Origin: Streptomyces tsukubensis
GTDB lineage: Bacteria; Actinomycetota; Actinomycetes; Streptomycetales; Streptomycetaceae
NCBI RefSeq assembly: GCF_009296025.1
Contig: NZ_CP045178.1
Span: 434,001-498,000 of the forward strand
Length of the DNA: 64,000 nucleotides
Direction of reading: 5' to 3'
The first letter of the stretch is position 1. Every line of letters begins with the position of its first letter. The notes under the pieces were generated by a model. The model was not told where the DNA came from, ran no database searches, and worked only from the letters and a program-made list of their open reading frames with translations. The position numbers and the translations under genes are program-made. This document shows, piece after piece, positions 1-64,000 of the stretch.

Positions 1-625
1 CGGCGCCCCCGCGGATCGTGTAGCCGAACTTGTTCTTCTTGGCGTCGGTGAGCTTGTCCGCCGCCGCGTAGAACTTGTCCCAGGTGCTCGGCGGCTCCAG
101 CCCGGCCTGCTTGAACAGGTCGGTGCGGTACCAGAGCACTCCGTTGTTGGCGGAGGTAGGCACGGAGTAGACCTCGTCGCCCCGCCCGGCCGCCGACCTG
201 ACACTCTTGACCATGCTCTCGACGAGCCTGCCCTTCAGCGCGGAGTCCTTGATGCGCTTGTCGAGCGGTTCGAGGGCGTCCTGCGACACCATGCCCGCGA
301 GGTAGGCGGTGCCCACCCCGCCCACGTCGGGCAGGCCGCCACCGGAGATGGCCGTGTCGTACTTGGACTGGACGTCGGCGATGGGGATCGGGACGTACTT
401 GACCTTGATGTCCGGGTTCTTCTTCTCGAAGTCCTTGATGATCTCGGTCCAGATGGCGGTGCGCGGACCGCCGTTGTTGTCCCAGAAGGTGATCTCACCC
501 TTGCCGCTGCCTTCCGTGCCTGAACCGCTGCCGTCGTCGCCACAGGCGGTGGCGGTCAGGGCGAGCGCCGCGGTGACGGACACCACGGCCGCGGCGCGGC
601 GGCGCCGCGTCTTCGGAATCTTCAT
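1..625 (-). CDS. Sugar ABC transporter solute-binding lipoprotein (partial, C-terminus outside window)
   Basis: Family 1 extracellular solute-binding protein of a CUT1 carbohydrate ABC importer, anchored outside the membrane. The 208 visible residues begin with a basic leader (MKIPKTRRRRAAA), a hydrophobic stretch and a lipobox ending LTATACGDD, then GEITFWDNNGG and NPDIKVKYVPIP, typical of the N-lobe of these binding proteins. The ATG is at 625 with a purine-rich AGAGAAGAG just upstream. It follows the DUF6807 gene by 64 nt and is the last visible gene of the minus-strand operon that also carries both permeases; no ATPase gene is seen, so a shared MsiK-type ATPase is likely, as is usual in Streptomyces (inference). 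Substrate is unknown but probably a sugar or sugar-acid glycoside given the neighbours. Confidence 0.93.
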   Translation of the reverse strand, partial: MKIPKTRRRRAAAVVSVTAALALTATACGDDGSGSGTEGSGKGEITFWDNNGGPRTAIWTEIIKDFEKKNPDIKVKYVPIPIADVQSKYDTAISGGGLPDVGGVGTAYLAGMVSQDALEPLDKRIKDSALKGRLVESMVKSVRSAAGRGDEVYSVPTSANNGVLWYRTDLFKQAGLEPPSTWDKFYAAADKLTDAKKNKFGYTIRGGA

Positions 626-689
626 GGTCGGCTCTTCTCTGTCAGGTGTCGGTGTGGAGCTGAAGCACGGGGTGGTGGAGCGGGCACGT

Positions 690-1514
690 TCACGCGGTCA
701 CCGCCTTGCGTACGTATGCGGCGGCGGTCTCCCTGTCGAGTCCGCCGTCGGCGACGACGGTGACGATCCTGCGTACGACGGTGGCGCCCGCCTTGACGGG
801 GAGCCGCCGGTCGGGCGCGAGGGAGGAGCCGACCCCCGGGTACTCGGTGGCACGGACGAACCAGGGGTCGCGCCGGGTCTCGTCGGTCGCGCCCGCGAAG
901 ACCAGCGTCCAGCCGTCCCCCGCGAGGGCCAGCCAGTCCGCGCTGCTGCCGTGCACCGCTTCCTCGCCGTCGAGGGCCGCGCTGAACACGGTGGGCGGCG
1001 CCGCCTCCTTGGGCGCGCGCCAGAAGAAACCGCCGTATCCGGCGCCCGGGCGGCCGTTGGTGGCCGGACTGCCGATGGACAGGTCCGTTCCGCCCCGGTT
1101 GGTGAGCGAGAAGGAGAGGTCCAGTGCCCAGGCGGTCGCGGAGAGCCCGGTGGCGGCCACCGTGCGGTACTCACGCAGGAGTTCGGTGCCGTCGGCCTCC
1201 CAGCTCAGCTCCTCCACGAAGCCGTCCGGGTCCCGCAGCTTCCAGCCGATGTGGCGCTGGACCCCGTGGTTGTCGAGTTCGACGGGCCCCCGGCCGCGTA
1301 CGAAGGTACGGCCGCCCCAGAAGTTGTGTCCCGCCACATCGGGTACGGCGACGGAGGCCCCGAGGTGGTGGAGGTGGTCGGCGGGACGTTCCTCGGTGAC
1401 GGGGACGCCGGCGAGTGTCGTGACGGGGTGGAGGCGGGGCCGGCCGTCCTCCTCTGACCGGTAGCCGTAGCGGCCGACGGTGCGGCCCGCGCAGCTGAGG
1501 AGTGCCGTGGTCAT
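690..1514 (-). CDS. DUF6807 (PmoA-like) family protein
   Basis: 274-residue protein of the DUF6807 family (once annotated methane oxygenase PmoA), cytosolic with no leader. Family-like features are the N-terminal HHLGASVAVPDVAGHNFWGG region, GFVEELSWEADG in the middle, and GYGGFFWRAP followed by a DWLALAG segment. Members commonly sit beside Gfo/Idh dehydrogenases and sugar importers in Actinobacteria; the biochemical role is not established and I do not assign one. Its ATG (1514) overlaps the stop of the upstream Gfo/Idh gene by 4 nt (ATGA), indicating translational coupling. Confidence 0.88.
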   Translation of the reverse strand: MTTALLSCAGRTVGRYGYRSEEDGRPRLHPVTTLAGVPVTEERPADHLHHLGASVAVPDVAGHNFWGGRTFVRGRGPVELDNHGVQRHIGWKLRDPDGFVEELSWEADGTELLREYRTVAATGLSATAWALDLSFSLTNRGGTDLSIGSPATNGRPGAGYGGFFWRAPKEAAPPTVFSAALDGEEAVHGSSADWLALAGDGWTLVFAGATDETRRDPWFVRATEYPGVGSSLAPDRRLPVKAGATVVRRIVTVVADGGLDRETAAAYVRKAVTA

Positions 1515-2692
1515 GGGGTGATCACCTCGTCGGCCCGCGCCCAGGGGGCGCCCAGTTCGGAGAAGAGGCTGAGTGTCTCTGCCCCTGCGGTGACCAGGTC
1601 GTCGATCCCGTGCACGGTGCGCCGCACCCCGCCGTCCGCCCCGTCCTCGCGGGTCTCCCATGCCCGCGCCGGGAGAGCGGCGGGTTCTGGCGCGGTGCGT
1701 ACGGCCTCGACGACCCGCATGAACGCGCCGACACGCTCCAGTGGAACGAGGAGCGGTGCGGAGCGGGCCAGGTGGTCGACCAGGTTCTCCAGGAGGTCGG
1801 TCCTCCCGTACACGGTCTCCTCGGGCCCGTGGCCCGCGCGCTGGACGAGGACGCGGTCCTGCTTGTACCAGAGGACGACCCGGCCCCGCTCACCGTGGAC
1901 GATCACGTACGGTTCGCCCGCCCGCTCGGCGCAGAGGGTGACGGCGGCGGTGACCTGGAGGCCGCCCTCGGTGGTGACGCGGACGCAGCTGGTGTCGTCC
2001 GCCTCGATGTCGTGGGCCCGGAACAGCTCGGTCTCCATGGTCACCACGTCGTCGGCTCTCCCGCGTCCGGCGAGTTCGAGCGCGGTCGCGACGGCGTGGG
2101 CGAGGGGGTTGGTGAGCACGCCGTCGACCACGTCGCTCCCGTCGAGCCTGCGCCGGCCCGCCCAGGGCGCACGGCGGAAGTAGGCGTCGTCGCGGATCCA
2201 GGCACCCGCGGCGCCCACACCGGTCACCTCGCCGATGGCGCCGGAGCGTACGAGGCTCTTGATGGCGGGCACGGCGTGCGAGCCGAAGGACTGGAATCCC
2301 ACCTGGCAGGCGATGCCCGCCGCGCTGACGGCCTCGGCCGTCCGGACGTAGTCGGCCCAGGTCGCGGCCGGCGGTTTCTCAAGGAGAAGGTGGACACCGC
2401 GGGCTGCGGCGGTCAGGGCAAGCCCCGTGTGGGTCTGGATGGGGGTGCAGATGATCGCGGCCCGCGCCCCGGTGGAGTCGAGGAGGGCCCCGAAATCGGC
2501 GGACTGCTCGGGCGGTTCACCGGCGAAGGCGTCGAGTTCGTCGGTGGTCAGCGGGGCGGTGTCGCAGATCCCGACCAGCTTGACCACGCGGAGGTGCTGG
2601 AGGCGGCGGATGTTGGCGAGGTGCCGGCGGCCGTGGCCTCTGGCACCGGCCAGGACGACGGGGAGGGGCGTTTCGCTCGGGCTCTCGGCCAT
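1511..2692 (-). CDS. Gfo/Idh/MocA family NAD(P)-dependent dehydrogenase
   Basis: 393-residue oxidoreductase with an N-terminal Rossmann domain (VVLAGARGHGRRH near residues 10-22), the EKPPA motif typical of the Gfo/Idh/MocA family (consensus EKP) and a C-terminal alpha/beta domain. It probably oxidises a sugar or sugar derivative, which in this operon could supply the aldonate for the IlvD-type dehydratase (inference). Two starts are possible: ATG 2704 gives an ATGA overlap with the upstream permease, but its SD would abut the start. ATG 2692 has GAAGGA about 5 nt upstream and is preferred. The stop overlaps the DUF6807 start by 4 nt. Confidence 0.9.
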   Translation of the reverse strand: MAESPSETPLPVVLAGARGHGRRHLANIRRLQHLRVVKLVGICDTAPLTTDELDAFAGEPPEQSADFGALLDSTGARAAIICTPIQTHTGLALTAAARGVHLLLEKPPAATWADYVRTAEAVSAAGIACQVGFQSFGSHAVPAIKSLVRSGAIGEVTGVGAAGAWIRDDAYFRRAPWAGRRRLDGSDVVDGVLTNPLAHAVATALELAGRGRADDVVTMETELFRAHDIEADDTSCVRVTTEGGLQVTAAVTLCAERAGEPYVIVHGERGRVVLWYKQDRVLVQRAGHGPEETVYGRTDLLENLVDHLARSAPLLVPLERVGAFMRVVEAVRTAPEPAALPARAWETREDGADGGVRRTVHGIDDLVTAGAETLSLFSELGAPWARADEVITP

Positions 2693-2700
2693 GGGGTCCT

Positions 2701-3612
2701 TCATCCCTTCACCGCGCCGGCGCTGAAACCCGTGATGAGCCACTTCTGGATGAAGGCGAAGACGATGACCACGGGCACCGCGGCGATGACGCCGCCCGCG
2801 GCGAGTGCGCCCAGGTCGACGCTGTCCGCGCCGATGAGGGTGTTGAGGCCGACCGGGATCGTCTGCTTGTCCTGCTCGCTGAGGAACATCAGGGCGAACA
2901 GGAAGTGGTTCCAGCTGTGCACGAAGGCGAAGGAGCCGACGGCGATCAGTCCGGGGCGCAGCAGCGGGAGGACGACGGCGCGGAAGGCCTTGAGGCGGGA
3001 GCAGCCGTCGACCCAGGCGGCCTCCTCCAGGGTGACCGGGACGTTCTTGATGAAGCCGCTGATCAGGATGATCGAGAGGGGCAGTTGGAAGACGGTCTCC
3101 GCGATGACGACGCTGCCGAGAGAGTTGATCATCTGGAGGTTCTTGAAGATCTCGAAGAGCGGCACGAGCATGAGGGCGCCAGGGATGAACTGCGAGCAGA
3201 GCAGGGCCAGCATGAAGGCGCCCTTGATCCTGAAGTCGAACCGGGCCAGGGCGTAGCCGCCCGCCAGGGCGACCAGGGTCGTGGCGATCAGCGTCGCGAC
3301 CCCGACGATCATGCTGTTCTGGAAGAAGACGGCGAAGCTCCGCTCGTTCCAGACCTTGGAGAAGTGCTCCCCCGTCATCGGCCAGGGCACCGGCGAGGTG
3401 GAGCCCGCGGGCCGTACGGCGAACAGGAGCATCCAGTAGAAGGGGATGAGCGTGAAGAGGAGGTAGACGCCGAGCGGCAGGTAGATCTGCCAGCGGGGCA
3501 CCTCGTCGAAGGGGCGCCCGCGCCCTGTGCGGCGGCGTGCGGACGGTGGCTGGGCTCCGTGCCCGGGGCGGGAGGAGGCGGCACTGTCCTTCGCGGTGAG
3601 TACGACGGTCAT
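2701..3612 (-). CDS. Carbohydrate ABC transporter permease (CUT1, MalG-like)
   Basis: 303-residue inner-membrane permease with about six transmembrane helices after a basic, Pro-rich N-terminus. The EAA loop is present (EEAAWVDGCSRLKAFRAVVL), which contacts the ATPase. PFYWMLLFAVRP near the N-terminus and WLITGFSAGAVKG at the C-terminus are typical of MalG/UgpE-type partners. Its ATG overlaps the stop of the other permease by 4 nt, so the pair is co-translated and forms the heterodimeric channel for the sugar-binding lipoprotein at the left edge. Confidence 0.95.
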   Translation of the reverse strand: MTVVLTAKDSAASSRPGHGAQPPSARRRTGRGRPFDEVPRWQIYLPLGVYLLFTLIPFYWMLLFAVRPAGSTSPVPWPMTGEHFSKVWNERSFAVFFQNSMIVGVATLIATTLVALAGGYALARFDFRIKGAFMLALLCSQFIPGALMLVPLFEIFKNLQMINSLGSVVIAETVFQLPLSIILISGFIKNVPVTLEEAAWVDGCSRLKAFRAVVLPLLRPGLIAVGSFAFVHSWNHFLFALMFLSEQDKQTIPVGLNTLIGADSVDLGALAAGGVIAAVPVVIVFAFIQKWLITGFSAGAVKG

Positions 3613-4541
3613 TTTCGGTCGCCTCCGAACTTGCTCAGGCGCAGGTAGAGAATCGAGCAGAAGAGGAGGATCACGAAGGCGACGGTGGTGAGCGCGGAGG
3701 CGTATCCGAAGTCGTGCCCCTCGATCCCGGTGTTGGCGACATAGAGCGGCAGAGTGGTGGTCTCGCCCGCGGGCCCGCCGCCGGTGAGGGTGTACAGCAG
3801 GTCGACGTTGTTGAACTCCCAGACCCCGCGCAGCAGTGTGGCGAGGACGATCGCGTCCCGCAGGTGCGGGAGGGTGATGTGGAAGAACTGCCGCAGCCGC
3901 CCGGCGCCGTCGACCGATGCCGCCTCGTACAACTCCTTGGAGACGGACTGCAGGTCGGCGAGGATGAGGATGGCGAAGAAGGGGACGCCGCGCCAGAGTT
4001 CGGAGACGGTGGCCGCCCAGAAGACGGTCCCCGTGTCCGAGAGCACCGACGTGCCGTACTCGCCGATCCCCGCGTCGGCGAGGTAGCGGCTGAAGCCGGT
4101 CGAGGAGTTGTAGAGCAGGATCCAGATGGTGCTTGTCAGGACTCCGGAGACGGCCCAGGGCGAGAAGACCATGGCCCGGGAGATGCCGCGCCCGATGAAG
4201 CTCTGGTTGACGATCAGGGCGAGCGCGAGGCCGAGGGCCAGTTGCAGGGCGACCTGGGTGAAGACCCATTGGGCGCTGAAGCCGAGCGTCGGCCAGAACT
4301 GGTCGTCCTCGGTGAAGATCCGGGTGAAGTTGTCGAGTCCGGCGAAGCCGTTCCGCCACGGCTTGGTGACGTTGTAGTGGCGCAGGCTGTAGTAGAAGAC
4401 GCTGATCACCGGGTAGGCGATGAAGCCAAGCATCAGCAGCCCCGCGGGCGCGATCAGCAGATACGGCAGGCGGCGGGGGCTCGCCGTGCGGCGCCGTGGC
4501 GCTTTGGGCGGCGGTGTGGCCACGGCGGCGGATGGGGCCAT
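3609..4541 (-). CDS. Carbohydrate ABC transporter permease (CUT1, MalF-like)
   Basis: 310-residue permease with about six transmembrane helices: a first helix at PYLLIAPAGLLMLGFIAYPV, then the periplasmic segment and the EAA loop (ELYEAASVDGAGRLRQFFHI) before the last two helices. It is the MalF/UgpA-type partner of the next gene. It lies 231 nt downstream of the IlvD-type gene, the largest internal gap of the operon, so a second promoter there is possible. No distinctive SD is visible before ATG 4541 apart from a weak GGGAA stretch. Confidence 0.95.
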   Translation of the reverse strand: MAPSAAVATPPPKAPRRRTASPRRLPYLLIAPAGLLMLGFIAYPVISVFYYSLRHYNVTKPWRNGFAGLDNFTRIFTEDDQFWPTLGFSAQWVFTQVALQLALGLALALIVNQSFIGRGISRAMVFSPWAVSGVLTSTIWILLYNSSTGFSRYLADAGIGEYGTSVLSDTGTVFWAATVSELWRGVPFFAILILADLQSVSKELYEAASVDGAGRLRQFFHITLPHLRDAIVLATLLRGVWEFNNVDLLYTLTGGGPAGETTTLPLYVANTGIEGHDFGYASALTTVAFVILLFCSILYLRLSKFGGDRK

Positions 4542-4772
4542 GACACGTCTCCGTTCTCTGGGAAGTGCTCGATGCGCGCGGGCGTGCCGTGCTGCGGGCG
4601 TGCTGTGCTGTGCTCTGGGGCGGGCTGTGCTACGGGCGTGTGGCGCTGTGCCGCCGGGCGGGCTGTGGCGTCGGGCCGTCGACGCTTTCGGCGGCGCGGG
4701 TGAGGTGCGGTGGTGGTACCTGGGAGGGGGGGAGGGCCCTCCGGCTTCTCAGCCCTTCGGCCCCTCGGCCCC
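4542..4772. other. Intra-operon spacer with G/T-rich low-complexity sequence
   Basis: Between the dehydratase and the MalF-like permease. It contains repetitive plus-strand runs of the type GCTGTGCTGTGCTC and GGGCGTGTGGCGCTGTGCC and a CGGCCCCTCGGCCCCTC run near 4757-4775. No coding pattern fits. It could hold an internal promoter or RNA-processing site that separates transporter from enzyme expression, but nothing specific is recognisable. Confidence 0.4.
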
Positions 4773-6527
4773 TCAGCCCACGTACGGTTCTGGCACTTCT
4801 CCCTGCCTGGCCAGGAACGCGAAGTCGCATCCGGTGTCGGCCTGGGTGATCTGGTCCTGGTAGAGCGCTCCGTAACCGCGCCCGTAACGCTCGGGCGGCG
4901 GGGTCCACGCGGCCCTGCGCCGCTCCATTTCCTCGTCGGACACGTCGAGATGGAGCAGCCGTGCCGCCACGTCCAGCATGACCGGATCACCGGTGCGCAC
5001 CAGGGCGAGCGGCCCGCCGACGAAGGACTCCGGCGCGATGTGCAGCACGCAGGCCCCGTAACTGGTGCCGCTCATCCGGGCGTCGGAGATCCGCACCATG
5101 TCCCGTACGCCCTGCTTCAGCAGGTAGTCAGGGATGGGCAGCATGCCGTACTCGGGCATGCCGGGGCCTCCCTTCGGTCCGGCGTTGCGCAGCACGAGCA
5201 CATGGTCGGGGGTGAGGGCCAGTGCGGGGTCGTTGATGGTGCGCTGCATCTCCTGGTAGGTGTCGAAGACGACAGCGGGGCCTGTGTGGCGCAGCAGGTG
5301 CGGCTCGGCGGCGATGTGCTTGATCACCGCGCCGTCGGGACAGAGGTTGCCGCGCAGCACCGCCACTCCGCCCTCGTCCGCCAGCGCGTGGGAGCGCTCC
5401 CGTATGACGTCGCTGTTGTGCACCTGTGCGCCGGCGAGCTGCGCGCGGAGGGTGTCGTGCTCGACGGTGGGGCGGTCCAGGTGCAGTACGTCGGTGAGCC
5501 GCGCGAGGAAGGCGGGCAGCCCTCCGGCGAAGTGGAAGTCCTCCATCAGGTACTTTCCGCCGGGGCGGAGGTTGGCGAGGACGGGGACGGTGCGGGCGAT
5601 CCGGTCGAAGTCGTCCAGGGTGAGTTTCACCCCGGAGCGGCCCGCCATCGCGATCAGATGGATGACGGCGTTGGTGGAGCCGCCGAGGGCGAGGACCGTG
5701 GCGACGGCGTCCTCGTACGCCTCAGCGGTGAGGAGCTGTGACAACTTCATTTGCCGCCGTACCAGTTCCACGATCCGGAGACCGGAGCGCGCGGCCATCC
5801 GCTCGTGCCCCGAGTCGACGGCCGGGATGGACGAGGCGCCTGCCACGGTCACGCCGAGCGCCTCGGCGGCGGCCGTCAGGGTGGAGGCGGTGCCCATGGT
5901 CATGCAGTGGCCTGCCGAGCGGGCGAGGCCGTTCTCCAGTTCTGCCATCTCGCAGTCGCCGATGAGTCCGGCCCGTCTGTCGTCCCAGTACTTCCACATG
6001 TCCGTGCCGGAGCCGAGGACCTCGCTGCGCCAGTGCCCCGGCAGCATCGGCCCTGCGGGCACGAAGACGGTCGGCAGGTCGACGGAGGCGGCGCCCATCA
6101 GCAGCGCGGGGGTCGTCTTGTCGCAGCCGCCGAGCAGCACCGCGCCGTCGACGGGGTAGGAACGCAGCAGCTCCTCCGTCTCCATCGCGAGCATGTTGCG
6201 GTAGAGCATCGGGGTGGGCTTCTGGAAGGTCTCGGAGAGCGTGGAGACCGGGAATTCGAGTGGGAACCCGCCCGCCTGCCAGACGCCCCGCTTCACCGCC
6301 TGCGCCCGGTCGCGCAGGTGGACATGGCAGGGGTTGATGTCGGACCAGGTGTTGAGGATCGCGATGACCGGCTTGCCCAGGTGTTCCTCCGGCAGGTAAC
6401 CGAGCTGGCGGGTGCGGGCCCGGTGGCTGAACGAGCGCAGCCCCTCCGTGCCGTACCACTGGTGGCTGCGCAGTTCGCCGGGGGCGATACGGGCGCTCTC
6501 GTCGTCCGGCGTGTGTACCTGTCTCAT
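4773..6527 (-). CDS. IlvD/Edd-family sugar-acid dehydratase
   Basis: 584-residue dehydratase of the IlvD/Edd family. Three conserved cysteines expected to hold the Fe-S cluster are present: NPCH (C67), GGCDKTTP (C135) and GHCMTMGTAST (C208). The N-terminal YGTEGLRSFSHRAR block and the sugar-transport context fit the aldonate subgroup (arabonate, xylonate or gluconate dehydratases) rather than biosynthetic dihydroxyacid dehydratase. It would convert an aldonate to a 2-keto-3-deoxy acid. ATG 6527 overlaps the stop of the upstream DapA-type gene by 4 nt and is preferred over a GTG three codons upstream. Confidence 0.92.
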   Translation of the reverse strand: MRQVHTPDDESARIAPGELRSHQWYGTEGLRSFSHRARTRQLGYLPEEHLGKPVIAILNTWSDINPCHVHLRDRAQAVKRGVWQAGGFPLEFPVSTLSETFQKPTPMLYRNMLAMETEELLRSYPVDGAVLLGGCDKTTPALLMGAASVDLPTVFVPAGPMLPGHWRSEVLGSGTDMWKYWDDRRAGLIGDCEMAELENGLARSAGHCMTMGTASTLTAAAEALGVTVAGASSIPAVDSGHERMAARSGLRIVELVRRQMKLSQLLTAEAYEDAVATVLALGGSTNAVIHLIAMAGRSGVKLTLDDFDRIARTVPVLANLRPGGKYLMEDFHFAGGLPAFLARLTDVLHLDRPTVEHDTLRAQLAGAQVHNSDVIRERSHALADEGGVAVLRGNLCPDGAVIKHIAAEPHLLRHTGPAVVFDTYQEMQRTINDPALALTPDHVLVLRNAGPKGGPGMPEYGMLPIPDYLLKQGVRDMVRISDARMSGTSYGACVLHIAPESFVGGPLALVRTGDPVMLDVAARLLHLDVSDEEMERRRAAWTPPPERYGRGYGALYQDQITQADTGCDFAFLARQGEVPEPYVG

Positions 6528-7426
6528 ATGGACCACTCGGCGATCAGCTCGGCGACCTCGGCGCGCCGGGGCCCCGGCAGGATCCGGCTGGGTGCGCGTA
6601 CGTCACGGCGGCAGAGCCCCAGTGCGGACAGGGCCTCCTTGACGACGCTCACGTTGTTGGCGGACTGCTCGTCGGCGCGGAGTTCCTCGAAGCGGCGGAT
6701 CTGCTCCCAGACCTTCATCGCCGCCGTGTAGTCGCCGGCCCGCAGCGCGTCCAGCATGGCGAGCGAGACACCGGGGGCGACATTGACGAGACCCGAGGTG
6801 AATCCGGTGGCGCCGGAGGCGAAGTAGGAGGGGGCGTACAGCTCGGCGAGGCCCGCGACCCAGACGAACCGCTCAAGCCCCGCGTCCCTGGCGAAGGCTC
6901 CGAAGCGTGCGGCGTCGGGGACGGCGTACTTCGCCCCGATGACGTTGGGGCAGTGGTCGGCCAGCTCGGCGAGGCGGTCACCGGCGAGCCGCGCGTTGCG
7001 GATGTACGGGACGATCCCCAGGTCGGGCACGGACTCGGCTATCGCCCGGTGGTAGTCGACCCAGCCGTCCTGCGCGATGTACGGGTGCGCGGGCTGGTGC
7101 ACCATCACCATCTCGGCTCCGCCGTCCCTGGCGTGTTCGGCGGCGGCCACGGCGGTCGACACGTCATGTCCGACGCCTACGAGGACGAGGGCGCGGCCCG
7201 CGCTCTCCTCGATGGTCAACTCGGTGACCGCACGCCGCTCGTCGAGGGTGAGCGCGTAGAACTCGCCGGTATTGCCGTTCGGGGTGACGGTGCGGACGCC
7301 ACCGTCGAGGAGCCTGTTCAGCAGGGCGCGGTGCGCCGCGGTGTCGATCTCCCCGCTCTCGGCGAACGGGGTCACGGGGATCGCCACAACATCTGCGAGG
7401 GCCGCCTTGAGCGGGGAGAAATCCAT
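6524..7426 (-). CDS. DapA/NAL-superfamily lyase or dehydratase (KDG aldolase / KdgD-like)
   Basis: 300-residue TIM-barrel enzyme of the dihydrodipicolinate synthase/N-acetylneuraminate lyase superfamily. The substrate-carboxylate loop NGNTGE (residues 50-55), a barrel tyrosine (Y141 in VPYIRNAR) and the Schiff-base lysine (K166 in NVIGAKYAVPD) are visible. Next to an IlvD-type dehydratase, the likely job is cleavage or dehydration of a 2-keto-3-deoxy sugar acid, for example a KDG-type aldolase or 5-dehydro-4-deoxyglucarate dehydratase. ATG 7426 has AAAGG about 9 nt upstream. A GTG at 7480, overlapping the regulator stop, would add 18 residues that do not look like family sequence. Confidence 0.88.
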   Translation of the reverse strand: MDFSPLKAALADVVAIPVTPFAESGEIDTAAHRALLNRLLDGGVRTVTPNGNTGEFYALTLDERRAVTELTIEESAGRALVLVGVGHDVSTAVAAAEHARDGGAEMVMVHQPAHPYIAQDGWVDYHRAIAESVPDLGIVPYIRNARLAGDRLAELADHCPNVIGAKYAVPDAARFGAFARDAGLERFVWVAGLAELYAPSYFASGATGFTSGLVNVAPGVSLAMLDALRAGDYTAAMKVWEQIRRFEELRADEQSANNVSVVKEALSALGLCRRDVRAPSRILPGPRRAEVAELIAEWSI

Positions 7427-7476
7427 ACGGACTGGCCTTTCTTCGATGTACCGGCGGTACGTTCCCGGCTGCTGGT

Positions 7477-8133
7477 TCACGCCGTGTCACCCCCGTCCTC
7501 GTCGTCGGGGAAGGCGCGGTGCACGAAGGACGCGATGTGGTGGTGGAGCGCCCCGGTGGCGGCCTCGGCGTCACCGGCGAGAGCGAGCCGCAGGATCTCG
7601 CGGTGCTCGGCCGCCTCACGCTCCCAGGAGGGGACCGCCGACCAGGCCACCGTGGAGACGAGTGCGGCCTGGTCGCGGATCTCGTCGAGCATCCGGGAGA
7701 GCAGCGGGTTGCCGCAGCGCAGGTAGAGAGCGCGATGAAAGTCGCGGTTGGCCAGCGAACGGTCCGCCTTGTCGCTCGCCGAGTCGGCTTTCTCCAGCGC
7801 CTCCTGGGCCGCTTCGAGCGAGGCCCCGCGGGTGATGGAGCGGCGCAGCGCCTCGGGCTCCAGGAGCAGGCGTACGTCGTAGACCTCCCTGGCCATGGCC
7901 GCGTCGACGAGCCGCACGGTGGCGCCCTTGTACTGGCTCATCACCACGAGCCCGGTGCCCGCGAGGGTCTTCAGCGCCTCACGTACGGGGGTCTTCGACA
8001 CCCCGAACCGCGCGGCGAGTTCGGTCTCCACCAGGGCCTGGCCCGGCCTCAGCTGCGCGGTCAGGATCGCGTGCTTGACGGCCTCCAATACGTACTGGGT
8101 CCTGGACGGGATCGGGGCGGGCGCAAAGGTCAT
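7477..8133 (-). CDS. GntR-family (FCD/FadR-type) transcriptional regulator
   Basis: 218-residue regulator. The N-terminal winged helix-turn-helix includes AILTAQLRPGQALVETELAARFGVSKTPVREAL, reported here only as the block around residues 22-54, and ends with the characteristic KTPVREAL. The all-helical C-terminal FCD effector domain has the VYDVRLLLEPEALR start and HREILRLALAGD plus HHH metal or ligand residues near the end. As first gene of the minus-strand operon it probably represses the operon and responds to a sugar-acid intermediate. A palindromic region 30-65 nt upstream of its start is a plausible autoregulatory operator. Confidence 0.93.
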   Translation of the reverse strand: MTFAPAPIPSRTQYVLEAVKHAILTAQLRPGQALVETELAARFGVSKTPVREALKTLAGTGLVVMSQYKGATVRLVDAAMAREVYDVRLLLEPEALRRSITRGASLEAAQEALEKADSASDKADRSLANRDFHRALYLRCGNPLLSRMLDEIRDQAALVSTVAWSAVPSWEREAAEHREILRLALAGDAEAATGALHHHIASFVHRAFPDDEDGGDTA

Positions 8134-8160
8134 GGGTGACGGGCTCTCACATCTCGCGTA

Positions 8161-8196
8161 TCGCGTCTCATATATGACGTACGAAGTACGACGCGA
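8161..8196. promoter_or_regulatory. Candidate GntR operator/promoter region
   Basis: A nested symmetrical region just upstream of the GntR start. The outer arms TCGCGTC (8161-8167) and GACGCGA (8190-8196) are perfect inverted repeats. Inside them lies a perfect 10-bp palindrome TCATATATGA (8168-8177), followed by the quasi-palindrome ACGTACGAAGTACG. This AT-rich island is conspicuous in the local GC context and is the expected place for an FCD-family GntR operator. Function is inferred. Confidence 0.55.
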
Positions 8197-8405
8197 TGAA
8201 GCTAGAGGGGGCGCGAATGTTTCGTCAACGCTTCTGACAGAGGAAGTCGATGTCAATTCCCTACGAGGCCTCTGAGCCAAGTACGGGCGCCGGAGCGTGG
8301 GTTGGTGGTACAGGACCGGGCCGCGCCCCGCCGACTCGAAGTTGCCCGCGCCCCGTCGCCGACGGAGCCCCGCGCCTTGTCGTCGGAGCGAGCTGCCGGC
8401 CCGGA
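8197..8405. other. Intergenic spacer, no gene seen
   Basis: Between the GntR promoter region and the 3' end of the membrane protease-like gene. A short tight palindrome CCGTCG-C-CGACGG lies at 8353-8365 and could contribute to termination of the minus-strand transcript. Nothing else is recognisable. Confidence 0.3.
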
Positions 8406-9449
8406 TCAGTTCTGGCGGACCACGGGCACCGCGTCGCAGCCGCGAAGCCTGGCGTCCCTGCGTGCGCGGCCCGGTGACTCGCCGCCGCCCACCACCCGGC
8501 CGTCGAGCACGGCGAGCCAGTCCCCCTCGGCCCGCTCTTCGTGCCGCACGTCCCCGTCGTCCGGCGCCAGCGCGCGGAGCAGGGCCGGGTCGGGTTCCGC
8601 GGTGGTGTCGGCCACCGCCGCCCGGGGTGTTCCCGCGCGCCATTCGGCGACGGTCCTCTCACCTCTCCTGGCCCGTACCCACACCACGTGTTGCAGAACG
8701 ATCAGCGGTCCCAGTGCCGTCAGCAGGGGGAACGCCCCGCTGAGCACTCCGAGTCCGAAGAGAAGGCTGACACCTCCGGACACCGCGAGCCCGACGCCTG
8801 CCGCGAGGAGTCCCGCGGTCCTTCCGAAGGCCTTGGTCGCCACGAGCGGGAAGAGCGCGAGGAGCAGCAGGTCGCCAAGGCCGAGCGCCACCGGTGGATC
8901 GCCCTGGGTGACGGCGAGCAGCGGCGCGAAGGGCAGCCCCATGGCCTGCTCGGCGAACCGGTCCATGACGGAGGTGAGCGCGGTCGCCACCAGGTCGTAG
9001 CAGGCGAGCATGGCCGCGAACCAGGCCGCGTGAACGGATCGCATACCGCTCTGCACCCACATGCTGGCCACCCCCACCACGGCGATGGCGAGCAGGACGT
9101 CGGTCAGAGCCGTCACGGCGGCAGGAAGGTCGGCGAACGCGCATCCGGCGGTGGCGGCGGCCGCCGCCGACGCCGCCACCCAGGCCCGTCCCCCGCCGGT
9201 GAGCGGCGCGAGGGTGAACTGAAGTGCCACGCAGAGGACCAGGCCGAAGACGACGGCCACCGCGGTCCTTGGCATCGCCACGTAGACAAGGGGGGCCGCC
9301 ACCACGACGGCAATGAGCACGGCGACGTCGGGCGGTTCGTATCTGCCGACCGGGGGGCGGGGCATCCTGACCCGTGCGAAGTAGGCGGCCCCCGCCGCTG
9401 TGATCGCGGCGACCGCGCAGTTGAGCCCCACGAGGGCCGTGACGCTCAT
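8406..9449 (-). CDS. Presenilin/SPP-like (YD/GxGD) intramembrane aspartyl protease candidate with DUF5678-like tail
   Basis: 347-residue polytopic membrane protein with nine predicted helices (roughly 4-24, 41-59, 63-82, 90-107, 115-132, 140-161, 186-207, 211-236, 239-259). Helix 6 carries LACYDLV (YD at 151-152) and helix 7 carries ALGLGDLLLL (GLGD at 190-193). This pair, in adjacent helices, is the catalytic diad layout of presenilins and signal peptide peptidases (MEROPS A22). Helix 9 starts FPLLTALGPL (about 240), where the PAL motif is expected, but the match is imperfect. The cytosolic tail (about 305-347: GDWLAVLDGRVVGGGES...) resembles DUF5678. ATG 9449 overlaps the adenylating-enzyme stop by 4 nt. 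Protease function is inference; type IV prepilin peptidase is less likely because the Cys-rich cytosolic loop and the YD context do not fit. Confidence 0.6.
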   Translation of the reverse strand: MSVTALVGLNCAVAAITAAGAAYFARVRMPRPPVGRYEPPDVAVLIAVVVAAPLVYVAMPRTAVAVVFGLVLCVALQFTLAPLTGGGRAWVAASAAAAATAGCAFADLPAAVTALTDVLLAIAVVGVASMWVQSGMRSVHAAWFAAMLACYDLVATALTSVMDRFAEQAMGLPFAPLLAVTQGDPPVALGLGDLLLLALFPLVATKAFGRTAGLLAAGVGLAVSGGVSLLFGLGVLSGAFPLLTALGPLIVLQHVVWVRARRGERTVAEWRAGTPRAAVADTTAEPDPALLRALAPDDGDVRHEERAEGDWLAVLDGRVVGGGESPGRARRDARLRGCDAVPVVRQN

Positions 9450-10915
9450 GCCGTGCGCGCCATGCGTACGGCGGCGGGGCGGACCGACTCGAAGGTGTGC
9501 TCGCGCAAATCCGCGCGGACCGGCCCGGTCCGCGGCAGCCCGGCCGGGTCGTCGTGGAGCACGATGCCGTCCAGCGGGAGCCCAGCGGCGGCGGCCCGTT
9601 CCTCCAGCCGGCCGAGGAGGTCGGTGGCGGGCAGCCGGCGGACCAGGACGTGGAGGAGCGGTCCTTCCGGCCGGTCGACAAGGGCGTGGCGCGCGGGCAG
9701 GGGGATGTCGGGCTCCGCCTCCAGCAGTTCCAGTAAGGACCGGGTGGTGATCGCGCCGCTCAAGGGCCCCGACCAGCGGCCGAGTATCGGTGAGGTGGCG
9801 GGCAGATGGGCCAGTTCGCAACGGGGCGCGGTCTCGGGGCGCCTGACCAGGTCGCCGGTGGCGTAGCGCAGCAGCAGGGTGCACTCCCGGTACGGGACGT
9901 ACGGTGTCGACACGATGACGCCGACGGCGCCCGGTGGTGTCGGCTCATGGGTGAGGGGGTCGAGTATCTCCATGTGACCGAACTCGGTGGTGTGGTGCAG
10001 ATGCCCCTCGGTGCACGGTGTACCGCCGGAGGGCAGCGTCTCGGTCATCATGTACGAGGTGGTGATCCGGGCGCCGAGGGCGGCGGCGGCGCGCTCCTGC
10101 AAGGCATCGGAGAGCACTTCCCCACCGACGCCGATGGATTCCAGACCGAAGTCAGAGGAGTCCCAGCCGTCCCTTTCCGCGCTCTCCACGAGGGCGGAGA
10201 GGTAGGAGGCGGAGACGGTCAGGTGGGTGATCTGCGGGGCCTTGTTCCGCAGGCCGAGCGGTGTGGCCAGCCGATCCAGCGCGACGGCGGGATCGACGGT
10301 GCCTATCTGGACGAACGAGGCGCCGATCCTGGTCACCGACTCCTCGACGTTGAGCAGCGGCAGGGTCGCCCGCGAGCAGCCCGCGTAGGCCATGGTGTGA
10401 CGGGGGCGCAGTCCCATGCCGAGTACGGCGGAGACGGTGCTCATGGCGACCGCGATCTCCACCTCGGCCCTGGAGTACCAGACAGTGGTGGGGGTGCCGC
10501 TGGTCCCTGTGGTGAGCGCCATCAGCGCGGGGGTGGCGGCGGCGGAGACGAAAGCGGCGGGCAGGGCACGCAGCGACGCCTTGGAGGTGACCGGCACCAG
10601 GTCCCAGGTGTCAGGGGTGAGGGTGCGGGGGTCGAGTCCCAGGCCGTCGAAGGTTCGCCGGTAGTGGGCCGTGTGGCGGACGGCGGCCCTCGCGGTGGCC
10701 CGCAGGCTGCGTTCCATGACGGTCCGTCGTACGGCGGGGTCGACCGCGCCGCCCGCCTGGCCGGGGAGCAGAGCGGAGTCCGCCCCAGGCTCACCGAATT
10801 CCGCCAGGGTCGCGACGAGGTCCCTGGCGATGCGTTCCACGTCCCGCGGGCGGATACGCCGGTTGCGCAGGATCGCCGTGCCGTAGCGGAGCTGACTGAG
10901 GGCGGTGCCGAACAA
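9446..10915 (-). CDS. F390-synthetase/PaaK-like adenylate-forming enzyme
   Basis: 489-residue ANL-superfamily protein of the phenylacetate-CoA ligase/coenzyme F390 synthetase type. The ATP-binding loop MALTTGTSGTPTTVWY (TTGTSGTP at 135-142), a YMMTETLPSGG motif and LRYATGDLVRRPE (adenylation A7-like) are visible; the C-terminal lysine region is divergent. It would activate a carboxylate as acyl-AMP, possibly with onward transfer. The reading frame is open far upstream, but the only start with an SD that does not overlap the peptide gene is TTG 10915, preceded by GGAGG at 10920-10924. It sits between the small peptide gene and the membrane-protease-like gene, so a peptide-derived carboxylate is an attractive substrate (inference). 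Confidence 0.8.
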   Translation of the reverse strand: MFGTALSQLRYGTAILRNRRIRPRDVERIARDLVATLAEFGEPGADSALLPGQAGGAVDPAVRRTVMERSLRATARAAVRHTAHYRRTFDGLGLDPRTLTPDTWDLVPVTSKASLRALPAAFVSAAATPALMALTTGTSGTPTTVWYSRAEVEIAVAMSTVSAVLGMGLRPRHTMAYAGCSRATLPLLNVEESVTRIGASFVQIGTVDPAVALDRLATPLGLRNKAPQITHLTVSASYLSALVESAERDGWDSSDFGLESIGVGGEVLSDALQERAAAALGARITTSYMMTETLPSGGTPCTEGHLHHTTEFGHMEILDPLTHEPTPPGAVGVIVSTPYVPYRECTLLLRYATGDLVRRPETAPRCELAHLPATSPILGRWSGPLSGAITTRSLLELLEAEPDIPLPARHALVDRPEGPLLHVLVRRLPATDLLGRLEERAAAAGLPLDGIVLHDDPAGLPRTGPVRADLREHTFESVRPAAVRMARTA

Positions 10916-10929
10916 GGGGCCTCCAGATG

Positions 10930-10958
10930 CCTGGACCGGGCTGTCCTCCCGGTCCAGG
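10930..10958 (-). terminator. Perfect 11-bp hairpin between peptide gene and adenylating enzyme (attenuator/partial terminator)
   Basis: On the plus strand CCTGGACCGGG (10930-10940) and CCCGGTCCAGG (10948-10958) are perfect inverted repeats with a 7-nt loop. It starts 14 nt beyond the peptide stop and ends 6 nt before the SD of the TTG-started enzyme gene. There is no U-tract, which is common for actinobacterial terminators. The likely effect is a high peptide-to-enzyme expression ratio or 3'-end stabilisation of a short peptide mRNA. Confidence 0.7.
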
Positions 10959-10971
10959 CCGGGGCCGAGCG

Positions 10972-11040
10972 TCAGACCATGCTGGCGAACATCGCCGCTG
11001 TGAGCGTGCTGAAGGCGTACTTGATGTAGTGCTTGACCAT
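10972..11040 (-). CDS. 22-residue hydrophobic peptide (putative precursor/signal peptide)
   Basis: Small gene below usual annotation cut-offs. ATG 11040 is preceded by a strong SD (GGGAG, 7-nt spacing) and the frame stops at 10972-10974 (TGA). The product begins MVKHYIKYAF and ends TAAMFASMV: a basic N-terminus (K3, H4, K7) followed by about 15 hydrophobic or small residues, enough for one membrane helix. There is no Cys and no double-Gly leader, so it is not a typical lanthipeptide or class II bacteriocin precursor. A strong SD, correct placement as first gene, the downstream hairpin, and an adenylating enzyme plus an intramembrane-protease-like gene behind it support it as a real, functionally linked gene. 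Function is unknown. Confidence 0.72.
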   Translation of the reverse strand: MVKHYIKYAFSTLTAAMFASMV

Positions 11041-11438
11041 GTGGGATCTCCCTTTTCCGTGCCGCCCGCGGACGGCTGGGTTCCTGGTGGTGCACTGCGG
11101 GCCGAAACTGACGGATCGGCGAACGCGCCCTCAGAGTAAGGGAGTTGTGGCCACAGCGGTATCCTCGGGTCACCTGTATTCCCGGCGCTCTTCCCGCCCC
11201 CTCGGCTCCGTCCGGCAGTCGGTCGTCGGCTGCGCGGACGGGTCATGGCGCTCAGCGCGTGGCGCGGGCACGGATCGGGCCTCGCCCGGCCCGCACCTCC
11301 GGCTCGTCTTTGGCGCGATGCGCTGTCGGCGAAGCGCCGCCCGGACACGCTACGGTCGGGACGGGGGCCTGGCGAGCCCGTCACCAGGGGGGCCAGGCAC
11401 ACTGCATCCATAGCAGTCTCACATCAGAAGGATCACGC
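11041..11438. other. Divergent promoter region between peptide operon and terD-like gene
   Basis: About 400 nt without a convincing gene. Outside the SD of the peptide (GGGAG near 11046-11050) and the AGAAGG SD of the TerD gene (11426-11431) I recognise no operator. Promoters for both directions must lie here, but no unambiguous -35/-10 pair stands out. Confidence 0.4.
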
Positions 11439-12023
11439 ATGATCACACTTAAGAAGGAAGACGGCCCGGCGGATCTGGGTGGGGTCACTCATCTGTCCAT
11501 CGGGGTGTCCTGGGACCCCACCGTCGGGAGCAGCGGCGGGCTGATGGGGAAGCTCCGTCAGAAGACCGGTACCGACCTTGATCTGATCGCCATCGCGATG
11601 GCGGGGGCCGAGCCGGTGCGCCTTGCCGGGCTCGACTCGCTGGACCCGCTGGGCAATGGCTCGCTGGTGCACAGCGGGGACAACCAGACGGGCAAGGGGG
11701 ACGGCGACGACGAGACGGTGACCGTCGAGTTCGAGCGTGTGCCTGACAACATCACCGCCATCGTGTTCGTCGCCGCCGCGTACAAGAAGCGCAGTGCCTT
11801 CCAGAACGCGCGGAACATCAGCTTCAAGGTGTACGACGCGACGGGCGGCAGCACCCAGCAGGTCGCCGACATCTGGCCCAGTCTCCTCACCAATGACAAC
11901 GGCTGCGCCGTGGCCAAGGCGATGCGGGACGGCGCGGGCTGGAAGCTGGAGGTGATCAACGAGACCGGGAAGATCAAGCAGGGCGACGAACAGGCCCTGA
12001 TGCGCTTCGCCATGAGCAAGTAA
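11439..12023 (+). CDS. TerD-family stress protein
   Basis: 194-residue TerD/CABP-type protein, a cytoplasmic calcium-binding beta-sandwich family linked to tellurite resistance and general stress, and abundant in Streptomyces. The N-terminal LSIGVSWDP block and the calcium-site region NGSLVHSGDNQTGKGDGDDE (about residues 76-95) are present, as is the family feature VFVAAAYKK. ATG 11439 has AGAAGG 7 nt upstream. It is monocistronic and ends at a strong hairpin. It lies divergent from the peptide/protease module; a functional link is not implied. Confidence 0.95.
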   Translation: MITLKKEDGPADLGGVTHLSIGVSWDPTVGSSGGLMGKLRQKTGTDLDLIAIAMAGAEPVRLAGLDSLDPLGNGSLVHSGDNQTGKGDGDDETVTVEFERVPDNITAIVFVAAAYKKRSAFQNARNISFKVYDATGGSTQQVADIWPSLLTNDNGCAVAKAMRDGAGWKLEVINETGKIKQGDEQALMRFAMSK

Positions 12024-12344
12024 CGAGAAAACGGGCGACAGAAGTTCGGGCGGCCGTGGCCCATCGGCCGACGGCCGACCCGAACGGGCACGCCGGGGCG
12101 GATCCGCCCGGCCCTGTCGCACCCCCCACCCCGAGCACCGCGCGGCAGGCGTCCCGCACCGCGCGACGGGCGTCCGACGGGGCAGTCGTTCTCGCCGGAG
12201 GGGCCGTACTCACCGCACGGCCGACCCGACCGCAGAGCCATCTCCGCCGGGCGGCCGTCTTCATCTCTGCCGGGCGGCCGTCCTCACCGGACGGCCTTCT
12301 TCACCGGACGATCACTCTCACCGATCACGCGCCCCCTGGGGGAG
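12024..12344. other. Intergenic region with degenerate short repeats
   Basis: Beyond the terD hairpin, 12240-12330 holds degenerate direct repeats: GCCGGGCGGCCGTC appears at about 12246 and 12269, followed by CACCGGACG-containing copies at about 12285, 12303 and further. No gene is supported. The region lies next to the MarR-UbiD deletion scar. Confidence 0.45.
12044..12085 (+). terminator. Terminator hairpin downstream of the terD-like gene
   Basis: GTTCGGGCGGCCGT (12044-12057) pairs with ACGGCCG-A-CCCGAAC (12071-12085): two 7-bp blocks separated by a single unpaired A, 21 nt after the stop. Strong GC stem without a T-tract, typical for Streptomyces. Confidence 0.7.
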
Positions 12345-12560
12345 CTACGGCCGCGGTCCCTGGACCGCCCGTCGTAGCAGGTCGAGGAAGTGGTCCCGCT
12401 CCTTCACCGAGAAGTGCGCCAGCATCTGATCGTGCACCGCCGCGGCCGCAGGGGCGAGGCCGGCGACCAGCTCACCGCCGCTCCCGGTGACGGTCACCAG
12501 TTTGCGTCGCCTGTCGCCGTCGTCCTTGACGACCTCCAAAAGACCCCGGTTCCGCATGGC
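12345..12560 (-). pseudogene. MarR-family regulator remnant (C-terminal part only)
   Basis: The frame encodes about 70 residues beginning MRNRGLLEVVKDDGDRRRK, the wing of a MarR winged helix (consensus GLV.R..DPxDRR...), then LVTVTGSGGELVAGL and the C-terminal dimerisation helix ending VQGPRP. The recognition helix and all upstream sequence are missing; a stop codon lies five codons before the first Met. At the break the sequence changes directly into a UbiD fragment on the opposite strand, so this is the surviving 3' part of a gene cut by a deletion. Confidence 0.8.
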
Positions 12561-13050
12561 CTGGTGCTCCTACGAGGCCGCCACCTGCTGGATCGCCGTC
12601 CCCGTGGACATCGGGCGGCTGGCACGGACGCGGCTGAGCGAGCGGGAACTGGCCGACGCGGTGGCCGATGTCCTCTTCGGCTCGCACACCGGGTGGCTCG
12701 TGCCCAAGGTCCTCCTGGTGGCGAACGACATCGACGTCACCGACATCGACCAGGTCGTGTGGGCGATGGCCACCCGCTACCACCCCGGCACCGGCGAGTG
12801 CGTCTGTCCCCGTGCGCCGGGCATCCCCATGGTCCCCTACCTCTCTCCGGACGAGGTGCGCGACGGCCGGGGCGGCAAGTCCGTCATGAGCTGTCTGCTG
12901 CCGGAGCAGTTCGAGGACACCACTCGTGGCATCACCGCGTCGTTCCAGCACTCGTTCCCCGACGCTCTGCGGCAGCGGGTCATCGACAACTGGGCCGGTT
13001 ACGGATTTCCCGCGGCGGTCCCCGGAGGCCGAGAGAACCGCGAGGGCTGA
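12556..13050 (+). pseudogene. UbiD-family decarboxylase remnant (C-terminal third)
   Basis: About 164 codons matching the C-terminal part of UbiD-type (prenylated-FMN) non-oxidative decarboxylases: WCSYEAATCWIAVPVDI, then VPKVLLVANDIDVTDIDQVVWA and GGKSVMSCLLPEQ. Full-length relatives are about 450-500 residues, so the cofactor-binding N-terminal two-thirds are missing. There is no SD before the apparent ATG, and the 5' break coincides with the 5' break of the MarR remnant. UbiD/phenolic-acid decarboxylase genes are often divergent from MarR regulators, so one internal deletion explains both. Confidence 0.8.
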
Positions 13051-13297
13051 AGGGCCCGCCCGAACACCACGGCCCCGCTCCCGAGCCGACCGGTCGGTGT
13101 CGTCCCGCCGTGGGGCGTCCGGCCGCTCGCGCCTCCGCCGTGCGACACCTGATCCTCCGACACCACCTCGGCACCGAGGCTCTGAGGGGGTGATGAACGT
13201 ACGCTGCTCCCGGTGTGAGCCGGCTTTGCGCGGATACACGCGAGGTGTCGGACAGCGTCCAGCCGCCGGCACACCGCCAACGGAAAGGAACACTCTC

Positions 13298-13567
13298 GTG
13301 GGAATCATCGCCTGGGTCCTGATCGGTCTCATCGCCGGAGCCATCGCGAAGGCACTGACTCCTGGCAAGGACCCCGGAGGCTGCCTCGTGACGATGCTGA
13401 TCGGCATCGTGGGTGGCCTGCTCGGTGGCTGGCTGGGCAAGGTGATCTTCGGTGTGCACTCGATCAACGGCTTCTTCCACCTCTCGACGTGGATCGCCGC
13501 CATCGTCGGTTCCGTGATCGTGCTGCTGGTCTACCGACTGATCACGGGACGGCGCCACACCCGCTGA
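13298..13567 (+). CDS. GlsB/YeaQ/YmgE-family small membrane protein
   Basis: 89-residue integral membrane protein of the YeaQ/YmgE (transglycosylase-associated) family. Three hydrophobic, Gly-rich helices are seen (IIAWVLIGLIAGAIAKAL, TMLIGIVGGLLGGWLGKVI, WIAAIVGSVIVLLVYRLI) with the typical PGKDPGGC loop. GTG 13298 with GGAAAGGAA upstream is the best start; a longer reading frame upstream lacks family similarity. Members are stress-associated; molecular function is not known. Monocistronic. Confidence 0.9.
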   Translation: MGIIAWVLIGLIAGAIAKALTPGKDPGGCLVTMLIGIVGGLLGGWLGKVIFGVHSINGFFHLSTWIAAIVGSVIVLLVYRLITGRRHTR

Positions 13568-13726
13568 TCGTCGGACCGGGAAAGGCGGGGTCGAAGGCCG
13601 GGGCGCAGGGCCGGGGACGAGGCAGGAGTCGAAGGCCGGTGCCTGGCTCCCCCTCCGCCCCTTCCCCCCTCCGCCCCTCCCCTCCTCCGCCTGCCTCCTC
13701 CCCTTCCCCTCTGCCAGAATCGCCGT

Positions 13727-14530
13727 ATGGCTCAGCACGACAGCGACCACGGCTACCTACTGGACAACCAGCAGTCCGACGCGGGAATCCGCTTCGCCGC
13801 CCTCAGCGAGTTGTTCGATCCGGTGACATTCCGCCACGTCGACCAGCTCGGTATCACCGCGGGAATGCGGTGCTGGGAGGTCGGCGCGGGCGGGCCGTCC
13901 GTCCCCCTCGGGCTGGCGGAGCGGGTCGGCCCCGCGGGAGGGGTGGTCGCCACCGACATCGACGTGTCCTGGAACCGTGACATCGCGGGTGACGTGATCG
14001 AGGTGCTGCGCCACGACGTCGCGGCCGACCCGATCCCGCCCGGCGGTTTCGACCTCGTCCACGCCCGGCTGGTCCTTGTGCACGTCACCGATCGCGCCGA
14101 GGCGCTGCGCCGGATGGTCCAGGCACTGCGGCCCGGCGGCCGGCTGCTCATCGAGGACGCCGACCCGGGGCTGCAGCCGCTGCTGTGCCCGGACGAATCG
14201 GGTCCTGAACAGCGACTCGCCAACCGGCTGCGAACCGGCTTCCGCACCCTCATGGCAGGACGTGGCGCCGACCTCTCGTACGGAAGGACCCTGCCCAGGC
14301 TGCTGCGTGACGCCGGCCTCGCGGACGTGCGGGCCGACGCGTACTTCCCGATCACCTCACCGGCCTGTGCCGTCCTCGAAGCCGCGACCGTGCGGCAGAT
14401 CCGCCGCCTCCTGGTGGCGGAAGGACTCGCCACGGACGAGGAGATCGACCGGCACTTGGAGAATGTCGCCACCGGACGTCTGGACCTGGCCACCGCTCCG
14501 ATGATCTCCGCGTGGGGACGCCGCTCGTAG
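13727..14530 (+). CDS. Class I SAM-dependent methyltransferase
   Basis: 267-residue methyltransferase. Motif I is CWEVGAGGPSVPLGLAERVG (about residues 49-68), slightly unusual in having GAGG-PS; motif II is VVATDIDVSW, motif post-I/IV is FDLVHARLVLVHV, and LRPGGRLLIEDADPG is the post-motif loop. Substrate unknown; the form resembles small-molecule UbiE-like enzymes. It stands alone and is convergent with the amylase gene across a perfect hairpin. Confidence 0.88.
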   Translation: MAQHDSDHGYLLDNQQSDAGIRFAALSELFDPVTFRHVDQLGITAGMRCWEVGAGGPSVPLGLAERVGPAGGVVATDIDVSWNRDIAGDVIEVLRHDVAADPIPPGGFDLVHARLVLVHVTDRAEALRRMVQALRPGGRLLIEDADPGLQPLLCPDESGPEQRLANRLRTGFRTLMAGRGADLSYGRTLPRLLRDAGLADVRADAYFPITSPACAVLEAATVRQIRRLLVAEGLATDEEIDRHLENVATGRLDLATAPMISAWGRRS

Positions 14531-14579
14531 TCTCCCCCGCGCTCCCGCTCGCCCGAGGTGGTCGCCACGGAAGCGGAGA

Positions 14580-14609
14580 GGGCGGGCGGGCCCCTCGGCC
14601 CGCCCGCCC
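14580..14609. terminator. Perfect 13-bp bidirectional terminator hairpin
   Basis: GGGCGGGCGGGCC (14580-14592) and GGCCCGCCCGCCC (14597-14609) are perfectly complementary with a 4-nt loop. It lies between the convergent methyltransferase (stop 14530) and amylase (stop 14625) genes and can serve both. Confidence 0.85.
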
Positions 14610-14624
14610 CGAGTGCGATGTGTG

Positions 14625-16379
14625 TCAGCCGCGCCAGGTGTCGTTCAGGGTGATCGGTCCGGCGGCCGGGACAGTGGCGGTGCGGTTGGCTCCGCTTTCC
14701 CAGGTGACGTTTCCTGCGGCGTCCTTACGGATGTACTTGTACGCGAAGGAGGTACCGGCGGGAAGCTTCGCTGTGAGCTTCCAGACGGGGTAGGCGGCGG
14801 GATCGAGCTTGCGGGCCGCACCGGGGGCCCAACCGCCGAGGGCCGCGATGTCGCCGACGACGTAGATGTTCTGTCCCGGGGTGGTGGTGGCGTTGACCGC
14901 GAAGGCGGCACCGGTATCGCCGGGCTGTTCACCACTGCCGCCTCGGGCGCCGACGTAGAGGGCGACAGCGTCATTGCCACCGATGGTGGCGGTGAAGCGG
15001 CCGTCGGAGCCGACGCTGTACGTCGTGCCGGTGCAGCCGCCACCGGCGGTGGGGTTGCCGTGCTGGACGTCGCAGTAGGTGCCGGCGGGCAGGGACGTCT
15101 GGAAGGTCTGAGTGACGGAGCCGCCTTCGTGGTTGATGGCGACGAAGGCTTTGTTCCCGCGGCCGAAGGCGATGGCGTTGTTGCCGTTGTCCCACCAGTC
15201 GGTGAGGGGGGTGCCTTCCGAGGCGTTGCGGAAGCCGACCATGTTCGCGATCTGCGGCCAGGCGTGCTGGCACTTCCAGCCGTCGCTGTAGCAGGCGTTC
15301 ATGTTGTTGCCGTTCGGGGCTCCCGCGTCCTTGTCGGAGAACTCGTAACCCGAGTGGACCGACGGAGTGCCGTAGGGGTGGGCGAGCATGAAGACGTTTG
15401 CGAGCGTGTAGTTGGCGCCGTCCTTGTAGCTGAGGCTGGAGCCGTTGCGTTCGGTGTCGTGATTGGCGACCATGCTGCCGGACCTGTCGGAGGGCATATA
15501 GCCCCAGTCCTCGCCGAAGTTCTTGAGGTACGAGAGCTTCTCGCCGTTGAAGACCCGCTTGAGGTCGGTGGTGTAGCGGAACTCCTGGACGTCGCCGGTG
15601 CCGAGGTACTCGCTCGGGGAGACCGCTTCGCCCGCGCCGTGAATGGCCTCCTGGACCCAGTAGACACCGGGGTCGCTGAGCTTGCCGCGGATCGCCGAGA
15701 GGTCTCCGGCCGCGATGTGCTTGACCGCGTCCACGCGGAAGCCGTCCACCCCCAGGGAGATCAGGTCGTTCAGGTAACCGGCGATCCTGCCGCGGACGTA
15801 GTCGCTGCCCGTGTTCAGATCCGAGAGTCCGACCAGCTCACATTCCTGGACGTTCCAGCGGTCCTGGTAGTTGTCCCCGATGTCGTGGCGGCAGCCGTGG
15901 AAGTCCCCGTCGGAGTACACGCCTGGGTAGTTGTACTTGCTGTAGAGGGTTCCGCCGGTGCCCGTGCCCGATCCTGCCGTCATGTGGTTGACGACCGCGT
16001 CGACGATGACCTTCACCCCGGCGCCGCGGCAGGTGTCGACCATGCTCTTGAAAGAATTGCGGTCGCCGAGCGGACCGGCGATCTTGTAGCTGACCGGCTG
16101 GTAGGCCGTCCACCACGCGCTGCCCTGAATACGTTCCTGCGGGGGTGAGACCTGGACGTAGCCGTAGCCCTGGGGGCCGAGGGTTCGCGTGCACTCGCGG
16201 GCGACCGAGTCGAAGTTCCACTCGAACAGGACGGCGGTGACCTTCTTGTTCCCGTTCGCGCCGGGTACGGCTGCCGCTGGCGTGGCGGGGGCCGCCAGCG
16301 CGGTGGCCAGTCCGAGTATCAGACCGGCGCTCAGGAGCGCGGCGGCCGTCCGTCTCGGCGCGGATGCTGAAGATCTCAT
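14625..16379 (-). CDS. Secreted alpha-amylase (GH13) with C-terminal starch-binding domain (CBM20)
   Basis: 584-residue extracellular alpha-amylase. A Sec signal peptide ([11 protein letters not shown], hydrophobic core, [13 protein letters not shown]) precedes the GH13 barrel: region I DAVVNHM, region [12 protein letters not shown] (nucleophile Asp), region III QEAIH (acid/base Glu) and region IV VANHDTE. After the beta-sandwich C domain, residues from about 480 form a CBM20 ([20 protein letters not shown], then [14 protein letters not shown]). It hydrolyses internal alpha-1,4 bonds of starch. ATG 16379 has GGAG 6 nt upstream. The promoter region carries CTTGCTG/CAGCAAG repeats like those recognised by the maltose regulator MalR/Reg1. 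Confidence 0.97.
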
Positions 16380-16429
16380 GCGGCTCTCCGGGAGGGGAGG
16401 GCGGACCTCGGGGAAGGAAGATCCGCGAA

Positions 16430-16475
16430 CTAGCAAGCTCTTGCTGTAAGTTGCAGCAAGTGAGAGCAAGCTAGA
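16430..16475 (-). promoter_or_regulatory. Amylase control region with CTTGCTG/CAGCAAG repeats
   Basis: Inverted repeats crowd this region: AGCAAG (16432-16437) with CTTGCT (16440-16445), and CTTGCTG (16440-16446) with CAGCAAG (16454-16460), plus a further AGAGCAAGCTAG at about 16464-16475. CTTGCAG/CTTGCTG-type repeats are the known targets of the LacI-family maltose regulator (Reg1/MalR) at Streptomyces amylase and malE promoters. Position 50-95 nt upstream of the start fits glucose- and maltose-responsive repression. Confidence 0.75.
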
Positions 16476-16595
16476 GGCGCCCGGAAGGTCGGTCAAGACC
16501 TCGGACGGAAAGGTGTCCTTCACCTGCCGGAAACGAAGCCGACACGGTCAGTGGCGGCCGGTGCGATCACATCTCGGCCTCGGACAGGCCCCGTT

Positions 16596-17732
16596 TCAGC
16601 GGTACGTCCGCTCCGCCGGACCCGCGAGGAGCCGTTCGACCAGGTCCGCGTGGGCATGTCCGCGTACGACGAAGTGGATCTCCCACGGCGCTCCGCGAGC
16701 CAGTTCGGCCTCGACAGCCGGCCACAGGGCACCGAAGCTCTCCAGCGGGGTGAGGCCGCCTCTGCCGGATCCCAGGAGCGGCAGGCAGATGGAGAGGAGT
16801 GGCGGGTCCTCGCCGGCGGACTCCCGTGCGAGGAGAGCGAAGGCGGCGGCCACGGAACGTGTGACGACCGCGGGCCGCACGTCGTAGTCGTTGCTGTCGG
16901 GGCGGGGTACCGCCACGGCCGCGTGGTAGATCCGGCGCAGCCCCTGTTCCCCCAGCGCGCCGGCCGAGGTGGGTGCCACGGTTCCCGGCAGGGCCGCCCG
17001 GCCCGGCATACCGTTCCGGGCGGCCCACCCCCTCAACTCGTCGTGGACACAGTCCTCGACGAGTCCCCCCGTGGGGTCTTTGCGTGCTCCCGCGCGTCGC
17101 AGGGTCGCGGCGACCGACGACTTGAAAGGAGCGGGGAGCACGAAGTAGGTGTTGGACGGTGAGACCACGACATCGACGTCCCGCAACAGGTCCACGGAGT
17201 GGATGTGCACCGTCACGGTGACATGCCGGCCGTGCACGAGCGGAGTGAGCGTGCGGTGCGACGGGGCCAGCTCTGAGGGGGCGGCCCGCCCGCCCTCCTC
17301 ACCGGTTCCGAGCCGGTCGGCGAGGGCCGTACCGGTCGTCGGCGGTGCGGCGATGAGCAGGATCCGTTCCACGATCTGCCCGAGCACCATCAGCTCATGG
17401 TGTTTGCGAAACCGTTCGACGCTGACCCCGTAGACCTGCGCGGCCCGGCGTCTGCGGTCGGCCGCCGGCCAGTCCCGCGTGCCACCGGCGAGTCCGAGGC
17501 TGTACTCGGCGGCCGTCTGAAGGGTGCCCCCGCCGATTCCAGAGACGGCGGTACGCAGCAACTCCTCGACCGTCGCGGGGTGGGCCTGGAGCGCGCCGGG
17601 CGGCCGCCGCTCGACGATCCCGGAGAGTCCTGGGGTGGGGAGCGAGCGCAGCCCCACGACCCCGGCCCGTCTCACCATCCGCACCTCCGCGAGTAATGCC
17701 CCGTAGTCGGGCAGGGGAAAGGGGTGCGCCAT
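16596..17732 (-). CDS. Macro-domain-like protein of the actinobacterial type
   Basis: 378-residue cytosolic protein. The C-terminal half (about residues 175-378) looks like a macro (ADP-ribose-binding) domain: VVSPSNTYFVLPAPFKSS is the equivalent of the VNAANT loop, and LPLLGSGRGGL is the second phosphate-binding loop. The canonical GGGVA triplet is replaced, as in related Streptomyces proteins. The N-terminal half (AAEYSLGLAGGTRDWPA and QVYGVSVERFRKHHE) looks like a helical regulatory module often found in streptomycete signalling proteins. A role in ADP-ribose metabolism or signalling is possible; no substrate is claimed. Start chosen at ATG 17732. Confidence 0.7.
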   Translation of the reverse strand: MAHPFPLPDYGALLAEVRMVRRAGVVGLRSLPTPGLSGIVERRPPGALQAHPATVEELLRTAVSGIGGGTLQTAAEYSLGLAGGTRDWPAADRRRRAAQVYGVSVERFRKHHELMVLGQIVERILLIAAPPTTGTALADRLGTGEEGGRAAPSELAPSHRTLTPLVHGRHVTVTVHIHSVDLLRDVDVVVSPSNTYFVLPAPFKSSVAATLRRAGARKDPTGGLVEDCVHDELRGWAARNGMPGRAALPGTVAPTSAGALGEQGLRRIYHAAVAVPRPDSNDYDVRPAVVTRSVAAAFALLARESAGEDPPLLSICLPLLGSGRGGLTPLESFGALWPAVEAELARGAPWEIHFVVRGHAHADLVERLLAGPAERTYR

Positions 17733-18096
17733 GGCGGCAACATTGTCACCGGCGCTCCTCCCGTCGCAAGACCGTTCGCTCCTTCCATTGAACAGATCGA
17801 GCTGGGCGCGGGCTGGTCGCTTCCGGGGCGGTTCGGGGGAGGGCGCCGCATCGGTGCCACCGGACGGCACACCCGGTATTCCTCTACGTGTTCCGCTGCC
17901 CGTTTCTCCACGCGTTCCGCCACGCGTCTCCAACGCGGCGACCCGGCACGTGAATCGGCACCCGGAACCGGGCTGGACACCTGGACCGCTGGGCAGTAAC
18001 GTCCGCGACTGAACTTAGTTAGGTGATCGATACACCGACATCGGCCACCCTGTACCGCGCTGCCTCGTTCCCTGAGGCGCGCCGGAGGTATCCCCC
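17733..18096. other. Divergent intergenic region upstream of the P450 operon
   Basis: Divergent space between the macro protein and the ferredoxin gene. The AT-richer segment 18011-18050 contains the small palindrome AACTTAGTT (18012-18020) and a GGTG...CACC symmetry next to it. It is a reasonable site for the operon promoter and for the TetR encoded at the end of this operon. SD GGAGG lies at 18084-18088. No gene is seen. Confidence 0.4.
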
Positions 18097-18291
18097 ATGA
18101 AGATCACCGTCGAAGAGGACAAGTGCTGCGGTGCGGGCCAGTGCGTCCTGGTGGCGCCAGAGGTGTTCGACCAGCGGGACGACGACGGCATCGTCGTCGT
18201 GCTGCATCAGACCCCGCCCCAGGAGCAGTACGAGAACGTCCGTGAGGCGGCGGCCGTCTGCCCCGCCGCCGCGATCGAGGTGCACGAGTGA
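18097..18291 (+). CDS. [3Fe-4S]-type ferredoxin partner of cytochrome P450
   Basis: 64-residue ferredoxin. Cys10/11, Cys16 and Cys55 (CCGAGQC ... VCPAAAI) give the CX5C...CP pattern of the single-cluster ferredoxins that donate electrons to actinobacterial P450s. GGAGG lies 8 nt before ATG 18097. The stop overlaps the GTG start of the reductase by 4 nt. It would carry electrons from that reductase to the P450 encoded three genes downstream. Confidence 0.95.
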   Translation: MKITVEEDKCCGAGQCVLVAPEVFDQRDDDGIVVVLHQTPPQEQYENVREAAAVCPAAAIEVHE

Positions 18292-19571
18292 CCTGGCCTC
18301 GTTCCGTCGTGGTCGTGGGCGCCTCCGCGGCCGGTCTGGCCGCCGCGGAGGGGCTGCGCCGCCAAGGTTATGACGGCTCCCTGACACTGATCGGCGAGGA
18401 GAGCCACGCCCCCTACGACCGTCCTCCGCTGTCCAAACAGTTGCTGGCGGGCAGTTGGGAGGCCGACCGCACCGCCCTGCGTACCCCGGAGGTGCTGTCG
18501 GGTCTGGACCTGGAACTACGGCTGGGGTCGGCGGCCACCGGGCTGGACACCCGGGCGCGTGAAGTGGTGCTGGCGGACGGTTCCCGTGTGGCGTACGAGG
18601 GGCTCGTGATCGCCACAGGCACCCGCGCCCGGCGCCTGCCCGGTACCGACGGCGTGCCGGGAGTCCATGTGCTGCGCACGCTGGAGGACGCCCTCGCGCT
18701 GCGGGCCCAGTTGGCGCTCGCGCCTCACCTCGTCATCGTCGGCGGCGGTTTCGTCGGGGCCGAGGCCGCGGCCGTCGCCCGGGGCCTCGGCTGCGAGGTC
18801 ACCTTGGTCACCGACGCTCCGCAGCCGATGAGCGACGCCCTGGGCAGTGACATCGGCGCCGTGCTGCGCCAGGTGCACACCGAACACGGAGTCAAGGTCG
18901 TGACCGGCGTGCTCGCCGAACGGATTCTGATCGATGGCGGGCGTGCGACCGGCGTCGTCCTTTCCGACGGCCGTACGGTGAGCGCCGGTGCGGTGCTCGT
19001 CGGCATCGGCGCGGTGCCCAACACCGAGTGGCTGGCCGGCAGTGGCATCCCGCTCGGCAACGGCATCGAGTGCGATGCCACCCTCCGGGCCGGTGACGGC
19101 GTCTGGGCCGCGGGCGACGTCGCCTCCTGGCCCGACCCGCTCACCGGTGCGCGTACCCGCGTCGAGCACCGCACCAACGCCGGCGAACAGGGCCTCGCGG
19201 CAGCCCGCAACCTCCTGGCGGAACCAGGAGCGGCGGTGCCTTTCAGCACGGTGCCCTACGTGTGGTCCGACCAGTACGACCTGAAGATCCAGATCCACGG
19301 GCGCACCGGAGGAGCGGACCGCATCGCGCTGGTCGACGGTTCCTTGGACGCCCGGAAGTTCACCGCGCTCTACGGCAGGGACGGCCACGTGTGCGGAGCC
19401 GTCGGCGTCAACATGCTGCGCCCACTGCGTGCCCTTCGTCCTCTCGTGGCCGACCGCGTCCCCTGGGACGAGGCCCTGGCCGCCGGCGCGGTGGAGCCAC
19501 CGCACGGCGAACCCATCCCCGGCGCCATCCCCGAAAGTGCCATCCCCGAGCCGACAGGAGGCGCCCGCTGA
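18288..19571 (+). CDS. FAD-dependent NAD(P)H:ferredoxin reductase
   Basis: 427-residue pyridine nucleotide-disulfide-type reductase. The FAD Rossmann loop is VVVGASAAGLAAAEGL (residues 7-22), the NAD(P)H loop is VIVGGGFVGAEAAAVARGLG (about 144-163), and the second FAD motif is VWAAGDVASW. The C-terminal reductase domain (VPYVWSDQYDLKIQIHG) is of the rhodocoxin/putidaredoxin reductase type. It reduces the upstream ferredoxin. GTG start overlaps the ferredoxin stop; its stop overlaps the next ATG (TGATG). Confidence 0.95.
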   Translation: MTWPRSVVVVGASAAGLAAAEGLRRQGYDGSLTLIGEESHAPYDRPPLSKQLLAGSWEADRTALRTPEVLSGLDLELRLGSAATGLDTRAREVVLADGSRVAYEGLVIATGTRARRLPGTDGVPGVHVLRTLEDALALRAQLALAPHLVIVGGGFVGAEAAAVARGLGCEVTLVTDAPQPMSDALGSDIGAVLRQVHTEHGVKVVTGVLAERILIDGGRATGVVLSDGRTVSAGAVLVGIGAVPNTEWLAGSGIPLGNGIECDATLRAGDGVWAAGDVASWPDPLTGARTRVEHRTNAGEQGLAAARNLLAEPGAAVPFSTVPYVWSDQYDLKIQIHGRTGGADRIALVDGSLDARKFTALYGRDGHVCGAVGVNMLRPLRALRPLVADRVPWDEALAAGAVEPPHGEPIPGAIPESAIPEPTGGAR

Positions 19572-20891
19572 TGCCCACGGACAACGCGGAAGCAGACGGA
19601 GCGACAGCGGACGGAGGGGCCTCGGACGGAGCGACGGCGGGCAGCCCGACACGAGACGCGGGGCGGCCGAGGGCCGGTGTCGTGGGCCTCGGCATGATCG
19701 GTGGCGGTGTCGCCGTAAGCCTGGCGCGTAGCGGCCGAGCCGTGGTGGTCCAGGACGTCCGCCCACGCCCTGCCGGGCGTACCCGCTCCGCTGGCATCCC
19801 CCGCCGAGGTCGCACTCCACAGCGACGTGGTGATGGTGGCGGTCGTCAACGCGGCGCAGGCGCGCGATGTCATCCGCGGTGAGAACGGGCTGCTCTCCGC
19901 GGCCCACCCCGACCTGACGATCGTGCTGCTCAGCACCGTCGACCTGCCCGCCGTCCGCGAGCTGGCCGCCGCCTGTGAGGAGGCCGGCGTCGGATTCCTG
20001 GACTGCGGCGTCACCCCCGGCGACAAGGCCGCCGAGCACGGCATGGTCGCCATCCTCGGCGGCGCCGACGACACGGTCGAGCGGGCGATGCCGGTACTGC
20101 GGGACTGGGCCAAGAAGGTCGTGCACTGCGGTCCTTCAGGCGCCGGCATGGCCACCAAGATCGCCCGCAATGTCATCACGTACGGCAGTTGGCGCACGGT
20201 CGCCGAGGCGTCGGCGCTGGTGGAGGCGGCGGGGGTGGACCTCGACTCGCTCGCCACCGTCATCGAGAACGCCGATCCCGAGGGCGCCACTCTGCTGCAA
20301 CTGCTGCACATGAAGCAGGACGGCGTGCCGGAGTCACTGCTCAAGCAGGTCGAGGGCCTGATGGTCAAGGACCTCTCCGCCGCGCGGGAGTTGGGCACCG
20401 CGCTCGGCGTGGACACGCCTCTGGTGAACATCGCCCACGACCGCGCGCGGCAGACCCTCGGGCTGGACGAGGCCCCCGTACGGCCCACCGCTCCGCTGCC
20501 CGAGGACCGGCGCGAGCGGGGCGTGGAGATGATGAGACGGGTCTACGGCCCCGAACTCGCGCAGAGTGTCGGCGAACCGGCCGACCCCTTCACCGCCGAC
20601 ACCCTCGACTATCTCTTCGCGGATGTCTGGAGCCGCTCCGGACTGTCCGTACGAGACCGGCGGCTGCTCACCCTCGGCGTGGCCGCGTCCACCGGCCGTG
20701 CCGACCTGATCAAGATCCAGACCGCCGGAGCCCTCGCCAACGGGGAGTTCACCCCGCGGCAACTGCACGAGGCGGTGCTGCACCTGGCGCTCTATGTCGG
20801 CTGGTGCAACGCCACCGCCACCCACCAGGGCGTCACCGCCGCCCTGGCCGACCACACCGCACCCGCCCAGGAATCACCGGAGGAACGATGA
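19571..20891 (+). pseudogene. NAD-dependent (HIBADH/6PGDH-like) dehydrogenase fused to carboxymuconolactone decarboxylase-like domain, frameshifted
   Basis: An ATG at 19571 opens a frame with a low-complexity Ala/Gly/Asp N-terminus, then GVVGLGMIGGGVAVSLARSG (Rossmann) and VVVQDVRP. After about 19760 the homology continues in another frame: ALPGVPAPLASPAEVALHS, DVVMVAVVNAAQ, then GFLDCGVTPGD, the HIBADH-type catalytic region GPSGAGMATKIARN, and a C-terminal CMD-like domain (WSRSGLSVRDRRLLTLGVAA). A single extra C in the GTCCGCCCACGCC stretch (19755-19767), or loss of two bases, would explain the shift. The rest is intact to its stop, which overlaps the P450 ATG by 4 nt. This is a recent frameshift or a sequencing error. 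Confidence 0.85.
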
Positions 20892-22096
20892 CCGAGTCCC
20901 TTCCCGACATGCCCGTCCAGCGCACCCGGCTGCTGGACCCGCCGCTCGAATACGACCAGCTGCGCGAGGAGCAGCCCGTCACCCGGGTCCGTTTCCCCAA
21001 CGGTTCCACCGGCTGGCTGGTGACCCGCTTCGAGGAGGGCAGCGAGGTCTTCTCCGACCCACGGATGAGTGCCCGCCGCCCCCGGCACGACACCCCCGAG
21101 GGAGAGGTGTCCGAGGCCGACAACGAAGCGCCGTTCAACCCGACGTTCGTGATGATGGACGAGCCCGACCACAGCCAGTACCGCAGGCTGCTGACCGGCC
21201 GTTTCACCCCCAAGAGCGTAGGGAAGAACCTCCAGCCCTACATCGACAAGATCGTCGAAGAGCACTTGGACGCCATCGCCGCCGGGCCCGAGACCTTCGA
21301 CTTCGTCCAGGCGATGTCGCTGCCCATCCCCTGCCTGGTCATCTGCGAACTGCTCGGTGTCCCCTATGAGGACAGGGACGGCTTCCACCACGCCACCGAG
21401 ATCATGATGGACATGTCCCACAGCCGCGAGGAGCGCGACAGCGGCGCCAAGTGGCTCATCGACTACATCACCGCCCTGGTCGCCAAGAAGCGTGCGGACA
21501 AAGCCACCGAGGGGTTGCTGGCCGAGCTGATCCAGGTCGCCGACGAGGAGGGCTCCTTCCTCACCGACGACGAGCTGATCGGTATGGGTGTACTGCTGCT
21601 TTTCGCCGGACACGACACGACGGCCAGCATGATCGGCCTCTCCACCCTGACCCTGCTCACCCACCCCGAGCAGCGCCAGGACCTCGCCGAGAACCCGGCG
21701 AAGATCGGCCCGGCCGTCGAGGAACTGCTGCGCTATCTGACCATCGTGCAGTTCGGCCTCGGGCGGGTCGCCAAGGAGGATCTGGAACTCGGCGGCCAGC
21801 GGATCCGTGCGGGCGAACTCGTCGTGGTCGCGATGCCCGCCGCCAACCGTGACCCGCGCGTCTTCGACAACCCGGACACCCCCGACTTCGACCGCAGGAT
21901 GACCCGCCACCTCGCCTTCGGCTACGGCGTCCACCAGTGCCTCGGCCAGAACATCGCCCGCGCCGAGCTGAAGACCGTCCTGCCTCGGCTCTTCGCGCGC
22001 TTCCCGAACCTGCGGCTCGCCGTGCCCGCGGAGGAGGTGCCCATGGACACCTACGGCACCAACTACGCGGTGAAGAAGCTCATGGTCACCCGCTGA
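20888..22096 (+). CDS. Cytochrome P450
   Basis: 402-residue soluble bacterial P450. The I-helix oxygen motif is LLFAGHDTTAS, the K-helix ExxR lies in VEELLRYLTIV, and the heme-ligand loop is FGYGVHQCLGQNIAR (Cys ligand). It is a CYP105/107-like class I enzyme fed by the ferredoxin and reductase of the same operon. With a dehydrogenase/CMD protein and a TetR the operon looks like a catabolic or xenobiotic-oxidation unit rather than a tailoring gene; substrate unknown. ATG 20888 overlaps the preceding stop by 4 nt. Its 3' end starts a short tandem repeat. Confidence 0.97.
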   Translation: MTESLPDMPVQRTRLLDPPLEYDQLREEQPVTRVRFPNGSTGWLVTRFEEGSEVFSDPRMSARRPRHDTPEGEVSEADNEAPFNPTFVMMDEPDHSQYRRLLTGRFTPKSVGKNLQPYIDKIVEEHLDAIAAGPETFDFVQAMSLPIPCLVICELLGVPYEDRDGFHHATEIMMDMSHSREERDSGAKWLIDYITALVAKKRADKATEGLLAELIQVADEEGSFLTDDELIGMGVLLLFAGHDTTASMIGLSTLTLLTHPEQRQDLAENPAKIGPAVEELLRYLTIVQFGLGRVAKEDLELGGQRIRAGELVVVAMPAANRDPRVFDNPDTPDFDRRMTRHLAFGYGVHQCLGQNIARAELKTVLPRLFARFPNLRLAVPAEEVPMDTYGTNYAVKKLMVTR

Positions 22097-22146
22097 TCGC
22101 TCCTACCCGCTGAGCATTTCTACCCGCTGATCCCTCCGCCCGCTGA
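22088..22146 (+). repeat. 17-bp tandem repeat at the P450 3' end
   Basis: ACCCGCTGA, which contains the P450 stop codon, recurs at 22088, 22105 and 22122, with a GCCCGCTGA variant at 22138 (spacings 17, 17, 16). Intervening bases are similar (TCGCTCCT, GCATTTCT, TCCCTCCG). It looks like replication-slippage duplication of the gene terminus. Confidence 0.8.
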
Positions 22147-22328
22147 ACACTCCCCCACGGTGGCGCGGCCGTCCGGCTCCCCATGGTGCCGGACGTCCGT
22201 CCGGGTGCGGCAGCCGTCCGGCACCTCCTTCCCGCCGTCCCTCCGCCCTCGGCCGCCCCGAGGTGGCGATGGCCGCGGGTCCGACGCGCACGCGTAGGCT
22301 CGGGCACGCAGAAGGAAAGGACAGAGAC

Positions 22329-23096
22329 ATGTGCGCGCAGCCGACCCCACCCGAGCCACCCGCCGGCGAGCGGCCCCGCAGCCGCAGGGGTGAGGGCGAC
22401 CGGCTGCGCGGGGAGATCCTGGACGCGGTCAACCGGCTGCTGGTCGAGTGGGGCAGCACCGAGAAGCTGACCATCAGGGCCGTCGCCAAGGAGGTGGGGG
22501 TCGCCGCGCCCAGCCTCTACCTGCACTTCTCGGACAAGACCGAGATGATCTGGGAGGCGCTGGCGGACAAGTACCGCGACCTCGCCGACCAGATGCGTAC
22601 CTCGGACGAGCGGGTCGCCCACGAGAACGGGGGCGACCCGCTCGCCCGGCTGCGGGCCCAGGTGCACACCTACTGCCGCTTCGCCCTGCGCGCCCCCGGC
22701 CAGTACCGGCTCATGTACGAGATGCGCCAGCCCACCGTCGACCCGGGGCGCATCGGACGCCACCCCGCCCGCCTGGTCTCGGAACGCTTCCGCGAGGCCG
22801 TAGGGCGCTGCAAGGACGACGGCTATGTGCTCACCCTCCCGGCGGAACAACTCGCCCAGACCTTGTGGGCAGGGCTGCACGGCAACGTCGCCCTCACCCA
22901 CAGCCTCTTCCCTGACGTCTCCGCGGAGCACCTCGTCCTCGGCCTCGCCGACGGGCTGCTGGACTCCATGATCCGCCTCCCGGGCAGAGCGTCCGGGGCC
23001 GCCCGGGACGAGGGCGAGGACTCCGCGGTGGTCACCGCGATCCGCGCCATACTCAGCGGGGCGGAGGTCCCCGAACTCGGCGCGGACACGGCCTGA
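22329..23096 (+). CDS. TetR-family transcriptional regulator
   Basis: 255-residue regulator with a long Pro/Arg-rich N-terminus. The helix-turn-helix lies at about residues 45-70 (KLTIRAVAKEVGVAAPSLYL then HFSDKTEMI). The C-terminal ligand domain is WHG/TetR_C-like (CRFALRAPGQYRLMYEM and LWAGLHGNVALTHS). It lies downstream and co-directional with the P450 operon and probably controls it. ATG 22329 has GGAAAGGA upstream. Confidence 0.93.
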   Translation: MCAQPTPPEPPAGERPRSRRGEGDRLRGEILDAVNRLLVEWGSTEKLTIRAVAKEVGVAAPSLYLHFSDKTEMIWEALADKYRDLADQMRTSDERVAHENGGDPLARLRAQVHTYCRFALRAPGQYRLMYEMRQPTVDPGRIGRHPARLVSERFREAVGRCKDDGYVLTLPAEQLAQTLWAGLHGNVALTHSLFPDVSAEHLVLGLADGLLDSMIRLPGRASGAARDEGEDSAVVTAIRAILSGAEVPELGADTA

Positions 23097-23198
23097 CCGT
23101 TCCCGCCGGCCCACGACCGATGAGTTCCGGGCGCCCCACCGGTCTGTCTCCTGGAGAAGCAGCCATTCCACGGACGCGTATCGAACCAGGAGGACCCG

Positions 23199-23762
23199 AT
23201 GATCGACCTGAAACCGGCCTGTGGCCGGATGATCGACCTGCTCGCAGCTGTTTCCGATGATCAACTCACCAGCCCCACTCCCTGTGCCAATTACACCTTG
23301 GGTGCCCTCATCGACCATGTCGACGAAGCCGCGGTGGGGTTCGCCGTACTCGGCCGCAAGGAAGGTGGCGAACAGCCGGGCCCGGACGCCGGTGCCGACT
23401 CCGCGACGCACCATGGGGCCGTCGGGCGAGAGACCGTCGCCGAGCATGTACGAGTGCTCGGTGAGGCCTGGGACGACCCCGCCGCCTGGTACGGCGGCAC
23501 CGCGACGGCAGGGTTCGAGCTGTCGAACGAGGTGTGGGGCAGGATCGCGCTGACCGAAATGGTGGTGCACAGCTGGGACATCGCCCGTTCCCTCGACCGC
23601 CCCGTACATCTGCCCGAGGAGACGCTGCGGGTCTGCCTCGATCATGTGACGACGTTCCTCCCGAACGCCCCCGTGCCTGAGCTGTGGGGCCCGGCGGTCG
23701 CGGTGCCGCCCGACGCTCCCCTGCTCGATCACATCGTGGCCGCCACCGGTCGGACGCCGTAA
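23199..23762 (+). CDS. TIGR03086-family (mycothiol-dependent maleylpyruvate isomerase-like) protein
   Basis: 187-residue DinB/maleylpyruvate-isomerase-fold protein. The N-terminal metal-binding and thiol-binding features are present: TSPTPCANYTLGALIDHVDE (the W of the usual TPC..W is replaced by Y), and the conserved MVVHSWDIARSLDRP block. Family members are predicted to be mycothiol-linked metalloenzymes. Monocistronic, with AGGAGG 6-7 nt before ATG 23199. Confidence 0.88.
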   Translation: MIDLKPACGRMIDLLAAVSDDQLTSPTPCANYTLGALIDHVDEAAVGFAVLGRKEGGEQPGPDAGADSATHHGAVGRETVAEHVRVLGEAWDDPAAWYGGTATAGFELSNEVWGRIALTEMVVHSWDIARSLDRPVHLPEETLRVCLDHVTTFLPNAPVPELWGPAVAVPPDAPLLDHIVAATGRTP

Positions 23763-23991
23763 CCCCCGTGGCGCGTGGCGCGGCGGCGCCCGAGCGGCCG
23801 GGGGTCGCCGTTCCGCCACCCACCGGTTCCGTGGCCGGGCTCGACGACGAGGAAGTGCCCGAGGTCCGCTCCCCGCGCGCTGTCGGGACCGCCCCGCTGA
23901 CCGGCAGGACCTCGTGCGGCCGCGGAGCCGGCTGACTCGCATCGCCCGCGACGGGTTCGCCGTGGAAGTACGGGCATGCGGCTGACCGGCG

Positions 23992-24945
23992 TCAGCGGCC
24001 GGGCGTGAGCGCCGTGAGATCGATGACGGTCTTCCCGCGACGGGGGCCCGTCCCCGCCGCAGCGTGTGCTTCGGCCGCCCGGCCGGCGGGGAAGACCGCC
24101 TGGACCGGTACCCTGAACAGTCCCTTTTCGGCGAGATCCGCAGCGACGGCGAGTCCGTGGCGCCCGTCGGGCTGCCCGCCGAACTGGCCTAGGGAGAGGC
24201 GCACTTCACGGCTGGGGCCGGTGAAATCCGCCAGGGTCACCACCGACCGAGGTCCGTCGGTGAGACTGATGAGTTCATCGAGCGAGCCGGCTCCGGCCAC
24301 GTCGAGCGCGCGGTCGACACGTGAGATGCCCAGCGCGCGAACCCGCTCGGGCAGGCCGGGCCCGTAGGGCAGGGGGGTCGCGCCGAGACCGGAGAGGAAT
24401 TCTTCGCTGCCGGGGCGGCCGGTCCCGACGACACGGGCTCCACGAGCCACGGCCAGTTGCACGGCGATGCTCCCGACACCACCCGTCGCGCCGTCGATCA
24501 GCAGGGTCGTGTCCACCTCCTCGCCCACGCCGAGCAGGTCCAGGGCACGGGTCGCCGTCTCCACGCTCGTCCCGGCTCCACCCGCTTCCTCCCAGGACAG
24601 AGCGGCCGGCTTCACCGCCCAGAACGCCAGGACGGCGAACTGCGCGCTCGCCCCGCCCAGTCGGGCGACATCGACGGCGCCGAACACTTCGTCCCCGATG
24701 GCAAAGCCTTCTACGCCCTCGCCGACCTCGTCGATCACGCCGGCCGCGTCCACGCCAGGGATGTGGGGCAGGGCAAGGCTGTCGCGTGAGGGTGATTCAC
24801 CGGCCCGCAGCGCGAGGTCGACCGGCGAAACCGCGCCGGCGCGGACCGCGACGCGCACCTCGCCCCGAGCTGCGTGCGGCTCGGGCGCGGAGCGGATGCC
24901 GAGTACGTCGGGAGAACCGAAACGGTCGAACTGCACTGCTTGCAT
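23992..24945 (-). CDS. Zinc-independent MDR/quinone oxidoreductase-like NADP-dependent oxidoreductase
   Basis: 317-residue medium-chain dehydrogenase/reductase of the quinone oxidoreductase type. It has the N-terminal GroES-like domain (MQAVQFDRFGSPDVL, HIPGVDAAGVIDEVGEGV) and a NADPH loop LIDGATGGVGSIAVQLA; there are no catalytic or structural zinc ligands. It probably reduces quinones or enones. ATG 24945 has GGAGAGG 5 nt upstream; an alternative GTG two codons earlier lacks SD spacing. Divergent from a TetR gene 103 nt away, which likely controls it. Confidence 0.93.
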   Translation of the reverse strand: MQAVQFDRFGSPDVLGIRSAPEPHAARGEVRVAVRAGAVSPVDLALRAGESPSRDSLALPHIPGVDAAGVIDEVGEGVEGFAIGDEVFGAVDVARLGGASAQFAVLAFWAVKPAALSWEEAGGAGTSVETATRALDLLGVGEEVDTTLLIDGATGGVGSIAVQLAVARGARVVGTGRPGSEEFLSGLGATPLPYGPGLPERVRALGISRVDRALDVAGAGSLDELISLTDGPRSVVTLADFTGPSREVRLSLGQFGGQPDGRHGLAVAADLAEKGLFRVPVQAVFPAGRAAEAHAAAGTGPRRGKTVIDLTALTPGR

Positions 24946-24959
24946 GATCACCTCTCCTG

Positions 24960-24974
24960 CCCGGAGCTTCCGGG
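24960..24974. promoter_or_regulatory. Palindrome in the oxidoreductase/TetR divergent promoter
   Basis: CCCGGA-GCT-TCCGGG is a perfect inverted repeat with 6-bp arms and a 3-bp spacer. It sits in the 103-nt gap between the divergent oxidoreductase and TetR genes, so it is a candidate TetR operator. It could equally form a 5'-UTR hairpin in the oxidoreductase mRNA. Confidence 0.45.
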
Positions 24975-25048
24975 CGCCGCCTTACGGTAGACATGGATGT
25001 GGAGCAGGTGTTCCGTATCAGGCTGAAGTGAGAATCGCGGAGATCGAA

Positions 25049-25660
25049 GTGACTCGGAAACCACGCGTGGACGCGGAGCTCAACCGTCTGCGTATCATCG
25101 CCGTCGCCCGCGCCGCCTTCGCCGGCGAAGGGCTCGACCTGCCGATGCGGGAGATCGCCCGCCGCGCCGGTCTGGGCATCGCCACGGTCCACCGGCACTT
25201 CCCGGCACGCTCCGACCTCGTCACGGCGGCGCTCGCTGAGCTGGTCGCGGAATGCCGTGGGGACATGCGGGCGTCTCTGGACGAGCCCGATCCCTGGCGC
25301 GCGCTCAGCGGCGTCGTACATGGCTTCGCGAAGCACCGGTTGCGGGACCGCGGACTGAATGAGGCTCTGTTGGGTTCCCACCCGGCGGCGGCAGCCTTCG
25401 CTGTCGACCGCCGCGAACAGGCACGGGCGATGGAGCAGCTCGTGGCCCGCGCCCGCGAGGCCGGTGCGGTGCGTCCGGACGTCACCGTCGAGGACGTACG
25501 CGTATGCCTCGGGGCCATTGCCTCGTTCCGTCTGGGGCACTCCGCCACAGACCTTCAGCGACTCGTCGAACTCCTTCTGATCGGGCTGGCAGCAGACGCC
25601 AGCGCATCCCCCGAGCGCGGCGCACGGCGGCTGCGTCCACGTCGACAAGCCATACCGTGA
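25049..25660 (+). CDS. TetR-family transcriptional regulator
   Basis: 203-residue regulator. HTH at about residues 28-55: GLDLPMREIARRAGLGIATV followed by HRHFPARSDLV. The C-terminal domain resembles SbtR-like TetR_C domains. GTG 25049 has GGAG 6 nt upstream; a GTG at 25028 is possible but lacks an SD. It is divergent from the quinone oxidoreductase-like gene, a very common arrangement for local repressors that respond to electrophiles or quinones. Confidence 0.92.
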   Translation: MTRKPRVDAELNRLRIIAVARAAFAGEGLDLPMREIARRAGLGIATVHRHFPARSDLVTAALAELVAECRGDMRASLDEPDPWRALSGVVHGFAKHRLRDRGLNEALLGSHPAAAAFAVDRREQARAMEQLVARAREAGAVRPDVTVEDVRVCLGAIASFRLGHSATDLQRLVELLLIGLAADASASPERGARRLRPRRQAIP

Positions 25661-25877
25661 GGGCGGGGTCGATCTGCCGCGCTCGCGTGCCGGTCGAGGC
25701 CGGCCGGCATGTGCGGGTGCTGAGGAGCGCGCGGGGATCCTCGTCTCCGGGGTGGTGTGATGGGCCGGTGTCGCCGTCGTCGCCTCCGGGCCCGGGGCGT
25801 CACACCGGAGATCACCCGCGAGGACCCCGGGCGGCGTAGCTGTCGTCGTACGCCCGCCAGGGACCCCGGGACAGACC

Positions 25878-26525
25878 TCAGGCCTTGCGGGCGAGCAGAT
25901 GAATTTCCTGGAACTGCCGTCGGTCGGTGGGCTGAGGTTCGCGGACCATCCGGGCCACCTCGGCCAACCCGGAGGCGCGGAGCGTCACAGCGAGGTGATC
26001 GGGCCACCACCGGTAGGCGGGGGCGACCGCGTGATCGAAGACCTGTGTCGGGTGGGAGGGATCACCGCTCGCGGAGAAGCCGATCAGGAGGTGACCGCCA
26101 GGTGCCAGCACACGATGGAACTCCGCCAGGATCGCGGGGAGTTCCTCCGGCGGGGTGTGGATGATGGACCACCGGGAGAGTACGCCGCCGAGAGTACCGT
26201 CCGCGATGTCCAACGCGTCCATCGAACCCACGTCGAACCGCAGGTCAGGACAGGCCTGTCGGGCAAGCTCGATCATCGCGGGTGAGGCGTCGACACCGAA
26301 CACCGACAGCCCCGACTCGGCCAGATGGGCGGTGATATGGCCAGGCCCGCACCCCAGATCCGCGACCCGACCGTCACCACTCGCACGTACGACCTCGGCG
26401 AAGGCGCTCAGGATCGCACGGTCCAGGGGACTGTCACGCAGCGAGTCGCGGAACAGCTCCGCATAAGTGGGGGCAGCGGCGTCGTAACCCTCGCGGGTGA
26501 GCGTGTAGGCATCGTGTTCGACCAT
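25878..26525 (-). CDS. Class I SAM-dependent methyltransferase
   Basis: 215-residue methyltransferase: motif I VADLGCGPGHITAHLAESG, motif II VFGVDASPAMIELAR, motif IV ILxxWSII-like GGVLSRWSIIHTPPEE, and post-I LAPGGHLLIGFSA. The N-terminal YDAAAPTYAELF is typical of this group. Substrate unknown. No SD is visible before ATG 26525, so it may be leaderless. Convergent with the TetR gene. Confidence 0.92.
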   Translation of the reverse strand: MVEHDAYTLTREGYDAAAPTYAELFRDSLRDSPLDRAILSAFAEVVRASGDGRVADLGCGPGHITAHLAESGLSVFGVDASPAMIELARQACPDLRFDVGSMDALDIADGTLGGVLSRWSIIHTPPEELPAILAEFHRVLAPGGHLLIGFSASGDPSHPTQVFDHAVAPAYRWWPDHLAVTLRASGLAEVARMVREPQPTDRRQFQEIHLLARKA

Positions 26526-27094
26526 GCACGGGAGGGTAGTTCTCGGCCCCGTGGTACGCCGAGAGGAACTCGATATCCCCGGTGGCGCGGCGAAGGCCCC
26601 TGATACCCACCGGCACCGACACGGACACGGGCCAGCCATGATCCACGGACCCGGACCCATCGTGATCGGCGAGTACACCACAGGTACCACGGGCACCAGA
26701 GGCACCGCACGCACCGCACGCGTTACCGACGGCTGCCCCGTGTTCGATGTGCACGGGATTGCGAACAGCCCCCAATACGGGCGAACGTCCGGCCGTACGG
26801 GCGGGTGTACCCGGTGGCGAGAAAGCGCTTCGGTCACCGTCAGGACCGGCCCCGCCGACCGAGGTGACCTCGACGCCGCACTGTTCCTCGCCCAGGCAGA
26901 CCGAGTATCCGGCTGCTCCCGAACGGCAGTTCCTGGCCTCCGGAGCGGCATCCAGGTCGGCAGTCGTACTCCGCTCGGCGACAACAGGGCGGTGTCGACA
27001 CAGGACTTCGGGAGGTGCGGCCACCACTATGCTGGCAACGTGCGCCCGGCGCACTGTCGTGTCGTACGAGGGCCACTGGTGAGGGTGTGTGGAT
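26526..27094. other. 569-nt region without a recognisable gene
   Basis: Open frames exist on both strands but none shows a family pattern or SD. The stretch 26660-26730 is rich in short ACCACGGGCACC and CACCGCACGCACCGC repeats. A GTGAGGG SD lies at 27079-27085 for the downstream GAF-ANTAR gene. Confidence 0.4.
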
Positions 27095-27763
27095 ATGGGC
27101 TCCACGGTCCAGGAGCTCCTCGACAGCCTGCATGAGGCGGCGAACGAGGAGCAGCGTCGAGCGTGGGCGGTGACCTGCGCGCGATCTCTGGGACTTGGGG
27201 GGATGGCCGTCTCCTTGGGGCAGGAGTTGGTCTGGTTCAGCGACAAGACCAGCGCGCGCCTGGAAGATCTGCAGTTCGTCCTCGGGCAGGGGCCGAGTCA
27301 GCGCTTCCGGAGCGAGACGGAGGTGCGCGAGGTGCCCGACCTCGATCGGGAACTCTCTCTCAGATGGCCGCAGTTCGTCGCCGAGGCGGAGGAGCTGGGG
27401 ATCGCCGCGCTCTTCGTCTGGCCCGTCCGTATCGGCGCCGTTCAGGTGGGCACGATGACCGGTTACCGCCGCACCGCCGGGTCACTGAACGCACAGCAGT
27501 CCGCCCAGGGTTGGCTGGTCGCCGACGCGCTCGCCCAGCACGTACTCAACCACTGGCCGGTAGCCGCCGGCAGAAACCCCGGCCACGTCGGCGCGGTCAA
27601 TCTGCACCGGGCCGAAGTCCACCAGGCCACGGGTGTCCTCAGTGAACGGCTCGGCATCTCGCTGGCGGAAGCCCTGGACCGGTTACGCGCCCGCGCCTAC
27701 GCCTCAGGCCGGTCCCTGACGGACACCGCCCACACCATCATCCGGCGGGAATTGCCCGGATGA
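27095..27763 (+). CDS. GAF and ANTAR domain regulator
   Basis: 222-residue protein: a GAF-type sensor domain over the first about 150 residues (WPQFVAEAEELGIAALFVWPV) and a C-terminal ANTAR RNA-binding domain (about 165-218: NLHRAEVHQATGVLSERLG then ALDRLRARAYASGRSL). ANTAR proteins act as antiterminators binding paired hairpins in mRNA leaders. ATG 27095 has GAGGG about 9 nt upstream; GTG 27089 is an alternative. It is followed after 61 nt by a second GAF-ANTAR gene. Confidence 0.92.
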   Translation: MGSTVQELLDSLHEAANEEQRRAWAVTCARSLGLGGMAVSLGQELVWFSDKTSARLEDLQFVLGQGPSQRFRSETEVREVPDLDRELSLRWPQFVAEAEELGIAALFVWPVRIGAVQVGTMTGYRRTAGSLNAQQSAQGWLVADALAQHVLNHWPVAAGRNPGHVGAVNLHRAEVHQATGVLSERLGISLAEALDRLRARAYASGRSLTDTAHTIIRRELPG

Positions 27764-27824
27764 CATCAACCGATCCGGTCACCGGTACCGGCCACGCTCT
27801 GCGCGGGAGTCAAGGAGAACACCC

Positions 27825-28568
27825 ATGAGCAGGGAAAACCACATCGCCCGCACGTTCCTGGAACTCGCGGACACATTGGTGGAGGACTTCGACGTCATCG
27901 ACTTCCTGCAACAGATGACCGTCCGCTGCCGGGAACTCCTCGACGTCACCGACGCCGCGGTCTTCCTGGCGCACCCGGGCCCCGACCTGCACAGCCCGGC
28001 GCCCTGCGACGCAGGGCCCGCGTTGCAGCGCACACTGGACGCGGCCTGCGGTCAGGGGCCTGCCACGGAAGCTCACCGCACAGCCCGAGTGGTCGACACG
28101 CGGAGCACGGCCGAGGCTGCCGCACGCTGGCCGGAGTTCACTTCACGACTCCAGCAGGCCGGCTACACCCTCGCCACCGGCCTGCCGATGCGACTGCGCC
28201 GGGACAACATCGGCAGCCTCCTCCTGCTGCGCACGGGCGACCAGCCGCTGAACGCCGACGATCTCGCCCTCGCCCAGGCGCTCGCCGACGCCGCCACCAT
28301 CGGCCTGCTACAGGCACGCACCATCGACCAGCAGCACACCATCAACGGACAGCTGCACAACGCACTGCAGAACCGCATCGTCATCGAACAGGCGAAAGGC
28401 ATCCTCGCCGCCCGCCGCGACATCTCCCTCACTCAGGCCTTCGACTCCCTGCGCCGCCACGCCAGGAACCACCAGACCCTGCTCAGCGAGGTCGCCCACG
28501 ACGTGATCGACAACGGCTTCACCCCCGCCATCGTGCGGCCACGGATCAACTCCGCCGACAGCGAGTAA
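27825..28568 (+). CDS. GAF and ANTAR domain regulator (second copy)
   Basis: 247-residue protein with N-terminal helix, GAF domain (VIDFLQQMTVRCRELLDVTD...) and ANTAR domain at about 185-240 (ALQNRIVIEQAKGILAARRD, then AFDSLRRHARNHQ). Its ANTAR has the classical IEQAKGILA core, better conserved than in the preceding gene, suggesting the two are diverged rather than recent duplicates. SD GGAG lies 9 nt upstream of ATG 27825. Likely co-transcribed with the first. Confidence 0.94.
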   Translation: MSRENHIARTFLELADTLVEDFDVIDFLQQMTVRCRELLDVTDAAVFLAHPGPDLHSPAPCDAGPALQRTLDAACGQGPATEAHRTARVVDTRSTAEAAARWPEFTSRLQQAGYTLATGLPMRLRRDNIGSLLLLRTGDQPLNADDLALAQALADAATIGLLQARTIDQQHTINGQLHNALQNRIVIEQAKGILAARRDISLTQAFDSLRRHARNHQTLLSEVAHDVIDNGFTPAIVRPRINSADSE

Positions 28569-28999
28569 CACCCGGCGCCGCGCACCCACCACACAGCACG
28601 CGCCCCGGGAATCCTGCTCAGAAGGCACACCCGGCTCGTTGCCACGGCGCGTATGCCGCCAGCAGTTGCTTCCCCGCACACCCCGCGGGCTTCCCCTTCC
28701 AAAATCGCCGCGGGTGCCGGACGTCCGGCCGCAGGTCTGCCGGCCGGACCACACGGTCACCCCCTCGTTGAGGACAGCCCCCACCACTGGGCTCCCCGCA
28801 GGACTGGGCCGTTCGGGTGTACGGGTCGGTCGTGCGCGCCCCCTCCTCCTGCGGCACCCGGCACCGGCCGGAGCGGCGAAATGCCGCCGACGCCTCGGTG
28901 GGGCACAATCCCAGAATCGCCGGGGCGCCCCGTCCGGCCGGCCGGTCAGCAGGCGACCCGGCCTCGACGCACCACAGTGAGCACAGGGAGCACTCGATC
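28569..28999. other. 431-nt region without a recognisable gene
   Basis: Between the second GAF-ANTAR gene and the STAS gene. No family-like reading frame. CGGGGCGCCCCG-type symmetry at about 28920-28931 may be part of a promoter or leader hairpin for the STAS gene, whose SD (GGGAG) is at 28986-28990. No paired ANTAR-type hexaloop hairpins were identified by eye. Confidence 0.35.
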
Positions 29000-29368
29000 A
29001 TGAGTACGGCAAACCAGCGGGTGAGTGTGGTCGAAGAGCCCGACGGCCGGCTCGCCGTGGCCACCGTGACCGGAGAACTGGACCTGGAGACCTCCTCAGC
29101 CGTTTACCGACAGGCCCTGGAGACGATGTCCCGCTGCCCCATCGTGGTCCTGGATCTGTCGGACGCGACCTTCTGCGACTCGTCCGGCTTCAACGCCCTC
29201 CTCCGTCTGCGGCGCCGCGCCGAGGAAGCCGGCCACCAGCTGGCGCTGGCGGCCCCGCCCGACCAGGTGACCCGTCTGCTGGCCCTCACCGGCGCCCCGG
29301 CCGTCTTCCCTGTCTACGGGAGCCTCGCGGAGGCGAGGGCGGAACTCCTGCACTCCAAGGACGGGTGA
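29000..29368 (+). CDS. STAS-domain anti-sigma factor antagonist
   Basis: 122-residue single-STAS protein (SpoIIAA/BldG/RsbV-like). The phospho-acceptor motif is DLSDATFCDSSGFNALLRL, with the SSG serine expected to be phosphorylated by an anti-sigma kinase. N-terminal GELDLETSSAVY is typical. It probably acts in partner switching with an unlinked kinase and a sigma-B-type factor. SD GGGAG 9 nt before ATG 29000. Convergent with the catalase. Confidence 0.94.
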   Translation: MSTANQRVSVVEEPDGRLAVATVTGELDLETSSAVYRQALETMSRCPIVVLDLSDATFCDSSGFNALLRLRRRAEEAGHQLALAAPPDQVTRLLALTGAPAVFPVYGSLAEARAELLHSKDG

Positions 29369-29397
29369 CCCGCACCCCGGCGGTCCTTGCGGACGCG

Positions 29398-31677
29398 TCA
29401 GAGGGCGGGGGTGAAACGGTCCCAGGCCCGGTGTCGCGCGAGGAGAGCCGTCACGCTCCGCAGCACCGAGGAGGCGTCCGTGGCTGACACCACTCCCGCG
29501 GAGTCCGCGGGCAGCCCCGCCACCTCAAGGACCCTGCCTCCCTGGCCCCAGGCCCCGATGGCCTTGCCGTGCCGGTAGGCCTCGGTGACCATCAGCAACA
29601 GGCGGGGGTCGAGACCGGTGGCCACGGCGGCGAGGTCGTCGGCCTTGGCGTCGCGGGCACCGTAGGCATCGGCGGCCGGAGCGGGCGCCCCGGCCAGCAG
29701 GATCGCGTCGAACTCGACGGACCTGGCAGTGGTGAAGGTCCGCTGCACGGTGACCGGGTCACCCGTCGGGTCGAGTCGGCCGCCCGCCGGCGCGACGACC
29801 AACGGGACCATTCCGGCGTCGAGGACCGCTCGGCGTACCTCTCGTACTCCGTCCAGGTCGTATTCGCCGTCGGTGACGATGCCGACGATCCGGCCGTCGA
29901 CCGGCCACTCCTTGCCGAGCTGGGACAGCGCGGGGCTCGGCCCGACCGGGGCCAGGGAGACGGTCGCCTCCGGTACCGGCAGTCCCAGACCTACCGCGAC
30001 CTGCGTACACAGCTCCGGGGCGATGTTGGCGAGCACCATCAGCGCCCGTTCCTTGACGGCCTCCTCCCAGCACTTGCCGAGCTCGAAGGTGTAGGCGGCG
30101 ACGATGTGTTCGCGCTCCGTCGCAGTCATGCTGAGCCAGAACAGCCGGGCCTGGCTGAAGTGGTCGTCGAAGGAGACCGCCGCGTCACGCGCCTTGCGGG
30201 AGGCCGAGACCTCGACGGGCACCTCGATGTAGGCCCCGGTCTCCTCACCCGCGAGGAACGGGCAGCCCCCGTCGAGCGAGTGGGGCCGGTACGGGGCCAC
30301 GCCTCGGTGCACCGCGGTCTGGTGCATGCCGTCCCGCAGCATGTCGTTGACCGGCGCGTGTGTGCGGTTGATGGGCAGCTGCCCGAAGTTGGGCCCGCCC
30401 AGACGGGTGATCTGGGTGTCGAGGTAGGAGAAGAGACGCCCCTGGAGCAGCGGGTCGTTGGTGACGTCGATGCCGGGAACCAGATGGCCTAGGTGGAAGG
30501 CGACCTGCTCGGTCTCGGCGAAGAAGTTGGAGGGGTTGGCGTTGAGGGTCATCAGCCCGATCGGACGGACCGGTGCCAGCTCCTCCGGCACGAGCTTCGT
30601 CGCGTCGAGCAGGTCGATGCCCTGGAACATCTGGTCCTCGGTGTCGGGGAACGTCTGCACACCCAACTCCCACTCGGGGAAGGCGCCCGCCTCGATCGCG
30701 TCGGCGAGGTCACGGCGGTGGAAGTCCGGGTCCATTCCGGCGGTGATCTGCGCTTCCTCCCACACCAGCGAGTGCACACCGAGCTTGGGTTTCCAGTGGA
30801 ACTTCACCAGTGTGGTGTCGCCCTCGGCGTTGACCAGCCGGAAGGTGTGGACGCCGAAGCCCTCCATCATCCGGTAGGAGCGCGGGATGCCACGGTCCGA
30901 CATGTTCCACAGCGTGTGGTGGGTCGCCTCCGTGTGGAGCGTGACGAAATCCCAGAACGTGTCGTGCGCGCTCTGCGCCTGCGGGATCTCCCTGTCGGGG
31001 TGTGGCTTGCCCGCGTGGATGACGTCGGGGAACTTGATCGCGTCCTGGATGAAGAAGACCGGGATGTTGTTGCCGACCAGGTCGAACACGCCCTCGTCGG
31101 TGTAGAACTTCGTCGCGAACCCCCGGGTGTCGCGGACCGTGTCGGCCGAGCCGCGCGAGCCCAGAACGGTGGAGAAACGGACGAAGACCGGTGTCTCGAC
31201 CCCCTCGGCGAGGAAAGCGGCCTTGGAGATCCCCGCCGCCGCGCCATAGCCGCGGAAGACACCGTGGGCGGCGGCGCCTCTGGCGTGCACCACCCGCTCG
31301 GGAATGCGCTCGTGGTCGAAGTGGGTGACCTTCTCCCTCAGGTGGTGGTCCTGGAGCAGCACCGGGCCGCGGGGGCCCGCCTTCAGGGAGTGGTCCGTCT
31401 CGTACAGGCGCGCCCCCTGGGCGGTGGTGAGGTACGCCCCTGCCTGGGCGACGTCGCGTTGCCTGGCCCCCGTGGTTCGACCGGTCGGGCTGTAGGTGTC
31501 CGGTCCGCGCTGGTCGTGTTTGGGTGGGAGCGGCTCGCGCGCCTCCGTGGGCTCGTCGACCGGCGCAGCTTCTGGGCCAGGTGCGCCGGGAAGCTCGTTT
31601 CCGGGGCTGACGGCGTCCTGCAATTTCTGCGCGATCTTCTCCGCGGCGGCCGACACGGGGTTCTTCTTCTCGCTCAC
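29398..31677 (-). CDS. katE: Large-subunit catalase (KatE/HPII type)
   Basis: 759-residue clade-2 monofunctional catalase that decomposes H2O2. After an Ala/Pro-rich N-terminal extension the core shows RVVHARGAAAHGVF (distal His), the conserved Asn in DLVGNNIPVFFIQDA, and the proximal heme Tyr in RLFSYLDTQITRLGGPNF. A C-terminal flavodoxin/DJ-1-like domain (about 600-759: GRIVGIVTDGEYDLDGV...) marks the large-subunit class. GTG 31677 is chosen; a longer upstream frame is not family-like. Its place near STAS, DUF4235 and YihY genes suggests a general-stress, perhaps sigma-B, region. Confidence 0.96.
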   Translation of the reverse strand: MSEKKNPVSAAAEKIAQKLQDAVSPGNELPGAPGPEAAPVDEPTEAREPLPPKHDQRGPDTYSPTGRTTGARQRDVAQAGAYLTTAQGARLYETDHSLKAGPRGPVLLQDHHLREKVTHFDHERIPERVVHARGAAAHGVFRGYGAAAGISKAAFLAEGVETPVFVRFSTVLGSRGSADTVRDTRGFATKFYTDEGVFDLVGNNIPVFFIQDAIKFPDVIHAGKPHPDREIPQAQSAHDTFWDFVTLHTEATHHTLWNMSDRGIPRSYRMMEGFGVHTFRLVNAEGDTTLVKFHWKPKLGVHSLVWEEAQITAGMDPDFHRRDLADAIEAGAFPEWELGVQTFPDTEDQMFQGIDLLDATKLVPEELAPVRPIGLMTLNANPSNFFAETEQVAFHLGHLVPGIDVTNDPLLQGRLFSYLDTQITRLGGPNFGQLPINRTHAPVNDMLRDGMHQTAVHRGVAPYRPHSLDGGCPFLAGEETGAYIEVPVEVSASRKARDAAVSFDDHFSQARLFWLSMTATEREHIVAAYTFELGKCWEEAVKERALMVLANIAPELCTQVAVGLGLPVPEATVSLAPVGPSPALSQLGKEWPVDGRIVGIVTDGEYDLDGVREVRRAVLDAGMVPLVVAPAGGRLDPTGDPVTVQRTFTTARSVEFDAILLAGAPAPAADAYGARDAKADDLAAVATGLDPRLLLMVTEAYRHGKAIGAWGQGGRVLEVAGLPADSAGVVSATDASSVLRSVTALLARHRAWDRFTPAL

Positions 31678-31954
31678 TGGGTTCCGATCTGTGTGACGGG
31701 GAGCGCCACGCGCGGAGCGATCAGCACTCGGGCAGAGGCGGCATCGACGGCCGACCGGTACCCCGCGGTGCGACGGGCGACACAGGCACTGCTCCAACCG
31801 GCGCCACAACACCACCGGAGGCACGTGTCCGGTAGCACGGCCGGTTCAGTTCCGCGCGCCGGAGCGGACCTGGCGCGGTGGAGCCCCGCACGGGGCGGCG
31901 GCCGAGGAGTCGCCCACGTGGCAGAGTGCGGGCTTTCGCGGTTGTCTGGTGGCT

Positions 31955-33037
31955 ATGTCCGATCATCAGAGTGGCGTGCGCGGGGCGACCCCGGAGGGGA
32001 AGAGCCGGCCCGGTAGGCACCGGAGCGCCGAACGCCCGGAGCCCGCCAGAAAGGAGCGGGAGACGCCGGGCGCGCCGGAGCGGGCGCGCGAGAGTTCTTG
32101 GGGCGCGGTGCTGAAACGCACGCTCAAGGAGTACAAACGCGACGAGCTGCCCGACCGGGCCGCCGCACTGACGTACTACAGCGTCCTTGCGCTTTTCCCC
32201 GCCCTCCTTGTGCTGATCTCGGTCCTCGGCATCGCGGGGAAGTCGGCCACGCGGTCCGTTCTCGACAACATCAAGAAACTCGCGCCCGGCTCGGCGCGCG
32301 ACGTGCTCACCGACGCCGTGACCCAGTTGCAGGGCAGTGCGGGTCTCGGCTCCGTACTGGCCGTGGTGGGCGTGCTCGCCGCCCTCTGGTCGGCCTCCGG
32401 GTATGTCGCCGCGTTCATCCGCACGTCGAACGCCGTGTACGACATGCCGGAGGGCCGGCCGGTGTGGAAGGTGCTTCCGGTTCGCGTCGGCCTGACGCTC
32501 GCCCTGCTGATCCTGGCGTGCGTCAGCGCCCTGATCGTCATCTTCACCGGCGCTCTCGCCCGGCAGGTGGGCACCGGCCTCGGAATCGGCAGCACCGCCG
32601 TGACCGTGTGGTCGATCGCCAAGTGGCCGGTACTCGTGCTGCTCGTCGCCGTGATGCTGGCGCTGCTCTACTGGGCGGCGCCGAACGCCAAGGGCCGCGG
32701 CTTCAGATGGGTGACACTCGGCAGCCTGCTCGCGCTGGTCATCTGGATGGCCGCTTCCGCCGGGTTCGCGGTGTACGTCGCCAACTTCGGCTCGTACAAC
32801 AAGACCTACGGGACGCTGGCCGGCGTCATCATCTTCCTCATCTGGTTGTGGATCACCAACCTCGCCATCCTGCTGGGGCTGGAATTCGACGCGGAGACGG
32901 CACGGGAACGGGCCATCGCCAGTGGCAGGCCCTACAGGGAAGAGCCGTACGTCGAGCCCCGCGACACCCGCAAGTGGTCCGAGGAGGAGACCCGTTCCAT
33001 GGGAGAGACCGGCCCCGCCGACCCTCGGGAGCCTTGA
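31955..33037 (+). CDS. YihY/BrkB-family membrane protein
   Basis: 360-residue integral membrane protein. A charged, Pro-rich N-terminal tail (about 60 residues) precedes ELPDRAAALTYYSVLALFPALL, a family hallmark, and five further helices; SYNKTYGTLAGVIIFLIWLW near residue 290 is the second hallmark. YihY/BrkB proteins are often misnamed RNase BN; their transport or envelope function is unsettled. ATG 31955; GTG 31949 also possible. Confidence 0.93.
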   Translation: MSDHQSGVRGATPEGKSRPGRHRSAERPEPARKERETPGAPERARESSWGAVLKRTLKEYKRDELPDRAAALTYYSVLALFPALLVLISVLGIAGKSATRSVLDNIKKLAPGSARDVLTDAVTQLQGSAGLGSVLAVVGVLAALWSASGYVAAFIRTSNAVYDMPEGRPVWKVLPVRVGLTLALLILACVSALIVIFTGALARQVGTGLGIGSTAVTVWSIAKWPVLVLLVAVMLALLYWAAPNAKGRGFRWVTLGSLLALVIWMAASAGFAVYVANFGSYNKTYGTLAGVIIFLIWLWITNLAILLGLEFDAETARERAIASGRPYREEPYVEPRDTRKWSEEETRSMGETGPADPREP

Positions 33038-33165
33038 ACCGGTCCCTCTCCTCCACAGTGCGGCGGGACCTCCGCCACCCACACGGCGCCGCCCGTACGC
33101 CCGTCCACCCGCACCACCGCCCCTGGGCGACGTGAGCGGCGTACACACCCCCGGAAGGAGCCCCG

Positions 33166-33432
33166 ATGAACGTTTCGAAGATCGCCTACAAGCCCTTCGG
33201 CATCGCTCTGGGCGCGGCGAGCGGCATGCTCGCCGGCATCGTCTTCAAGCAGGTCTGGAAGCGGGTCGGACAGGAGGAGAAGCCTCCGGACGCCACCGAC
33301 GAGGAACGCACGTGGCATGAGATCGTGCTCGCGGCCACGCTCCAGGGTGCGGTCTTCGCGGCGGTCAAGGCGGCGGCCGACCGCGGCGGCGCCACGGCCT
33401 TCAGACGTCTGACGGGGAAGTGGCCGGCCTGA
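33166..33432 (+). CDS. DUF4235 membrane protein
   Basis: 88-residue protein matching the actinobacterial DUF4235 pattern: an N-terminal helix (IALGAASGMLAGIVFKQVWK), the charged RVGQEEKPPDATDEER linker and a second helix (EIVLAATLQGAVFAAVKA). Function unknown. It follows the YihY gene by 128 nt and has AAGGAG before ATG 33166, so it may be co-transcribed. Confidence 0.92.
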   Translation: MNVSKIAYKPFGIALGAASGMLAGIVFKQVWKRVGQEEKPPDATDEERTWHEIVLAATLQGAVFAAVKAAADRGGATAFRRLTGKWPA

Positions 33433-33736
33433 GCAGGGTCGGCCCCTCCCCCAGCCGTCACAGCGGGGGTGGACCTCGCGGGCAGGGCGGACGGTCCCAC
33501 CCGCTCGGCCGCGCCCACCGTGCGTACGCCCCGGCCACTGCCTGGCCACAGCGGCGGGCGGCAGCGGTGACCGGCGCCTCCGTACCGGCGCCCGGGTGAC
33601 GGCCACCTCGTACGCAGAACTCGCCACCAGGTACCCGAAGGCCGGTGGCGGCTCCACCCTCCCCCTGATAAGCATGCGTAACACCTGCGTTTGGGGACAC
33701 ACGAGGGACAGGCACTGAGAAAGGGGCCCTCCCGGC
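33433..33736. other. 304-nt region without a recognisable gene
   Basis: No gene-like frame is supported. The last 70 nt (about 33665-33720) are less GC-rich (TGATAAGCATGCGTAACACC and GTTTGGGGACACACG) and probably contain the promoter of the DUF5133 gene. AAAGGGG near 33720-33726 is its SD. Confidence 0.4.
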
Positions 33737-34003
33737 ATGATCACTCCGCAACCCCAGATCCTGCGCGCACTACTGGCGCGCTACGCCGACGCACGCATCA
33801 TGCAGTTCGAGAACGACACCGCCGCGAACCGGAGCGTTCTGGACGACATCGCCTACACCCTGTGCGTCACCACGGGGACCTGCGGAATCGAGGAAGCGCT
33901 CGCCACCGCGGACGACTTCCTGGCCGGGCAGCAGCGGGCAGCCCGAGCGCCGCGCCTCTCCGCCCCTGACACCACGCCGGTCTCTCCGACGCTGGCCGCC
34001 TGA
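33737..34003 (+). CDS. DUF5133 family protein
   Basis: 88-residue cytosolic protein resembling the streptomycete DUF5133 family: ILRALLARYADARI, then the hallmark LDDIAYTLCVTTGT and a final EEALATADDFLAG helix. Function unknown. It is commonly found near stress and sigma-B-regulated genes. Convergent with the phosphoesterase gene across a hairpin. Confidence 0.85.
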   Translation: MITPQPQILRALLARYADARIMQFENDTAANRSVLDDIAYTLCVTTGTCGIEEALATADDFLAGQQRAARAPRLSAPDTTPVSPTLAA

Positions 34004-34134
34004 CGCGGCGGAGCGCGGTCCCCGCCCCACCGTGCGCACTCCGGTGGGGATTCCGGGCCCGGACTCGCGCGAGCCACGAGTGGGCGCGTCTTCCCTCCGG
34101 GCGTTTCGGGGCACAGTCCCGCGGCCGCACCCCC

Positions 34135-34165
34135 TGCCCCGCGCTCCCCGACGACGTGCGGGGCA
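34135..34165. terminator. Terminator hairpin between DUF5133 and phosphoesterase genes
   Basis: TGCCCCGC (34135-34142) and GCGGGGCA (34158-34165) form a perfect 8-bp stem with a 15-nt loop, just beyond the stop of the minus-strand phosphoesterase and 132 nt beyond that of DUF5133. Confidence 0.6.
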
Positions 34166-34169
34166 CGGG

Positions 34170-34787
34170 TCAGTGCCGTCTCGGCAGTCGGTGCAAGGTG
34201 ACCTCGCCGGGCACGCCGTCCGTCACCACCAGCGTCATGTACGTGCAGTACGGCTGCCGCCTGCGGTCCGTCGGCGAACCCGGATTCAGCAGACGCGGCC
34301 CGCCCGGCGCGCGGGTGTCCCAGGGGATGTGGCTGTGCCCGAAGACGAGGATGTCCAGATCGGGAAAGCGCTCGGCGCAGCGGGCCTCTCGCCCCCGCGC
34401 CGTGCCCGTCTCGTGCACGACACCGAAGCGCAGACCTCCCAGCTCGGCTCGGGCCACCTCCGGCAGCCGCTCGCGCAGCTCAGGACCGTCGTTGTTGCCG
34501 AACACACCGATCAGCCGCCGCGCGCGTCCCTCCAACAGGTCGAGTGTGGCGGCGTCGACCCAGTCCCCCGCGTGAATCACCACGTCGGCCCGCTCGACCT
34601 CGTCCAGCAGTTCGGCGGGCAGCCGCTTGGCCCGTACCGGCAGATGGGTGTCGGAGACCAGCAGCAGCCGCACCGGGGATGTGGCCGCCGTCCCCGGTCG
34701 CGACGCGGGCTCGCTGCCGGCCTCGGGTCGCGGTTCAGCCGTCGTCCGCGTCCTGTCCACCGACGCCGTGTTCTCTCCGCGAGTCAT
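34170..34787 (-). CDS. YfcE/MJ0936-type metallophosphoesterase
   Basis: 205-residue calcineurin-like phosphoesterase. Metal-ligand motifs in order: SDTH, HAGDW, GNND, H in GVVHETG, and GHSH. This is the single-domain YfcE/MJ0936 architecture of phosphodiesterases. The first about 37 residues are a disordered, Arg/Ala/Pro-rich extension. ATG 34787 has GAGG 7 nt upstream. Substrate unknown. Confidence 0.94.
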   Translation of the reverse strand: MTRGENTASVDRTRTTAEPRPEAGSEPASRPGTAATSPVRLLLVSDTHLPVRAKRLPAELLDEVERADVVIHAGDWVDAATLDLLEGRARRLIGVFGNNDGPELRERLPEVARAELGGLRFGVVHETGTARGREARCAERFPDLDILVFGHSHIPWDTRAPGGPRLLNPGSPTDRRRQPYCTYMTLVVTDGVPGEVTLHRLPRRH

Positions 34788-35159
34788 CCTGACGCCTCGA
34801 TCAATGTCCGCGACCGGTCCCGCCGCGCTGTGTGGTTGCCCATGTATCGCTGGGTACCCTCTTCCCTCCCACGAAACATCCGGTCGCATCGAGCACCGCC
34901 CGGTTGCCGGACGGCTCACCCCGCAGCCCACTGCCCGCCGGCCCGCCGACGCGCGCGCAGCGCGGGCGTACCGGGCGGGTACCGGGCGGCAGATGCGGTC
35001 TCTGCCGTGTTCTCGCCATTGACCAGGGAAGAGTGCGCCTCTGAGGTCAGCTCCGTTCGCCTTGAGCGCACGCCTCTGTCGCCGCTCCGCAGGCGGGAGA
35101 CCCGCCGGTTCCGCGTGAACTCTCGCTCAGGGAAGCGCGGTTGTGGAAGGCACCTCTGA
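34788..35159. other. 372-nt region without a recognisable gene
   Basis: Upstream of the phosphoesterase. Contains GGGCGTACCGGGCGGGTACCGGGCGG, read here as two direct GTACCGGGCGG copies near 34968-34990. Its right end abuts the truncated GH3 gene at 35160, so part of this sequence may be at the boundary of a deletion. Confidence 0.35.
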
Positions 35160-35755
35160 CAGGGCGACTACCGGCTCACCCCGACCGAGCGCGCCGACCT
35201 GAAGCTGCTCGGCCGGACGTACGAGCACGTCATCGTGGCCCTCAACACGGGCGGCGTCGTGGACACGTCGTTCTTCGAGCAGATCAACAGCGAGGTCGGG
35301 AACGTGAAGGGCGGCCGGGCGCTCGACGCGCTGGTGCTGATGGGCCAGGCCGGTCAGGAGAGCGGCAGCGCACTCGTCGAGGTACTGAACGGAACCGTCA
35401 CCCCGTCGGGCAGGCTCACCGACACCTGGGCCTCCGCCTACGCGCACTACCCGGCCTCCTCGACATTCGCGAAGAACGACGGCGATTCCCGGCGGGAGCG
35501 GTACACCGAGGGCGTCTACGTCGGATACCGCTACTTCGACTCGCTCTACAGGAAGATCGCCCCCCGCCACCCGGCAGACGTGGTCACCTACCCCTTCGGC
35601 TACGACAAGTCGTACACCTCCTTCCGTATCGAGCCGCGGAAGGTCACCGCCGACGCCCACAGCGTGAAGGTGACCGCGAAGGTGACCAACACCGGGCGTG
35701 TCCACAGCGGCAGAGAGGTCGTCCAGGTCTGCGTATCCGCCCTGCCGGCGGCCTC
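35160..35755 (+). pseudogene. GH3 beta-glucosidase remnant (C-terminal domains)
   Basis: In-frame sequence typical of the C-terminal (alpha/beta)6 and FnIII-like domains of GH3 beta-glucosidases: YRLTPTERADLKLLGRTYEH, VALNTGGVVDTSFFE, LVLMGQAGQESGSALVEVLN, GRLTDTWASAYAHYP, and ITKVTNTG-like VTAKVTNTGRVHSGREVVQV. A stop codon sits immediately before (35157-35159), the roughly 450-residue catalytic N-terminus is missing and homology ends after EVVQVCVSAL, where a family member would run on for tens of residues. It is a decayed fragment flanked by unrelated genes. Confidence 0.85.
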
Positions 35756-35939
35756 GGCGGACGGGTCGAACACCCGAGGAAGCCCCCTCGCGACCTCTCG
35801 ACCGCCTCCCTGGCCAGGACAGATACCCCCCTCGGGAGTCTCTCGTTGTGGACACCGCCGCGGCGTGCCAGCAGGTCCGGTCTACGGTGGGCCTCTTACT
35901 ACCCGATGAGGCCGGCTCCCGGCTGGAAAGTGGCTGACA

Positions 35940-36785
35940 GTGACGACCGTCGCTTATCAGGGCGAATTCGGCTCCAATTCGGCGGCCGCCACCCAGAAAC
36001 TGTTCCCCGGAAGCGCCGAGCTGCCGTGCACCAACTTCGAACAGGCGTTGGAGGCGGTGACGCTCGGCGCCGCCGATCTGGCGGTCATCCCGGTGGACAA
36101 CTCCGCCGCCGGGAGGGTCGCGGACGTCCACCACCTCCTCCCGGAGTCCGGTCTCTTCATCATCGGCGAGTACTTCCTCGCCATCCATTTCGACCTGATG
36201 GGTGTCCCGGGGGCCTCCGTCGCCCAGGTGGAGTGTGTGCGCAGCCACGTGCACGCGCTGGGACAGTGCCGCAAGGTCCTGCGCGAAGGCGGCTGGCGCA
36301 CGCGCGTCAGCGACGACACCGCCGGGGCCGCCCGCGAGGTGGCCGAACTGGGCGACCCGCACCACGCCGCCCTCGCCCCGCCCGCCGCCGCCTCGCACTA
36401 CGGTCTCGACGTACTGCTGGCCGGGGTCGAGGACGATCCGGACAACACCACACGGTTCGTGGTCCTCTCCCGCGAGGGCGTCTTCGCCCCGCTCGACTCG
36501 GGGCCGACGATGACGAGCCTCTTCTTCGTCGTGCGCAACATTCCCAGCGCTCTCTACAAAGCACTCGGCGGCTTCGCCAGCGGCGCGGTGAACCTCACCA
36601 AGATCGAGAGCTATCAGATGGGCGCGGGTCTCAACCCGAGCTGCTTCTACGTCGAGGTCGAGGGCCACCCCGACGAGCCGCGCGTCGCGCTCGCCCTCCA
36701 GGAGCTGCGCTTCTTCTCCTCCGAGGTGCGTGTACTCGGTGTCTATCCGGCACACGCGCACCGTCTGCGGGGACGGGCCGGCTGA
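35940..36785 (+). CDS. pheA: Prephenate dehydratase-like protein with altered ACT-domain motif
   Basis: 281-residue protein of the prephenate dehydratase family (prephenate to phenylpyruvate in Phe biosynthesis). N-terminal VAYQGEFGSNSAAAT, VIPVDNSAAGRV and the catalytic TRF in DNTTRFVVLS are present. The C-terminal ACT domain (SALYKALGGFASGAVNLTKI) carries ESYQ where the Phe-binding ESRP motif is expected. GTG 35940 is the start. Streptomyces also need a housekeeping PheA elsewhere; this one may be specialised or feedback-relaxed (inference). It lies alone after the GH3 remnant. Confidence 0.87.
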   Translation: MTTVAYQGEFGSNSAAATQKLFPGSAELPCTNFEQALEAVTLGAADLAVIPVDNSAAGRVADVHHLLPESGLFIIGEYFLAIHFDLMGVPGASVAQVECVRSHVHALGQCRKVLREGGWRTRVSDDTAGAAREVAELGDPHHAALAPPAAASHYGLDVLLAGVEDDPDNTTRFVVLSREGVFAPLDSGPTMTSLFFVVRNIPSALYKALGGFASGAVNLTKIESYQMGAGLNPSCFYVEVEGHPDEPRVALALQELRFFSSEVRVLGVYPAHAHRLRGRAG

Positions 36786-36836
36786 GGGGTGGCCGGGCGG
36801 CGGCCCGAAAAACGCCCCCGGCGCCGCCCACCCCTC
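36784..36836. terminator. Bidirectional terminator hairpin between pheA-like and GH43-like genes
   Basis: GAGGGGTGG (36784-36792) pairs with CCACCCCTC (36828-36836), and the inner GGGCGGCG (36795-36802) with CGCCGCC (36822-36828 region), around a loop containing GAAAAACG. The base is at the pheA-like stop codon. Confidence 0.75.
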
Positions 36837-36893
36837 CTCTCATCGTTGGCCAGACCGGGCCGGAGGTGAAAAGCAGCCCGCTGACTCACTGAC

Positions 36894-38252
36894 TCAGCTC
36901 TGGCGCCGTACGTACAGGCGGTTGCCCTTGGGGCCGGTCCACTCCAGCCGTGCTACTCCTGGCACCGCGGCGTCGGAGGCGCGTGACGGGTCGGCCCAGT
37001 GGCCGAAGGCCGGGTTGCGGAAGAACGTCGACCACACGCCGCCCTTGTGGTCCTCGAAGAAGTTGTTGTGGCCGGCGCCCACGCCCGCGGTCCAGCGCGG
37101 GGAGTACGGGCCCTCGAAGCGGTCCGCGACCGCGACCACCGCGTCGTACTGGTACTGCGTGCCGTTCGGGGTGTAGGCGTTGCGCGTACTGCCCTCGACG
37201 GCGGACTCACGGTCCCAGGCGGCGTGCACCAGGTAGTACTTGCCGCCGTACTTGAAGACGTAGGCGCCCTCAAGGTAGGGCTCCGGGGCGTACGGCGTCT
37301 GTTTGAACAACGGGAGGTTCGTCGTCGGGACGATGTCCTCCATGTCGTCCCTGAACTTGGCGTAGAGGTGGTTGTGCAGGACCAGCCAGGCGTCCCTGCC
37401 CTCCGTGTAGATGCTGCCGTCGATGTGGTGGTACGCGCCCGGCTCGATGAACGAGGGGCCACCGATGAACGAGTCACCGAAGGGCTTGTCGAGGTTGCCC
37501 TTGACGAGGCGGTAGGGGCCGGCGACCCCGCCGTCGCTCACCAGCACGAACGAGCCGACCTTGCGGGAGTGGTCGCCCATGCACGCGACGAGGTACCACT
37601 TGCCTCGGAAGCGGTGCAGCTCGGGCGCCCACGCCTGGCCGCGTTTACCGAACTCGTCGTCGTACCAGTACTCCTGCCACGGGGCGACGACCGTGCGCCC
37701 CGGACGGTTCTCGCCGACGAACTCGGGCGACCACACCTTGCCCCGTTCGGCCCTCGGCCGGAAGCGGGTGGTGTCGGCCAGCCGCCACGGGCCGTGCAGG
37801 GACGGCGCCGTCCACACGAAGATGCCGTCGTTCCAGGGACCGGCCGCGGTGAGCCCGGGTACTCGGCTGGTGCCCGTCGCGACATACAGCGGGCGTCCGT
37901 TGACGCGGAAGCAGTTGACGTACGTGTCACGCATCCAGACCCGGCCCAGCTCCTTGTCGCGGGGCCTGAGCTCAAGGGGGAGGACGAAGGAGTTGTCCTC
38001 GCGGGGCCACAGGTCCTCGCGGGTGTCGGCGACGCCGTACGGCACCGGCGCGGGCCAGTTCGGCGGGTAGGCCCGGGTCGCCGCGGCCTCCGCCGGTCTC
38101 GCCCCCGTGGCCTCCGCCGGTCTCGCCGCCGCGGCTTGTGCCGGTGTCGTCCCCGCGGCGGTCATCGACAGTACCGACACCCCCACGGTACCGGCGGCGC
38201 CCGCCAGCAGGGTCCTTCGGCCGATGGTTGTCCTGTTCTCGGGTTCGTTCAT
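36894..38252 (-). CDS. Tat-exported GH43-like (five-bladed propeller) glycosidase
   Basis: 452-residue secreted protein. A Tat signal (NRTTIGRRTLLAGAAGTVGV) precedes an Ala/Pro/Glu linker with repeated ARPAEA units. The rest resembles family 43-type beta-propeller glycosidases: DTYVNCFRVNGRPLYVATGT, FVWTAPSLHGPWRLAD, AQAWAPELHRFRGKWYLVAC and EPYLEGAYVFKYGGKYYLVH (with the Glu-Gly pairs usual for the acid residue). Probable substrate is a plant or algal polysaccharide; next to a sulfatase, a sulfated glycan is possible. Its ATG overlaps the sulfatase stop by one base (TGATG), so the two are coupled. Confidence 0.8.
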   Translation of the reverse strand: MNEPENRTTIGRRTLLAGAAGTVGVSVLSMTAAGTTPAQAAAARPAEATGARPAEAAATRAYPPNWPAPVPYGVADTREDLWPREDNSFVLPLELRPRDKELGRVWMRDTYVNCFRVNGRPLYVATGTSRVPGLTAAGPWNDGIFVWTAPSLHGPWRLADTTRFRPRAERGKVWSPEFVGENRPGRTVVAPWQEYWYDDEFGKRGQAWAPELHRFRGKWYLVACMGDHSRKVGSFVLVSDGGVAGPYRLVKGNLDKPFGDSFIGGPSFIEPGAYHHIDGSIYTEGRDAWLVLHNHLYAKFRDDMEDIVPTTNLPLFKQTPYAPEPYLEGAYVFKYGGKYYLVHAAWDRESAVEGSTRNAYTPNGTQYQYDAVVAVADRFEGPYSPRWTAGVGAGHNNFFEDHKGGVWSTFFRNPAFGHWADPSRASDAAVPGVARLEWTGPKGNRLYVRRQS

Positions 38253-39850
38253 CAGTCGCGCTCTCCTCGGTCCTTCTGGATATCGGTGTGGTCGTCGGAA
38301 TCGACGACATCGGCCGTATCGGCGGCATCGGCGGCATCGGCGGCATCGGCGGCATCGGCGGCATCGGCGGCATCGGCGGATTCGAACGCGGAGAGAGTGG
38401 TGTCGTAGTCCGTCTCCACGTCGTACATCGGCGTCATCCAGTGGTAGAAGTTGTCGCCGCGCTCGCGGAGCAGGTCGTACAGCCGCCGGGTCAGTGCCGT
38501 GCGTATGTCCCGCGTTTCGGGGTGGTCGTAGCGGTTGTGCAACTCGTCGGGGTCGGCGTCGAGGTCGTACAGCTCGTTGCGGGACTCGGGGTTGATCACC
38601 AGTTTGTGGCTCCTGGTGCGCAACATCCGCTGCGGGTAGGGAAAGTGGTGGCCGTGGAACTCGGCGAGGTGATGCTCGTCCCACCGAGGGTGCTCGCCGC
38701 GTACGAGGGGCAGCAGGCTCCGGCTGTCCACGGCCGGCTCGGTCCTGCTCCCGGCCAGGTCGAGGATGGTGGCGGTGCAGTCGGTCAGGGAGACGAACTC
38801 CTCGCGCACCTGGCCCCGCGGGGCGCCCGGGACCTTCAGCAGCCCGGGGATGCGGTAGATGTCCTCGTACATCGCTGGCCCCTTGTCGTGCAGCCGGTGG
38901 GCGCCGGTGAACTCGCCGTGATCGGCGGTGAAGAAGACCGCCGTCCGGTCGTCCAGGCCCAACTCGCGCATGGTGTCGAGGATGCGGCCGATCTGCTCGT
39001 CGATGAGCGTGACGTAGCCCCAGTAGACGGCGATCAGCTTCCGCGACTCCTCCGGCGTCATGGTGTCGAAGGCCCACAGCTTGCTGTAGTTGTGCTGGAC
39101 CGCGGGTTTTCCCTCGAAGGTCTCGACGACCGAGGCGGGCAGTTCGACCAGGCCGGGATCGTACATGTCGTAGTACGCGTCCGGGAGGATGTACGGCAGG
39201 TGCGGTCCGAAGAAGTGCGTGGCCAGGAAGAACGGCGCCCCGTCACCGTGGTCCTCCCGCTCGGCGAAACGGTGCAGCATCTCGATGGCGCGGGTGGCCA
39301 GGTAGTACTCGAAAGTGGCCTCGACCGGCTGATGGAGGCGGGCCGCGAGGAGGTTGCCCGGACTGCCGTTGGGCGTGGTGCCCCGCACCGGGTCCGTGAT
39401 GCGGTACGGGGGCAGGCCGTGCTCCTCCAGGTAGGCGAGGTAGTCCGGGTGGTCCACGGGGTTGTGCCAGCCGGCCAGGTCGGGGCCCTCGAAGCCGTAC
39501 TCCGCCGCGGTGCGCCGCACACCGCCGTGCCACTTGCCGACGAGGCCCAGGTGGTAGCCCTCGGTGCGCAGTTGCTCGGAGAAGGTGAACTGGCCGTCGG
39601 AGAGGTCTTCGAGATACCCGACGTTGCGTTCGTAGTTGGCGAGCAGCTTGTGCCGGAACGGGGCCGCCCCCGTGAGCAGGCTGGCGCGCGCCGGGGTACA
39701 GATCGCGGTGGGGGTGTAGAAGCTGTCGAACCGTGTGCCGTCGGCGGCGAGACGGTCGAGGTTCGGGGTGTGCGTGTGCGGGTTGCCGTACGCTCCCAGG
39801 GTGTCCACCCGGTGCTGGTCGGTCATCAGGAAGAGCATGTTGTGGCGCAC
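38252..39850 (-). CDS. Type I (formylglycine-dependent) sulfatase with Ala-Asp repeat tail
   Basis: 532-residue sulfatase. N-terminal FLMTDQHRVDTLG supplies metal ligands; the modification signature is ICTPARASLLTG with C51 (CxPxR) to be converted to formylglycine. GKWH, PHLPYILPD, FFTADHGEFTGAH (metal Asp-His) and GLLKVPG are further family blocks. No signal peptide, so it acts in the cytosol unless co-exported. The C-terminus beyond YDVETDYDTTLSAFES is a low-complexity (DAA)6 tail encoded by perfect 9-bp repeats. The cognate FGE is encoded 4.5 kb away at 44367. Substrate class is not determinable from sequence. Confidence 0.95.
   Translation of the reverse strand: MRHNMLFLMTDQHRVDTLGAYGNPHTHTPNLDRLAADGTRFDSFYTPTAICTPARASLLTGAAPFRHKLLANYERNVGYLEDLSDGQFTFSEQLRTEGYHLGLVGKWHGGVRRTAAEYGFEGPDLAGWHNPVDHPDYLAYLEEHGLPPYRITDPVRGTTPNGSPGNLLAARLHQPVEATFEYYLATRAIEMLHRFAEREDHGDGAPFFLATHFFGPHLPYILPDAYYDMYDPGLVELPASVVETFEGKPAVQHNYSKLWAFDTMTPEESRKLIAVYWGYVTLIDEQIGRILDTMRELGLDDRTAVFFTADHGEFTGAHRLHDKGPAMYEDIYRIPGLLKVPGAPRGQVREEFVSLTDCTATILDLAGSRTEPAVDSRSLLPLVRGEHPRWDEHHLAEFHGHHFPYPQRMLRTRSHKLVINPESRNELYDLDADPDELHNRYDHPETRDIRTALTRRLYDLLRERGDNFYHWMTPMYDVETDYDTTLSAFESADAADAADAADAADAADAADTADVVDSDDHTDIQKDRGERD
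38321..38380. repeat. 9-bp tandem repeat (six perfect copies) inside the sulfatase C-terminus
   Basis: GGCGGCATC is repeated six times without mismatch from 38321 to 38374, followed by a partial copy; degenerate copies (GACATCGGCC, GTATC) flank it on the left. In the minus-strand gene each unit codes Asp-Ala-Ala. A slippage-prone coding microsatellite. Confidence 0.95.
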
Positions 39851-40246
39851 GGAGGGCCTCTCGGGTCGGTCGGGCCCGCACGTCGGCCAGGGCGGGCGGA
39901 CGCGTCGGACGGCGGGATTTCCGGCATGACGTCATGGCCCCTCGGCTGAGGCCGATGTGTGGTGGCCGACGCGGCCTTCGGGGCGTGCCCGACGGTGCCG
40001 TGCGACGCATGCTCCGGCCCGTCGATCGATCAAGTCAAGAGTACGAACCTCCCTCGTGCGAAGGCACCCCAGCGGGTCGTGCGACCACCGTTCCCGCGTC
40101 GCCGAGAAGCCGAGAGGCGGGATCCCGGGGAGTCTCCGCCCCTGCGTGTCAGCAGGTCAAGCCCATGTCGCTGACACATTTTGGGGAACATGGCGGTCGC
40201 GTGAACAATTTGTTTCGACTCATTGACGAAAATACTCGGCGCTCAC
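39851..40246. other. Divergent control region between sulfatase and ROK genes
   Basis: 396 nt with no gene. The right part (about 40170-40245) is AT-richer and contains the 11-bp palindrome AACAATTTGTT. Both divergent transcripts must start here, so the ROK regulator probably binds in this interval. Confidence 0.5.
40204..40214. promoter_or_regulatory. AT-rich palindrome, candidate ROK operator
   Basis: AACAA-T-TTGTT is a perfect odd palindrome in otherwise GC-rich DNA, extended imperfectly to GAACAATTTGTTTC, 33 nt before the ROK start. ROK/NagC-type regulators bind AT-rich inverted repeats of this kind. Confidence 0.5.
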
Positions 40247-41503
40247 ATGCTGTCCTGCATGCACGAACACGACGGTCCGCTGACGCGGCTCCGGCGCGGC
40301 CATGAGCAAGCGGTTCTCGAACTGCTCCGCAAGCACGGTCCGCTGAGCCGCGCCGAACTGGGCGCCCGCAGCGGGCTGTCCCGCACCACACTCCACGACA
40401 TCGTCGGCGGACTGGTGGGCAGTGGCTCCGTGGTCGCCGGCACACCCCATGTCGAGGTGCGCAGACGCGGCCGTCCTGTGGAGAAGCTCAGCCTCAACCC
40501 GGCCGCGGGCGAGGCGGTCGGCATCGACTTCGCACGCCGAGCCGTGCACGTCGCGGCGGTCAACTTCGCTCATGAGGTGCTCGGTTCGGCGAGCGAGTCA
40601 CACGGTGCGGAGCTGTCCTGGCCCGCCCGGGTCGACATCGCGGCACGTCTTCTCGCCACCTTGACCGCGGGGGCGCCCGTCGCCCCGGCCACGGAGGCCG
40701 GCCGACGTGACGGGTCCGACGGGTCGGACCCCGTCCGCCTCGACGCACTCAGCGCGATCGGTGTCGGCGTGGTCGGACCGATCACCGATCCCGGCAGCGT
40801 GGACGCCCGCGCGCAGGGCATCGACGGCCTGCCCGAGCTGCTGCGCGAGCGGTTCGGTGTGCCGGTGCTCCTGGACAACAACACCCGGCTCGCGGCGCTC
40901 GCCGAGGCGGTATGGGGTGCGGCGGCGGACAGCGGCGACGTGCTCTATCTGCGCTTGTCGCACGGTGTCGGTGGCGGTCTCGTGGTGGGGGGCGCGCTGC
41001 ACCGGGGCCCCGGCGGGCTGTCGGGCGAATTCGGGCACATCACCGTGGACCCGGCGGGCAGACGGTGCGGCTGCGGTGGGACCGGCTGTCTGGAGACCCG
41101 CGCCTCGCTCGACGCCGTTCTGCGCCGCTACCGCGAAGCCGGTGGCCGGGCCGACGACCTCGCCGGGTTTCTCGATGCCGCCGCCGCCGGTGAACCGGCC
41201 GCCCTTGACGTGCTGGAGCGCGTCGGCCACGACATCGGCGGGGTGCTTGCCGCGGTCTGTCAGGCCGTCGGCCCCGGCGTCGTCGTCGTGGGCGGTGAGC
41301 TGGCGGAGGCCGGCCCGGCCCTGCTCGAACCGGTGGTCCTGGCCCTGCGGCGGCGATTGATGCCGCTGGCCCGCCGGCACGTGGACGTACGGCGCGCGAC
41401 GCTCGGCGAGGCCGGCAGCGCGCTGGGCGGTATCGCCCTCGTCCTCCATGAATCCCCCCTGCTCTCCCACTACCCGCGGCCCGTCTCCGAGGAGAACGCG
41501 TGA
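40247..41503 (+). CDS. ROK-family transcriptional regulator
   Basis: 418-residue NagC/XylR-type repressor. The N-terminal winged HTH is [20 protein letters not shown]; the ROK domain has the sugar-kinase-like phosphate loop remnant [12 protein letters not shown], the zinc motif [10 protein letters not shown] and [21 protein letters not shown] is typical. It probably senses a sugar released by the sulfatase/GH43 pair and controls both divergent operons. No clear SD precedes ATG 40247 or ATG 40259, so the start may be leaderless; I use the first. The ABC permease starts 19 nt after its stop. Confidence 0.93.
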
Positions 41504-41522
41504 AGCCACCAGCGAGGAACCC

Positions 41523-42335
41523 ATGGCTGTGATCACCCCTGTGGACAAGACCGCCGCCGATGGGCGCCAGCGGCAACCGCGCCGCTCCCGGCACCTGTTC
41601 CTGGTCCTCAACGTCCTCGCCGTGGTGGCGGGCATCGCCGTGTGGGGCGTCGTGGCCGCCCTGGGCCTGGTCGAGAACCTGCCCGCGCCGACGGCGGTGG
41701 CGCGGAAGGCCGGCTCCATGATCGCCGACGGCACCCTGGCGTCCGACACGTTCGCCAGCCTGCGCCGGGTTCTCCTCGGCTACGCCCTCGGCGTGGCCGT
41801 CGCCGTGCCGGTCGGCTTCCTCATGGGCTGGTACCCCGCCGTGCGCGCCCTGGTCGAGCCGTACATCCAGTTCTTCCGCACCATCCCGCCGCTCGCGCTC
41901 ATTCCGCTGGCGGTCGTGCTCCTCGGCATCGGCGAGATACCGAAGATCGCCGTGATCTTCCTCGCCTCGTTCATGGCCTGCGTCCTCTCCTCCTTCCAGG
42001 GCGTCATCGACGTCGACAGAACCCTGATCAACGCGGCCCGGGTCCTCGGCGCGTCCGACCGCGTCATCTTCGCCAAGGTGGTCGTGCCCGCGTCGACTCC
42101 TTTCATCCTCGTGGGCATGCGCATCGGCCTCGGCGCGTCCTGGGCGACCGTGGTGGCCGCCGAACTCATCGGCGCGCAGGAGGGGTTGGGCTACCGGATG
42201 CAGAAGGCGTCCACCTGGTTCGAAATGGACACGATCTTCGTGTCCCTGATCACGATCGGCGTGCTCGGGCTCGTCATGGACCGGCTACTGCTGCTGGCCG
42301 AGCGGCGCCTCACCGGCTGGCAGGAGCGACGATGA
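41523..42335 (+). CDS. ABC transporter permease (SsuC/TauC/NitT type)
   Basis: 270-residue permease with about six helices: [20 protein letters not shown] first, then [20 protein letters not shown], and the EAA-type loop [38 protein letters not shown] is the family signature of sulfonate/nitrate/taurine-type importers. It partners the ATPase and binding protein downstream. GAGGA upstream of ATG 41523. The setting suggests import of an organosulfur compound such as a sulfonate or sulfate ester. Confidence 0.95.
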
Positions 42336-43111
42336 ACAGCAAGATCAGTTTCCGTGACGTGGTGAAGACCTTCCCACTGAAGGGCGAGTCCTTCACCGCG
42401 CTCGGCGGGGTGAGTCTGGACATCGCGGACCAGGAGTTCGTCACCGTCGTGGGACCCTCGGGCTGCGGCAAGTCCACCCTGCTGAGCATGGCCGCGGGAC
42501 TCCAGGAACCCGACTCGGGCGGTGTCCTCGTCGACGGCACCCCGGTGTCGGGACCCGGCCCCGATCGAGGGGTGATCTTCCAGCAGTACGCACTCTTCCC
42601 CTGGCTGACCGTGCGGCAGAACGTGGAGTTCGGGCTCAAACTCGCCTCCGTACCCACCGCGGAGCGACGCAGGCGCACCACTCAGGCCATCGACCTCGTC
42701 GGTCTGAGCGAGTTCGCCGACGCCCTGCCCAAGACGCTGTCGGGCGGGATGAAACAGCGCTGCGCCATCGCCCGCGCGTACGCCGTCGATCCCCAAGTGC
42801 TGCTGATGGACGAGCCGTTCGGGGCGCTCGACGCACTGACCCGGGTGCAGCTCCAGGACCAGCTGCTGCGGACCTGGAGCCAGGAGAAGCGCACCGTGCT
42901 GTTCATCACGCACGACGTGGACGAGGCCGTCTATCTCGCCGGCCGGGTCGTCGTCATGGCCGCGGGCCCCGGCCGCGTCCACCGCGTCATCGATGTGGCG
43001 CTGCCCTACCCGCGTACCGAGGAGATCCGGCTCTCCCCCGAGTTCCGGCGTATCCGCAACGAGGTGTGGACCTCCGTGTACCACCAGGAAGCCCCGCCCC
43101 GGGCTGCTTGA
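42332..43111 (+). CDS. ABC transporter ATPase (SsuB/TauB/NitT type)
   Basis: 259-residue ATPase. Walker [11 protein letters not shown]-loop FQQYALFPW, signature LSGGMKQR, Walker [17 protein letters not shown] and H-loop ITHDVDEA are all intact. C-terminal [15 protein letters not shown] is typical for SsuB/TauB-like proteins. ATG 42332 overlaps the permease stop by 4 nt. Confidence 0.97.
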
Positions 43112-43224
43112 CCCCCGGACGGTGGGGGGAGGCGACCGACCCGTCGCCGTCCGCGCCCCTCCCCCGGGGGCGCCCTGTCACTGCGCGGAACCGACCCGCG
43201 CGTCACCCCGAGAGGACTTCCCGC

Positions 43225-44208
43225 ATGCCCAGAAACAGGATCATCCACGCCGCTGTGGCGCTGCCCGTCGCGTTCACACTCGCGCTCTCCGCCACCGCCT
43301 GCTCCGGCGGTGAGTCCAAGGACACCAGCACGGTCAGGTTCGGTTACATCGGTGACTACAACGGTGCCAGCCTGCTGGCCATCGCCGAGAAGCAGGGGTT
43401 GTGGAAGAAGGCGGGTCTGACCGCGCGGGTGAAGTCCTTCAACAACGGTCCTGTGCAGGTACAGGCGCTCAGCGCGGGTGACCTCGACTACGGCTACATC
43501 GGCCCCGGCGCGATGTGGCTGCCCGCCTCGGGCAAGGCCAAGGTCGTCGCCATCGACACCCTCACCTACGCCGACCGGGTCATCGGGCGGCCGGGCATGA
43601 CGTCCATGAAGGAGCTCAAGGGCAAGCGGGTCGGCGTACCCGAGGGCACCTCGGGCGACATGGTCCTCAACATCGCCCTGGAGAAGGCGGGGATGACCAC
43701 GAAGGACATCGACAAGGTCAACATGGATCCGTCCACCATCGTCTCCGCCTTCTCCTCCGGAAAGATCGACGGTGCCGGTTTCTTCTATCCCGCCATCGAC
43801 ACCATCAAGAAGAAGGTTCCTGGCCTTGAGGAGATAGCCGGCACCAAGGAGACCGGGGACGCCTTCCCCACCGCGTTCGTCGCGGGCAACAAGGTGCCCG
43901 AGGAGAAGAACGGCAAGGTGGTCGAGGTGTTGCAGCAAGCCAACGACTGGCGCCGACGACACCCCGAGGAGACGCTCACGCTCACCGCCAAGATGCTCCA
44001 GGTCACCGAGGCCCAGGCCAAGGCCGACGCCTCGCACGTCGAGACCCTCTCCACCAAGGACCTGGCGGCGAGGACCAGGAGCGGCGAGGTGAACGAGTGG
44101 CTGAAGAAGCTGGGCGACTTCTTCGTCCGCAACAAGCAGCTGGACGACAACCCGGACCCCAGTGAGTACTACTTGGGCGATCTCTATGGGAAGACCTACG
44201 ACAAGTAG
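43225..44208 (+). CDS. ABC transporter substrate-binding lipoprotein (SsuA/TauA/NMT1-like)
   Basis: 327-residue lipoprotein: leader with lipobox [11 protein letters not shown], then [20 protein letters not shown], the N-terminal lobe of NMT1/SsuA-type binding proteins, [14 protein letters not shown] and [16 protein letters not shown]. It delivers ligand to the permease/ATPase pair. AGAGGA SD 10 nt before ATG 43225. Some Trp/Tyr residues in the cleft suggest an aromatic or sulfonate ligand, but no specific substrate can be named. Confidence 0.95.
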
Positions 44209-44366
44209 CCCCGAGTCGCCCGCGTGACAGGACCGTCCGCACAGAACCGTCGCGCGCAGAACCGACCGGACAGGACCGACCGGACCGCCCTGACCGGACA
44301 GGACCGATCGGGACCGCGCCGGGCGGACGAGCCTCCCCAGCCTCTGACGAGATCCGCAGGAAAGCC

Positions 44367-45380
44367 ATGAGCAGCAGCACCGCCGATACCGCAGGACATG
44401 GCACGCAGCCGAGTGGGAAGAGCTGCTGCGCCCCCTCCGGCCGGAAGGCGCGGCCACAGTCGCAGCCACGTGAGGTCCCCAGCACGTCCGGAGGAGGGCC
44501 ACCTACCAGCACGGCCACGCGCCGCCCTCCGTACACCGAGCACGCCCCGTACGCCGGGCAGACCGAGTACGCCGACCGGATCTCCCTCCCCGGGGGAACC
44601 TTCCGCATGGGCGGCGAGGACACGGACGCGAACCCCGGTGACGGCGAAGGGCCGGTCCGCGCCGTAGCGGTCTCGCCCTTCGCCGTGGACGCCTGCGCGG
44701 TCACCAACGCCCGCTTCGCCGCCTTCGTCGAACAGACCGGATACGTCACCGAGGCGGAGAAGTTCGGCTGGAGCTACGTGTTCGCGAAGTTCCTGCCGGG
44801 TTCCCTGCGCAAGGCGTCACCACGCCCGCGGGCGACCCCCTGGTGGTGCGGCGTCCAGGGCGCCTTCTGGTACAGGCCGGAAGGGCCGGGCAGCCAATTG
44901 GACGGCCGCTGGGACCATCCCGTGATCCATGTGACGTGGCGCGACGCGACCGCCTTCTGCCGGTGGGCCGGCGGGCGGCTGCCCACCGAGGCGGAATGGG
45001 AGTACGCCGCACGCGGGGGCCTTGACCAGGCCCGCTACCCCTGGGGTGACGAACTCACGCCGGGTGGGGAGCACCGCTGCAACATCTGGCAGGGCAGCTT
45101 CCCGTTCCGCAACACCGAAGCCGACGGCTTCGCGGGCACCGCTCCCGTACACGTCTTCGCCCCGAACGGATTCGGCCTCCACAACGTCGCGGGAAATGTG
45201 TGGGAGTGGTCCGCCGACCCCTGGCAGAAGGGTGACGCCGAGCGCCGGGCGATGCGGGGCGGCTCCTATCTCTGTCACGACTCGTACTGCAACAGGTACC
45301 GCGTCGCCGCTCGCACCGCGAACACCCTCGACAGCTCCGCCGGCAACCTCGGCTTCCGCGTGGCCTGGAACATCGGCTGA
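44367..45380 (+). CDS. Formylglycine-generating enzyme (FGE, sulfatase-modifying factor)
   Basis: 337-residue SUMF1-type FGE, which oxidises the Cys of CxPxR in sulfatases to formylglycine. A low-complexity N-terminal 70 residues ([10 protein letters not shown] early) precede [44 protein letters not shown] and the catalytic [17 protein letters not shown], where both active-site cysteines (C303, C308) are present as in the characterised human and Streptomyces enzymes. It closes the plus-strand operon with the ABC importer and would activate the divergent sulfatase, which has exactly the required CTPAR motif. SD is AGGAAAG just before ATG 44367. Confidence 0.97.
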
Positions 45381-45725
45381 GGCGAGACGCCTCGTGTCCA
45401 CCACCGGGGCGGGGGCAGTGACCTGTCCACACCAGACGCACACCAGAGGTGCCCACCTCAGACGCACACCCCCCGGACGCACACCCGAGGTACCCACCCC
45501 GGACGCACACCCGAGGTGCTCACCCCAGGCGCGCCTGTTTAACCCCTTCGCCATGTCGCGCTACGCCGCGTCCGAGCAACCGGGCCTGTTCAATGACATC
45601 TGTTCCTTGCGCTCTCTCCGCCAGGAACGGGTTACCGGCCACGGGCCGCGTCACCGCCCGCAAGCGCCCGGTCCATGGCGTCGATGCGCGATTCTGCGAG
45701 AAAAGGGGCTGATGGAGTGCGAAGG
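45381..45725. other. 345-nt region with tandem repeats, no gene
   Basis: Between FGE and the FAD oxidoreductase. Left part holds a 26-bp-period repeat (45434-45526). The right part (45540-45720) is less GC-rich and probably contains the promoter of the oxidoreductase (GAAGG SD at 45721-45725). Confidence 0.5.
45434..45526 (+). repeat. 26-bp-period tandem repeat, 3 full and 1 truncated copy
   Basis: Units start AGACGCACACC (45434), AGACGCACACC (45460, truncated to about 15 nt), GGACGCACACCCGAGGTACC (45475) and GGACGCACACCCGAGGTGCT (45501). Full copies are 26 nt. Located just downstream of the FGE gene. Confidence 0.85.
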
Positions 45726-47171
45726 ATGACCGTGGATGTCGCGGTGGCCGGCAATGGTGTGCTGGGGCTGTCGACCGCCTTGGAGCTGGTGCGGCGTTCA
45801 CCGAAGCTGCGGGTGGTGGTGGTCGGGCCGGCCAACCGGCCGGGCTCGGCGACAGTCGCGGCCGGCGCGATGCTCAACTGCTTCGCCGAGGTCACCGACT
45901 CGGTGGGCCACCACCCGGCCTCCCTGGCCAAGTTCGCGCTGGCCCGCGCGGCGCTGGACGCCTGGCCCGACTGGCTGGAGGGGCTGCGCGACGGGGAGGC
46001 GGGCAGTGGGCCCGCGCTGGTGGCGCCCGGGACGTTCGTGGTCCTGGGCGCCCGGGCGACACCCACCGCCACGCGGAGTTTCGACGCGGTCCTTGCCGCG
46101 CTCAAGGAGCACGCCGAGCCACATCACGAGGTGGCGGCCGCCGACATTCCCGGCCTACGGCCCGTGCCCCACGAACGCCCGGTACGCGCCCTGTACCTGG
46201 AACGTGAGGGGGCAGTCGACGCGCGGGCCGTCCTCGATGCCCTGGCGATCGCCGGGCGCCGCTCGGGCATCACCTTCCTCGACGGCCGGGCCGACCGGCT
46301 TCTGAGCGCGAACGGCAAGGTCACCGGGGTGCGTCTCGCGGACGGGAGTGAACTCTCGGCGGGCGCGGTGGTGGTGGCTGCCGGAGCCGCCTCCCAGTCA
46401 CTCCTCGACCAGCTCGATCCCGGCCGGGTCCCGCCGCTGCTGCACGGCACGGGCGGCGCCGTACAGACCGTGCGCCACACTTCTCCCGGCTTCGACCGGG
46501 TCATCCGCACCCCCACCCGGTCGGGCGCGTGCGGCATGCACCTGGTCCCCCTCGGTGACGGAGTGGAGTACATCGGCGCGACGAACATCGTGCTCTTCGA
46601 CCCGCCCCCGGGTCCCCGGATCGGAGTCACCCAGTTCCTGCTGCGGTTCGCCACCGACCAGTTCGACACGCGGCTCGGGATGTCCGCGATCCAGCGGTGG
46701 CACTACGGGAGCCGCCCCGTGCCCCTGGACCGCTTCCCCCTTCTCGGCCGGGCCGGTCCCGAGGGGCTGTATCTCGCCACGGGCACGTATCGCGACGGAT
46801 TCCACGGCTCCCCGGTGATCGCCGGCCACCTCGCCGACATGATTCTCCATCCCGGCGCCACGCCGCGGATCCTGGCGCCCTTCGCACCTGTGCGGGCCCC
46901 GATCGAGACGATGACGGTCGAGGCGTCGATCGACCTGTTCGAGTCCGACGCCGTCGAGACGGCCACCGAGTACGGGCTGCGGCTGCCCTACTTCCTCGAC
47001 AGTGAACCGGTCGCCGCACAGACCCGCGACGAAGCCCGCCACACCCTCGAACGCCTCGCCCGGCCGATCGCCCTTCAGCCCGAGATCCTCGCCGCTGTCC
47101 GGGACGCCTCCCCCGCCCACATCGACCACCTCAACACCTATCTCGAAGCCGCGCTCCCGCTGCCGGGCTGA
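45726..47171 (+). CDS. FAD-dependent (D-amino-acid oxidase-like) oxidoreductase
   Basis: 481-residue DAO-type flavoprotein. FAD-binding VDVAVAGNGVLGLSTALELV at the N-terminus, a VVAAGAASQSLLDQL segment and a C-terminal RFPLLGRAGPEGLYLATGTYRDGFHGSPV closing motif are as expected for DadA/GlyOx-like enzymes. The last about 90 residues form an extra helical extension. It probably oxidises an amine or amino acid; no substrate is suggested by its neighbours. ATG 45726 has GAAGG directly upstream, a short spacing. Confidence 0.88.
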   Translation: MTVDVAVAGNGVLGLSTALELVRRSPKLRVVVVGPANRPGSATVAAGAMLNCFAEVTDSVGHHPASLAKFALARAALDAWPDWLEGLRDGEAGSGPALVAPGTFVVLGARATPTATRSFDAVLAALKEHAEPHHEVAAADIPGLRPVPHERPVRALYLEREGAVDARAVLDALAIAGRRSGITFLDGRADRLLSANGKVTGVRLADGSELSAGAVVVAAGAASQSLLDQLDPGRVPPLLHGTGGAVQTVRHTSPGFDRVIRTPTRSGACGMHLVPLGDGVEYIGATNIVLFDPPPGPRIGVTQFLLRFATDQFDTRLGMSAIQRWHYGSRPVPLDRFPLLGRAGPEGLYLATGTYRDGFHGSPVIAGHLADMILHPGATPRILAPFAPVRAPIETMTVEASIDLFESDAVETATEYGLRLPYFLDSEPVAAQTRDEARHTLERLARPIALQPEILAAVRDASPAHIDHLNTYLEAALPLPG

Positions 47172-47180
47172 ACCGGCGCG

Positions 47181-47894
47181 TCAGGGACGGGTGTGCACGC
47201 CGACGCCGCCGGAGACGGTGAGGTCGTCGCCGGTGATGTAGCTCGCGGCGTCCGAGGCGAGGAAGGCGACAGCTTCGGCGATGTCGGCGGGGGCTCCGAC
47301 ACGGCCGAGCGGGACGTCCTCGGCCCAGGCTTCGATCATTTCCCGGGAGACGCCCATCTTGCCGTAGGCGGGCGTGTTGATCAGTCCGGGGCTGACCGCG
47401 TTGACGCGGATACGGGCGGGGGCGAGTTCGAGCGCGAGGGACCGCATGAGGGGCAGCAGAGCGCCCTTGGCGGCTGCCATGGCGGATCCGACCCCTTCGC
47501 CCGCGCCCACCGTGAAGACGACAGAGGCGCCCTCGTTGAGGAGCGGCAGCGCTTTGCGCAGAGTGAAGAAGGTGCCCTTGACGTTGATGTCGAACAGGGC
47601 GTCGAAGGCCTCTTCGTCGATGGCCTCGATCGGGCCAGGCCGGGAGACACCCGCGTTGAGGAAGAGCAGGTCGAGAGAGCCGAACCGGCGGCGCGCCTGC
47701 TCCACCGCGTGGTCGATGTCCGGCAGGGACCGTGCGTCGGCCCGCACGACGAGGACGTCTTCGGGAAGCCCGGTCCCGTCGAGATGGTCGAGACCGGTGA
47801 CCATGACGCGGTAGCCGCGGGAGTGGAGCAGTTCAGCGGTGGCCTTGCCGATGCCGCTGGTTCCGCCGGTGATCAGAGCTGAGGGTGCGGACAT
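47181..47894 (-). CDS. SDR-family oxidoreductase lacking the catalytic Tyr
   Basis: 237-residue short-chain dehydrogenase: TGGTSGIG cofactor loop, NAGV, and DINVKGTFFTL. At the active site the expected YxxxK reads MAAAK (SAMAAAKGALLPL) and the preceding Ser region reads VVFTVGAGEG, so the Tyr is replaced by Met. The Lys is kept. The C-terminal ITGDDLTVSGG is normal. It may work by an atypical mechanism, bind cofactor only, or be inactive. Divergent from a TetR gene 182 nt away that probably controls it. Confidence 0.9.
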   Translation of the reverse strand: MSAPSALITGGTSGIGKATAELLHSRGYRVMVTGLDHLDGTGLPEDVLVVRADARSLPDIDHAVEQARRRFGSLDLLFLNAGVSRPGPIEAIDEEAFDALFDINVKGTFFTLRKALPLLNEGASVVFTVGAGEGVGSAMAAAKGALLPLMRSLALELAPARIRVNAVSPGLINTPAYGKMGVSREMIEAWAEDVPLGRVGAPADIAEAVAFLASDAASYITGDDLTVSGGVGVHTRP

Positions 47895-48012
47895 GTTCGC
47901 GTTCCTTTACGTAGGCGTACTCCTGCGCGATGAGGGGTGACCTGTGGGCGGTCCCGGCCGCGCGCGACGGCGGGCCTGCCGCACCGATCCCCTCATGGCA
48001 GCGTACGACAGG

Positions 48013-48029
48013 TTGGCAGCGACTGCCAA
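48013..48029. promoter_or_regulatory. Candidate TetR operator (SDR/TetR divergent promoter)
   Basis: TTGGCAG-CGA-CTGCCAA is a perfect inverted repeat with 7-bp arms and a 3-bp spacer in the 182-nt gap between the divergent SDR and TetR genes, 48 nt before the TetR ATG. This 17-bp size and symmetry are typical for TetR operators. Confidence 0.65.
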
Positions 48030-48076
48030 ACTCCATATGAGTGCCACCCTGACAGTGCTGGGCTAACCTGGTCGGC

Positions 48077-48685
48077 ATGAAGCAGGAAGCCAGGACGGCG
48101 AAGGAACCGCCGACCACACTGTGGGACAGGACGCGGCAACTCGCCTCCCGGGAGATCCTGGAGACGGCGCTGCGCCTCTTCACCGAGCAGGGGTACGACG
48201 AGACGCCCATCTCCCAGATCGCCAGGGAGGCCGGCGTCTCCCAGCGCACCCTCTTCCGCTACTTCGCCGCCAAGGAAGACCTGCTCGGCGGCGACCAGCA
48301 CCGGTTCGGGCAGGTCCTGGCGGACACCGTCGGCGAACAGCCCGCCGAAGCGGACGTCTGGGAGGTCCTGCGCGCGGGGCTCGCCGCCGTACTGGCCTTG
48401 CACGAAGGCCGCGACCAGGCCCTGGAGCGGTTCCGTCTGCTGCACAACACCGCCTCGCTGCGCGCCGGTCACCTTGAGAAACGGCTGCGGTTCCAGGAGG
48501 AGCTGTTGCCGCTCGTCGAGGCGCGCATGGACTCCGCCGCCGGCGGCGTGAGGGCGAGGGCGCGTGCGGTGCTCGCGACGGCCTTCGCCTGTCTGGATGC
48601 CGCATCGATGACGTGGGTCGAGAACGGCGGCGAGGGCGACATCATCGACCTGTACGACGAGTGCCTGGCCGCGGCGCGCGGGTAG
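48077..48685 (+). CDS. TetR-family transcriptional regulator
   Basis: 202-residue regulator with HTH at about residues 28-62: ALRLFTEQGYDETPISQIAR then EAGVSQRTLFRYFAAKEDLL. The C-terminal domain is of the MftR-like type (LERFRLLHNTASLRAGHLEK). It is divergent from the SDR gene and has a palindrome in the shared promoter, so it is likely an autoregulating local repressor. Confidence 0.94.
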   Translation: MKQEARTAKEPPTTLWDRTRQLASREILETALRLFTEQGYDETPISQIAREAGVSQRTLFRYFAAKEDLLGGDQHRFGQVLADTVGEQPAEADVWEVLRAGLAAVLALHEGRDQALERFRLLHNTASLRAGHLEKRLRFQEELLPLVEARMDSAAGGVRARARAVLATAFACLDAASMTWVENGGEGDIIDLYDECLAAARG

Positions 48686-48803
48686 CCCGCGGCCCCCGGT
48701 CGACCTGGCACAAGTGCGCGACACCGGCGTGTGCGCGTGGTCGGAGATCCCCGGCGCACGCCCGCCGCGCGGTCGCGGACGGGTGCGATGCGAACATGGC
48801 GTG

Positions 48804-50105
48804 ATGCATGAGGTGGAACAGGGCGGTCCGAACACCGGGCGCCGATCCGAACGGGGCGGTCCCAGCCGTCGGAAACTCTTCGGCATCGCCGGTGGCGGCG
48901 CCCTGCTGCTCGCTGGCTGCGGGTCGGACGACGCCGGCACGTCCGGTGGCGGCAAGGCCGGGCGGGGCAACAGTGGGGGCACCGGGGGCGGTTCACGTAC
49001 ACAGCCACAGCCACAGCACTCGAAGCGTCCCGCGGCCCCGGAGGGAGCACTCGGTGCGAACTTCAACGAGGAGCCGCGCGGCACCACGGCCGCGGTCCTC
49101 GCCGACCTCCGCACGAAGTGGGTGCGCGGCTTCGTGGCGATGCCCGAGCTCGACACCGTGCGGGCAGCCCGGCAACCCGCGATCAGCTCACTCCTGTCGT
49201 TGGCCGCATCCGGCCACGGCACCGTGCTCTCGCTGAAGTTCCCCTATCAGACCCAGCCGCTCCCCCGGCCGGGCACCAGCGCGATGGACGCCGCACTGAA
49301 CCGAGTGGACAAGGTTCTTGACGCGGTACTCGGCACGGTCGACATCCTGGTCATCGGCAACGAGCCGTTTCTGGAGACCCGTGACCAGGACCGCGCCACC
49401 CTCCTCAACCCCTTCTACGAAGCCGTCGCCGCGCATGTGATCACCGAGCGCGAACGGCGCCGCGGGGGAGGCCGCCGCACTCGGCTGTACATGGGCGCCC
49501 TCAACCACCTGGAGCACCCGGACTGGCGCACCCCCGCCGTCGACGCCTGGCTGGCACACGTCAAGGCCACCCCGGAGATCGAGGGCGTGGACATCCACCC
49601 GCACGTCGCCGCCATCGAACACGCCTCGGCGTACACGGAGTACGTCCTGCCCCGGATCCGCGCCGAGCAGCGTTTCCTGGCCACCGAGTTCTCCCTCGTC
49701 CAGTGGTGGAAGCAGCATTGGAGCGACCCGGTACCCGCAATCTACGCGGACCAGTACGGAGTAGCGCGAGGCACCCCCGTGTGGCAGGAGGTGCGGGACG
49801 CCGCAGCGACCCCCGTCACGGAACAGCGGTGGCGCGACCTGCTGACGCACACCACGTGGTTCGCCTCACGCACGCGGTACCTGACCAACCAGGTGACGCG
49901 GTTCCGCGCCACGGGCCGGCTCGCGGTGGCGACCTACGGGACGCTCCAGCAGCCGGCCATGGTCCGTGACCTCGGCCCCGCGAAGACGCCGTGGCTGCTG
50001 AACAGCCTGTACACCAACCTCGTCGTCCAGCCTTCGGCCGACGGCCGTATGGCCCACAACCCGGCGTACTTCGATGCTTTCCGGGCCCTTCAGGACGGTT
50101 CGTAG
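48804..50105 (+). CDS. Tat-lipoprotein with glycoside hydrolase-like TIM barrel
   Basis: 433-residue envelope protein. The leader combines a twin-arginine motif (SRRKLFGIAGG) with a lipobox (LLLAGCGSDD), followed by a Gly/Ser/Gln linker. The barrel has DILVIGNEPFLETRDQDRAT, where NEP resembles the acid/base motif of clan GH-A enzymes, VDIHPHVAAIEH, and RFLATEFSLVQWWKQH, where the Glu could be the nucleophile. The exact GH family is not recognised. ATG 48804 has no clear SD. It follows the TetR gene in the same direction but need not be in its operon. Confidence 0.7.
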   Translation: MHEVEQGGPNTGRRSERGGPSRRKLFGIAGGGALLLAGCGSDDAGTSGGGKAGRGNSGGTGGGSRTQPQPQHSKRPAAPEGALGANFNEEPRGTTAAVLADLRTKWVRGFVAMPELDTVRAARQPAISSLLSLAASGHGTVLSLKFPYQTQPLPRPGTSAMDAALNRVDKVLDAVLGTVDILVIGNEPFLETRDQDRATLLNPFYEAVAAHVITERERRRGGGRRTRLYMGALNHLEHPDWRTPAVDAWLAHVKATPEIEGVDIHPHVAAIEHASAYTEYVLPRIRAEQRFLATEFSLVQWWKQHWSDPVPAIYADQYGVARGTPVWQEVRDAAATPVTEQRWRDLLTHTTWFASRTRYLTNQVTRFRATGRLAVATYGTLQQPAMVRDLGPAKTPWLLNSLYTNLVVQPSADGRMAHNPAYFDAFRALQDGS

Positions 50106-50655
50106 CCACCTCAGCAGCCTCTCAGCAGTCACCTCGGCAGTCACCTCAGGTGTGGCCACCGCTTCGGCCGATACTCCATCCACCGCTTCGGAGACCGTCC
50201 GACGAAGGCGGCAGACCGGCTGGACGGGCCGGGTAACACCGGCGTGGCCATGGGCGACGAGCACGCCCCGCCCTGCGGAGCCTGTCCACCGCCGGTAGTA
50301 CGACTGCGCCCCCGAGCCGACCTGTGTAGTGCGTACGCACCAGGTCACGTGAGTGGCCGGTCCTGGCGCACCAGGGGCGGACGGTGACAAGGGACGATGC
50401 CCCGCGGGGCGCCGAACGGGAGTCTTGGAGGCGTGCGGAACCCCGCACGTTCCCCTCGCGGAGCGGTGTCCTGAGGGGCCGACAGCGCAGTCGACTCCGG
50501 GCCGGGCCCGCGCGAGGACGTGTGTGCCTCGCCTGCGCGGCGCCCCGTCGAGCGGGTCCCCACGCGTCTGTTCGCGACCAACGGCCGCGCGAGGGGCCGA
50601 CGGTCGCTCACGCGTCCAACGGCCCCTCGCGCGAGCCACGTTGAAAGAGATGGCC
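50106..50655. other. 550-nt leader/intergenic region upstream of the MFS operon
   Basis: No gene-like frame. Direct repeats CAGCAGTCACCTC / CGGCAGTCACCTC lie at about 50115-50150. The last 70 nt contain a perfect 14-bp inverted repeat (50586-50633) just before the SD (GAAAGAG at 50643-50649) of the MFS gene. Confidence 0.5.
50586..50633 (+). promoter_or_regulatory. Perfect 14-bp leader hairpin upstream of the MFS exporter gene
   Basis: CGCGCGAGGGGCCG (50586-50599) and CGGCCCCTCGCGCG (50620-50633) are exact inverted repeats around a 20-nt loop, ending 10 nt before the SD. No U-tract. It could be an attenuator or partial terminator controlling the exporter/monooxygenase pair, or an operator for an unlinked regulator. 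Confidence 0.65.
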
Positions 50656-52053
50656 ATGTCCGAAGCTGTGATTTCCCCTGTCCGTATCGGGAGACTGTCG
50701 ATCGGCGCCCTCGGTGTCCTGGCACTCGCCCTCGGCACCCTCCAGTCAGTGGTGGAGCCCGCGCTCCCGCTCCTCCAACGTGAACTGGGGGTGAGTCCCG
50801 CCGAAGGGGCGTTGGTCGCCAACACCTTGCTCGTCACCGGCGCGGTCATCACACCCGTCGCGGGCAAACTCGGCGACCGCTACGGAGGAAAGCGGGTGCT
50901 GATCCGGCTGATGGCCGTGGTCTCGGCCGGTGGTTTGTTGGCCGGACTGGCGCCGGACCTACCGGTGTTGCTGCTCGGTCAGGTGTTGCAGGGGGTCATG
51001 GTGGGTGCGCTGCCCCTCTCGTTCATCCTGGTGCGCGAACACCTCCCGTCCGGCGAGTCACAGGTGGCGATCGGGGTGGTCGTCGCGCTGTTCACCGGCG
51101 GCGGGATGGTGGGAACGGCGGTCGCCGGGCCGATCGCAGAAGGGCTGTCCTGGCATTGGATGTTCGCGCTACCGACGCTCGCGATCATCGCGGCGACGCT
51201 GGTGGTGACGCGGCTGATGCCGCACGATCCGCCGATCCACGCGGACAGCAGGATCGACTGGCCCGGCGTGGTGCTGCTGAGCGGCACGTTGCTCACGTTC
51301 ATGGTCGGGCTCGTGACGGTGACCAGCGCCGGGCTGGAGCCTGGCGAGGTCGGTGCCGTCGCGGTGGTTGTCGCCGCTCTCGCCACCGGATGGGTGGTGG
51401 TCGAGCGTCGGGCGGCCTCACCCATGGTCGATCTGCGCATGCTGGCGAAGCCCGCGATGTGGAACGCGTGCGTGCTGACCTTCTTCATCACCATCAGCTC
51501 CGGGATGGTGCTCCTCATGCTGCCGCAGCTCTTCGCGGTATCGGCCGACGGGGGGTACGGCTTCGGAGCCGACACCACCGACATCGGACTGTTCCTTCTG
51601 CCCGGAGCCGTCGCCGGGGCGCTGAGCGATTCGGTCGGCGGGGTCGCGGCGCGGCGTTTCGGTCCTCGTGCCGTGGTCGTCGCGGGCGGCGTCATCACGG
51701 CGACCACGATGATCGCCCTGGCGGCGCTGCACACCGAGGCATGGCAACTCGTCCTCGCGAAGGTGTTGACCGCGTTCGCCGCCGGCGTCGCCACCACGGC
51801 GTTGCTCGCCGGCACCGCCACCGCCGTCGAGGCCAGGGACACCGGTATCGCCACCGGTCTGCTCGTGGTCACCCGCGTGATCGGCGTCGCCCTGGGCGCC
51901 CAGATCGGCGGCGCGATCCTCGCCGCCGGGGCCGACTCAGCGACGGGCCGGCCGACCGAATCGGCCTTCGGGACAGGTTTCGCCGTCGCCGGCGTCGTCG
52001 CCGCGATGTCGCTGCTCGTGGTCCGTATCACCAAGAAGGGAGCCCAGGCATGA
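50656..52053 (+). CDS. MFS drug exporter (DHA-type)
   Basis: 465-residue major-facilitator protein with about 12-14 helices. The loop 2-3 motif A reads GKLGDRYGGKRVLI and motif C-like segments include GGGMVGTAVAGP. It resembles DHA2-type multidrug exporters of actinobacteria. ATG 50656 has GAAAGAG 6 nt upstream, preferred over ATG 50650. The stop overlaps the FAD monooxygenase start by 4 nt, so efflux and modification of one compound may be coupled. Confidence 0.94.
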   Translation: MSEAVISPVRIGRLSIGALGVLALALGTLQSVVEPALPLLQRELGVSPAEGALVANTLLVTGAVITPVAGKLGDRYGGKRVLIRLMAVVSAGGLLAGLAPDLPVLLLGQVLQGVMVGALPLSFILVREHLPSGESQVAIGVVVALFTGGGMVGTAVAGPIAEGLSWHWMFALPTLAIIAATLVVTRLMPHDPPIHADSRIDWPGVVLLSGTLLTFMVGLVTVTSAGLEPGEVGAVAVVVAALATGWVVVERRAASPMVDLRMLAKPAMWNACVLTFFITISSGMVLLMLPQLFAVSADGGYGFGADTTDIGLFLLPGAVAGALSDSVGGVAARRFGPRAVVVAGGVITATTMIALAALHTEAWQLVLAKVLTAFAAGVATTALLAGTATAVEARDTGIATGLLVVTRVIGVALGAQIGGAILAAGADSATGRPTESAFGTGFAVAGVVAAMSLLVVRITKKGAQA

Positions 52054-53279
52054 CATCCACCGGCCCTTCCATGAACGGGAGTACCACCGCCCGGCGCGCG
52101 GTTCTGATCTCCGGGGCCAGTATCGCCGGCCCGGCGCTCGCGTACTGGCTGCACCGATCCGGATTCGCCGTCACAGTGGTGGAGAAGGCGGGCGCACTGC
52201 GCGACGGCGGCTACCCGATCGACATCCGCGGTACCGCGACAGAGGTGGTCAGGCGGATGGGGATACTGTCCCGGCTGCGGGACGCGCACATCGACTCCCG
52301 TCGCTGCACCTTCCTGGACGCCGACGGCGGCGAGATCGCCTCGGTCAGCCCGAGCGCCGTCGCGGGCGGCGTCGAGGGCCAGGACCTGGAGGTGCGCCGC
52401 GGCGATCTGGCCTCGGCCCTCCACGCGGTGGTCCGCGACGATGTGGAGTTCTTGTTCGACGACTCCATCGCCATCCTCGACCAGTCGGAGCGCGGAGTCG
52501 ACATCACCTTCCGCAGTGGGAGACGGCGTACGTTCGATCTGGTGGTCGGCGCCGACGGCATACACTCGCCCACCCGGGAGTCGCTGTTCGGCCCCGAGGA
52601 ACAGTTCCACCGCTACCTCGGCCACTGCTTCGCCATCTTCACCATGCCGAACACCTTCGGGCTCTCCCACGAGGTCATGTTGTGGAACACCCCGGGGAAA
52701 GCCGCGGCCCTCTACGCCGTCGGGAACAACCACGAGTTGCACGCCTTCCTCAACTTCCACCGGCCAAAACCGCCCTTCGGCGTCCTCCGCGACCCCGACG
52801 CCCAGCGGGAGCTGGTCGCCAGGACCTTCGCGGGCGCGGGATGGGAGGTCCCCGGCATGGTGAAGGCCATGTGCGACGCGGACGACCTGTTCTTCGACAT
52901 GGCCGGTCAGATCCGCATGCCCCGCTGGTCCAGCGGCCGTGTCGCGCTCGTCGGTGACGCCGCGTACGCGCCCTCGTTCCTCACCGGGCAGGGCTCAAGC
53001 CTCGCGCTTGCCGGTGCCTACCTGCTCGCCCACTCCCTCGCCACCCACCAGGACCACACCGCGGCCTTCGCCGCCTACGAACGCGACGCTCGCGGGTTCG
53101 TGGCCATGAACCAGGCACTGGTCGACAACGGCGGGTCCACCCTCTTCCCCACCACGGCGCGGGCCCTGGAGCAACGCGACACCAGGCTGCGTGCGCTCGT
53201 CACCCTGCCCTCCGCACCGGCGCGTCCTGCCTACACCTCCCTCACGTTGCCCGAATTCGCCACGCGGCCGATGCCGTGA
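52050..53279 (+). CDS. FAD-dependent aromatic-type monooxygenase (PHBH/TetX-like)
   Basis: 409-residue class A flavoprotein monooxygenase: FAD loop VLISGASIAGPALAYWLHRS, the DG motif VVGADGIHSPTRE, and GRVALVGDAAYAPSFLTGQG (second FAD motif). Together with the co-translated MFS exporter this is the typical arrangement of antibiotic- or phenolic-compound detoxification (TetX, RIF monooxygenase relatives), but the substrate is unknown. ATGA overlap with the MFS gene. Confidence 0.94.
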   Translation: MTSTGPSMNGSTTARRAVLISGASIAGPALAYWLHRSGFAVTVVEKAGALRDGGYPIDIRGTATEVVRRMGILSRLRDAHIDSRRCTFLDADGGEIASVSPSAVAGGVEGQDLEVRRGDLASALHAVVRDDVEFLFDDSIAILDQSERGVDITFRSGRRRTFDLVVGADGIHSPTRESLFGPEEQFHRYLGHCFAIFTMPNTFGLSHEVMLWNTPGKAAALYAVGNNHELHAFLNFHRPKPPFGVLRDPDAQRELVARTFAGAGWEVPGMVKAMCDADDLFFDMAGQIRMPRWSSGRVALVGDAAYAPSFLTGQGSSLALAGAYLLAHSLATHQDHTAAFAAYERDARGFVAMNQALVDNGGSTLFPTTARALEQRDTRLRALVTLPSAPARPAYTSLTLPEFATRPMP

Positions 53280-53337
53280 CCCTGTACGGCAGCCACGAGG
53301 GTCCTCGCGCTACGGGCCTACGGCGGTAGGCACCCCG

Positions 53338-53353
53338 GTCGGCCCATGCCGAC
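53338..53353. terminator. Short hairpin between monooxygenase and response-regulator genes
   Basis: GTCGGC-CCAT-GCCGAC, 6-bp perfect stem with 4-nt loop, lies in the 87-nt convergent gap. It can serve as a weak bidirectional terminator. Confidence 0.45.
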
Positions 53354-53366
53354 GCCCGGTGTCGGA

Positions 53367-54059
53367 CTACGGCCGGCGCTCCGTACCGCTGTCGGGGGTG
53401 GCGTGGGCGAGGCCCGTCCGGTAGGCGATGACGACGAGTTGTGCCCGGTCGCGTGCGTCCAGCTTCGTCATGGCGCGCTGCACGTGGGCGCGGACGGTGA
53501 AGGGGCTGAGGAACATCCGCTCGGCGATCTCCTCGTTGGACAGGCCGGTCGCGACCAGCGCCACCATCTCGCGTTCGCGCGGGGTGAGCGCGGCGAGCCG
53601 CTCGGGGTGGTGGGGCCGGGTCTCGTCCGGTGTGGCCAGGAACCGGGCGACCAGGGAGCGGGTCGCGGCGGGCGACAGAAGGGTGTCGCCCGCCGCGATC
53701 GTACGTACGGCGTCCAGCAGGTCCTCGGCGCCGATGCCCTTGCCGATGAACCCGCCCGCCCCCGCGCGCAGCGCCTGAGCGACGTATTCGTCGGTCTCGT
53801 ACGTGGTGAGGATCAGGACGCGGCTCGCCCGCAGCTCCGGGTCGGCGCAGATCTCGGACGTGGCGGTGAGGCCGTCCACCTCGGGCATACGGATGTCCAT
53901 GATGACCACATCCGGGCGCAGCTCCCTGGTGAGTCTCACCGCCTCCCCGCCGTCGGCTGCCTCGCCGACCACGGTGATGTCGTCGGCGGCGTCGAGGAGC
54001 AGGCGGAAGGCGTCGCGCAACAGGGCCTGGTCATCGGCGAGCAGCACTCGGAGCGTCAC
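53367..54059 (-). CDS. NarL/LuxR-family response regulator
   Basis: 230-residue regulator: receiver domain with ADDQ (acidic pair), phospho-acceptor Asp in DVVIMDIRMPEVDG (about residue 54), and Lys in GGFIGKG; C-terminal LuxR HTH LTPREREMVALVATGLSNEEIAE then RMFLSPFTVRAHVQRAMTKL. GTG 54059 overlaps the stop of the kinase gene by 4 nt, so it is the kinase's partner. Confidence 0.97.
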   Translation of the reverse strand: MTLRVLLADDQALLRDAFRLLLDAADDITVVGEAADGGEAVRLTRELRPDVVIMDIRMPEVDGLTATSEICADPELRASRVLILTTYETDEYVAQALRAGAGGFIGKGIGAEDLLDAVRTIAAGDTLLSPAATRSLVARFLATPDETRPHHPERLAALTPREREMVALVATGLSNEEIAERMFLSPFTVRAHVQRAMTKLDARDRAQLVVIAYRTGLAHATPDSGTERRP

Positions 54060-55372
54060 GGCGTGTGCCCTGCCTCTCCGACGCCCGTCCGTCCCTCGGT
54101 GGTTGTCCCGCCCTCGGTACTTCGCGCCGTGTCCTTGACGGGCGGGAGAGGCAACTCGGTGGTGACGAGGAAGCCGCCTTCCGGGCGCCTGCCCGCGGTG
54201 AGGTGTCCCCCGACCGCGGTGGCGCGTTCACGCATTCCGATCAGGCCGTAACCGGGCGGGCGGTCCCGCACCGCGGACGCACGCGGGCCCGTGGACGCGG
54301 TCGGCCCCGTGGACGCGGCTGACGCCGCAGGAGTGGTTCCGCCGTCGTCGGCGACGGTGACGGTCACTCGATCGCGGTCCCGGACGAGGCGCACCCGGGC
54401 GGTTCCGGTAGCGGCGTGCTTGGTCACGTTGGTCAGGGCCTCCTGGATGATGCGGTAGGCGGTGAGGTCCACTCCGGGCGGCAGCGGCCTTTCCGTGCCC
54501 TCCTGGTGCAGGGACACCTCCAGGCCGGCGCGGCGGAAGGAGTCGAGGAGCGTGGGAAGCAGGGACAGGCCGGGCGCCGGTTCCACGGGCCCGGCAGCGT
54601 CCCCGGACTGACGCAACAGGCCGACGGTGGCGCGCAGTTCGTCGAGAGCGTCGCCCGTGGTCTCGACGAGCTGCTTCAGGCTCTTGCGGGTCTGTTCCGG
54701 GCGCGAGTCGAAGAGGTGCGCGGCGACCGTGGCCTGCGCGTTGGCGAGGGTGATCTGGTGGGCCACGAGGTCGTGCAGTTCCCGGGCGATGCGCAACCGT
54801 TCCTCGGCCACCCTCTGGCGCGCCTCGCTCTCCCTGGTCCTCTCGGCCCGTCCGGCCCGCTCCTCCGCGGCCGCCAGGTAGGCCCGCCGGTTGCGCACCG
54901 AGTGTCCGAGTACGCCGGCCACCAGCGGGAACGCGGCCACCGCTCCCACCCTGCTCGCGTCCTGCCACGAGAGGGCCCCGAAGAAGGGGGTGGAGGCGAC
55001 AAGCAGCGCGACGGAGGCGAGCGACACGGCGCTCGCCGCGCGCCGTTCTGTGCGCACGGTGAGCGTGTAGGCGGTGATCACGGCGGGGGCCACGATGAGC
55101 GGGCTCAGCAGGAGACCGAGGGGCGGCACCAGCAGGCCGCCCGCGGTCGTGACCGCCATGGCGGTCAGGGGCGCCCGGTGCCGCACCGGCAGCACGGCGC
55201 AGGACACCACGGCGACCAGGTAGGCGGCGGCGGGCGGTGGCGACAGCGTGTTGTCGACCTGCACCACACCGCCGAGCAGGCAGAGCGCGAACGCCGTGGC
55301 AGCGACGGCTGCCTCCCGCCACCATGTGCCGTGCATGCGCGGGTTCCCGCGACCACGGCCCGGGTTCGTCAT
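54056..55372 (-). CDS. Sensor histidine kinase (HisKA_3 type)
   Basis: 438-residue membrane kinase with about five to six N-terminal helices and no large extracellular domain, suggesting an intramembrane or membrane-stress signal. The H-box is RIARELHDLVAHQITLANAQ, the N-box AYRIIQEALTNVTKHA, and the G region includes PPGYGLIGMRER. A short Ala/Ser/Thr-Gly-Pro repeat (ASTGPTASTGPRASA) is inserted in the ATPase domain. It would phosphorylate the adjacent response regulator. Target genes unknown. Confidence 0.95.
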   Translation of the reverse strand: MTNPGRGRGNPRMHGTWWREAAVAATAFALCLLGGVVQVDNTLSPPPAAAYLVAVVSCAVLPVRHRAPLTAMAVTTAGGLLVPPLGLLLSPLIVAPAVITAYTLTVRTERRAASAVSLASVALLVASTPFFGALSWQDASRVGAVAAFPLVAGVLGHSVRNRRAYLAAAEERAGRAERTRESEARQRVAEERLRIARELHDLVAHQITLANAQATVAAHLFDSRPEQTRKSLKQLVETTGDALDELRATVGLLRQSGDAAGPVEPAPGLSLLPTLLDSFRRAGLEVSLHQEGTERPLPPGVDLTAYRIIQEALTNVTKHAATGTARVRLVRDRDRVTVTVADDGGTTPAASAASTGPTASTGPRASAVRDRPPGYGLIGMRERATAVGGHLTAGRRPEGGFLVTTELPLPPVKDTARSTEGGTTTEGRTGVGEAGHTP

Positions 55373-55654
55373 GGCCGGCTCGGTACCGGCGGGCGGGGAG
55401 TCGCGGCGGCACCGCCTCCGGCCCGGTCGCGGAGGCCGGGGACATGCCTGCTCCGCGCCTCGCCCTCGTTGCGCGTATCCACGTTCGGCTGCACGCCGTT
55501 CAGGATACGGGGCCGCCGGGAGGCCCGGTGGGGTCCGCGCTCACCTCGTAGGGGAGCGGGCTCCGTCCGTACGCGGGTCGAGGCCCTCTGGGGAACCGGG
55601 TTCGCCCCGCACACGACGGCCCGATATCACCGGGGACGCCGCTGTCGGCGGCGG

Positions 55655-55668
55655 TCGTCGTACGACGA
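55655..55668. promoter_or_regulatory. 14-bp perfect palindrome
   Basis: TCGTCGTACGACGA is fully self-complementary. It lies between the oxygenase operon end and the kinase start; it could be an operator or part of an RNA hairpin. No family match is claimed. Confidence 0.35.
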
Positions 55669-55681
55669 TGCGAGCCCCCCT

Positions 55682-55697
55682 CGCCCCGGACGGGGCG
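55682..55697 (-). terminator. Terminator-like hairpin after the 2OG-oxygenase operon
   Basis: CGCCCCG-GA-CGGGGCG, arms 7 bp, just 4 nt beyond the stop of the oxygenase at 55701. The loop is tight, so the outer 5 bp probably form the real stem. Position fits the end of the minus-strand biosynthetic operon. Confidence 0.5.
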
Positions 55698-55700
55698 GGG

Positions 55701-56345
55701 TCAAGGGGCGACGAAGTGCACCAGCAGCGTCTTCCGCTCCTCGGTGGCCGCTGCCGAGACGGGGGTCACCGCGTGCCAGGACCGGTCGGACGGTACGAGG
55801 ACGACGGACTGACCGAGTCGGGGAATGATGTCGGCCGCCGCGTCGGCGGGGTCGGGGGAGCGCAGGATGCGCAGGCTGCCGGCCCACCCGTCCCGCCAAC
55901 CGGAGTTGAAGTACCACGTCTGGGTGACGAGCTTGTCGGCGCGGTCGGTGTGCGGGTCGATCCAGCCGCCTGGCCCGTACCGGACGGCGCGGACCGCGAG
56001 CCGGGCGCCGTCCAGTGGCCGCCCGGTCAGTTCCTCGACGGCCCGGCGGTAGGCGGGCGAGGACAGTTCCGCGACGAGCTCTCGCCATCTCGGGGACAGG
56101 TGGGACAGACCGGCGGCCACGGCCCCGCCGTCGGCGACGAGCGTCAGGTTACGTGTGTGGTAGCCCTTCCCGCCGGGCGCTCCGCCACGTCGTTCGGTGG
56201 TGCGGAATCCCCGGGTGGGGAACTCGGCCTCCAGAGTGCGTGCCACTTTCTGGCCGCGCAGCGCGTGCGGGAGGAGCGTCCACGGATACGGTTCCTCGGC
56301 CAGGGGCGTCGCCATCAGGGCGTCCAGATCAAGCAGTTGGCTCAC
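55701..56345 (-). CDS. 2-oxoglutarate/Fe(II)-dependent oxygenase
   Basis: 214-residue cytosolic oxygenase with a prolyl-hydroxylase-type jelly roll. The iron triad appears as H and D of WIDPHTDRADK and H of SWHAVTPV, followed by a basic residue in ERKTLLVHF for 2OG binding. It is a paralogue of the next gene: PHTD, the SPDPxxA/P segment and SDRSWHAV are shared. It would hydroxylate or otherwise oxidise a small molecule of the pathway. GTG 56345 is the start. 128 nt separate it from its paralogue. Confidence 0.88.
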   Translation of the reverse strand: MSQLLDLDALMATPLAEEPYPWTLLPHALRGQKVARTLEAEFPTRGFRTTERRGGAPGGKGYHTRNLTLVADGGAVAAGLSHLSPRWRELVAELSSPAYRRAVEELTGRPLDGARLAVRAVRYGPGGWIDPHTDRADKLVTQTWYFNSGWRDGWAGSLRILRSPDPADAAADIIPRLGQSVVLVPSDRSWHAVTPVSAAATEERKTLLVHFVAP

Positions 56346-56473
56346 GGTTCACATCCCGAAAGGCGCGGTCCTTCGTTGACATGGTGGCCGGAGCGGGGTT
56401 GCCACGGCGGCCGGAGCCGAGCGGGCCGCAGGTCGGTTCCTCGATGGCGGCGAGCCGCTGACCGGGGCTGTCT

Positions 56474-57094
56474 CTACCGCCACATCTCCACCTGGATGGT
56501 GAGGCGGTGTTCCGGAGCGTGTGCCGCCACGGGTGCGACGGCGTGCCACGACCGGTCCGACCGGGGGAAGAGCACCGAACGGCCTTCGCCCGGCGTCACC
56601 GTGGCGCTGGGGGGTGTCTCCGGGTCGGGGGTGGAGCGAACCTCGAACTGGCCTCCGTACCCGCTCTCCCAGTGCTCGTTCAGATAGAGGACGTGCGTGG
56701 CGTGCTTGCCGGTCTTGTCGGTGTGGGGCGAGATCCGGTCGCCGGGTCCGAAGGCGAACAGTCCGATGTCGAGCACGCTGTCGGTCACGTCGACCGCGAC
56801 CAGCGAGCGGACCCAGCTCCGGTAGGCCGACGCGGTCAGGGCGGCGGTGAGTTCGTGCCACGCCGGGCCGAGCCCTGCCAGCGCCGCCAGCGGTTCGCCG
56901 CGCCGCACCAGCGGGAGCACGGACATGCGGTACGTCTTGTCCCCACCGGAGTCCCGGCGGGACCGGGGCAGCAGCCGGGCCGGCGGAAACTGTTCGCGCA
57001 GCCGTCGCATGCCGTCGGCGTCGATGAAGTCGTGGACTTCGGCCCAGCGGTACGGCCGCTCATGGGCGTGGGCCGCCGCGCGCAGATCCAGCAT
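56474..57094 (-). CDS. 2-oxoglutarate/Fe(II)-dependent oxygenase (paralogue)
   Basis: 206-residue oxygenase related to the neighbouring one. HxD...H is RISPHTDKTGK ... SWHAVAPV, with HRLTIQVEMWR providing the terminal Arg. The N-terminal HDFIDADGMRRLREQFP is typical of the P4H-like group. The tandem pair suggests two oxidation steps or substrate variants. Start ATG 57094, 12 nt after the SDR stop, so it is in the same operon. Confidence 0.9.
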   Translation of the reverse strand: MLDLRAAAHAHERPYRWAEVHDFIDADGMRRLREQFPPARLLPRSRRDSGGDKTYRMSVLPLVRRGEPLAALAGLGPAWHELTAALTASAYRSWVRSLVAVDVTDSVLDIGLFAFGPGDRISPHTDKTGKHATHVLYLNEHWESGYGGQFEVRSTPDPETPPSATVTPGEGRSVLFPRSDRSWHAVAPVAAHAPEHRLTIQVEMWR

Positions 57095-57106
57095 CAGCGG
57101 GTCTCC

Positions 57107-57865
57107 TCACGGTCGGTGGGCCGGTTCGCCGGGCTGCGGCGACTGCGGCGGGCGCGGGCCGAAGGACACCTCGGGCACGCCCTCCCTGCCCGGCTCTGCG
57201 CTCCGCAGTATCTGGACCTCCTCGAAGGGGCCGGCCTGCTGACGGGCCAGGCGCCAGATGATGTCGGCCACCTCCCCCGGGTCCATCATGTGGCCGTAGT
57301 CGATGTCCAGCCCCGTGTGGAAGTCAGGGACCGCCAGTCCCCCGGGGTTGACCAAGGTGACTCTCGACGAGGGGTGCGCGGCGAGCAACTCGGGGACGAG
57401 GTTGCGGGTGAAGGCCGCCTGGGCCGCCTTCAACGCGCAGTAGAGGGTTTCGCGTTCGCGCCGTTTCCACGAGGACGAGGAGGCGATCGTCACCAGGTGT
57501 ACGGGTCCGTGGTCCGCGGTCAGCAGGCGACGCAGGAAGCTGACGGGGCCGGTGAACAGCAGTCGCGTCAATGCGGTCAGCTCGGCCTCGTCCGTCTCCA
57601 CCAGGGCCTTCTTCAGGTGGGCGCCCGCCACCCAGAACACGTAGGCCGGGGTGGGCATCGCGATGTTCGCGGTCCTGACACTGTCGGGGTCGGTGAGGTC
57701 CAGGGCTCTGGTGTCCAGACCTCCGCTGTCGGCGATTGAGTTGACCGAGCGGCCGTAGACGATGGTGTGCAGTCCCGCCGAGCTGCCCCGCAGTGCGAGT
57801 TGGTGGCCCAGGCCGTGGGTGCCGCCGATCACGGCGGCGGCTTTGCGCGTGGGTGCCGTCAACAC
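57107..57865 (-). CDS. SDR-family NAD(P)-dependent oxidoreductase
   Basis: 252-residue SDR. Cofactor loop AVIGGTHGLGHQLA, catalytic Ser region IASSSSW and YCALK (YxxxK) intact. The N-terminus (TAPTRKAA) is short. GTG 57865 overlaps the stop of the upstream phosphatase-like gene by 7 nt and has AAGGAG 5 nt upstream, which decides the start over TTG 57862. Probably a ketone/alcohol step of the pathway. Confidence 0.9.
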   Translation of the reverse strand: MLTAPTRKAAAVIGGTHGLGHQLALRGSSAGLHTIVYGRSVNSIADSGGLDTRALDLTDPDSVRTANIAMPTPAYVFWVAGAHLKKALVETDEAELTALTRLLFTGPVSFLRRLLTADHGPVHLVTIASSSSWKRRERETLYCALKAAQAAFTRNLVPELLAAHPSSRVTLVNPGGLAVPDFHTGLDIDYGHMMDPGEVADIIWRLARQQAGPFEEVQILRSAEPGREGVPEVSFGPRPPQSPQPGEPAHRP

Positions 57866-58623
57866 ATGCTCTCCTTCCGCAAGAGGTCGGTGAGGCGCGT
57901 CAGATCGTCCGCCCCCACACCTCGGGCCAGGAGCGCGCCGCGGACACTGCCGTAGGTGCGGCGGGTCTCGGCGAGCCAGCTCCTGATGGTGTCCGGGCGG
58001 GCGACCAGGTGGGTCAGGTACTCCTCCCTCGTCCAGCCGTGCCTTGTCCACTTGGCCGCGAACCGGTCGCTGTGGGGCCCGAGTCCCGCCGTACTGGCGG
58101 CGTAGTCCGTGACGATGTCCGTGTCGGGTGTGCCGGCCAGGTCGAGGAGGGACGCGATGACCACGCCTGTGCGGTCCTTGCCCGCGGAGCAGGACACCAG
58201 GAACGGTTCGTCCGCCGCTTGTGCCGCGGCCGCGAAGACGGCGGGGAGACAGCCGGGCGCGGAGTGCTCGGCGATCCCCCGGTAGTAGCGGACGTAGGCG
58301 TCGGTGGTGGGCCGGGGCTGGTGCACGGTCTCGCGCGGATAGCCGAAGACCGGCGTACGGACCCAGCGCACGCCTGCGGCGAGCAGTGCGGAAGGGGGCC
58401 CGCCCTGGTCGACCTCGGGGTCGGAACGCAGGTCGAGCGCGGTGCGCAGACCATGGCGTCCGGCCAGCTCCGCGGCCTCGGCGGGTCCGACCGTGGTGGG
58501 GTCGCCGGAGCGGAACACCCGGTTCGGGGGCACGCCGGCAGCGTGGACGGCCCGCAGGTTGAGGCCCGTCCCTCGCGCGCTCACGTCGGACCGCGGACAC
58601 TCCCCCGCCTCATCAGGTGTCAT
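57859..58623 (-). CDS. Tyrosine-phosphatase-like protein (Y_phosphatase3 family)
   Basis: 254-residue protein of the bacterial tyrosine/serine phosphatase family. Signature loop FLVSCSAGKDRTGVV matches HCxxGKDRTG with His replaced by Ser before the catalytic Cys; the Asp-containing FRSGDP and LDLRSDPE segments are usual. In this setting it may dephosphorylate a pathway intermediate rather than a protein (inference). ATG 58623 lies exactly at the start of a 26-bp direct repeat. Confidence 0.9.
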   Translation of the reverse strand: MTPDEAGECPRSDVSARGTGLNLRAVHAAGVPPNRVFRSGDPTTVGPAEAAELAGRHGLRTALDLRSDPEVDQGGPPSALLAAGVRWVRTPVFGYPRETVHQPRPTTDAYVRYYRGIAEHSAPGCLPAVFAAAAQAADEPFLVSCSAGKDRTGVVIASLLDLAGTPDTDIVTDYAASTAGLGPHSDRFAAKWTRHGWTREEYLTHLVARPDTIRSWLAETRRTYGSVRGALLARGVGADDLTRLTDLLRKESMC

Positions 58624-58669
58624 CGTCCGGTCTCCGGATCAGGTTTCATGGTCCGGTCTCCGGATCAGG
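58621..58669. repeat. 26-bp-period direct repeat (two copies) between phosphatase-like and SGNH-like genes
   Basis: CAT(C/G)GTCCGGTCTCCGGATCAGG occurs at 58621-58643 and 58647-58669, one mismatch, period 26. The first copy contains the phosphatase-like gene's start codon, the second the stop codon of the DUF6071-like gene. Confidence 0.9.
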
Positions 58670-59471
58670 GATAGAGGAAGTCGCGGTTCGCGGCGCGGAA
58701 CCTGCGACGTGCGGCGAAGGGCCGTTCACGTACCGCCGTCGGCGTGGGTGGCCCGGCGTCCGGCCGCTGGATCAATCCGTGTCGCATGATGTGCGCGCCC
58801 AGCTTGTGCGCCCACAACTCGTGGCCGTCCCGCGCCGGGTGGCGCCCGTTCCACGCCGTGCCGGAAGCACGCAGCACGTCGGCCATCGAGCCGTCCGGTT
58901 CACCGAAGCGGTACCAGCGGGCGAGGTCGATGTCGTCCAGGCACCCGCTGCCTGCCAGTCCCGCGCGGCCGAGACTGTCGAAGCTGCTCTCGATGGCGTC
59001 GAAGAACAGGTACGGCACACGGTGCGTCCGCAGGAACGCCTGAAGGCTGAGGGCCTGCGTGGCGAGACGGTCCCCGCTCTCGGACTCGTGCCAGGCCAGG
59101 TCCCTGTACAGCCGGCCGAGCCTGTCGACGTCGGGGTGCGGGTGCCGCTGGTAGGGGATCAGCTGGTGGTAGCCGCCGTCCACGTAGAACTCCCTGCGCA
59201 TGGCACCCGACCAGCCGATGACGACGAGCAGACCGTCGTCGGGCCGGTCTCTGCGGTGCTCGGTGAGCCACCGGATGGTGGTGCGCAGGATTCTGTCGTT
59301 CGAGCCGGAGATCACGGCGTCGTTGATGGTCTCCTCCGCATCGAGCACGGCGGCGAGCCGACCGGGCCAGGCGTGCGCCTCCCGGTATTCACGAAGCCCG
59401 GGATCATCCGACTTGTCGTCGACGAGCTCCATGCCATAGGTCATCGAACAGCCATTGGCATAAAGAATCAA
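58665..59471 (-). CDS. SGNH/GDSL hydrolase-like protein (DUF6071-like)
   Basis: 268-residue protein that begins MILYANGCSMTYGMELV; GCSMTYG is a GDS-like block I (Ser), ISGSNDRIL gives block III Asn-like residues, VVIGWSGAMRREF follows, and NGRHPARDGHELWAHKL near the C-terminus supplies the Asp/His pair of block V. This pattern is that of DUF6071/SGNH proteins, also found in phage and cyanobacterial genomes. A hydrolase or acyl/O-transferase role in the pathway is plausible. First gene of the minus-strand operon. Confidence 0.75.
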   Translation of the reverse strand: MILYANGCSMTYGMELVDDKSDDPGLREYREAHAWPGRLAAVLDAEETINDAVISGSNDRILRTTIRWLTEHRRDRPDDGLLVVIGWSGAMRREFYVDGGYHQLIPYQRHPHPDVDRLGRLYRDLAWHESESGDRLATQALSLQAFLRTHRVPYLFFDAIESSFDSLGRAGLAGSGCLDDIDLARWYRFGEPDGSMADVLRASGTAWNGRHPARDGHELWAHKLGAHIMRHGLIQRPDAGPPTPTAVRERPFAARRRFRAANRDFLYP

Positions 59472-59879
59472 AGAATCGTCCTATGGGAGAACGTTCGACA
59501 CAGGACCGAACGGTGGGCGGAAAGGAATGCCTGGACTCCGGTGATTCACCATCATGTTACGAGTCGCGTCGCACGTCCAGTGGAGAGTTCCGGCCAAAAA
59601 TTAGGGCGGAGTTACGGGTGGGGCGTTCTCGACCCGGTTCCTCGCACTACACCACCGGGCCCGATGATATTCGGACCCGCAGGCCAGAGCAGCCTTTCCG
59701 GAATGAATTGCTCTTGCGGCAGCACGGGAGACCGCGACCTCCACCCCTTCCCTGAACTGCTACGACATCAATACTGTCGATTTCTCGACACCCTTGGCCC
59801 TATGGAGCCTGTCCCCCACCGGAGGCTCTGGGTACCTTGCTGTCGAAATGACCCAACGCCAAGTCACGCGAAGGGAACC
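59472..59879. other. 408-nt divergent promoter region of the biosynthetic-like locus
   Basis: Between the minus-strand (SGNH, phosphatase, SDR, oxygenases) and plus-strand (radical SAM, aminotransferase, carbamoyltransferase) units. It is noticeably less GC-rich (for example CATCATGTTACGAGTC, CCAAAAATTAGGG, CGATGATATTCGG). A 90-codon ATG frame at 59483 shows no family pattern and is not called. SD GAAGGGA precedes the radical SAM start. Confidence 0.5.
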
Positions 59880-61220
59880 ATGATAAATGTCCTGATTATT
59901 TGGCCGCCGCACGTGCCCAGTTACTTCAACGCGGGCCATCACACCCCGATGTACTCGGTCGCCGGGCATGTACGTGGACTCCCCCACGTACAGCAGGTGG
60001 ACGTATGTGAAGCCGGTGTACTCAACATGAACTGGAAGGCAGTTGGAGATCTGCTGTACCAGGGTGAATACGATGTCATCGCGATGATGAACGACTTCGA
60101 CGCCATCGATGGTTTCGCGCGATTCACCGAGTACGCCCGCGCCCTGTCTCCCAACACTCGACTGATCACCTTCGGGCGGCTTTCGAGCATGAACCCCGGC
60201 TTCTTCCGCACCTACGATCTCGACGCGGTGGTCGAGTCCGGTGACTACGAGTGCGGAGTCGCCTCCTACCTGTCCGCGCGGGCGGAGCAGCCGGCCGAGG
60301 AGCTGCCCGGCGGCCTGCCAGGGGTGGCGGTCCGTACGGCCGAGGGGTGGCGGGGACCGAGCGGGACCGGAGCGGTGCTGGAGCCCGGAGCCTGGACGCT
60401 GCCCGATGTGGCCGAGATCCCGTATGCCGCGTACGACCGGCTGTACGTCCGCGACGAGGACAAGTTCTGCGGCATCCCGTTCCGGCGTGAGCTCGTGGTG
60501 CCGGTGGCGCGCGGCTGCCCCATCGGCTGCGAGTTCTGCGAGGTTCCCGAGATCTTCGGGCTGCGGGAACGGCGACTCTCCGTCGACGCCACGGTCGAGT
60601 ACATCGAACGCGCCTACGCGGCAGCCCCCTTCGAGTACGTGGCCTTCTACGCACCGACGTTCACGCTGAACCGCCGCTGGGTGAGCGAACTCTGTGGCCG
60701 GTTCCTGGCCGGTCCGCTCTCCCCGCGCTGGAAGTGCGCCACCACCGTGCACCATCTGGACGAGGAGCTCGTCGGGGAGATGGGCGCGGCGGGCTGCGTG
60801 CGCGTCTCCGTCGGTCTGGAGACGCTCGACGAGGCGGGCCACGAAGGGCTGCCGAGGGCCAAGCGCATCCACCGGGAGCGGTTCTCCCGGCTCGCCGCGT
60901 GGTGCGACAAGGCCGGCGTCGAACTCAACGCCTTCGTGATCGTCGGCCTGCCGGGCACCACGGTCTCAGGTACGAAGGACACCATGGCGTTCGCCCGCTC
61001 CCTGGGCGCCCGCGTACGCCCCACGATGTACACCCCGATCCACCACCTCACAGCGGACATGTCCCCCGGTGAGGTCGCCCGGTACAACCGGCAGCTGCGC
61101 ACCGACCCCGCCCCGTCACCGGACGACCGGGACTGGCACGGTTTCGTCTTCGGACCGGAAGACCGTCCGACCACCGTCTACGAGCGCGTACCCCGGCATG
61201 CTCCCCAGGCGTCGCGGTGA
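59880..61220 (+). CDS. Radical SAM enzyme with B12-binding-like N-terminal domain
   Basis: 446-residue radical SAM protein. N-terminal about 130 residues (MINVLIIWPPHVPSYFNAGH, then YDVIAMMNDFD and RLITFGRLSSMNPG) resemble the Rossmann-like B12-binding domain of class B enzymes, but the usual DxHxxG cobalamin loop is not evident. The cluster motif is VPVARGCPIGCEFCEVP (CxxxCxxC), followed by RRLSVDATVEYIERAY and VRVSVGLETLDE. It likely performs a radical C-methylation, C-C bond or rearrangement step. ATG 59880 with GAAGGGA upstream; stop overlaps the aminotransferase GTG by 4 nt. Confidence 0.92.
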   Translation: MINVLIIWPPHVPSYFNAGHHTPMYSVAGHVRGLPHVQQVDVCEAGVLNMNWKAVGDLLYQGEYDVIAMMNDFDAIDGFARFTEYARALSPNTRLITFGRLSSMNPGFFRTYDLDAVVESGDYECGVASYLSARAEQPAEELPGGLPGVAVRTAEGWRGPSGTGAVLEPGAWTLPDVAEIPYAAYDRLYVRDEDKFCGIPFRRELVVPVARGCPIGCEFCEVPEIFGLRERRLSVDATVEYIERAYAAAPFEYVAFYAPTFTLNRRWVSELCGRFLAGPLSPRWKCATTVHHLDEELVGEMGAAGCVRVSVGLETLDEAGHEGLPRAKRIHRERFSRLAAWCDKAGVELNAFVIVGLPGTTVSGTKDTMAFARSLGARVRPTMYTPIHHLTADMSPGEVARYNRQLRTDPAPSPDDRDWHGFVFGPEDRPTTVYERVPRHAPQASR

Positions 61221-62326
61221 CCGCCACCGCCCCGGTGCTGCCCCGTTGGTTCACCGACGTCCTGGAGTCACCAGGGGTGCGGTGGAACGCCCGCGAGCGG
61301 CACCCCGGAATGCTCAACCTGAAGAGCTGCGAACTCCAGCATCCGGTCTCCGACCGTCTGGTGCGGGAGGCCGCGGCCGCCCTCGACACACCGGACCTGC
61401 GTTCCTATCCGTACCAGGACGTCATCCTCGACGTCCTGTCGGCCCATCACCGCGTCTCCCGTGACCGTCTCCTGTTGACGGCGGGGTCGGACGGGGCCAT
61501 CGGGCTGCTCGTCGACGCGCTCGCCCGCGCGGCCGGGCGGCTGCTGCTCGGCGAACCCGTCTTCGAGGGGTGGCCCTACTACGCCGCGCTCCGGGGTGTG
61601 CCCACCACCCGGGTGACCACCCTGGCCGGCAGCCCGCCCCGTTACGATCTCGCGCCGCTGGCCGAGGCCATGGCGGCGGCGACCGGCCCCTCGGTGGTCG
61701 CCCTCAGCAATCCGGGCAGCCCCTCAGGCATCGTCGCGTCCCCGCACGCCGTGGAGGAACTGGCCGAGCTGGCCGAGCGGTACGGCCACATCCTCGTGGT
61801 GGACGAGTGTTTCGGCGACTTCGTCGGCGTCAGCCACACCGGACTGCTCGACAGATACGCCCAGTTGGTCGTGGTCCACTCCTACTCCAAGTCGTTCGCG
61901 CTCGCCGGGTTGCGCATCGCGTCCGTGCTCGCCGCACCAGAGGTGGTGGAGTACCTCTCGCGGTTCCGCCCGGACAGCGCGGTGTCGGCCGCCGCCGTGT
62001 CGATGCTGGGCCGGGTCGTCGGGCAGACAGGCCAGTTCCGCGCGGTCTGGCGGGACGTGGCAGCGATCAGGTCACGGTTCGCCGCCGCGGTGCGTACCGC
62101 CCATCCTGATTGGCAGGCCCTCGCGCCGGGGGCGAACTTCGTCACGTTCGTCACGGGGCACCTCGACGTCCCCCACGCGTTGGCGACCCATCTGGCCGGG
62201 CGCGGAGTGCGCATCCGGCCCCTGACCGGCCTACCCGGTCTGGACGGATGTGTCCGTTTCTCCCTGGCCTCCGACGCGGAGATGCGCCACGTCGCCTCCC
62301 TCGTGGCGGAGTTCCGCCCGCCGTGA
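61217..62326 (+). CDS. HisC-like class I/II aminotransferase (or PLP decarboxylase)
   Basis: 369-residue PLP fold-type I enzyme similar to histidinol-phosphate aminotransferase and CobD-type decarboxylases. YPYQDVILDVLSAHHRVS near the N-terminus, ALSNPGSPSG (Asn), DECFGDF (Asp) and the PLP lysine in HSYSKSFALAGLRIA are present; the C-terminal Arg is in GCVRFSLAS. As part of the radical SAM-carbamoyltransferase operon it would introduce or remove an amino group in the product. GTG start overlaps the radical SAM stop. Confidence 0.92.
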   Translation: MTATAPVLPRWFTDVLESPGVRWNARERHPGMLNLKSCELQHPVSDRLVREAAAALDTPDLRSYPYQDVILDVLSAHHRVSRDRLLLTAGSDGAIGLLVDALARAAGRLLLGEPVFEGWPYYAALRGVPTTRVTTLAGSPPRYDLAPLAEAMAAATGPSVVALSNPGSPSGIVASPHAVEELAELAERYGHILVVDECFGDFVGVSHTGLLDRYAQLVVVHSYSKSFALAGLRIASVLAAPEVVEYLSRFRPDSAVSAAAVSMLGRVVGQTGQFRAVWRDVAAIRSRFAAAVRTAHPDWQALAPGANFVTFVTGHLDVPHALATHLAGRGVRIRPLTGLPGLDGCVRFSLASDAEMRHVASLVAEFRPP

Positions 62327-62476
62327 ACCGCACGATGTGTCCGGCACCGTGATCCACCCGGTGTCACGTCCGCCGTGAACCGCACGGTGTACCCCGCACC
62401 GTGATTCACCCGGTGTCACGTCCTGCGTGATCCGCCCCGTGTCACATCCGCCGTGATCCACCCGGTGTTCCGGTAT
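62321..62476 (+). repeat. 26-bp tandem repeat, six units
   Basis: Six consecutive 26-nt units at 62321, 62347, 62373, 62399, 62425 and 62451. Each begins CCGTGA(A/T)CC/TTC (fifth unit GCGTGA) and ends near GTGTxxCxTCC; units alternate in two subtypes, giving a 52-bp higher-order period. The first unit contains the aminotransferase stop codon. No spacers, so not a CRISPR. Confidence 0.93.
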
Positions 62477-62514
62477 CCGCCTCACCACGAGGTCTTCCCT
62501 GGAGGCAGACGACC

Positions 62515-63987
62515 ATGACGAACGTCCTCGGGGTGTCGTACGGCAGCCATGACGCGGCCGTCGCCGTCATCCGCGACGGCACACTCGTGTACGCCTCGCA
62601 CTGCGAGCGTTTCAGCCGGGTGAAGAACGACCCCCGGCTGGACCCGTCAGCCGTGGCGGAGGCGTTGAGTCAGGTCGACCGCGTCGACTCGGTGATCTAT
62701 TACGAGCGCCCCCTGCTCAAGCGCGGTCGACAACTGCGGGCCGGGCAGTTCTCGGCGGCGCTCGATCCGCGCGGGGTGCGCGACCGGCTGCGCGAGATCC
62801 CCGCGCTGCGTCGCACCCCTGTGCACATCGTCGGCCACCACGAGTCCCACGCGGCCGGTGGCTACTTCACCTCGGGGTTCGACGAGGCGGCCGTGGTGGT
62901 CGTCGACGCCATCGGCGAATGGGACACGGTCTCGGTGTGGTCCGCGCGCGGCACCAGCCTGACGAAGGTGGCGAGCGTGCGCTATCCGCACAGCATCGGC
63001 CTGCTGTACTCCGCCTTCACTCAACGAGTGGGGTTCCGGCCGAACGAGGAGGAGTACATCATGATGGGGCTCGCCGCGTACGGGACACCGGACCTGGCGG
63101 AGCTGATCTGGGACGACTTCGTACGCAGCCCCCGCTGGCCGGACTTCCGCCTCACCCGCTCGGTCCACCGGGGCGTGGCCGACTGGCGTCCGCGTCTCAC
63201 CAACCCGGCTGTCATCGCGGCGAGCGCCCAGGAGGTGACCGAACGGCTCCTGGACGACCTCTTCGGGTGGGTCGCGGAGACCGTCGGTTCACGCAACCTC
63301 GTCTACTCCGGCGGTGTCGCGCTGAACTGCCGGTACAACTCGCGCCTGGCCCGGTCCACGTTGTTCGACCGGATCTGGATCATGCCCAATCCCGGCGACG
63401 CCGGTAGCGCCGTCGGCGCGGCCCTCGCCCATCTGCGTCGGCACGTCCGGTGGCCCGGCCCCTATCTCGGTCACCGGATCGCCCACGAGCCGGATCTGGA
63501 CGAGGCGGTCCGCCGGTTGGTCCGCGGTGAGGTGATCGGCTTCGCCCATGGCAGGGCCGAGTTCGGCCCGAGGGCCCTCGGCAACCGCAGTCTGCTGACC
63601 GACCCCCGGCCCGCGGCGGCCAAGCGGCGGGTCAACGCGGTCAAGCGGCGCGAGCCGTTCCGGCCCTTCGCTCCCGCTGTCCTGGCCGACCACGCCCACG
63701 AGGCGTTCGACCTGCCCGTACCGCACAGTCCTTACATGCAGTACGTGGCCCGGTGCCGCGATCCCGAACAGCTGATGGCCGTCTGCCACGCGGACGGCAC
63801 GAGCCGGGTCCAGACCGTGCGTCTGGCGGAGAACCCGGTGTTCCACGAACTGCTCACCCGTTTCCATCGCGAGACCGGCTGCCCGGTACTCCTCAACACC
63901 AGCCTCAACGTCAAGGGCGAGCCCTTGGTCAACAGCGTGGAGGACGCTCGCCGTTTCCAGGAGTGCTATGGGATTCCCGTCCTCTGA
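62515..63987 (+). CDS. O-carbamoyltransferase (NodU/CmcH/TobZ family)
   Basis: 490-residue enzyme complete in the window. The N-terminal Kae1-like domain has VLGVSYGSHDAAVAVIRDG, metal-binding His residues in HIVGHHESHAAGGYF, NEEEYIMMGLAAYG and YSGGVALNCRYN; the C-terminal YrdC-like domain begins near 330 with FAHGRAEFGPRALGNRSLL and ends with LLNTSLNVKGEPLVNS. It transfers a carbamoyl group from carbamoyl phosphate (via carbamoyl-AMP) to a hydroxyl of a natural product. GGAGG 9 nt before ATG 62515. Last gene seen; the cluster may continue to the right. Confidence 0.96.
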   Translation: MTNVLGVSYGSHDAAVAVIRDGTLVYASHCERFSRVKNDPRLDPSAVAEALSQVDRVDSVIYYERPLLKRGRQLRAGQFSAALDPRGVRDRLREIPALRRTPVHIVGHHESHAAGGYFTSGFDEAAVVVVDAIGEWDTVSVWSARGTSLTKVASVRYPHSIGLLYSAFTQRVGFRPNEEEYIMMGLAAYGTPDLAELIWDDFVRSPRWPDFRLTRSVHRGVADWRPRLTNPAVIAASAQEVTERLLDDLFGWVAETVGSRNLVYSGGVALNCRYNSRLARSTLFDRIWIMPNPGDAGSAVGAALAHLRRHVRWPGPYLGHRIAHEPDLDEAVRRLVRGEVIGFAHGRAEFGPRALGNRSLLTDPRPAAAKRRVNAVKRREPFRPFAPAVLADHAHEAFDLPVPHSPYMQYVARCRDPEQLMAVCHADGTSRVQTVRLAENPVFHELLTRFHRETGCPVLLNTSLNVKGEPLVNSVEDARRFQECYGIPVL

Positions 63988-64000
63988 ACCTCGTCCCCGC

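Follow-up and report, generated by a model that had tools for sequence, protein, structure and literature searches.

In Streptomyces and in some other bacteria, a small peptide gene, a gene for a PaaK-like ANL enzyme and a gene for a nine-helix membrane protein stay together in the intact copies examined. These genes may form a peptide-maturation unit, in which the peptide would be cut by the membrane protein, a protease like presenilin and signal peptide peptidase (SPP), and the fragment then activated or joined by the ANL enzyme. We give this reading about an even chance of being correct. The unit was recognised in the window, the whole 64 kb stretch of DNA that was analysed, out of the 8.6 Mb genome of Streptomyces tsukubensis. 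The gene order on the minus strand is peptide, hairpin, PaaK-like ANL enzyme and nine-helix membrane protein. The peptide gene (10972..11040, minus strand) has 22 codons and the product MVKHYIKYAFSTLTAAMFASMV. Its Shine-Dalgarno sequence, AAGGGAG (11048..11054, minus strand), corresponds to a G-rich stretch at the same place in 23 aligned loci. The ANL gene (9446..10915, minus strand) encodes 489 aa from a TTG start, with GGAGG at 10924-10920, and is joined through an ATGA overlap to the membrane protein gene (8406..9449, minus strand), which encodes 347 aa with nine helices and a modelled presenilin/SPP fold. The original prediction, made from the letters of the DNA, had described the peptide gene with its Shine-Dalgarno sequence, the hairpin, the ANL start and the overlap, and all are at the positions that it gave.

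Conservation of the peptide and ANL genes beside the protease gene had been set beforehand as one of two points on which the prediction would stand or fall. Wherever the protease and ANL frames are both open (59 loci), a peptide gene is present. The ANL gene adjoins the protease gene in 39 of 40 loci, window included, the exception being a decayed copy (L005), and the distances of the two proteins are correlated (r = 0.957, 38 loci). The peptide gene is upstream of the ANL gene in 32 of the 34 named loci; it directly follows the protease gene in L038 (Actinomadura), and there are two copies on the opposite strand in L033 (Anaerolineales). Two upstream copies are found in L037. The nearest rows to the window protease in the protease tree are Streptomyces. 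The family was expected to be actinobacterial and was found in Actinomycetota, although this is too narrow since Chloroflexota carry the unit as well (the tree tool labels L033 and L036 Chloroflexota and L037 Thermomicrobiota; Chloroflexota is used here for all three). It is coherent across both groups.

The 59 loci are the window, 34 named loci from the genome scan and 24 further loci. The latter are L058 and L059 (phylum sample), L063 (the second locus in the L028 genome), L064, L066, L067, the plasmid loci L074 and L075, L099-L111 (thirteen loci, forming a second Streptomyces subfamily), L113, L115 and L116. Duplicates of the window (L001, L041, L042, L069 and L071) were dropped, as were L002-L006 (short copies of L064, L016, L066, L068 and L067, respectively), L043-L054 and L076-L098 (short copies of longer loci or matches), and L065, L114, L117 and L118 (equal to L016, L012, L023 and L025). 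Not counted were L060-L062 (scraps or no similarity), L096 (a 40-residue C-terminal match), L068 (a protease fragment with neither ANL nor peptide) and L112 (broken ANL and protease). The protease stop codon lies beyond the contig end in L014, L031 and L039. There is a stop inside the matches L083, L084 and L087, which are the proteases of L100, L101 and L104; these frames are open for 94-104 residues past GxGD, therefore the stop is taken as the end of the gene.

The window peptide has a basic and aromatic N-terminus, a hydrophobic core and a four-residue tail beyond F18. There are 61 peptide genes in the 59 loci, encoding 44 distinct peptides (window included) with predicted lengths of 22-30 residues. 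Taking the core Tyr as position 0, this residue is Y in 43 of the 44, position -1 is K or R in all 44 (R in 14), +3 is S or G in 41, +5 is L or M in 42, +8 is A or V in 42 and +10 is F in 43. The tail is 3-7 residues long, K and R are absent beyond the core Tyr in 41 of the 44, and there is one acidic residue in the entire set. The core is gap-free and strongly conserved over Actinomycetota and Chloroflexota. A scan for the motif with a Shine-Dalgarno sequence across 953,443 bases of the 59 loci, including the whole 64 kb window, gave one match in 57 loci, two each in L033 and L037, and none beyond the 61 peptide genes; the motif was built from these very peptides, so only the absence of extra matches is independent evidence. 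The dN/dS is 0.31 for 20 distinct streptomycete genes, which are short, and is given without a significance test. Type 2 peptides, those of the second Streptomyces subfamily and of L058, L059 and L063, have a Cys in the tail, and the proteases of their loci are all on one side of one tree branch (100/100). Cys tails occur outside this group in L026 and L027. One annotated plasmid record has no entry for the peptide gene in its (incomplete) gene table, thus units of this kind are easily overlooked.

The nine helices, with YD in helix 6 and GLGD in helix 7, that had been read from the translation agree with the AlphaFold2 model of the window protein. In the model, nine long helices have YD in the sixth (138-157) and GLGD opening the seventh (191-208), directly after a predicted beta-strand (187-190); the other strand is at 177-181. 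The predicted catalytic motifs are Y151-D152 (8994..8999, minus strand) and G190-L191-G192-D193 (8871..8882, minus strand). The two aspartates, the Tyr and the two Gly do not vary among the 59 proteases, and position 191 is L in 45 and M in 14. The predicted topology is N-out/C-in, like that of SPP, which is N-out. A soluble C-terminal domain (about 288-347) is DUF5678-like in some relatives. The modelled nine-helix fold is common to the solved members of MEROPS A22 (human SPPL2a in 9k93, which has the inhibitor L-685,458, gamma-secretase chain B, and archaeal PSH in 4hyc, 4hyg and 4y6k), as are the placement of YD and GxGD and the beta-strands beside the GxGD helix. The N-out topology and the signal-peptide-like candidate substrate are further likenesses to SPP. 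In contrast to A22, the window protein is bacterial and its gene is accompanied by those of one dedicated peptide and of an ANL enzyme, many relatives have the extra C-terminal domain, and there is no sequence-profile match. The HMM comparison with the Pfam presenilin/SPP families that had been suggested found no match for 17 of 17 family members searched, PF06550 gave no such match in the own genome, and the protease profile found no presenilin or SPP among PDB sequences. The protein is therefore called A22-like by fold and is not placed in the sequence family. Helix 9 does not contain the literal PAL motif; an LGPL-type motif takes its place (G247 and P248, each 58/59). The earlier assignment as a presenilin/SPP-type protease is backed by the fold, the invariant diad and the topology; for the second point set beforehand, that D152 and D193 face each other within the membrane, the support is indirect. 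The computed features suggest that the protein would act as a bacterial intramembrane aspartyl protease.

The ANL enzyme resembles PaaK and F390 synthetase. The best matches of its profile among solved structures are phenylacetate-CoA ligases (4r1l, E 1.3e-39), and the core motifs TTGTxG (TTGT[ST]G in common with PaaK/F390-synthetase-like enzymes), [YF]xxTE and YxTxD are present in 59/59 enzymes. Residues T135, T136, G137, T138 and G140 of the ATP loop, T291 and E292, and Y351, T353 and D355 are found in all 59; at position 288, 51 enzymes have Y and the other 8 have F. The family differs from PaaK in a conserved N-terminal extension of about 60 residues, in an invariant C-terminal end, R467-x-D-L-x-E-x-x-F475 (59 loci), in a score far below the PaaK cut-offs (50.4 bits against 646.3 for the equivalog TIGR02155) and in lacking the A10 catalytic lysine. 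The N-terminus starts with an amphipathic-looking FxTAxxQLRY and has an invariant G41 and a nearly invariant E39-F40. The A10 lysine was not found at position 465, located by alignment to the GK of the genome's own PaaK (L070), which is P in 44, R in 12, and H, S and T in one each of the 59. The window enzyme has no Lys beyond G379, Lys is present in at most 20 of 59 enzymes in any of columns 380-475, and 30 of 59 have none there; the absence is therefore independent of the PaaK alignment. The missing lysine makes ordinary adenylation doubtful. Judged on its motifs, adenylation by this enzyme is plausible but not certain, and R467 might substitute for the A10 lysine.

In the proposed maturation pathway, the small gene product would be a ready-made signal-peptide-like membrane peptide, made without a mature domain. 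Its charge suggests that the basic and aromatic end is inside and the tail outside; type II SPP substrates insert N-in. The nine-helix protein would bind the peptide, with the tail lining up as a further strand next to those at 177-181 and 187-190, and cut near the nearly invariant Phe(+10), leaving at least three residues after the cut. Gamma-secretase needs a P1'-P4' strand (PMC10290658), and the three or more tail residues that follow Phe(+10) might by analogy provide one. The Y-x-[KR]-Y fragment from the N-terminal side, now with a new carboxyl end, would then pass to the PaaK-like enzyme, which may dock at the membrane by its conserved amphipathic N-terminus. Here the fragment would be activated, or another group coupled to it, to give a small modified peptide. 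This is the least certain step, and activation of the new C-terminus is weakened by the missing A10 lysine. It is likely that the peptide is the substrate of the protease, and the end product is most likely a signal or an antimicrobial.

The main rival uses the same genes in the opposite order. The ANL enzyme would first acylate the peptide, at its N-terminus or on a lysine, with an activated small aryl or fatty acid, and the protease would then trim the product. PaaK and its kin activate aryl acids, in keeping with the phenylacetate-CoA ligase structures, and position -1 of the peptide is always basic; however, none of the core positions is Lys throughout, this reaction would likewise have to do without the A10 lysine, and no acyltransferase is common to the clustered loci. 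We regard this order of events as unlikely. Somewhat less probable again is that the peptide is an uncleaved small subunit or regulator of the protease and the ANL enzyme, with the true substrate elsewhere. Small membrane proteins often regulate large ones, and the gap-free core, to go by its sequence, is compatible with a structural or regulatory role. The doubled peptide genes of L033 and L037 and the short, variable tails are better suited to a substrate, and SPP takes free signal peptides, which it recognises after loss of the mature domain (PMC13252537).

The unit is uncommon, patchy and at times plasmid-borne. Since the best 5-7 candidates were scored per genome, the following counts are lower bounds: the protease was matched in at least 25 of 392 genomes of the genus sample, three by fragments alone (G019, G984 and G1042), in at least 1 of 296 in an even phylum sample (the own genome, the query being from Nonomuraea), and in at least 7 of 400 in a sample from the phylum to which the L037 genome belongs, where L055-L057 are scraps. 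Two Streptomyces plasmids carry the unit, and phage records searched with the protease gave no match. In clustering of ORFs from 40 loci, the widest real neighbour cluster is of TPR/NB-ARC proteins (9/40), two clusters (14 and 9 loci) consist of ORFs antisense to the protease gene and every other cluster is in at most 7 loci. In Nonomuraea a SARP-type regulator gene neighbours the unit. No transporter, regulator, further enzyme or acyltransferase is common to these 40 loci, and a conserved fourth partner was rejected, the best real neighbour being in only 9 of them. The clustering left out L064-L067, L074, L075, L099-L111, L113, L115 and L116; for L058, L059, L063 and L033 the ORFs were listed outside it. 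A defence system was likewise rejected, as no PADLOC model matches the ANL enzyme or the protease.

The patchy distribution and the plasmid copies would suit a membrane-active peptide toxin that is cleared by the protease and modified or sensed by the ANL enzyme, and the peptide has the size and charge of small membrane-active toxin peptides. This is improbable given the lack of PADLOC matches and a core conservation that seems high for a toxin in an arms race. The motif and Shine-Dalgarno scan found no peptide gene in the decayed loci L068 and L112, so no free toxin is left there, although loss of the whole unit would look identical. Still less probable is that the nine-helix protein keeps the fold as a non-protease, such as a channel or receptor for the peptide. 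Its activity is a prediction and LGPL replaces the literal PAL, yet the catalytic residues do not vary in any of the 59 proteins.

The hairpin between the peptide and ANL genes (10929..10959, minus strand) is formed by GCCTGGACCGGG, the loop AGGACAG (7 nt) and CCCGGTCCAGGC, read from 10959 to 10929, with 12 perfect pairs. The 81-nt stretch around it has a folding z of -2.95, with 1 of 200 shuffles folding equally well. Across 16 streptomycete loci (window included), 96.9% of stem cells are paired and the covariation score was equalled by 1 of 500 shuffles; two pairs have both sides changed, equalled by 98 of 500. The hairpin is a streptomycete feature, and elsewhere the stems are different, are no longer than 6-7 bp, or are missing (L036). 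An Rfam search of 8000-12200 gave no match. In the streptomycetes the hairpin may set the peptide to enzyme ratio, keeping enzyme amounts below those of the peptide. Leader-peptide attenuation, with the small ORF and hairpin as a cis-acting regulator, fits the window and 15 further streptomycete loci, where both precede the enzyme genes, but the hairpin is not kept outside this group, the amino-acid core is kept over 44 distinct peptides, and attenuation is rejected as very improbable because the peptide gene is downstream in L038 and doubled on the opposite strand in L033.

The proposed maturation unit has likenesses to known systems. As in RiPP loci, a small ribosomal peptide is found beside dedicated enzymes (59/59 loci), with a hairpin after the precursor gene in streptomycetes and occasional doubled precursors. 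In contrast, the precursor is as short as 22 residues and processing would fall to an intramembrane aspartyl protease; we recognise no RiPP enzyme in the unit. The Enterococcus M50 protease Eep cuts pheromones from lipoprotein signal peptides, and is similar to the proposed protease in releasing a short signal-peptide-like fragment within the membrane; the type 2 peptides of the unit end in a Cys-containing tail. The unit differs from Eep in having an aspartyl rather than a metallo enzyme, a stand-alone peptide rather than part of a lipoprotein, and an ANL partner. Outside eukaryotes, presenilin-like enzymes are described in archaea, where MCMJR1 was the first to be shown; its physiological substrates were unknown in 2010 (PMC2947513). 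Bacterial intramembrane proteases are said to include aspartyl enzymes in PMC7593790, but the example is eukaryotic presenilin; PMC12067869 treats presenilin and archaeal PSH, and has LspA as the bacterial aspartyl enzyme. Among the matches listed from the openly licensed literature there is no paper on such a three-gene unit and no characterised bacterial presenilin/SPP-fold protease. In the text on PepX, a 19-aa Streptomyces peptide (PMC11256431), no link to the unit was found.

The unit could be the founding member of a class of ribosomal peptide products, signals or antimicrobials, matured by intramembrane cleavage by a presenilin/SPP-fold protease, followed by ANL chemistry on the new carboxyl end that does not depend on the A10 lysine. 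On the same reading, which we hold at slightly less than even, bacteria would have presenilin/SPP-fold proteases whose endogenous substrate is dedicated to them and genetically linked. Proteases of the presenilin type have a central role in Alzheimer's disease. Here, a bacterial presenilin-fold protein is accompanied by its probable natural substrate, a peptide of 22-30 residues. This would provide a minimal system in genetically tractable Streptomyces, in which natural cleavage, substrate recognition and inhibitor action can be studied. If the ANL step is also true, the unit would represent a new route to peptide natural products.

The peptide gene lies on the minus strand and is divergent from a gene on the plus strand (11439-12023) that encodes a TerD-domain protein (E 1.1e-17). 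When the ORFs around the protease in 40 loci were clustered, no TerD cluster was prominent among the largest neighbour clusters listed. Downstream of the unit, the minus strand carries a catabolic cluster (4773-8139) that is seemingly unrelated to it. Judging by their translations, its genes may encode a GntR-type regulator as well as a dehydratase and an aldolase of the DapA type.

In 23 loci, the 150 nt preceding the peptide gene share a short CT-rich element, CCCTTACTCT or TCCTAGACTG, which may contain the -10 region. The peptides of the second Streptomyces subfamily (L099-L111), the proteases of which are about 30-38% identical to the window protease, are exemplified by MSAIVSTLKHTKYVMGSLAAVLFTNCPS; their Cys tail has the appearance of a shortened lipobox. 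On the Streptomyces plasmid NZ_CP108387.1 (L074), the ANL enzyme and the protease are both present in the PLSDB gene table, and the peptide gene (L074:6410) is absent from the features of this table, which is flagged incomplete. This annotation check covers that plasmid alone, the record of the second plasmid (L075) being without annotation. Decayed copies are also found: L068 retains part of the protease but neither the ANL nor the peptide gene, and L112 has a broken ANL/protease pair and lacks the peptide.

Residues 1-21 of the ANL enzyme (10853-10915) have the pattern QLRYxxAxL....[IF], with spacing like that of the peptide core. The likeness lies in R-Y and, counting from the Tyr, in a small residue at +3, Leu at +5 and Ile or Phe at +10. 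The ANL N-terminus and the peptide possibly share one binding groove on the protease.

Directly after the protease gene, and convergent with it, is a regulator of approximately 1000 aa in five of the six named Nonomuraea loci, L032 being the exception. All five are on the minus strand. Those of L026 (10964-14143) and L040 (10953-13943) both contain Trans_reg_C, BTAD, NB-ARC and TPR domains in domain scans, and those of L027 (10957-14373), L034 (10923-14009) and L035 (10929-13994) were grouped with them by clustering. Two genomes having a protease-adjacent regulator contain 65 and 66 BTAD matches, in light of which the adjacency is notable, though partly due to shared descent. Likewise, a TPR protein is 3' of the protease in L006, a short copy of L067, and HTH/NB-ARC/TPR or NB-ARC/TPR proteins are upstream in L036 and L025. 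This raises the question of whether a TPR/NB-ARC-type regulator near the unit is a receptor for its product.
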